A DNA stretch of 25,634 bases from a virus. The stretch lies in IMG/VR virus record IMGVR_UViG_3300027816_000378, positions 1 through 25,634 of that record; one strand, given 5' to 3'. Shown here piece by piece: positions 1 to 25,634 of the stretch (the stretch's first letter is position 1; each line of letters begins with the position of its first letter). The notes beneath the pieces are model-generated. The model did no database searches. It was given only the letters and a program-made list of their open reading frames with translations, and was not told where the DNA came from. The position numbers and the translations under genes were made by a program.

Positions 1-4
1 GATT

Positions 5-346
5 CTACGCTTCCTGTGTCTTCGTACAAGTGTGCTCCTGAAGAGTCTGGCGAAGTTCCAGAAAATCATCTTCAGTTAGCATTACATAATTCTCATTATT
101 GAGACTGAAGCCGAGGACCGGAGTCCGACCGTCAAGGATTGCTTCCTTAACAATCTTTTCCAAAACCGTCGCTTTAACGGTGAAGGAGGCTTTGCCAGTC
201 CACTTGTGTTCTATTAACAAGTCCTTAGATCTGACATCGCCCTTACGACTCCAAAAAGATCCGCTTCCAGCGTTGCGCTGTCCACCTATCTTTTTTGATA
301 GTCGTACCTCGTGCTTCTTTGACTCGCGTTGACCCTTACTCTTCAT
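5..346 (-). CDS. PDDEXK nuclease, Holliday junction resolvase-like
   Basis: A 113-residue protein that probably cuts branched DNA during phage recombination or before packaging. Visible motif: Glu13 in an N-terminal helix, then a Gly/Ser-rich stretch, Asp37 and Asp42, then Glu46-His-Lys48 in the segment KDLLIEHKWT. This spacing matches the E...D...ExK active site of Hjc-type and other PDDEXK endonucleases, and the length suits a minimal nuclease domain. The ATG overlaps the end of the recA-like gene by 11 bases, which suggests translational coupling because no good Shine-Dalgarno site is present. Its place directly after a RecA-like recombinase supports a recombination role. A different PDDEXK substrate, such as mismatched or single-strand-flanked DNA, cannot be excluded. 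Confidence 0.68.
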   Translation of the reverse strand: MKSKGQRESKKHEVRLSKKIGGQRNAGSGSFWSRKGDVRSKDLLIEHKWTGKASFTVKATVLEKIVKEAILDGRTPVLGFSLNNENYVMLTEDDFLELRQTLQEHTCTKTQEA

Positions 347-1388
347 TTACATGCTTTGACCCGGCTTTAATCGAGTCCAGCACATCCCGTTCTAAGGTCT
401 CGCGCAAATCTATCTCCTCGCGTATGGAGCTAAGCATAGCATCAGAACCCTGCCACTGACGATCCGCATACCTGTAGTAGGCACCAGCTCGTTTGATGAC
501 CTTGTTAAGCATGCCAATAGCCAAGATCTCTTTGGCAAAGTCAAAGGATCCAGCTGGGAGTTCTCCGCCTTCGGCAAAATAAAAGTCAACCAAAGCTACC
601 TGTGAAGGAGGGGCGGACTTATTCTTCAATACTCTTACCTTGATGGTTTGCCCTACTCGGCGCTTTTCCTGCCCAGTGCCAGATTCAATCCAATCGTCTC
701 TTCGTACCTCGATACGGGTGAAGAAGGCATAGTCTTTTCCCAATCCGCCTGGTGTTGTTCGTGGATCTCCATACATTACTCCAATCTTTGATCGCCATTG
801 GTTAATCATTAAACCGATAAATGGTCTTTCTTGTTTTGTAAGACTTCTCTTGCTGGCTTTACCGACCTTACGAAAGAATTTATTAGTAAGTAACGCCCCA
901 CGTCCCACTGTAGCTGTCTCCATCTCCGCCGCGTTCTCCGTCGTAGGTACGAGAGCTGGGAGACTGTCAATGACAATACAATCAACTGACTTTGACTGAG
1001 CAATTTGAATGACTGCTTCATAAGCCTCTTCCATAATGTTAGTAGATACTACATAAACTCGTGAAGGGTCAACCCCACACATTTGAGCATACTCAGGCAC
1101 CCATTCCTCTGCCGCTACCCACACCGTAGTGAACTCAGGATCTTTCTCCTGATTTGCTGCAATAGTTTTTAAAGCTATAGCAGTTTTGCCGTTGCTTGCC
1201 TCACCAATGATCTCGTGCCATTGATTAACTGGCCACCCACCACCAAGCGCAACATCAACAGCAACAGATCCGCTTGTAAGTCGTTTACCTGATTCTGTAA
1301 TTTCTGAACCTAAAACAATAGTGTCATCGCCCATTTTTTTATTTATTGCGGCAAAAACTTTTGCCAAATCGCCAGTAAGAGTAGTCAT
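336..1388 (-). CDS. recA: RecA-like DNA recombinase
   Basis: A 350-residue ATP-dependent strand-exchange protein of the RecA family, close to bacterial RecA in length. The Walker A loop GEASNGKT lies at residues 62-69 and the Walker B strand CIVIDS at 137-142. The DNA-binding L2 region follows, with the signature NQWRSKIGVMYGDP around 196-209 and TTPGGLGKDYAFFTRIEVRR after it, very like the NQIR-KIGVMYG-PETTPGG block of RecA. The start overlaps the preceding stop (TAATG), so the gene is probably co-translated with the zinc-ribbon gene upstream. Together with the nuclease downstream and the SNF2 helicase farther upstream it would form a phage recombination and repair set. Classification within the family (true RecA or phage UvsX/Sak-type) needs a tree; the L2 block favours RecA. 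Confidence 0.9.
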   Translation of the reverse strand: MTTLTGDLAKVFAAINKKMGDDTIVLGSEITESGKRLTSGSVAVDVALGGGWPVNQWHEIIGEASNGKTAIALKTIAANQEKDPEFTTVWVAAEEWVPEYAQMCGVDPSRVYVVSTNIMEEAYEAVIQIAQSKSVDCIVIDSLPALVPTTENAAEMETATVGRGALLTNKFFRKVGKASKRSLTKQERPFIGLMINQWRSKIGVMYGDPRTTPGGLGKDYAFFTRIEVRRDDWIESGTGQEKRRVGQTIKVRVLKNKSAPPSQVALVDFYFAEGGELPAGSFDFAKEILAIGMLNKVIKRAGAYYRYADRQWQGSDAMLSSIREEIDLRETLERDVLDSIKAGSKHVNEE

Positions 1389-1741
1389 TAAATGTGTCCT
1401 ATGATCGTTTGTGGATTAAATCCGCCAGATTGTACTTGTTTAGCAGCTTGAGTTGGACCCTGTGATTGTTGACCACCTACTATGCCGGCACCAACGCCGG
1501 ATCCACTCTGTTGAATTGGGTAACCGCAGTCATAGCATCTAGCTCTTGACTCCGCTGTACCGCCGTAGTTTGAACTTCCGCAACCAGGACAACGAGGTGA
1601 CATTTGAATCTGTTGTGATGGTGGGTAGTGTGATTGAACAGGTTGTTGAAAGGTTGGTTGTGGTTGTACCAATGGAACTTGTTGAGCAGGTACCTGTGGT
1701 GTGGGATTACCTAGTTTCTTTGACCACCAATCAGAAGCCAT
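1388..1741 (-). CDS. Pro/Gln-rich protein with a zinc ribbon
   Basis: A 117-residue protein of unknown role. An N-terminal Pro/Gln-rich, probably disordered stretch (residues about 12-48) leads into a four-cysteine ribbon, CPGC at 51-54 and CYDCG at 69-73, which should bind one zinc ion. A Gly/Gln-rich tail follows. I chose the second ATG (MASDWW) because GGAGG lies six bases before it; the ATG two codons earlier abuts that GGAGG and would be badly spaced. The start overlaps the preceding gene by 11 bases and the stop overlaps the recA-like start by one. Position suggests an accessory factor for recombination or replication, but no homology that I recognise proves it. Confidence 0.72.
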   Translation of the reverse strand: MASDWWSKKLGNPTPQVPAQQVPLVQPQPTFQQPVQSHYPPSQQIQMSPRCPGCGSSNYGGTAESRARCYDCGYPIQQSGSGVGAGIVGGQQSQGPTQAAKQVQSGGFNPQTIIGHI

Positions 1742-2213
1742 CTTCATCCTCCAACTTCTTTATCGCTATGTCCGATGCTATCGCATTATTGGTAACTAGC
1801 CCTAATTGCAACGCTATGGAGAAGCCCCCTACTAGGCTTGATACCGCAATGGCTTTGTAAACGGACTGCATGGTTATCATATCGTCTTCAAGATCAGCGG
1901 TTTCTGAGATCACCCCAGCTTTTTGCATCTCTTTTAACTGCATACTGGACACCGCGTCCGCGGCTACATCTGATATAAAATCAAGGTACGGCATTAGATC
2001 TAAAACTTGTTCGAGGCGTAACTCGCTGTCCTGTCTTTCCTTTTTATTTCCCTCTTCGCTTACTGGAGTTAAACCAATCAGTTCGGCAATCTCATTCTCA
2101 TGCCCCATGCCGGTGTCGTATATGTACCACCGCATTAAAGTTGTTAGGGGAACATCTTTGCTAACTGTTACAAAGTCATTATCTTTTCCAAAGAGCTTAC
2201 GAAACCATCTCAC
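1731..2213 (-). CDS. Conserved-looking phage protein of unknown function
   Basis: A 160-residue protein I do not recognise. It begins with a basic, aromatic stretch (MRWFRKLFGK), has an acidic, mostly helical middle (residues about 50-115), and ends with a weakly hydrophobic segment, SSLVGGFSIALQLGLV at about 125-140, that could be one short membrane-associated helix or a buried helix. Translation starts at GTG, and this GTGA overlaps the stop of the DNA polymerase gene, so it is probably coupled to polymerase translation. A nearby ATG is out of frame. No catalytic motif is visible. Its place between polymerase and the RecA-like gene implies expression with the replication genes. Confidence 0.7.
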   Translation of the reverse strand: MRWFRKLFGKDNDFVTVSKDVPLTTLMRWYIYDTGMGHENEIAELIGLTPVSEEGNKKERQDSELRLEQVLDLMPYLDFISDVAADAVSSMQLKEMQKAGVISETADLEDDMITMQSVYKAIAVSSLVGGFSIALQLGLVTNNAIASDIAIKKLEDEDGF

Positions 2214-4177
2214 TTAGCCTCACCCCACCGTGTCACAACAGCCATGTCGGCCAACAGTGGGACCTTCAAAACATTTATATTTTCCATGGCATCACGGATC
2301 GCTTCCTTAGTCTCTTCAACCAAATGGTCTGGAGCTAGGGTAACTAATTCGTCGTGAACGGTAAGTATGAGCTTGGATTCCTTTGGCAGTCTTTCGTATG
2401 CCCTAACCATAGCTAATTTTATAATATCCGCAGCGGAACCCTGAATGCGGGTATTGAACGCCTGTCTTTCAGCTGAGGCTCGTAGCGCTATATTGTTAGA
2501 ACGAATGTCTGGTAGGTAGCGACGCCTCTTGTAAAGGGTACTAACATAACCAAGCTTCTTGGCTACTCCAATCACCAACTGCTTATAGTTGCCAACAGAA
2601 GGGAATCGATCAGAGAAATTTGTAAGAAGATCCCTAGCCTCCTGTATAGAGCAACCAATCTGACGAGCAATCTTGTCTGGGCCAACGCCGTAGGCAATAG
2701 ATAGAACCAGCACCTTACCTGCTTTGCGATCCACACCCATCTCATTACCTACAGTGGTATAGATGTCACTGCCGTCAAGGTAGTTCTTGATCATGATGGG
2801 GTCTTCTGACATGGAAGCAATGATGCGTGGTTCAATCTGTGAGTAGTCTGCTACCACTAACTTGTAACCCTCTGGTGCATAAAATAAGTTTCTAATGGCG
2901 CGACCATGATCTGTGTTAGGCGCAGGAACATTCTGCAAGTTTGGATTCTTACTAGAAAATCTACCTGTCTCAGCCCCCCAAGGAATAAAGTCTGCATAGA
3001 TCTTTCCATTAACTAACAGGCTGTCTCTGTGCTCAACCTTTGACTTACCATTTGTCGTCTTTACAACCTCGCCGCCTAAGTAAGGGACAACATAGGTGCT
3101 CAATAACTTGTTTAGATCTGAGTACTCAAGTAGTACCTTTACTAGCTCGTCAGTCTCTCTAAAGTCCTCTAAAGCCTCAGCTGATACTGAATAATCTTTG
3201 TAAGTCTTTTCGCCTTCTTTATCTTTACCTTTGCCTGTCAAAAGCTTTGGCTTCAATCCTCGACAGCCCTCTTCCTTTGGGCCGTACAAGATGTATTGTT
3301 TTTCAGCATTTGAATTGATGTTAAAAACTCCGCCGATCCTATAGATCTCTTTCTTTACTTCTTCTACCTCTACGCTGATCTTGTCGTATAAAACCTGTAA
3401 CTGATCTGTGTCAATAGATGCCCCAGTCAGCTTCATCTCACAAAGGACGCGTAACACATCCATTTCTAAGTTCATTACCTCGTTAACATTTGCTTCTTTT
3501 AATTTAGGAACAAGGTTCTGCCAGAGGAGGAAAGTGTATTTAGCATCTAGGTATGAGTACTTAGCAACCTCACTAAAACTGTAGTCCTCTACTTTATGAC
3601 CAATGCCCTTCTCCATGCTGTAACCAAGTTCTCTTTGCAAACAATCATCAAGACCAAGACGACCACGATTTTGATTACTGTTGTATAAGAAGGAAGCCAT
3701 CAAGGTATCAAAGTAAGGCTTACAAGGAACCTCACCGCCGTAATACTTTGCAACAGAACTAAGATCAAAACCTAAATTGTGCCCAATCTTTAATGCTTTA
3801 TCGTTGAAGAATAAAGGCTGGAGTGCTTTGAATACTTCACTCGGGTATAACTGTGCAGGGGCTTTGCCAAACTCTTTAACAGCTTTTTTCTTATCCCGCG
3901 AATAATCTGACTCACGAGCTGGTAATCCTTCAAGTACACGCTTTTCCCCTTGACCGGTAAGCGGATAGGTTTCACCAATAAACTCACCGTTAGGATGACC
4001 AAGTGGTATGACATCGCACCTGCCATAAGTCGCAAACGATAACCAAAGGACTTCATTGACAGCAGGTACTTCCCTTCGATCACCTACAGTTTCAACATCA
4101 AATGCAAAAGCATCTTGCTGTAGGTAGTACGAAATCATTTCGTCTAACTGATCTTTAGTCGTAATTATAAAAGTCAC
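2210..4177 (-). CDS. polA: Family A DNA polymerase with 3'-5' exonuclease
   Basis: A 655-residue replicative polymerase of the Pol I family, lacking the 5'-3' exonuclease domain as phage enzymes usually do. The proofreading domain looks intact: ExoI DVET (27-30), ExoII with Asn134 and Asp138, ExoIII YSYLDA (207-212). Polymerase motifs: TGRFSS (404-409), motif A DYSQIEP (444-450), motif B RKAGKVLVLSIAYG (484-497), motif C LTVHDELV (605-612). In motif B the residue four after the conserved Lys488, equivalent to E. coli Phe762, is Leu492, and the usual Gly after it is Ser. Translation starts at GTG, six bases after GGGAGA. A hairpin lies in the 72-base leader. It probably works with the SSB-like, helicase and primase proteins encoded nearby. 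Confidence 0.95.
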   Translation of the reverse strand: MTFIITTKDQLDEMISYYLQQDAFAFDVETVGDRREVPAVNEVLWLSFATYGRCDVIPLGHPNGEFIGETYPLTGQGEKRVLEGLPARESDYSRDKKKAVKEFGKAPAQLYPSEVFKALQPLFFNDKALKIGHNLGFDLSSVAKYYGGEVPCKPYFDTLMASFLYNSNQNRGRLGLDDCLQRELGYSMEKGIGHKVEDYSFSEVAKYSYLDAKYTFLLWQNLVPKLKEANVNEVMNLEMDVLRVLCEMKLTGASIDTDQLQVLYDKISVEVEEVKKEIYRIGGVFNINSNAEKQYILYGPKEEGCRGLKPKLLTGKGKDKEGEKTYKDYSVSAEALEDFRETDELVKVLLEYSDLNKLLSTYVVPYLGGEVVKTTNGKSKVEHRDSLLVNGKIYADFIPWGAETGRFSSKNPNLQNVPAPNTDHGRAIRNLFYAPEGYKLVVADYSQIEPRIIASMSEDPIMIKNYLDGSDIYTTVGNEMGVDRKAGKVLVLSIAYGVGPDKIARQIGCSIQEARDLLTNFSDRFPSVGNYKQLVIGVAKKLGYVSTLYKRRRYLPDIRSNNIALRASAERQAFNTRIQGSAADIIKLAMVRAYERLPKESKLILTVHDELVTLAPDHLVEETKEAIRDAMENINVLKVPLLADMAVVTRWGEAK

Positions 4178-4196
4178 AAATAGTCTCCCAATAGGC

Positions 4197-4237
4197 TGAA
4201 GGGCTAGTCTAGGGGGTCACCTACAACTAGCCCTTCA
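4197..4237 (-). promoter_or_regulatory. Perfect 12-bp hairpin in the polymerase leader
   Basis: Arms 4197-4208 (TGAAGGGCTAGT) and 4226-4237 (ACTAGCCCTTCA) are exact reverse complements around a 17-base loop, which itself can pair TAGG with CCTA. It lies in the only long non-coding gap of the replication region, 12 bases after the SSB-like stop and about 20 bases before the polymerase GTG. No U-run follows on the minus strand, so it is not a classic Rho-independent terminator. It may limit read-through, stabilise the upstream mRNA end, be an RNase site, or serve as a palindromic operator. Confidence 0.7.
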
Positions 4238-4249
4238 ACATCTCACTGT

Positions 4250-4915
4250 TTAGGACAAAGCGTTAGCGATTGCCTCTAGCTCATCCCAAGTTGGCGCTTT
4301 AAAAATAGAACTATCGTACGGTTGCATTTCGTTAACGATAGGGGTGACGGCAGCAAGATCAATGCCCCAGTCCTCTTGTAGATCTCTCTCTTTGACTGGG
4401 TTTACCTGATAGGTAATCGCAGCCATCTCACCAGTTCTACTAAGAGCCCAGTAATTTCTATTTAACGGGCCGAATTGTTGATTGTGGTGCGCCGCATAAA
4501 GTGTTTTATACAAGCGCGGAGTTGCCTTTAATACCTGACGTTGCGGTCCACCTGGAGCGCTGAGGTTGGCAATTGTGAATGCACGAATATGGCGTGGAAC
4601 GCTTCCAAGCTTTACGCACAATGGATCATTAGATCCTAGGGAGATATATGAACGCTTTCCAGAAGTCTTCTGGGTAAGCCAGTGCTCTTTGTAAGAAGCA
4701 AATGGGCTTGCGCTCGGATCAATGAACTTAACGATCTGGAATTGACCGTCAATGAATTTGAAATCAACTGGGTAATTTCCACCGCCAGCGGCTGGGGTAT
4801 CCCATCCACTTGATGAAATAGCGTTTGATGGACGACCTGCGATTTCTGTAGCATTTTGTACTGAGAAATCATCATTCTCAGTAACGATAGGTGTTTCTTC
4901 TCTATTGATTGCCAT
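4250..4915 (-). CDS. Probable single-stranded DNA-binding protein
   Basis: A 221-residue protein with no enzyme motif. A disordered N-terminus (residues 1-48, with polar and Gly/Ala runs) leads into a beta-rich, aromatic core (VDFKFIDGQFQIVKFID at 50-66, then PFASYKEHWL, and an Arg/Lys-rich middle). This layout, the abundance implied by its own leader, and its location directly before the polymerase gene resemble phage SSB proteins of the gp32/gp2.5 functional class. The C-terminus (WDELEAIANALS) is only mildly acidic, weaker than the acidic tail typical of SSBs. The start is ATG after a modest AGAAAG. Another virion or replication protein is possible, so this assignment rests mainly on composition and context. 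Confidence 0.5.
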   Translation of the reverse strand: MAINREETPIVTENDDFSVQNATEIAGRPSNAISSSGWDTPAAGGGNYPVDFKFIDGQFQIVKFIDPSASPFASYKEHWLTQKTSGKRSYISLGSNDPLCVKLGSVPRHIRAFTIANLSAPGGPQRQVLKATPRLYKTLYAAHHNQQFGPLNRNYWALSRTGEMAAITYQVNPVKERDLQEDWGIDLAAVTPIVNEMQPYDSSIFKAPTWDELEAIANALS

Positions 4916-4926
4916 TAGTATTCTTT

Positions 4927-5394
4927 CTATTTGGTTTCGGTTGCGCGGATGTTAGTCCACGCCTCGGCTAACTCTTTGCTGAGTTGCCGGTGTTCGGACC
5001 ATTCTATACGGGTTACCGTAAGGAGTCCAGCCTTATCCAGCATCTCTACAAAGGTTTCAATCATTGCTCTAGACCACATCCTTCGACCTGGGCGTTTAGT
5101 CCCATACTTGTCAATGGTGTCAGACAACCGATAAGGCGAGGCAGGAATATGCCCTTCCTTGATCCACGTGCGGATTGTTATTACGGGTCGTCCAACAGCT
5201 GAGGCTAAAGCTCCGATAGTAAACATCTCGATATCAGTCCCGTTAGGCAAAGTTTTTTTGTAAGGCTTTGCATCCCAGTTTTTATCAACTGTTACTTCCG
5301 GATCTTTTTGCACAGGCGCTTTACGCTTGCGCTTACTGCCTGGATAATAATCATCCAGATCAGCAAAACTATTTTCAATGAAGTCTTCGCTCAT
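4927..5394 (-). CDS. MerR-like helix-turn-helix DNA-binding protein
   Basis: A 155-residue protein. After an acidic then basic flexible N-terminus (residues 1-50) comes a clear MerR/excisionase-like winged-helix region: FTIGALASAVGRPVITIRTW at 58-77, followed by the wing GHIPASPYRL. The segment to residue 120 includes RPGRRMWSRAMIETF, which fits the third helix of such domains. It lacks the cysteines of metal-sensing MerR proteins and has no effector domain, so it is probably a site-specific DNA-binding factor, either regulator or replication accessory. ATGA overlap with the preceding gene indicates coupling. Its DNA site cannot be deduced from the sequence. Confidence 0.68.
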   Translation of the reverse strand: MSEDFIENSFADLDDYYPGSKRKRKAPVQKDPEVTVDKNWDAKPYKKTLPNGTDIEMFTIGALASAVGRPVITIRTWIKEGHIPASPYRLSDTIDKYGTKRPGRRMWSRAMIETFVEMLDKAGLLTVTRIEWSEHRQLSKELAEAWTNIRATETK

Positions 5395-5798
5395 GCTTCT
5401 TTAACGAGGAAGGCGTAAGTAATTTTCTCTGGGAACATAGAATCAATGTCTGCCTCAGAAAGCTTGCCCTCATAGAAAGCAGCCATGATCGCAGAGTCGT
5501 CCAATGTTGGAATCATTCTGATGCACTGCTCTTTAATGCCACGCTCTTCAAGAAGCTTTTCGGCAACAGTGATATCAAGATTTTTAGAAACACGGCGTTG
5601 TTTTGTTAAAGTAACTTCGCCCTTAATTGGGTCTTCAACAGATAGGACTATGTGCCCTCTGTCATCTGTTTGACCATTGGTTTCAACATGCTCAGTTAAA
5701 CGAGACTTTAATGTATTGATGCGATTGGTGAGTAGCTCTACTTCACCTTTTAATGATAGATACTGTCTAAGACTTGTTCTTAGATCTTCTAAAATCAT
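5391..5798 (-). CDS. Unknown protein with N-terminal coiled coil
   Basis: A 135-residue protein of unknown function. Residues about 8-40 form a heptad-like helix (LRQYLSLKGEVELLTNRINT), followed by a short beta-rich region with basic residues (TLTKQRRVSKNLD), then helices to the C-terminus. I chose the ATG at 5798, placed three bases after the strong AAGGGGGTC leader, over an in-frame TTG nine codons upstream whose product would begin inside that leader. The leader sequence matches the one before the gene starting at 13223. The stop overlaps the MerR-like start (ATGA). The coiled coil suggests an oligomer or partner-binding role; nothing more specific is visible. Confidence 0.68.
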   Translation of the reverse strand: MILEDLRTSLRQYLSLKGEVELLTNRINTLKSRLTEHVETNGQTDDRGHIVLSVEDPIKGEVTLTKQRRVSKNLDITVAEKLLEERGIKEQCIRMIPTLDDSAIMAAFYEGKLSEADIDSMFPEKITYAFLVKEA

Positions 5799-5801
5799 TT
5801 T

Positions 5802-5816
5802 GACCCCCTTGTTAGG
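5802..5816 (-). promoter_or_regulatory. Shared translation leader, copy 1
   Basis: Minus-strand CCTAACAAGGGGGTC, three bases before the ATG of the coiled-coil gene. It matches 14 of 15 bases of the leader at 13226-13240 at the same distance from the start codon. It contains the Shine-Dalgarno site, and C-rich bases just upstream could partly pair with it. Confidence 0.6.
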
Positions 5817-5826
5817 TGGGTTCAAA

Positions 5827-5985
5827 TTAATCTAAAGGGTCTACCTCTGTCAAGTACTTCTCTAGCGCGGCGATAATTACGCTGGTTACGGTCACCTTCT
5901 GGCGGGCAGCTTTCTTTTGCACGGCAAGCCAAAGGTCGTCAGGGACGCGGATCGTCCTCGTAGGGGTCTTAGGTGCGTTAGGCAT
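5827..5985 (-). CDS. Ribbon-helix-helix (Arc/CopG-type) DNA-binding protein
   Basis: A 52-residue protein. The start of the chain, MPNAPKTPTRTIRVPDDLW, has the TRTIRVPDDLW pattern of an RHH beta strand and first helix. The helix continues LAVQKKAARQKVTVTSVI and the second helix IAALEKYL ends with an acidic tail. The (T)xTxR(V)P-D beta strand and the following VTVTSVI turn are characteristic of CopG/Arc proteins, which bind DNA as dimers through the strand. The gene starts 12 bases after the SNF2 stop, in the same frame, with a weak ribosome site, so it may depend on coupling. Its stop lies 28 bases before the next ATG. It is probably a phage transcription regulator; no antitoxin partner toxin is evident nearby. 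Confidence 0.8.
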   Translation of the reverse strand: MPNAPKTPTRTIRVPDDLWLAVQKKAARQKVTVTSVIIAALEKYLTEVDPLD

Positions 5986-5994
5986 CCGAATAGT

Positions 5995-7584
5995 TTATAC
6001 GGTGGCGTAGGCTAAGAACTGCTTAAGACTGCCTACAGTCATAGGAATTCCACCCTGCTCATCAATACCTTCGCCGTCAATAACCGCGCTAGCCACAGCG
6101 TTTTTTTGCTGAAGTAGCTCGTATTGTCTATCCTCAATAGATCCGTTAACGATGATGTCTTGGATAACAATTGACGGCCAAGTAGAACTGGCTCGTTTTA
6201 TTCTTCCGTTTCGTTGAGTCGCAGAACCACTGCTCCAAGGCAGATCATAGTTAATGAGTAAGTTAGCCGCTGGAAGATCGACTCCATAACCACCTGCGTC
6301 AGAAGAAACCAAAACACGAATAGTAGGATCAGTGTTGAACGCTGTTTTGTTATCTTCTTTTGCCTTGGCATCTAACTTACCTGAGTACTTTCTACAAATA
6401 TCTGTGCCTAAAGCATCAGTTATTTTGTCTAACATATCCACATATGTAGCAAATATAACTACCTTGTTAGCATCGTTTTGTTCTAAAAATTCTTTTACAT
6501 ATTGGACTAGGAAGTCAAGCTTAGGGGAGGAATCAATTCCATCCAGATACCCAGACTCAACTAACTCGCTGGCATACATAGATCCTTCGCCGTTCATGGC
6601 GGCAAACTTGCGAGCGCTAGTCCTTAACAGATCTGGGTGAGAGCAAAGCATCTTTAAGCAACCTATCTTAGACATGATGCGACCTCTGATCTCATCCTCC
6701 GGCCCTCCACCTTTGTTCTCTAAACCATAGTGAGCCATAACATTAAAGGAGGCGCCAAATAAGTTCTGAGCTTCGTCAAGGTCATCCACCAAATCAGTGG
6801 CTATCTTGAAGTAAAGCTTTGATGCTTTACGATCTAAAACAATCTTTATAGGATCTTTATGTATGGTGTCAGGAAGGAAAGGGGCTACATCTGGATCTTT
6901 CTGCGCCTTTCGTACGGCTGCTTCCTTCATCTTCTCATGCAAAGTCTTCAAGTTTCTGTAGTGCTGAACCGCACCCCAATTGTTTCTAACAATAAAAGCC
7001 GAATCAAAGATATCAAATCGACCAAGCACGGATGAATCAACAAACTGCATGATGCTGTATAGCTCTTCAGGCTTACCGTTTTCTACGGGTGTTCCAGTTA
7101 GAGCAAATCTGTACTCTGCGTCGCTTAACTTCTTTACGGCTTTGGATCGTTTTGATCTAAAAGATTTAATTGCTGTGGCTTCGTCGCAGACGACGAATGA
7201 TCGTGGGAGTTTAGATACGGATGCCCAGTCATTAACAACCTGCTCGTAGTTAAGAATGATGTAATCAACCCCTGAAGTCCGCCACGCCATTGCTTCGGCG
7301 TACTGCTCTGCTCTTTTCTTTGGCGTTCCATCAATAACCAAAGCTCGTGAAGATCCATCTGTAAACTTCTCAATCTGGTTTGCCCACTGGTACTTTAAAC
7401 TGGATAGGCAAATAATAAGACCTGGCTCATTTATTTTCCGCTCATCCATCAGCTGTTCTATGGCGGCTATGGTTATGACTGTCTTGCCCAACCCAAGGTC
7501 GTAGGCAACCAATACCTTCTTGCGGTCAATCATTCTGTTTACCGCTTCTGGTTGGTAAGGTAAAAGAGATCCAGTAAATGTCAT
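5995..7584 (-). CDS. SNF2-family DNA helicase/translocase
   Basis: A 529-residue superfamily 2 ATPase of SWI2/SNF2 type. Motifs in order: Q-like LLPYQPEAV (7-15), Walker A DLGLGKT (29-35), motif II DEAT (134-137), motif III ALTGTPVENG (161-170), motif V with SSDAGGYGVDLP (427-438), motif VI QRNGRIKRA (457-465). The order and spacing suit a complete two-lobe motor. It would move on double-stranded DNA, remodel forks or migrate branches, as proposed for UvsW-like and other phage SNF2 proteins. No nuclease domain is fused. The start overlaps the dNMP kinase stop as ATGA. Confidence 0.9.
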   Translation of the reverse strand: MTFTGSLLPYQPEAVNRMIDRKKVLVAYDLGLGKTVITIAAIEQLMDERKINEPGLIICLSSLKYQWANQIEKFTDGSSRALVIDGTPKKRAEQYAEAMAWRTSGVDYIILNYEQVVNDWASVSKLPRSFVVCDEATAIKSFRSKRSKAVKKLSDAEYRFALTGTPVENGKPEELYSIMQFVDSSVLGRFDIFDSAFIVRNNWGAVQHYRNLKTLHEKMKEAAVRKAQKDPDVAPFLPDTIHKDPIKIVLDRKASKLYFKIATDLVDDLDEAQNLFGASFNVMAHYGLENKGGGPEDEIRGRIMSKIGCLKMLCSHPDLLRTSARKFAAMNGEGSMYASELVESGYLDGIDSSPKLDFLVQYVKEFLEQNDANKVVIFATYVDMLDKITDALGTDICRKYSGKLDAKAKEDNKTAFNTDPTIRVLVSSDAGGYGVDLPAANLLINYDLPWSSGSATQRNGRIKRASSTWPSIVIQDIIVNGSIEDRQYELLQQKNAVASAVIDGEGIDEQGGIPMTVGSLKQFLAYATV

Positions 7585-8120
7585 CTGTGTAAGGCTGCAA
7601 CCACTTCTAAAGAAAGGTCTTTAAAGTCCCCGCTATTATCAACGATGCGATCGTAGGAATAACCATCCATTTGAGTCTCTGAGATATGGGAGTTGACCGC
7701 GGTAACGCCGGGGCGAATGACTCTCCAGATCTGACCACCACGTTTCTTTATGGCTTCAGCTTCGTTAATAAACCTGACATCCGTTATGACTAATCCATCA
7801 TTTTGGGTAGGTGTGCTGAGGGCAGCGTTAATCCAAACATCTTCGCCCAAATAGTTTCTAGCTGAAACCCCAAGGTCTTGTAGTAAACGACGAACCTCTG
7901 GGTGCTGTTTAGCGCCCTCCCATCCGTTCAAAGCAACAAGGTCTGACAAAGTAGTGTGATTGTAATTTGATGGGCCAATGCCTACATAAGGATTTAAATC
8001 CAAAAGCATGTGCCTAATGTTGTCTGCAAAGGCAACTCTGGTATATCCATAGTTCTCTACGAGAAATTGAGCCACGGTGTCTTTGCCGGATCTTGCGTAT
8101 CCAGATAACCCAATGATCAT
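7581..8120 (-). CDS. Deoxynucleoside monophosphate kinase
   Basis: A 179-residue P-loop kinase. The first residues MIIGLSGYARSGKDTVAQF give an N-terminal Walker A, G-x4-GKDT, typical of phage dNMP kinases (T4 gp1 class) and dephospho-CoA-kinase-like folds. Arg/Asp-containing segments DVRFINEAEAIKKRGGQIWRV (about 118-138) fit the Walker B and LID area of that group. It would phosphorylate dNMPs, perhaps salvaged from host DNA, to supply the phage polymerase. Start is ATG with AAGGC upstream, overlapping the primase stop. The exact base specificity cannot be read from the sequence. Confidence 0.78.
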   Translation of the reverse strand: MIIGLSGYARSGKDTVAQFLVENYGYTRVAFADNIRHMLLDLNPYVGIGPSNYNHTTLSDLVALNGWEGAKQHPEVRRLLQDLGVSARNYLGEDVWINAALSTPTQNDGLVITDVRFINEAEAIKKRGGQIWRVIRPGVTAVNSHISETQMDGYSYDRIVDNSGDFKDLSLEVVAALHR

Positions 8121-9043
8121 ACGACTGCCTTCTTCCCTTGAGCTATGTGCTTGGCTTTTTCTAGTCCCAACCTTATCTCATCTAAGCTCATAGCCCCGAC
8201 ATCCTTCATATCTGTGTGTTGGTAGTTAAAAAACCACGCCTCTACCCCCATCTCTTGGCACTTGTTCAGTAGCTCAATTGATGAGGAGGTTCCCGCTAAG
8301 TCGTTGTCCATAGCAAAGATAATGCGGTCAGCCCCTCGAATAGCGTTCAATTGAGACTGAGATACTAAAGCGCCCATAGTAGCCACCCCGCCAGTAAAAC
8401 CTAAAGAGTGTAAGCGAACCGTATCTAAAGGAGACTCAACTACGATCATGTCTCCGCCTTTGTATTGCTGATACCCAAACAAAGAATGACTCTTTTTCAT
8501 CTTAGGAGGTTGGTTGTTAAAGTAACGAGACGCAAATCCCTTTTCTTGCCATCCTAAAAGCTTTCCTTGTAGATCTCTAACAGGAAGAATCCAATTATTT
8601 TTTCTGTGATCCCACAACACTTGGTAGTGCTGAGCTGAGGTTAGAAGTAAGCCTCGTGATGTCAAAGCTTCAGCTGGCGGATCAACAAAAGCACTTAACA
8701 TTGATTCGGTGATCAATGACGGCTCTTCAATTGGTTGTTTCTTTTCGTTAGTAACTCTGTGGAATCTTTGTACTAAAGCGTCTGGAGAATCCATCCAATC
8801 TTTTGCCTTATCAAAGTCAATACCTTTAACATAACTAATAAGACCGTACAGACTTCCCTTGAACTGGCACGAAAAACAAATGTGTTGACCTGTATCTGCG
8901 TTGATCCACCATGACGGATTACGATCCTCGTGACCAGTTCTGTCTTTGTGTGCTGGACAGCTTGCCTGTAGCTCGCTACCTCGATTAGAAAGTACTTTTA
9001 TCCCGAGACTAGCGAGAGTAGTTTCCATCTCCTCAGAAGTCAT
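8117..9043 (-). CDS. dnaG: DNA primase, CHC2 zinc finger and TOPRIM
   Basis: A 308-residue primase that would make RNA primers at the phage fork. Zinc-finger ligands are Cys29-x2-His32 and Cys56-x2-Cys59, the CHC2 pattern. The TOPRIM fold shows Glu203 in VVESPLD and Asp246-Asn-Asp248 in FAMDNDLAG, the expected metal-binding acids. The full-length bacterial DnaG helicase-interaction domain is absent; the protein ends soon after TOPRIM. I chose the ATG at 9043 because GGAGG lies eight bases before it; an upstream in-frame start would overlap the helicase gene by over 100 bases. It overlaps the DnaB-type gene by 11 bases, so both are probably made together. Confidence 0.9.
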   Translation of the reverse strand: MTSEEMETTLASLGIKVLSNRGSELQASCPAHKDRTGHEDRNPSWWINADTGQHICFSCQFKGSLYGLISYVKGIDFDKAKDWMDSPDALVQRFHRVTNEKKQPIEEPSLITESMLSAFVDPPAEALTSRGLLLTSAQHYQVLWDHRKNNWILPVRDLQGKLLGWQEKGFASRYFNNQPPKMKKSHSLFGYQQYKGGDMIVVESPLDTVRLHSLGFTGGVATMGALVSQSQLNAIRGADRIIFAMDNDLAGTSSSIELLNKCQEMGVEAWFFNYQHTDMKDVGAMSLDEIRLGLEKAKHIAQGKKAVV

Positions 9044-10280
9044 CAGGAAGTCCTCCAAGATCTTCTTCTGATATCTCTCTAAATTCTCCTGTGTTCCAGT
9101 CCCAACATAGTGGAACCTCGGCAAGACCTGAGTTACGGCTTGCAACAATCTTTAAAGTTCTAAGGTCATCGTTTGCTTCCTCTTGCCTTTGCAGACCAAA
9201 AATAACATCAGCATCTTGATGGAATGAGGATGAGTATCCAATAGCATCAGCAGAGACTTGACCCTTCTTCATCTTCCACGACAACACCTGCGTAGTAATA
9301 ACCACAGGCTTTTGTATCTTTTGCGCCAGTCGTTTCAAAGATCGAGTGATGTTAGTAAGGGCTTGAGGTGTATTGGACTCGCCCGTTTGCTCATCAATCA
9401 TGAGGTAGGTGCCGTCAATAAAAACAATATCTGGATTTCTGTTTTGGATCTTGCTAGCAATACCACTTACCGTTTGACCGCTAGCTGAGTCTACAAACCA
9501 GAACTTATCTCTCATGTCTTGAATTGACTTAACCTTGGCGTAATACCGTGCTTCTTCCTCTGGGCTCAAAGATCCGGTCATTAACCTTCTATGTGAGATG
9601 CGAGAACGCATAGCGTAGTAGCGGCTCTCTTGTTCTGCGTTGCTCATCTCAAACGAGTAGAACATAGGGACTTTACCCTCTAGGTGTGAGTTGATAGCAA
9701 TCTGTAAAGCTAATGTGGATTTACCTGTCTTTGGTGGCGCAATGATCACAACTAGTTGACCTGGCTGTAGACCAGAGGTTGCCTCATCCATAGTAGGAAA
9801 TCCAGTAGGGATACCAAGTAGCCCAGGATTATTCTTTCTATGTTCATACGCATCAATAGCATTTTGCGCTGCCTTAGTAACTTCGAGGTCAGTAGATTTA
9901 TTAAGTCCTTCTTCCTCTAACTTGATGATGCCAAGTTCCATGGCACGAAGAGCAGACTCGTGATCCTGCGCTTTCTCCATTGCATCAAGAGCTGAACCCA
10001 AGGTTGCGATGATGCGTTGTTTACGACGCTCATTTGTTAAGGAGTCAACTAAATAAAAAATGCTGTCTTCTACAGCAGTTAGTTCAAACGAAGGAAAGTT
10101 TTCTTTTACTACATCAAGGCTTGGGCACTCTTGATAGTTTGAGTAGTGGTCGTGTAAAAATCTAAATATCTTTTTATCAGTAGGATCGGAAAACCAAGAC
10201 TCATTGATATTACTTTCTAAGGCAAGAGAAAGATCTCTGTCTTTTATTATCTTGCTTAGAAGCCTCGTTTGATTATTCAT
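9033..10280 (-). CDS. dnaB: DnaB-type replicative helicase
   Basis: A 415-residue RecA-fold hexameric helicase. An N-terminal helical domain (about 1-120) is followed by the ATPase: GIPTGFPTMDEATSGLQPGQ (156-175), Walker A APPKTGKST (181-189), Walker B IVFIDG (285-290), and C-terminal DnaB motifs including TTQVLS (329-334). I set the start at the ATG at 10280, eight residues inside the longest frame, because it makes an ATGA overlap with the preceding gene and has GGAGTATT upstream. It would unwind the fork with the primase encoded next, after loading by the DnaC-like protein encoded three genes upstream. Confidence 0.92.
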   Translation of the reverse strand: MNNQTRLLSKIIKDRDLSLALESNINESWFSDPTDKKIFRFLHDHYSNYQECPSLDVVKENFPSFELTAVEDSIFYLVDSLTNERRKQRIIATLGSALDAMEKAQDHESALRAMELGIIKLEEEGLNKSTDLEVTKAAQNAIDAYEHRKNNPGLLGIPTGFPTMDEATSGLQPGQLVVIIAPPKTGKSTLALQIAINSHLEGKVPMFYSFEMSNAEQESRYYAMRSRISHRRLMTGSLSPEEEARYYAKVKSIQDMRDKFWFVDSASGQTVSGIASKIQNRNPDIVFIDGTYLMIDEQTGESNTPQALTNITRSLKRLAQKIQKPVVITTQVLSWKMKKGQVSADAIGYSSSFHQDADVIFGLQRQEEANDDLRTLKIVASRNSGLAEVPLCWDWNTGEFREISEEDLGGLPDDF

Positions 10281-10684
10281 AATACTCCGATGTCCAATCC
10301 CCAATGCCCATACCGTAACAGCCTATCCGGTTTATCTAACACACCTAACACCTCTGGTCGGTAAGGTAGTTCATTAACGAGCTGTTCTACTTTCCCGTAA
10401 GAGGTGTAGTATCTAAATGGGTTGCCCCCTATTTCGTCAAGTGTATCTACCAAAGATTTAAGATCTTCTTCAGATAGATCATAAGAAATTAACTCAAGGG
10501 TTGTTCCAGTTCTAGTTGTGTATAAGTACAACCAACTTAAGAACTGACGGTTTATCTTCTTATCAATTTTAGGCACAGGAAATATCCTGAGCTTTTTTTG
10601 TACAGTGACCTCAACCGTTAAGAATGTATCTGTAGTTACGATTATTCTTCTCGGGAGATCATTACTAATGTCTCCCTTACGCAA
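10277..10684 (-). CDS. Unknown replication-operon protein
   Basis: A 135-residue protein I do not recognise. It has a beta-rich N-terminal half (IIVTTDTFLTVEVTVQ), a basic stretch (PKIDKKINRQ), then alternating helix and strand with LSEEDLKSLVDTLDEIG and RLLRYGHWGLDIG near the end. The alternating pattern could be a Rossmann- or HAD-like fold, but no catalytic Asp motif stands out, so I do not assign one. The start is TTG, placed immediately after the SWIM-gene stop, with GAGG eight bases upstream; an ATG nearby is out of frame. It lies between SWIM and DnaB-type genes and should be co-expressed with them. Confidence 0.7.
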   Translation of the reverse strand: MRKGDISNDLPRRIIVTTDTFLTVEVTVQKKLRIFPVPKIDKKINRQFLSWLYLYTTRTGTTLELISYDLSEEDLKSLVDTLDEIGGNPFRYYTSYGKVEQLVNELPYRPEVLGVLDKPDRLLRYGHWGLDIGVL

Positions 10685-11005
10685 CTAAATGACCTCTACT
10701 TTTCCAAACTTAATTATGAAATCGCGGAAATCATTATTTGATCTGCGAGCTTTCTCTGCGTCTTCAGCTGTGGCTCGACTGGAGATCTCTAAAGGGTAAC
10801 CATTACCTTGGTTAGCTTCAACTCTAGCCTTTACAAACCTGATGTGTTTACAACTAGATCGGCTTACATAGCCGGGGCAAGTGCAATAGTACTTGCCACT
10901 CTTTTCTCCATAAGAAACTTCATAGATGCCAGTACCAGAAGTATTGGTGTTTGGTAAAAAGATTTGAACTAATCTAGCATCGTCAAGCATGGGTGTTTCT
11001 CTCAT
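10685..11005 (-). CDS. SWIM zinc-finger protein
   Basis: A 106-residue protein. The core YYCTCPGYVSRSSCKHIRFV gives the SWIM pattern C41-x-C43-(8)-C52-x-H54, expected to bind one zinc and to act in DNA or protein contact. Upstream residues IYEVSYGEKSGKYY provide the preceding beta strands seen in SWIM domains. The C-terminus is a charged helix. Bacterial SWIM domains occur mostly in helicase- and transposase-linked proteins; here a stand-alone SWIM protein sits between a helicase loader and the helicase gene, which points to an accessory role in replication. ATGA overlap with the DnaC-like gene. The biochemical function is unknown. Confidence 0.82.
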   Translation of the reverse strand: MRETPMLDDARLVQIFLPNTNTSGTGIYEVSYGEKSGKYYCTCPGYVSRSSCKHIRFVKARVEANQGNGYPLEISSRATAEDAEKARRSNNDFRDFIIKFGKVEVI

Positions 11006-11691
11006 CGTAAGTCCCCTCGTGTTGGATCAATAGGCAGATAGGTGAAAGCCTCCTTGGCAAAACTTGCCGTTGCGTCACCATATAAACCATCCCAATTTTC
11101 ACGAGCGATGTTAGTGGTAACTATAGTAGGCAATCCGTTGTTAAATCGGGTGCGTAAAACATGATGAAGTTGATTTTTTTGCCAGCCTGATAGGGAGGCA
11201 TGCTCTTTACCCACATCATCAATAACAAGAACGCGGATGTTATAGGCATCGTCTTTGGCTTCGCCAAGAACTCCGTCCCACAAAAGGGTATCCTCTTCTG
11301 TTGGGTCATCGGACATCGTCCGACCCTTTAGATCAAGCACATCGTTGTAAGTAGCAAAGTAGCAAGGTCGCAATAAGATCTTGCCGTCTGTAGGAGCAAA
11401 AGACTCTAAAGGAAGCTTGGTCAATAGCTCTTGAATAATCGCTAAGCTCAAAGTAGTTTTACCTATACCTGGCTTTCCATAGATCAACATGCCAAGACCA
11501 CAACTTTTTTTACCTAAAGCTTTTATAACTGCCCCTGCTTTTACTACCCGTAACCACATCTTTACTTTATCAATGTCGCTTTGAGTTAGGTCAGTGCAAT
11601 CTGATAGCAAGTAGCCGACGCGAGCGCTAGGTATCCCAGCTACCTTTACCCAAGACTTACGAACTAATTGCAGGTCAGTTAACTTATACAC
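11002..11691 (-). CDS. DnaC-like AAA+ helicase loader
   Basis: A 229-residue AAA+ ATPase. Walker A GKPGIGKTT (72-80), Walker B LVIDDVGKE (155-163), a sensor-1-like TIVTTNIA (189-196) and a C-terminal sensor-2-like RGDLR end match phage and bacterial DnaC/DnaI loaders. The N-terminal 60 residues would contact the helicase. Start is GTG, directly adjacent to the upstream TAA, with GAGGAGG just inside the previous gene. It lies right after a winged-helix replication protein, the same pairing as lambda O and P or phage DnaD/DnaC genes, and would deliver the nearby DnaB-type helicase to the origin. Confidence 0.87.
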   Translation of the reverse strand: MYKLTDLQLVRKSWVKVAGIPSARVGYLLSDCTDLTQSDIDKVKMWLRVVKAGAVIKALGKKSCGLGMLIYGKPGIGKTTLSLAIIQELLTKLPLESFAPTDGKILLRPCYFATYNDVLDLKGRTMSDDPTEEDTLLWDGVLGEAKDDAYNIRVLVIDDVGKEHASLSGWQKNQLHHVLRTRFNNGLPTIVTTNIARENWDGLYGDATASFAKEAFTYLPIDPTRGDLR

Positions 11692-12561
11692 TTACAGCCC
11701 TTCCTCCTCTGCAAACTGCTTGAGTCGATCAATTGATTTCTCTGATTGAACTGTAGCGGCTTCTGTTCTTTCTTGAGTAACCTCGCTCAATCTGATATCG
11801 GCAAGAAGACTACCAAACTGTTTGATAAACATCTTCCAGATAATTTCTGGGTCATTGATCTTCTTATTATGTGAGATCTGTTTGAAGAACTTCTCGTACA
11901 TCAAGTTCTCGTAGTACCCGTTGGTGCCGTACAAAGACCGAGCATTGGCTAGGGCGATGCGGAAACGACTCTCGCCAATATGCCAAGGCAACACATGAAA
12001 CAGATCTAACATCCTTGAAGCAAACTCGTAGGCACTGTCTGTGACTGACCACTTGGATGGATCGGGGCTCCGCCTGACCATAGCCTTTTCGTAACGCTGG
12101 TTCTTCTGCTCAGCCTTCTGGTCGTACTTAAGCTTGTCAGCTCGCCGACGAGCCTGATCAATATCATCGGGGTCATACGCGGCAGGGAAATCGGACATAG
12201 TGCCTCCTTCAAGATTTACTTTTAAAAACTTTTCTTTCTCTCCCGGCTCCGCCGGGATATTTGCATTACTTATGTAGAAATTACTTATAACGTAGTTATT
12301 ACTATTTCTTAGTACCTTAAGGATCAGGCCGCCTGTTTCTGCCGGCCAGTATTCGGGCTCTACTAGAATGTTGACCGTCATGATACGGCCCCCAATTCTC
12401 TCCTTATGGGTCTTTAAAATACCTGCCTCACGCAGTTCGTTTAGGGCAGCCCTGACCGCCTTGTCGCCTTCTTTGGCTAACCCAGCAAGGGTCTCAGAAT
12501 TGATCCTGGAGCCCGTAGAGGCTAGGTACATGTAGAGACCTAATGCCCTCCATGAAATCAT
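11692..12561 (-). CDS. Winged-helix replication initiator-like protein
   Basis: A 289-residue protein. Residues 1-75 form a winged helix: ALGLYMYLASTG, then NSETLAGLAKEGDKAVRAAL and LREAGILKTHKERIGGRIM. A low-complexity Asn/Ser/Tyr linker follows (about 86-105), then an acidic and a highly charged helix (130-165), and a helical C-terminal domain (170-289) with WSVTDSAYEFASRMLDLF. The gene is directly upstream of a DnaC-like loader, so an O-like or DnaD-like initiator role is likely. The linker is encoded by repeat-rich AT-heavy DNA. An internal Shine-Dalgarno and ATG could give a product lacking the winged helix. The ATG start overlaps the preceding stop as ATGA. Confidence 0.75.
   Translation of the reverse strand: MISWRALGLYMYLASTGSRINSETLAGLAKEGDKAVRAALNELREAGILKTHKERIGGRIMTVNILVEPEYWPAETGGLILKVLRNSNNYVISNFYISNANIPAEPGEKEKFLKVNLEGGTMSDFPAAYDPDDIDQARRRADKLKYDQKAEQKNQRYEKAMVRRSPDPSKWSVTDSAYEFASRMLDLFHVLPWHIGESRFRIALANARSLYGTNGYYENLMYEKFFKQISHNKKINDPEIIWKMFIKQFGSLLADIRLSEVTQERTEAATVQSEKSIDRLKQFAEEEGL
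12202..12213 (-). promoter_or_regulatory. Possible internal translation start
   Basis: Minus-strand AAGGAGG, a four-base spacer and an in-frame ATG (Met121 of the winged-helix protein) lie in the middle of the gene, right after the AT-rich repeat region. Use of it would make a 169-residue C-terminal product (11692-12201) without the winged helix. The spacer is shorter than usual, so it may be chance. Confidence 0.35.
12214..12322. other. Candidate replication origin inside the initiator-like gene
   Basis: On the plus strand ATTACTTAT occurs exactly at 12265-12273 and 12280-12288, with a near copy ATTACTAT at 12298-12305. ATAAC-GTA-GTTAT at 12287-12299 is an inverted repeat. A perfect GC-rich hairpin (TCCCGGC/GCCGGGA, three-base loop) lies at 12241-12257, flanked on its other side by an AT-rich tract at 12214-12240. 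Iterons plus AT-rich DNA inside an initiator gene just before a helicase-loader gene is the layout of the lambda origin in gene O. This is a position-based inference. Confidence 0.4.
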
Positions 12562-13223
12562 TCCTGCGGGCCTCCTGTGCCCTTTTTGCGGGCTTCTAGT
12601 TCTTCGGCGAAGGCTTTGGCAAAGACTTTCGCGATGGCTTCGATACCGAAATAGACATTGTCCACTTCTTCGTACTCTTCTTCGTCCTCTTCGTCTTCGC
12701 CTTCGTCGTCTTCTTCTTCTTCCTCATCCTCGTCTTCGTCCTCCTCGTCTTTTTCTAAAGTCTCTTGCTTAGGGATTACTGGGGCAGCCACAGGCTTAAG
12801 GTCAGATGAAGGGGTTAAGGGGAGTAGCCCTTCGGTCAGATCAAAGCAGGGTATCCCAGCATCCTTACATAGGGCTAGGCTTGTTTGGCATCCTGAATCT
12901 TCGTCAGACCAGAGTAGGAATGCGGAAGCTTTTAGTCCGCGTAAAAAATCTACGGCGCTAGATAGTGGATCGGAGCTTAGCTCCACACTGGCACTAGGCG
13001 CTCCGTCAAACCTACCGCTTTCGGTAGTAAATAACAGAATTTCTTTGTCTTTGTCTTTTGAGAACTGAATTGCGTAGACCTGTTCGGGCGTTGGCTTAGT
13101 CTCATACGCGACAACTATTGTTCCGGATTTACCGTTTTTGTAGTAATGATCTTCAAGCAAAGCTTCAATGTTTGCTCGACTGGTTTTACCGTTACCAGTT
13201 ACTAGCACATAGTAATTGTCCAT
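12558..13223 (-). CDS. Protein with long acidic tract
   Basis: A 221-residue protein of unknown role, first gene of the replication block. The N-terminal domain (about 1-135) alternates strands and helices, with VLVTGNGKTSRANIEALLED near the start and LLWSDEDSGCQTSLALCKDAGIPC at about 103-126, an arrangement reminiscent of Rossmann/SLOG-like folds, though I see no diagnostic motif. Residues about 158-187 are almost only Asp and Glu. A helical C-terminus (VDNVYFGIEAIAKVFAKAF) follows. It has the strongest ribosome site of the window, AAGGAGGT three bases after which the ATG follows the spacer CCT. The acidic tract could mimic DNA or bind basic proteins. Confidence 0.72.
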   Translation of the reverse strand: MDNYYVLVTGNGKTSRANIEALLEDHYYKNGKSGTIVVAYETKPTPEQVYAIQFSKDKDKEILLFTTESGRFDGAPSASVELSSDPLSSAVDFLRGLKASAFLLWSDEDSGCQTSLALCKDAGIPCFDLTEGLLPLTPSSDLKPVAAPVIPKQETLEKDEEDEDEDEEEEEDDEGEDEEDEEEYEEVDNVYFGIEAIAKVFAKAFAEELEARKKGTGGPQE

Positions 13224-13225
13224 AG

Positions 13226-13245
13226 GACCTCCTTGTTAGGGGAGG
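13226..13245 (-). promoter_or_regulatory. Shared translation leader, copy 2, with SD hairpin
   Basis: Minus-strand CCTAACAAGGAGGTC (13226-13240) holds the Shine-Dalgarno site three bases before the ATG at 13223 and matches the leader at 5802-5816. The CCTCC at 13241-13245 (minus strand) can pair exactly with the GGAGG at 13228-13232 around an eight-base loop, which would hide the ribosome site. The gap also holds the boundary between tail and replication genes. Confidence 0.6.
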
Positions 13246-13261
13246 CACACACTACACGATT

Positions 13262-13537
13262 CTAGTTGGATGGGTTAATAATGGTTGGCCGGTATGTCGC
13301 AATCCGCTCCACCCCAGCAAGCAAAGCATTGCCAAGAAACCCGCCAGCTACTGTCCACAATATGAGACTTTTTATATCTTCGTAGCCAACTAACCAATTT
13401 GCCAGCCAAGCAAACAGCAAAGAAAAGACTGCGTTTACTATCTTGGTGTTGATAAAAATAGATATCAAACTTACCAATGGCTCTACTACAGCTAACAAAA
13501 ACGCGGTAAACATACCGATCAAGACTAGGTCAAGCAT
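13262..13537 (-). CDS. Small multi-span membrane protein
   Basis: A 91-residue, very hydrophobic protein with three likely membrane helices at about 3-29, 34-51 and 56-76, short loops and a polar C-terminus (RPTIINPSN). I chose the ATG at 13537; a TTG two codons earlier is possible and neither has a clear Shine-Dalgarno site. It follows the last tail gene by 12 bases. Size and topology fit a holin or another phage membrane protein, but no endolysin gene lies next to it, so a holin name would be a guess. It could also act in superinfection exclusion or in DNA entry. Confidence 0.7.
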   Translation of the reverse strand: MLDLVLIGMFTAFLLAVVEPLVSLISIFINTKIVNAVFSLLFAWLANWLVGYEDIKSLILWTVAGGFLGNALLAGVERIATYRPTIINPSN

Positions 13538-13549
13538 GACCAAATACTA

Positions 13550-16072
13550 CTATGTTTTTGGCTGTGCTAAGTAAATCGCAAAAGTAGAGCCTAAGGTTAG
13601 GTACTCACTCAACAGATCTGTGGTGAGTCGATTCTGGATAGCAAACCTATTTTTGTATAGGTGGCTTCTAGAGGCACTAGCCGTTCCTTCCCAGAAAAGA
13701 TCTGTACCGTCGCAAGGGCCGTAGTCACCATCAAAGTAAGGCAAGATCACGCCAACATTTTCAAACAGAGCTTTATCTAGTCCAAGGGTACTTCCGTCAA
13801 TGACCTGCCATGTAAGTCGCACTGAAGCATACGCCGCGTTACTTGGCGCGGTTGCGATTAATGAAAGACGATTCCACGATGTTCCTGAAGCTGTGACTGT
13901 GTACTCAGTTCCTATGCTAGAGCTAATAAGGGTCTTTGAACTGTTGTACCAAATGATCTCTGGGGTAACTTCTTCCTGACCTCCGCCAAGAATTTGAGCA
14001 TAGACACTAAACGCATAAGAAGTATTTGGATAGTGGATATCCATGTAGTCTGCATTAGTTGTATAGGAATCAATAAGCACTGTTGATCCAGTTGCGCTTA
14101 CTCGTAAAGAAGTTCCTGATCTATACGCCGTGCCCGATACTGTAGTTCGCGGAACATTGGCTGTGGTTAGGGCGTATGTAAAGGTAAGAGAGTTGAGCAG
14201 AGAATCTACGGTATTAATACCAGTAGTTGCCACAGTAAACGCTCCGTCGTAAGGAGAACCTAAACCAGAAATAACAATGGTAGATCCGGCTTCTATGTCG
14301 TGACTTACAGAGGTTTCTATTCTCACCACATTTGAGTCTACGGTGTAGTGCGTAATTGTGTACACATCTGAGTCAGGCTCTTGTGCTAAAACATTTATTG
14401 ACCCAGATCCATCGGTAATGTTCCAAGGAGCTATTGGGGAAGCAAAGTGTGGGTTTTTTAATTCATTAATTCTTGTGGCTTTTAAAGTTAACTTAAGTTG
14501 TCTAGCCTCTTCAAAGGCAGTGGCTGTGGCACTATTTTCAAATTGCGCTCCATCAAAATAATGATGTTCTGTGGCTACACTATCAGCAGATGTTATTTGA
14601 ATAACGGGGACTGCAAAGTATGAGTTAGCTGGGGCGGTAGCGGTAACCGTTGGTCGAGCGGTGAATCCATTTAATACTGTTGTAGTAGAAGATCCAGTGC
14701 TTGTAGAAATCAAAGTTCCAAGGCGGTCGTACCACTTTATCTTCAATACAATTCCTCTGACAGTACCAACAGAAGATGCGTAAGTGCTAAAGGTATATTG
14801 CTGACCAGCGGTAATTGGAATTCCTTTAAGGATCGGGTTATCGTCCCCGCACTCAATAGTTGTATTTCCAGTGCCCGTGGTTTTACGCACAGATAAAATT
14901 CCAGATTGTTTATTTGGATAGCCTGTAGGAGCGGTAGCCTCGGCATAAGGAGCTGGGTACGGAGCTACTTGCGTGTAAGCCTCAGTAACTTTATTGAATC
15001 CAGATTGAGCAGCAAAAGAAGTAATAGTAGACGCAACAGATATTGAGGTTGCATCCACCGCTGTAATTGTTAAAGGCAAACTAGAGTTAAATGCTGGGTA
15101 TGGACTACCGCTTACTGTTACCTTATGATTAACTTTGTAGTTATGCGCTCCAATAACTAACTTAGCAACGCTAGCAGTAACGGATATTTGCGTCACATCT
15201 TTTTTTACTAAGCTGTTTATAGTGGCTGTAGAATCTGAAGAGATCCAATGACCTTTGGACTCTTCAAAAGAAGAATCGTTATAATCAAGGAATAAGTTTT
15301 TACCTACAAGTACTCCGTCTGTGCTTGGGTTTGGAGTTCCAGCAAGTGGCTCCGGCACTCCATAACCAGTAAACGATTTAATAAAGCTTCTTAATCCGTC
15401 TTGACTACCTTTCTTTTTAAAGTTTTCAATGGCATCTCGAAGGATAATTCTGGCTTGTTGGAGTCCTACCTCTGGCTCAAAGTTGATGCCAAATTGTTTT
15501 AAGAAGTATGGAATTAAAAGACCGCTGACGCGCTCTAGGTTGTATCGGTCTTCAAGCAAAGCAATTAGTGTGTGGGTTCTATCTAAGTCAAAACCAAAAA
15601 CAGAAACAAAGTTATAAAGGTCTTGATTGTTCAAGCTTCCAGACGCGTCATAAATTTGTTCCATTTTCATAATGTCTGGTAGTGAATCGTAGACTTTATT
15701 TCTATAGTTATAATCTTTTACAGACAAACCAATAACGTTAGATGCTCTTACCCATGCGTAGGCAGTAAGCTCAAATACAAATAGAGAGTAATAATAAAAA
15801 GATCCTGGCAGAAGGTTTTGATCTAGGTAGTTAGTAGGATCGGTTTCTTTTGCAGCGTTAACAAGTACATCACCATCAAAGGCATTAACTGGAAATCCGT
15901 ACGGGTTTCTTACAAGTCTTACTTTTGACCACTCACCCGCAGCGCTATTCCAAGAGAGCTGAATAGTTCCGTAGTCTGTAGGATCAGCAGTAAAATTTGT
16001 AGCAACAAAACTTACGGGGTTGTCTGGACCGTAATAAGCTAAGTTGTAATAGTTTAACCCGTAACGTGACAT
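13550..16072 (-). CDS. gpI-type baseplate protein with duplicated binding modules
   Basis: An 840-residue protein. Residues about 20-115 look like a fibronectin-III-like beta domain. Residues 125-240 carry the P2 gpI/tail-I type core: YDSLPDIMKMEQI, LYNFVSVFGFDLDRTHTLI, LLIPYFLKQFG, then KKKGSQDGLRSFIKSFTGY. The C-terminal 580 residues hold two similar composite modules (258-522 and 537-775): a lectin-like beta sandwich with a small beta domain placed after its first strand. The protein ends with YFDGDYG and FWEGTASASRS, like many actinophage tail proteins. It would link the baseplate wedge to host-surface recognition. TAATG overlap with the gpJ gene. Confidence 0.82.
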   Translation of the reverse strand: MSRYGLNYYNLAYYGPDNPVSFVATNFTADPTDYGTIQLSWNSAAGEWSKVRLVRNPYGFPVNAFDGDVLVNAAKETDPTNYLDQNLLPGSFYYYSLFVFELTAYAWVRASNVIGLSVKDYNYRNKVYDSLPDIMKMEQIYDASGSLNNQDLYNFVSVFGFDLDRTHTLIALLEDRYNLERVSGLLIPYFLKQFGINFEPEVGLQQARIILRDAIENFKKKGSQDGLRSFIKSFTGYGVPEPLAGTPNPSTDGVLVGKNLFLDYNDSSFEESKGHWISSDSTATINSLVKKDVTQISVTASVAKLVIGAHNYKVNHKVTVSGSPYPAFNSSLPLTITAVDATSISVASTITSFAAQSGFNKVTEAYTQVAPYPAPYAEATAPTGYPNKQSGILSVRKTTGTGNTTIECGDDNPILKGIPITAGQQYTFSTYASSVGTVRGIVLKIKWYDRLGTLISTSTGSSTTTVLNGFTARPTVTATAPANSYFAVPVIQITSADSVATEHHYFDGAQFENSATATAFEEARQLKLTLKATRINELKNPHFASPIAPWNITDGSGSINVLAQEPDSDVYTITHYTVDSNVVRIETSVSHDIEAGSTIVISGLGSPYDGAFTVATTGINTVDSLLNSLTFTYALTTANVPRTTVSGTAYRSGTSLRVSATGSTVLIDSYTTNADYMDIHYPNTSYAFSVYAQILGGGQEEVTPEIIWYNSSKTLISSSIGTEYTVTASGTSWNRLSLIATAPSNAAYASVRLTWQVIDGSTLGLDKALFENVGVILPYFDGDYGPCDGTDLFWEGTASASRSHLYKNRFAIQNRLTTDLLSEYLTLGSTFAIYLAQPKT
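13748..14464 (-). repeat. Protein-level module copy B in the gpI-type gene
   Basis: Encodes residues 537-775. First strand NELKNPHF...W, then an inserted beta domain (570-650), then the rest of a jelly-roll ending DKALFENVGVILPYFDGD. It parallels the upstream module A in order of elements and in short motifs, but the DNA itself is diverged. Confidence 0.6.
14507..15301 (-). repeat. Protein-level module copy A in the gpI-type gene
   Basis: Encodes residues 258-522. First strand NLFLDYNDSSFE...W, then an inserted beta domain (295-355), then a jelly-roll with AGQQYTFSTYAS, IKWYDRLGTLIS and the closing FDGAQFE. The matching elements in module B are TSYAFSVYAQ, IIWYNSSKTLIS and DKALFE. Confidence 0.6.
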
Positions 16073-17784
16073 TAGACGAGGATTCCTCCACTTAGGGTAA
16101 GGGTAATATCATTTGCTTCTGGTATTTCGTTTACACCACAGATGATGTCGCTAACCGTAAGGATAGTTGATTGACCGGTTGCGGCAGCCGATGTTACGTT
16201 AGCCGCTACTAAAGCATAAGAAAAAGTAGTGGTAGTAGGAACTGCGGTGATGATAAAAGTTCCATCAAATGTCGCATCTACGCCAGTAACTTTTACAGTT
16301 TGACCTACGGTAAACCCGTGCGCCGCACTTGTAGTTAAAGTTGCTACTGAAGAAGTCAGAGCTTTGTTAGTAATAGTTCTAGTAACATCTTGATCTTGTC
16401 TTACTAGTTTGCTTACCTGTGTATAAGCAACGCCCGGTATAGAACTGATTGCAGAGATAACATCTTGTAGGCTGATTCTGTCGTTAAACAACACATTGTC
16501 AAAGTCTAATAGTTCGTTAAGGATTGACTCCACAGAAGCTTGGATAGTGCTCTGACGATATTGAGGTAAGCATGTGATAGCCGCGGTTATATTAACACCA
16601 ACATAGCTAGGTGGTTGGAAGGTAACTGTAGTGTTAGCTGGGATCTTATCTTTTAGATATTCTGTGACATCTGTCTTTAACGCATTAAAGACAGCAGATG
16701 GGGTAGTCCCGTCATTCTCAACTCCTTTGTCTCCATACGGAGCAAAGAACACATTAACACTGGTATACACATCTGCAATAGCGGTTGCTTTTGCGATACC
16801 GCTTACCTGTAAAGTGAGAGCAGAATAATCAGAGATAGATACAGCTCTGTTTAATGATTTAGTGCTAAGGGGGGCATTGATACGGATTGAGTCAGTTGAT
16901 TCTGCGTCTGCTCCGCCAGTAGCTGATCCATCATTTGTAGCAGATACATATTGGTTAAGTACAGAGAGTCCATTAACTTGATTAGTTTCAATAAACTTTA
17001 TTGTGTTTGCGGATACATTGCCCTGTATGCCTCCACCTACGCGATAGGTACAAATAATTTCAGCATTATTGGGAGGAATACGACCGCTTACTCCGTCACC
17101 AAAAACAATATAAGTGACGCCATTAGCATTAGTTACAGTCGTGTAAACAGGATCGTACCCTTGATAATCAATAAGGTACGGAACTTCCGTGTATTCAACT
17201 CCACCAACAGTTACAGAAGTGCTTCCATTAATTACAGGAGACTCTGATAATTGATAGAGCTGATTAGGTTGTCCGTTAGATGTACCAATAGTTTCTGGAT
17301 CCGGCGTTTCACCTTGAGTCGCTAACACAGTTGCTGCTCCATCAACAATTCCAACTTTTGCTGGGACAGTTACAGCGGTGTCAGTTTCAAAAACAATACG
17401 AGTAGTGTTACCACTTATAACTGTAGTGGTAGAAACTTTAGTTCCAGCAGGTACTGTAATAGGACTAGCTGTTGAGTTTTTAAAAGTCAAAGTCACCGTT
17501 GATGCGGTAGCTTCTGTTGGCTTATAACTAAGTAGACGAGCTAATTGAAGAACGCTTTCACGTTGACTAGCTGTTGTGATAAACGCTTCATTAGCCGCTC
17601 TATCAATGTAGTAGTTAAGCAGGTCGCCCATGTAAGAGTATGCCTCTAGGATGGTCATACCAAAATCGGCTGGGTCGCGGTTTGTCCACTCAGGTGCGTA
17701 TTCTGGAATAAGGTTTATAACATCGCGACGAATTGATTCGTAGTCGCGGGATGTGTAATCCGTTTGCGGAATATAGTTTGCCAT
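16072..17784 (-). CDS. Baseplate J-like wedge protein (gpJ/gp6 type)
   Basis: A 570-residue baseplate wedge protein. The start TDYTSRDYESIRRDVINLIP, then DFGMTILEAYSYMGDLLNYYIDRAANEAFI (41-70) is characteristic of gpJ/T4 gp6 proteins, as are VPAGTKVST (111-119), FGDGVSGRIPP (228-238) and SDYSALTLQVSGIAKA (318-333). The C-terminal part ends IICGVNEIPEANDITLTLSGG. Residues about 469-541 are an extra beta domain with AAHGFTVGQTVKVTGVDATF, inserted into the normal C-terminus and similar to the small domains in the gpI-type protein. It joins gp25 and gpI-type proteins in the wedge. ATG start, TGATG overlap with gp25. Confidence 0.93.
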   Translation of the reverse strand: MANYIPQTDYTSRDYESIRRDVINLIPEYAPEWTNRDPADFGMTILEAYSYMGDLLNYYIDRAANEAFITTASQRESVLQLARLLSYKPTEATASTVTLTFKNSTASPITVPAGTKVSTTTVISGNTTRIVFETDTAVTVPAKVGIVDGAATVLATQGETPDPETIGTSNGQPNQLYQLSESPVINGSTSVTVGGVEYTEVPYLIDYQGYDPVYTTVTNANGVTYIVFGDGVSGRIPPNNAEIICTYRVGGGIQGNVSANTIKFIETNQVNGLSVLNQYVSATNDGSATGGADAESTDSIRINAPLSTKSLNRAVSISDYSALTLQVSGIAKATAIADVYTSVNVFFAPYGDKGVENDGTTPSAVFNALKTDVTEYLKDKIPANTTVTFQPPSYVGVNITAAITCLPQYRQSTIQASVESILNELLDFDNVLFNDRISLQDVISAISSIPGVAYTQVSKLVRQDQDVTRTITNKALTSSVATLTTSAAHGFTVGQTVKVTGVDATFDGTFIITAVPTTTTFSYALVAANVTSAAATGQSTILTVSDIICGVNEIPEANDITLTLSGGILV

Positions 17785-18191
17785 CAGTCGCTTACCTCCA
17801 AAATAACCTCACCAGTTCTGGTAAGGATAGCCGTTTTTAGTTTTACTCTCTGCTCATTTTGACGAGGATTATATTTGTAAAAGACCTCGATCATTAAGTA
17901 CCCATCTGTTTTATCTGAGTAGGCATCAACTTTAAGTAATTGAAGTTGAGGTAGCCATTTGCTGAAAGCGGCAGAGACAGACTTCCTTATAGATGCCGCA
18001 GCCCCTTCATCGTTTTCAAATAGATAGGTTTGAATTTCGCTTCCATATGTAGGGCGCATAATGCGCTCGCCAAGACGAGTCATCAACATAAGGACTACTC
18101 GATCTTGCCAAACCTTTGCCTCATCGCTTGTAAACGCAACAGCCCCAGACGCGTCAAAAGAAAAAGGCAATGAGATAGCTTTTTGAGCCAT
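17784..18191 (-). CDS. gp25-type baseplate wedge protein
   Basis: A 135-residue protein of the gpW/gp25 family, which forms the sheath-initiating part of the baseplate wedge. The signature RLGERIMRPTYGSEIQTYLFE lies at about 39-59, with Gly-Glu-Arg and Tyr-Gly as expected of the family, and a beta-rich C-terminus YLMIEVFYKYN around 98-108. The length is typical. It stands between the OB-fold spike protein and gpJ, the standard order in P2-like, Mu-like and phage-tail-like systems. TAATG overlap on its 5' side. Confidence 0.94.
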   Translation of the reverse strand: MAQKAISLPFSFDASGAVAFTSDEAKVWQDRVVLMLMTRLGERIMRPTYGSEIQTYLFENDEGAAASIRKSVSAAFSKWLPQLQLLKVDAYSDKTDGYLMIEVFYKYNPRQNEQRVKLKTAILTRTGEVILEVSD

Positions 18192-18880
18192 TAGCTTCCT
18201 CCGATCCAGAGCGGAAAGTTAGGATCTCCGCCTTCAAACATAACCCACACCCCTTGGCTGGGTTGGGGTTTCCATTTACCAATTAAGTTTAATGTAGCAA
18301 TTATACCTGGAACCGCTGGGCCAACCCCCGCGTTGTCGTGACTTAGGAAGGTATTAGTGCTGTTAGCAGAGGATACAAATTCAATATAGTCCTTTGCCTC
18401 CAGATCCAAAATAAGGCTGACAGTCATGGTGATTTCTGAGTTGTTTCCAGCTAATGTGATTTTGGTATTGCTGTCTGGAATGTCTACTCCGTTTTTTCTA
18501 AACCACATGCTAGCTGTACCAGAGTTAGCGGTAGTTTTAATAAACATGGCAGAGAACTGTACAAAGTAGTCGCCAGTCTCTTCTACATAGATTCGTGTCC
18601 CATCAAGATACGATTTACTGGTATCGGCTTCTATCCAGTTATTGACTACTGTAGCTGTGTTGACCCCGATGGCTTGATCAGAAGTGGTGTAGAAAGTTCC
18701 GTAAGGCCAACTCTTTTGAGCTATGGCTCCCCCGACTGGGTAAGCCCACTCAGTCACTTCACTTCCTAAAACCTGTGGTACAACAAGTTGTACACGTCCC
18801 TGATTCTCCGGATCACTGGAACTGTAAACAAAGCCACGGTAGATGCCGTAAAACCTTTTGTCTGGGCTGTCAATACTCAT
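18191..18880 (-). CDS. gp5/gpV-type spike OB-fold protein with jelly-roll insert
   Basis: A 229-residue baseplate protein. Residues 10-48 (FYGIYRGFVYSSSDPENQGR, VQLVVPQVLGSEVTEWAYP) and 204-228 (QPSQGVWVMFEGGDPNFPLW) are the two halves of the OB-fold seen at the N-terminus of gp5, gpV and VgrG. Between them, residues about 52-203 form a separate jelly-roll-like domain with RIYVEETGDYFVQFSAMF, MWFRKNGVDIPDSNT and IEFVSSANS, a pattern of C1q/TNF-like phage domains. No lysozyme domain or beta-helix spike follows. It would sit at the tail tip with the gpD-type hub. ATGA overlap with the hub gene. Confidence 0.85.
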   Translation of the reverse strand: MSIDSPDKRFYGIYRGFVYSSSDPENQGRVQLVVPQVLGSEVTEWAYPVGGAIAQKSWPYGTFYTTSDQAIGVNTATVVNNWIEADTSKSYLDGTRIYVEETGDYFVQFSAMFIKTTANSGTASMWFRKNGVDIPDSNTKITLAGNNSEITMTVSLILDLEAKDYIEFVSSANSTNTFLSHDNAGVGPAVPGIIATLNLIGKWKPQPSQGVWVMFEGGDPNFPLWIGGS

Positions 18881-20205
18881 CGAGCAACCCTGCTCAATCT
18901 ATTAATAACTGCGGAGGACTTTGTAGTTTGAGGTATCACGGTGCTTAAGGTAGAGGTAGCTGACTTCCATGTTGGAGCAGAAACAGATGCGGCTCGACTC
19001 CTATTGTTTACCGATCCAAATGAGGTTTCTGTCTGAGGAGTAGACCGTCTACCAGTTTTCTTTAATTGAGTTTTAGGCGCTACTTTTGTTTGTTTAACAT
19101 TAGGAATTAAAGTTCTTTGGGGTAGGTAGTCGGGAGACAGGATCTCTTTGCTATCCGTCCATCTGTCTGCCTTTCCTAGTGAGTCCGTTCCAACTTCAAG
19201 GATAGTTGTATAGCGGTGCCTGTTTAGTTCCTCTTCAACAATGACATGTTCTGTAGACAACACTGTCCAAAAACCAGAATAGGTTTGACCTAGACCATCT
19301 AAATAAACAGGGAAATCTGGTCGTAGGGTTGGATCACCAATGACTTCTACCTTAGCTCTATAAGGAAACGCATTCCTAGCTTCAGCAGCTTCCGCCTCGT
19401 ACTTAGCAACATCAAGACTCGGGGCTACAGACACGGTATCAAATTGATCAAGGATCTCCGACTTCTTTTTCTTTCTAGTTTTTTTATTTGCTTTCTGTTT
19501 TGTATAAGATACTTGGCTAGCAGTAAGGACATCTACACCGGATACGGCCACTGCCGCTTTTCTTGCGTCGTCAAACTCTATAGTCTCTCCAATAACTGGA
19601 TTGAATGAATAGATGGTTGTACCATCCAAACTAGATGTTGGCTTCTTTACAAATCGAGGGGCTTCAGCTCTGTACTTTGTATAGTCTTCAAGGATTGGCT
19701 GGAAGTAAAGCTCAGTGTTGGTGGCTCTAAGCGTATAACCACATTGCTTTGCCAGCCTGACCATAAGCTCCCAATCACTGTGACCAGTTTGAGATATCTG
19801 TGGGAAAACTCTTGGGTGAGGTACTGAATAGCAAACAAAGTTGTGCTTCTTTGCAATTTCTCTAACTACCCGATCAGCTGTTGCATTCTTATAAATCTTT
19901 TGTGATTGTCGTTTCATAAGGAAAGACGCACCAATTAAAACTACTGTTACAAAGTTTTTGCCTGGTGTCTGCTCTGGTGCAATGTGATGAACATATCCGT
20001 AGAACTCTCGTCTTTTACCTGGGCCGTACATGGTTACATTAACTGGGCTATTTGGTTCAACAACCTCGTAGGGTAGATCCCAATCTCTAAAGGTTATTGT
20101 CATAATTTCGTGAGAGTATCGGTTTTGTTTTAGGGTAGCCGAGTACACAAATGAAGGCTGTACTGAAGGAGACTCTGGAAACTTAACTTTTACATAATTA
20201 AACAT
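18877..20205 (-). CDS. gpD/gp27-type baseplate hub protein
   Basis: A 442-residue hub protein. N-terminal FRDWDLPYEVVEPNSPVNV, then REFYGYVHHIAPEQTPGKN (67-85) and DRVVREIAKKHNF (111-123), HSDWELMVRLAKQCGY (142-157), TELYFQP (164-170) match the phage late control gene D/gp27 fold that joins tube and spike. Residues 238-248 are a run of basic residues (KANKKTRKKKK) and residues 370-442 form a long Ser/Thr-rich basic tail, probably disordered and not usual for the family. It overlaps the LysM gene by eight bases and the OB-fold gene by four. Tail genes around it support the call. Confidence 0.87.
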   Translation of the reverse strand: MFNYVKVKFPESPSVQPSFVYSATLKQNRYSHEIMTITFRDWDLPYEVVEPNSPVNVTMYGPGKRREFYGYVHHIAPEQTPGKNFVTVVLIGASFLMKRQSQKIYKNATADRVVREIAKKHNFVCYSVPHPRVFPQISQTGHSDWELMVRLAKQCGYTLRATNTELYFQPILEDYTKYRAEAPRFVKKPTSSLDGTTIYSFNPVIGETIEFDDARKAAVAVSGVDVLTASQVSYTKQKANKKTRKKKKSEILDQFDTVSVAPSLDVAKYEAEAAEARNAFPYRAKVEVIGDPTLRPDFPVYLDGLGQTYSGFWTVLSTEHVIVEEELNRHRYTTILEVGTDSLGKADRWTDSKEILSPDYLPQRTLIPNVKQTKVAPKTQLKKTGRRSTPQTETSFGSVNNRSRAASVSAPTWKSATSTLSTVIPQTTKSSAVINRLSRVAR

Positions 20206-20479
20206 TAGGAATCCTTAATTGGGTTCCCGCTGGGATATCCGTAATGTCTTCTAGCTCTGGGTTGTACTCTGGAATAATCCACCAGAACTCTGGTTTGCCA
20301 TAGTACTTAGCCGCAATTTGATCCAAGCGTTCGCCTTTTACATACTCATGAACCCAATAGCGAACTAAACCAAGGGGTGAAAATTGATAGAACACTACAG
20401 GGTTTTCTGCGCCGTCAGGCGTAATAGAAAAGTAATCAACTGTTGAGTATTCGTAGCGAGAGCCTTTAAAGATAGCCAT
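20198..20479 (-). CDS. LysM-containing baseplate adaptor
   Basis: A 93-residue protein whose C-terminal half is a LysM domain: VKGERLDQIAAKYYGKPEFW, with the closing IPAGTQLRIPN. The N-terminal half is beta-rich (YSTVDYFSITPDG). Small LysM proteins at this position (gpX, gp53-like, Afp7 partner) sit between the tube and the hub. Here LysM probably mediates protein assembly in the virion, though peptidoglycan binding cannot be excluded. TAATG overlap with the adaptor gene before it. Confidence 0.85.
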   Translation of the reverse strand: MAIFKGSRYEYSTVDYFSITPDGAENPVVFYQFSPLGLVRYWVHEYVKGERLDQIAAKYYGKPEFWWIIPEYNPELEDITDIPAGTQLRIPNV

Positions 20480-21615
20480 TACTTGCTAGCTCCTATTCCG
20501 GATCCAGAGAAGCATTCAATAGAGATTGAAACTTGTGTTTGAAGCGGGATCATGGTCTCTGTGAACTTAGTATGGTTCATAGAAAGGTTAGAGATCCAAC
20601 CAACATAGGAAAGATTATCTTGCGTAGGTCCAAGTTCTATACCTAGAAGCGTTGGCTGTAAATAACCAATATTGGCGGTTACTCTGTTTAGTAGGTTGGT
20701 GTAATAGCCGGGTTTGCCATCAGGTCCAATGAATCCCGATCCGTTTACTGCTCTAAATAAATATTCAAGATCATAGAGGGTTCCTTGCCGTAGTAAGGCA
20801 TCCATCTCTGTAGCAAAGTCTTGCTTTAGTTCGTTTGGGTATCTATTGAGGTAGTAGGTTTCAAAAGTTTTTAAGTCAGAAGTGGTGCCCTGTGAAGCAT
20901 GCTTGATACAGGCAAAGTCATTAGTTCTATCTAGAAGAAGGTTTAAGCTAACCGTCTCTTGACCTGGAAACACACCTGTTACTACACGAAGAGCATCCGC
21001 AGCAGACGGGGTGATGTCCATATTTCTAGCAACATTTACAGAGATTGATTCTGGGTTCCATAAGAATTGGAAAGCATACTTTCTATCTTCTAAGTTAATT
21101 TCGCTTCCGCCAACGACTTTTGTGCCAGCAACTTTTTCAGCCGCGGTTACAGTTTCTCCAGTAGATGAGTCAATTTGAGTGATGTCGCCAGAGGTGTTCC
21201 AGTACCAAATACGACCACGACGAAGACCATGGAAAGATGTTCCAGATCCATTAGCTCCGCTTACTATAGTTGAATCAACTTCAACTGGTCGTAGCGGGAT
21301 ACTCCACTGATGAGGTGGCAAGTTAAACTTGTAGTCTTTAGGTGAAGCCGTCCAATTATTTTTTGCTGTGGTAACTACATCATTTGAGTTTGGTTTTTCT
21401 TGAGCCTTATCAGCGTCTAATGCCAACAACAAAGCAATATTTCTGTTAGTAAACCCACCTTTTAATCCAGCTTCAATAAGATCTAGTTCGGTATAGGTTT
21501 TACCGTTAAGTACTTTAGTTAAACGCTTATTACCTGTAGAGGTTGAGTTAGTTGAATTAGCGGCAGATGTTTTTTGGTTGTATGAGCCGTAGTTGGTAGC
21601 GTCTAAATATCCCAT
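20479..21615 (-). CDS. Tube/hub adaptor, Afp7-like
   Basis: A 378-residue structural protein. The N-terminal 75 residues are Ser/Thr/Asn-rich, then a charged helix. The segment KYAFQFLWNPESISVNVARN (179-198) and VFPGQETVSLNLLLDRTND (215-233) resembles the tube-like N-domain of Afp7-type proteins of contractile injection systems and phage tails. The C-terminal part repeats beta strands and ends SMNHTKFTETMIPLQTQVSI. With the small LysM protein encoded next it would make the functional equivalent of one Afp7 with LysM, split into two genes. TAATG overlap with the tape measure gene. Confidence 0.72.
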   Translation of the reverse strand: MGYLDATNYGSYNQKTSAANSTNSTSTGNKRLTKVLNGKTYTELDLIEAGLKGGFTNRNIALLLALDADKAQEKPNSNDVVTTAKNNWTASPKDYKFNLPPHQWSIPLRPVEVDSTIVSGANGSGTSFHGLRRGRIWYWNTSGDITQIDSSTGETVTAAEKVAGTKVVGGSEINLEDRKYAFQFLWNPESISVNVARNMDITPSAADALRVVTGVFPGQETVSLNLLLDRTNDFACIKHASQGTTSDLKTFETYYLNRYPNELKQDFATEMDALLRQGTLYDLEYLFRAVNGSGFIGPDGKPGYYTNLLNRVTANIGYLQPTLLGIELGPTQDNLSYVGWISNLSMNHTKFTETMIPLQTQVSISIECFSGSGIGASK

Positions 21616-23924
21616 TACTTACTCGCCGCCTTTTCTAGTATCTTCTCATCTGAGAACATCTTCTTAATAGTCTCAGCAATTTTCTTAGCGTTGTCACCAA
21701 GTACATTTATAACTACTCCGCCATAGTTGTGGGTAACCCCGCCAGAGCTTAGGGCGCTTGTCAGCATACCCATACCGCCCGCAGCGCTAGCGCCTTGATT
21801 AATAAAAGACTTAAGATCTTTTACTTGAGTTGCGTACTGTGGATCTTTAAGAAGTTTATTAACTTCAGCTAGTGTCTTAGCATCAAGAGATGCAGGATCA
21901 ACACCAAAGAATGTAGCAACATCTTCAGCGCTTGTGGTTCCTCCACCACCTTTGCCCGTACCCCACTTAGACGCGTAAACCGCATCCATAATTCTAGATT
22001 TATCTTTTCCGCTGACGATAGCATTAACGATCTTGTCGTAGCCTCGTTCTTTTGCTTTTTCAGTCAGCGTTAATACAGTTGCTTCTAGACCTTGATTCCA
22101 GCTGGTGTAGTGCCGTACTCCGTGAGATCTTCCAGGTCCTGCATCCATAAGACTTGAGCCAGGTAGAATGCGAGTAGTGTTAAGTGGGTTGTAGCCAGCA
22201 GAGTTATTCCAGTGCCCACCTTCTTGATCCATCCATGATGTAACAGCAGCCATATTAGCGTCTGTTGGCGATCCACCTAGCTTTGTGATTAAAGCTCTAG
22301 CCCAATCTTGTTTACTTAAATTTGGACCTGTATCTTTTACGCTTCCACCATGGTGCCTAAATGGATTTTTGTTATCCATATTAGGAATGATTGTTCCATC
22401 GGTTTTCGGAATAAATAATTCTGGGCCTTCTTCACCAACAACATAGGGAACCTTATCGCTTACTCCACCACCAGTAGCTTTTCCTTTAATGCCTAATAGC
22501 ATCGTTAAGATTTTGGTTAGGAAATCGTTTCCAGATCCCATTAGCGTGGTCACAAAAGCATTTCCGCGAGTAGCCAACTGTAGAACACCTGTAAATCGAT
22601 CAAGCATGTTCATGAACTGACCAAGCATCGTCAAGCTTTGAGCCGCTTGTTCATAGCCAATAGCTCCAGCGTTTGCCACTTGACCAAGTCCTTGAGCGGC
22701 AGCGGCATTTCTCTTGCTGAACGCACTAACAGCAGCAGTAGTTCCACCAAACTCTTGAATGTTTTCTTTAGTAATAGCTCCGCCACCAGTCTTTGCTTTA
22801 AACAAAAGACCGTTAGCAACTAACTGTTTTGCCATAGGATCGTTGCCAAAATACATATCAAGCATGGAGTCCATAGAGTTACCAGGCTGTAAGCCGATAA
22901 GGACTTCGCGCTCAGACGGCTTTCTATCTGAGCCGTAAGCTCGTGCGTAGTCGCGGCAAATCTTTTTCCAGAGGTCGTCAATGATCTGATCAGGTGGCTT
23001 TAGGTTGCCCTGCTCATCACGAAGACGAATACCAATTCCGCGAAGCATGTTTACATTGCGTCCCTGTTGCATTGCGCCAAAGGCTCGCATTGATCCTTCG
23101 GCACCGATGCCGGGAAGAAGGTTGGATACTTGAGCAACGCCCATACCGACGCTACCAAATTGACCACCAGCTTGAGTGATGTTAGGCCCAGTGATGCCGT
23201 AGCTTTGAGCGGCGACCAAAGATCGCATCGCATCCATCTTGTCAAGAACCGTGCCTTCATAAGACATTCGTTCTTGTAATTGACGCATACGTTCAAAGTC
23301 GTATGTTCCACCAATCATTGGGTTCTCCATGAGAACCTCTTTGCCAGATGTAAGTCTTCTACCGCTAGGACCAGCAGAGTTAAAGAACGCGGCGCGTTGC
23401 ATGAGAAGTTGAGCCTCTACTGCATCAGACGCAGAGAACAAAGCTCCGCTTGCTGCGCCGGCAAATAGAGCGCCCGCAGCAGGGTTTTCTTTTATAAAGT
23501 CTGTGAGGTTAGTGCCACCTGTAAATCTGCCACCGCCACCACCGCCTGTAGTGGAAATATCAGGAGTATATGCAACTACTGTCCCACCTCGACTGTATGG
23601 GACCATGCCACCGCCACCGCCAGTAAGAGCAGGTGGTTGAGCGCCTCCGCCTCCACCTCCACCTATTGCGGCTTGACCTGCTGGTGGAGTAAATTCTGGA
23701 TCCGGTGCAACTTGATTTGAGCTTCCACCAATTCCACCACCGCCACCGCCCATCTTGATGCTAGACATAGCATCTCTAAAGCGTTGGGCAGATGTGGTGG
23801 CGTCTTGAAGCTCTTGCTTAAAAAGTCTAAATTCTTGACGAGCATCAACTATGCCGTTTTTGAGGTCAACAATAAAAGACGCTCGGGTTGATCCACCTAG
23901 CCCCAAACGATCTTTGCTATCCAT
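21615..23924 (-). CDS. Tape measure protein with muramidase-like domain
   Basis: A 769-residue protein that should set tail length. N-terminal charged helix (12-55), then Gly-rich repeats (59-135), helical and Ala-rich regions (140-480), and VVGEEGPELFIPKTDGTIIP (495-514), a motif common near the end of phage tape measures. Residues 537-656 carry a lysozyme-like domain: WMDQEGG with Glu568 as candidate acid, NPLNTT (579-584) and GVRHYTSWNQGLEATVLTL (602-620). It would open peptidoglycan during DNA entry. The chain is short for a phage tape measure, so the tail is probably short. The start overlaps a TGA stop of the frameshift extension by one base. Confidence 0.88.
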   Translation of the reverse strand: MDSKDRLGLGGSTRASFIVDLKNGIVDARQEFRLFKQELQDATTSAQRFRDAMSSIKMGGGGGGIGGSSNQVAPDPEFTPPAGQAAIGGGGGGGAQPPALTGGGGGMVPYSRGGTVVAYTPDISTTGGGGGGRFTGGTNLTDFIKENPAAGALFAGAASGALFSASDAVEAQLLMQRAAFFNSAGPSGRRLTSGKEVLMENPMIGGTYDFERMRQLQERMSYEGTVLDKMDAMRSLVAAQSYGITGPNITQAGGQFGSVGMGVAQVSNLLPGIGAEGSMRAFGAMQQGRNVNMLRGIGIRLRDEQGNLKPPDQIIDDLWKKICRDYARAYGSDRKPSEREVLIGLQPGNSMDSMLDMYFGNDPMAKQLVANGLLFKAKTGGGAITKENIQEFGGTTAAVSAFSKRNAAAAQGLGQVANAGAIGYEQAAQSLTMLGQFMNMLDRFTGVLQLATRGNAFVTTLMGSGNDFLTKILTMLLGIKGKATGGGVSDKVPYVVGEEGPELFIPKTDGTIIPNMDNKNPFRHHGGSVKDTGPNLSKQDWARALITKLGGSPTDANMAAVTSWMDQEGGHWNNSAGYNPLNTTRILPGSSLMDAGPGRSHGVRHYTSWNQGLEATVLTLTEKAKERGYDKIVNAIVSGKDKSRIMDAVYASKWGTGKGGGGTTSAEDVATFFGVDPASLDAKTLAEVNKLLKDPQYATQVKDLKSFINQGASAAGGMGMLTSALSSGGVTHNYGGVVINVLGDNAKKIAETIKKMFSDEKILEKAASK

Positions 23925-24097
23925 CAGCTAATTCCTCTTCTGCTATAACGTTGCGCTCGGTCTAACCAGTTGAGGCGCTCTCTATAAGAAAGCTTCCTAA
24001 TCTCCGATAGCGTCCATCCGCTAAAGGTTCTAGTTAGAACTTCGTATTGGTTAAGAAGATGTTCGTAGTCTTGCTTGCTATAAGCGAAACAAGTCGG
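23924..24097 (-). CDS. Frameshift extension of the tail assembly chaperone
   Basis: In the +1 frame relative to the chaperone gene, an open frame runs from 24097 to a TGA at 23926-23924. It has no ATG, GTG or TTG anywhere. It encodes a coherent, charged helical peptide, including YEHLLNQYEVLTRTFSGW and LSEIRKLSYRERLNWLDRA, with no stop codon. This fills an otherwise empty 153-base gap, and the TGA overlaps the tape measure ATG (TGATG). The only site where the chaperone's tRNA could re-pair cleanly is TTT-C at 24089-24086. A slip there would give a 314-residue product with 53 new residues. Frameshifted chaperones upstream of the tape measure are known in most tailed phages (lambda G/GT, P2 E/E'). 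Confidence 0.8.
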   Translation of the reverse strand, partial: PTCFAYSKQDYEHLLNQYEVLTRTFSGWTLSEIRKLSYRERLNWLDRAQRYSRRGIS

Positions 24098-24869
24098 TCA
24101 AACTTAACGGTAGAGGAATATCCTCACCGCATGCCTGACAAGTCTTCTTCACCTCCCCAAGGCGTGGGCCTGGGTTACGGTTCAGGATCTCATCAATAAT
24201 CTTGTTTCGATCTGCCATACCAAGTGATAAAGCAGTTCGAGCGCCTACTGATGGAGCCCCGTTAATAGATGTAATGCAACCAGAAAGAAGAATGGTGTTT
24301 ACCTCAGCGGCTGTCTTATCAATATTGTCCATAAGTTTCTTTTGAACAATACCGTTAGGTAGCGCTACGGTTACGGTGCCCTTCTTTGTTTCTACAACCC
24401 AGTTTCGGTCATTGACCGCATCCTTTAGTTCCTTTGATGGAACATCAGTTAGCAGGTCAATTACTACCTGTTGTTGCTGGCTGCAATTACCGCATCTAAC
24501 TGTCACATTCAGCTCACTGCCAAATGTAATAGTCCTGATGCCTATGAGAATTGCATCTCTGTCGCCGGATAGTAGCTGGTCTAGGTGATCCCGAGTTACC
24601 TCTTCGTTTCCAATTTTAACTAAACCGCGTTCCAGTAAAGCGTTGAGCGCTTTAGCTGTTGACCCGGTTCTTGAAACAATCTCCTCGTCCTCTCCGTTTA
24701 GTTCTCTAACTTCAGCGGTGCGAACAACACCGCTTGGGGTTAGGTAACCACCCGGTAAAGTTACTTCGGAGTCGGATGGAGCCCGAGTTGTTACTTCTGC
24801 CTCGGGCTCCTCCAGAGCCTTCTTTGCGTATTGATTAACTAGTTCCGCATCAGTAATGATTTCAGTCAC
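24078..24869 (-). CDS. Tail/baseplate assembly chaperone, T4 gp26-type
   Basis: A 263-residue protein made before the tape measure. Segments VTLPGGYLTPSGVVRTAEVR (36-55), ELNGEDEEIV and DHLDQLLSGDRDAILIGIRT (94-113), plus Cys126-x2-Cys129 (VRCGNCSQQ), fit the T4-type baseplate/hub assembly family gp26/gp51. A second pair, Cys244-x2-Cys247 (KTCQACGED), lies near the end. The four cysteines could bind one zinc. It should bind the tape measure and help tube initiation, acting off the virion. Start is GTG, nine bases after GGGAG. A second, longer product is likely from a frameshift near its last codons. Confidence 0.8.
   Translation of the reverse strand: MTEIITDAELVNQYAKKALEEPEAEVTTRAPSDSEVTLPGGYLTPSGVVRTAEVRELNGEDEEIVSRTGSTAKALNALLERGLVKIGNEEVTRDHLDQLLSGDRDAILIGIRTITFGSELNVTVRCGNCSQQQQVVIDLLTDVPSKELKDAVNDRNWVVETKKGTVTVALPNGIVQKKLMDNIDKTAAEVNTILLSGCITSINGAPSVGARTALSLGMADRNKIIDEILNRNPGPRLGEVKKTCQACGEDIPLPLSLTDLFRL
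24086..24089 (-). promoter_or_regulatory. Candidate +1 frameshift site (TTT-C)
   Basis: Read on the minus strand as TTG TTT CGC TTA TAG. tRNA-Phe reads both TTT and TTC, so a +1 shift keeps pairing. The other codons between the +1-frame TGA and the zero-frame TAG do not re-pair by +1 or -2. No stem-loop of the usual size is seen within ten bases downstream. Confidence 0.5.
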
Positions 24870-24911
24870 GGTTTATTACTCCCTATTGTTTGGTTATTAC
24901 GCTTGTACTAC

Positions 24912-25556
24912 TTATCCCTTTGCTCCACCTTCGACTGGTGTAAAGCCTGTATCAGTAAAGAATACTGACAAACCTTCGTGCACCAAGCTCATGGATTCAA
25001 ACAAGATTGCTCCATCGTTAGCATTTAGATCGGTGTAGTTTAATCCACTGATCCAAGCGTTGTGTACTTTGAAGCCCATGCGAGGGACATTTGCATCTGT
25101 AGGTCCAGCGTTTGGATGATCCATAACCCAGATCTTTAGATTGACGCGGAAGGTTTTCTTTTCGGCTAAGCCTACTTTTAGACCATCACCAGCAGCCGCA
25201 GCAAACAAACCACGCATCCATGTGATTGCTTGGTCGTTTCCGTATAGGACGCCGCGTTGCATTGTGATTGGGCTGAAAGTGGTCATACCAGGTACTTGAT
25301 GTACGGTGGTGTTGTAGCCGCCTTCACGGTATTGAATTGATTGAGTGGTGATGTTAAGACCACTGATATTTGTAAAGCCTCCTGCCCAGCCTACTGACTT
25401 ACCAGAAGTGCTAGCTGCCGCATCTGATGACTTAATACGATCATCAAATACAGTTTCTCCGTTACGGCCAACTACTTCGAATTCAACATAGAATCGAAAC
25501 GAGCGTAACGGATCTGTCGCTAGGGTAGAGAAGCGATTGATTGTTGTGTTTGGCAT
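24912..25556 (-). CDS. Tail tube protein, gp19-type
   Basis: A 214-residue tail tube subunit. Typical blocks: DPLRSFRFYVEFE (15-27), FTNISGLNITTQSIQYREGG (61-80), the Gly-Pro bend VPGMTTFSPITMQRGVL (88-104), MRGLFAA, and NAWISGLNYTDLNANDGAIL (166-185) with LVHEGLSVFF. This is the T4 gp19/phage T4-like tube family, which stacks hexamers inside the contractile sheath. Start is ATG, 10 bases after AAGGAGAT. It follows the sheath end by 15 bases, the normal order sheath-tube. Downstream is a 42-base gap without notable structure, then the chaperone. Confidence 0.94.
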   Translation of the reverse strand: MPNTTINRFSTLATDPLRSFRFYVEFEVVGRNGETVFDDRIKSSDAAASTSGKSVGWAGGFTNISGLNITTQSIQYREGGYNTTVHQVPGMTTFSPITMQRGVLYGNDQAITWMRGLFAAAAGDGLKVGLAEKKTFRVNLKIWVMDHPNAGPTDANVPRMGFKVHNAWISGLNYTDLNANDGAILFESMSLVHEGLSVFFTDTGFTPVEGGAKG

Positions 25557-25571
25557 GTGTGATTATCTCCT

Positions 25572-25634
25572 TTACGCCACAGTAACGGTGGTTCCACCGT
25601 CAAATTGACCGATCTTGATAACAACAAATTCAGC
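25572..25634 (-). CDS. C-terminal end of a tail sheath-like protein (partial)
   Basis: Only the last 20 codons and stop are in the window. They read AEFVVIKIGQFDGGTTVTVA, which resembles the extreme C-terminus of phage tail sheath proteins (AEFIVL-I-Q--GG---). The gene lies directly before the gp19-type tube, the normal position for the sheath. With so few residues, the call rests as much on location as on sequence; another tube-like protein is the alternative. Confidence 0.6.
   Translation of the reverse strand, partial: AEFVVIKIGQFDGGTTVTVA

Follow-up and report, generated by a model that had tools for sequence, protein, structure and literature searches.

A putative +1 frameshift in a gp26-type phage tail chaperone and its possible relation to T4 genes 26 and 51

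In virus record IMGVR_UViG_3300027816_000378, which represents a bacterial virus with a contractile tail, a predicted assembly chaperone gene lies between the genes for the tail tube and the tape measure protein, the position of G/GT-type chaperones, and ends within a second reading frame that lacks a standard start codon. Two questions arise from this arrangement: (i) how is the second frame translated and (ii) do the products of this locus correspond to gp26 and gp51, which T4 encodes in two separate genes. We addressed both using the window, i.e. the whole 25,634-nucleotide stretch of that record, together with its relatives. Our preferred interpretation, to which we assign a probability of about 0.88, is that one start gives rise to two proteins, a 263-aa chaperone and a minor 314-aa form produced by a +1 slip, with genes 26 and 51 as their T4 equivalents; no mass spectrometry or reporter data are available for it.

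The chaperone gene and the frame behind it

The gene starts with GTG at 24869 on the minus strand, and its other coordinates are given in Table 1. Its product matches PF12322 (T4_baseplate, gp26/gp51) in Pfam with E=2.3e-11 and 44.2 bits versus a gathering cut-off of 24.5, and its two CxxC pairs (C126/C129 and C244/C247) are nearly or fully invariant across the family. The best BFVD matches of its AlphaFold model (pLDDT 88) carry the name T4-like baseplate hub assembly protein (E 6e-21), and the SP-15 baseplate hub is matched as well (E 6e-10). NCBIfam provided no useful match, and PDB sequence searches with the chaperone and with gp51 returned chance matches only, with no solved relative of either. 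Based on the profile match, the short form is classified as a T4 gp26-type (PF12322) protein.

Table 1. Features of the chaperone overlap and its neighbours, in window coordinates
Feature	Coordinates	Strand	Remarks
Tail tube protein, upstream neighbour	24912..25556	-	phrog_4542 tail tube, E=3.5e-21
Tail/baseplate-hub assembly chaperone, 0-frame short form, 263 aa	24078..24869	-	PF12322, two CxxC pairs, AlphaFold/BFVD matches
TGA closing the +1 frame upstream	24098..24100	-	no ATG/GTG/TTG after this TGA
Putative +1 shift site TTG_TTT_CGC	24084..24092	-	E-site TTG 24092-24090, P-site TTT 24089-24087, A-site CGC 24086-24084
0-frame TAG stop	24078..24080	-	three codons after the shift codon
Predicted +1-frame extension, 53 codons (24085-23927) plus TGA (23926-23924)	23924..24085	-	helical peptide; YE...GWTL.EIR.LS.RER..W core
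Tape measure protein	21615..23924	-	weak PHROG tape-measure matches (E 0.001-0.007) and position

Two TGA codons enclose a +1 frame of 57 open codons (24097-23927). It contains no ATG, GTG or TTG, with ATT as the sole near-start, so the extension could be entered only from the chaperone frame. At its far end, the closing TGA shares an A with the tape-measure ATG in a TGATG overlap. The final chaperone codons read GAC TTG TTT CGC TTA TAG, and within the overlap only TTT can re-pair after a +1 slip, becoming TTC with the C that follows; reading TTTC as a single Phe gives a product of 314 aa versus 263 aa for the short form. These features were all described in the earlier note (the start-less 57-codon frame, the TGATG overlap, TTT-C at 24089 and the 263/314-aa products) and stand on re-reading the sequence. 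An open frame of this length has a chance probability of about 6%, (61/64)^57, and is not rare by itself. The evidence that does go beyond chance is conservation, as judged from tblastn matches, third-position substitutions and an invariant TTT in related sequences.

In the mechanism that we propose, the P-site tRNA-Phe would change its pairing from UUU to UUC with CGC positioned in the A site, yielding the minor 314-aa form, and normal termination would yield the 263-aa chaperone. The slip and its efficiency are inferred. The extra 53 residues would constitute a small helical domain that is missing from the short form. If lambda G/GT and P2 E/E+E′ are taken as models, the tape measure may be coated or held by the short form, and tube or hub components may be recruited by the long one; these roles are likewise inferred and have not been shown. 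For T4-like phages, we infer that the paralogous genes 26 (short) and 51 (long) supply the two forms.

Conservation of the shift site and the extension

An initial scan of viral contigs identified 80 loci, and after further scans and the inclusion of annotated phage records the chaperone end could be read at 125 loci; few distant relatives came from viral contigs scanned with SP-15 and T4 gp26 as queries. The longest open continuation is in the +1 frame in 104 of the 125 loci and in the -1 frame in 21, with one locus (L046) placed in the +1 group by hand, and relatives with as little as 30–45% identity still have the extension in the +1 frame. At 69 loci the shift codon is TTT and the next base C, with TTT_CGN at 57 of them. 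An aquatic clade contributes 32 loci with CTT_TTA, which is the prfB-like CUU_U.

Separate tblastn matches to the +1 extension were obtained in nearly all full-length relatives. In the window clade, pairwise differences within the extension number 2512, 1275 and 4140 at +1-frame positions 1, 2 and 3, and this third-position excess indicates that the extension is coding in the +1 frame. The core Y-E...G-W-T-L-x-E-I-R-x-L-S-x-R-E-R-x-x-W is common to the relatives, with R-x-R..W invariant (alignment A1). Could one ORF instead have been split, by an indel introduced in sequencing or assembly or by gene decay? Little beyond the frame change itself suggests this, apart from a premature stop in the chaperone of one relative (L016). 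The same frame change is found at the same codon in more than 100 independently assembled contigs and in the isolate genomes BRock, pSt2308, GiJojo and SP-15, and the 0-frame stop is always present. An indel or decay was rejected as refuted by this conservation, and we give it practically no weight.

The codons at the site are conserved far beyond the amino acids that they encode, as judged by codon use elsewhere in the same genes. Among 19 non-redundant window-clade genes, TTT and CGN are each found at the site in 19/19, versus 51 TTT:19 TTC elsewhere, and the preceding Leu codon has a codon identity of 0.70 compared with 0.15–0.38 at 17 other conserved Leu columns. The BRock-like clade has TTT in 11/11 at the site versus 47:56 TTT:TTC elsewhere. 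The aquatic clade shows no variation in either CTT or TTA (13/13), with a codon identity of 1.00 versus 0.15–0.44 at 15 other Leu columns. When bacterial genome contigs were scanned, 18 loci were found, of which 13 (GC 61–68%; Streptomyces, Saccharothrix, Nonomuraea, Actinomadura, Terracoccus and two metagenome bins labelled Bacillota and Proteobacteria) all keep TTT_C (13/13) where TTC dominates. The product of local TTT fractions is 4e-14 for these 13 loci and 2e-8 for one Streptomyces locus plus six others; both values assume independence, and relatives are not independent.

The invariance of TTG TTT CGN also bears on whether the extension is a separate small gene, translated from a non-standard start by termination-coupled re-initiation after the chaperone stop. 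These codons precede the 0-frame stop and are not needed for re-initiation, and 21 of the 38 loci in the window clade, including the window itself, have no standard start ahead of the core. ATT codons are present in the +1 frame, however, and coupling does occur in the wider family, at a TAATG in megaphage LR756511 and at ATGA/GTGA overlaps ahead of DUF6760 in eCIS-like loci, so that re-initiation remains conceivable but improbable.

The +1 frame could also be reached by a -2 slip of the kind known from phage Mu, given that -2 and +1 arrive at the same frame. A pairing two bases upstream, however, is not available to any codon of the overlap (TTT would face TGT and CGC would face TTC), whereas TTT over TTC is perfect, and the C after TTT is conserved while the codon that follows the shift codon varies (CGN, CAG, CTC, CCG, CTG). 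A -2 slip was rejected for these reasons, and we regard it as very improbable.

The preferred reading, a +1 slip at TTT-C in a gp26-type chaperone with two CxxC pairs, was put forward in the earlier note and is supported by every comparative test that we ran, including the alignment of relatives proposed there, in which both TTT-C and the extension frame are conserved within the window clade; the fusion is still inferred, without protein data. The two outcomes that would have refuted it, relatives with both segments in one frame or loss of coding conservation in the +1 frame, were not encountered: no one-frame fusion occurs anywhere in the window clade, and the frame keeps its coding signature. 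The note had also described this as a rarer +1 case. The +1 direction stands, but the case is not a rare and isolated one within this chaperone family.

What might stimulate the slip is not evident from our analysis. When eight loci were folded, z ranged from -1.5 to +1.4, and no conserved structure was seen downstream. A rare or slow A-site codon is a proposed stimulus, not a strict requirement, at UUU_CGN sites; CGC is the commonest Arg codon in the chaperone genes of the clade, so no hungry-codon stimulus is evident. A search for tRNA genes in the window found none, leaving an explanation by a phage tRNA unsupported. Nor are other in-frame TTT|C sequences avoided in the window clade, the observed number equalling the expectation from synonymous shuffling (3 versus 2.9).

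Among annotated phages, the site is CTG_TTT_CGC in Streptomyces phages BRock, pSt2308 and GiJojo and TTT_CAG in Alone3 and LuckySocke, and a +1 extension at TTT is also found in Bacillus SP-15, Listeria LIS04, Streptococcus GXN1 and megaphage LR756508. In the BRock-type records, the extensions are annotated as separate hypothetical proteins or are missing, and no shift is annotated. The shift motif could be used to annotate a gene part that is now hypothetical or missed.

Other shift types and known systems

A related extension in the -1 frame follows a chaperone ending in T_TTT_TTC, the classical -1 heptamer, in the jumbo myophages PA5oct, Atu_ph07, RaK2, 121Q, GAP32, Munch and Phosso, and XacN1 and CM1 have T_TTT_TTT at the chaperone end. 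The +1 and -1 fusion profiles align across both domains (E 7.5e-25), and the two extensions alone score 33 versus a null of 8.6 (sd 1.7), above all 150 column shuffles. No annotated tape measure follows the chaperone in the regions examined of PA5oct, Atu_ph07, RaK2, 121Q and GAP32, which suggests that the extension moves together with the chaperone. Lysobacter and Ramlibacter loci also have the extension in -1, after a chaperone gene that closes with GCT TTT TTT TTG or a comparable stretch of T; it is possible that transcription slips on the nine-T run there. With its AAA ATPase, sheath, hub and gp5-like protein, at least one of these loci resembles an extracellular contractile injection system. 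Start–stop overlaps provide a further version: an extension-like peptide lies behind the TAATG overlap in LR756511, and DUF6760 begins at the ATGA/GTGA overlap in some actinobacterial eCIS-like loci.

There is a resemblance between the extension and both P2 E′ and DUF6760, with the reservations that the extension is short and that its Pfam matches fall below the curated cut-offs. PF06528 (P2 GpE) matches 10 of 25 extensions (best E 0.002), the window's own scoring 14.5 bits versus a cut-off of 23, and DUF6760 (PF20546) matches 4 of 25 (best E 1.8e-4), the window's own not among them. The extension profile scores 26.5 against P2 E′, a value that none of 150 column shuffles reached (null 8.3, sd 2.1); taken by itself, the -1 extension profile gave no match to P2 E′, with 10 of 150 shuffles equally good.

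According to Xu et al. (2004), cited in PMC5009743, lambda gpG/gpGT and P2 gpE/E+E′ arise by -1 shifts. Like the window, both place a chaperone ahead of the tape measure and have a short form and a minor C-terminally extended form (inferred in the window), and P2 shares the E′-like (PF06528) extension. Unlike them, the window is read as shifting in +1, and its chaperone domain is of the gp26 type and unmatched to the lambda or P2 families. The closest precedent for the site is in haloarchaeal viruses of the HF1 group (HF2, HSTV-2), for whose tail assembly chaperones a TTT-CGC +1 frameshift was proposed in 2020 from a comparison of only six related genomes (PMC7230728); the HSTV-2 +1 shift is also noted in PMC5009743. 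These viruses likewise have contractile tails and two frames between tail tube and tape measure, but their hosts are archaeal and the HF2 proteins are much shorter. PF12322 found no match in the HF2 record and proteins, the sole homology test made.

Outside prokaryotic viruses, influenza PA-X provides a demonstrated case of +1 shifting at UUU_CGN, Firth et al. predicted a UUU_C class of sites that favours CGN (PMC3498833 for both), and UUU_CGN was proposed as the amalgavirus site, fitting that class (PMC5052127). The P-site UUU to UUC change with CGN in the A site is the same as that inferred here, whereas these are eukaryotic RNA viruses with unrelated proteins, and CGU is rare in the host there while CGC is common here. 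The UUU_CGN site, shown in PA-X and proposed in plant and haloarchaeal viruses, would now extend to bacterial phages with deeply conserved use. Forward shifts are annotated in SEA-PHAGES actinophage chaperones, unlike those of BRock-type phages, and the PRFect training data contain 350 such sites; no general +1 motif is known according to the same paper (PMC10885494). We found no publication linking PF12322, gp26 or gp51 to frameshifting, although subscription papers were outside our coverage, and the PF12322 link, the mixed shift directions and the gp26/gp51 reading appear to be new.

gp26 and gp51 of T4

T4 has the PF12322 domain in two separate genes without a frameshift. The domain spans residues 1–206 of the 208 in gp26 and 1–201 of the 249 in gp51, leaving gp51 with an extension-like C-terminal tail. 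Identity between gp51 and the extension is low, and the link to T4 rests on profile scores and position. Aligned with gp51, the +1 fusion profile runs through the shared domain into the extension (E 1e-7), pairing GWTLSEIRKLSYRER with YSLNSISKMIPAER; aligned with gp26, it stops at the shift point (E 1e-6). The extension alone scores 24.4 against the gp51 tail, a value reached by 0/150 column shuffles (null 8.0, sd 1.8, maximum 14.5). In whole-record searches, two PF12322 genes were found in each of 11/11 T4-like records and one in each of 27/27 frameshift- or overlap-type records.

These comparisons suggest that T4 exchanged the frameshift for a gene duplication, with gp26 as the short form and gp51 as the long form; the exchange and its direction are inferred. 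T4 was singled out in a major review as the one long-tailed phage without a G/GT frameshift (PMC5009743), and gp51 is described as an essential protein without a known function that is not part of the particle (PMC3004832). A duplication would explain both the exception and an essential protein that is absent from the particle, although this too is inference, and it would give gp51 a concrete, testable role. We lean towards the view, without considering it settled, that T4 is no exception to the two-form rule: gp26 and gp51 would be the short and the long form, each with its own gene, of a chaperone for which other contractile phages and some contractile-injection-system-like clusters use one gene and a frameshift, the shift site having moved between +1 (TTT_C, CTT_T), -1 (T_TTT_TTC) and start–stop overlap during evolution. 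The chaperone family as a whole includes two kinds of +1 site, -1 sites, a start–stop overlap and, for T4, probably a gene duplication. The T4 tape measure gp29 is an assembly-hub protein, and given this the roles may have drifted.

It is also possible, although we consider it rather unlikely, that gp26 and gp51 represent an unrelated duplication and that the gp51 tail is only superficially extension-like. The low identity between gp51 and the extension would fit such an origin, as would the lack of a solved relative by sequence (chaperone, gp51) or by fold, the gp51 model (pLDDT 86) having no relative among solved structures. It does not readily account for a profile alignment that crosses the shared domain into the extension far above column-shuffled nulls, or for the division between two copies in 11/11 records and one copy in 27/27.

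Family membership, the conservation of the shift sites, the coding nature of the extension and the difference between one and two gene copies are established from the sequences themselves. In RB43, the two PF12322 genes lie head to tail.

Extension-like frames in related loci

The long T run that closes the chaperone gene in the Burkholderiales, Lysobacter and Ramlibacter loci (L192–L196) reads GCT TTT TTT TTG in most of them, and the -1 frame that follows holds an extension like DUF6760 (PF20546), the family that the inferred +1-frame chaperone extension resembles below curated cut-offs. Ribosomal or transcriptional slippage could underlie this arrangement.

The DUF6760 frame of actinobacterial loci L204, L206, L210 and L211 forms a -1 overlap with the upstream gene at an ATGA or GTGA start–stop; in L217, also actinobacterial, CTG occupies the overlap instead. 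A conserved GGGGGA-type run lies at the 3′ end of the upstream gene in all five; either start–stop coupling or slippage into -1 on these G residues could operate there. The extension-like peptide of megaphage LR756511 (L091) is preceded by a TAATG overlap, not by a slip site.

Coordinates of features in the related loci
Locus	Feature	Position
L204, L206, L210, L211, L217	GGGGGA-type run and DUF6760 frame overlap	around 1485-1500
L091	TAATG overlap	around 4706
L004	Tape-measure protein continuous with extension frame	3620-5066
L016	Early TAA within chaperone	1965

Irregular contigs

The join in L004 apparently arose from a small deletion at the junction and may be an assembly error. The early stop in L016, downstream of which the extension is still found, reflects either a sequencing error or a pseudogene.

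Annotation of Streptomyces phages

In deposited records KX925554, OR725492, OR725497, PP725410 and PV588686, the chaperone extension is either annotated as a separate hypothetical protein with an independent start or, in Streptomyces phage pSt2308, not annotated at all, so that the gap holds no feature. Confirmation of the shift would call for joined features in these records.
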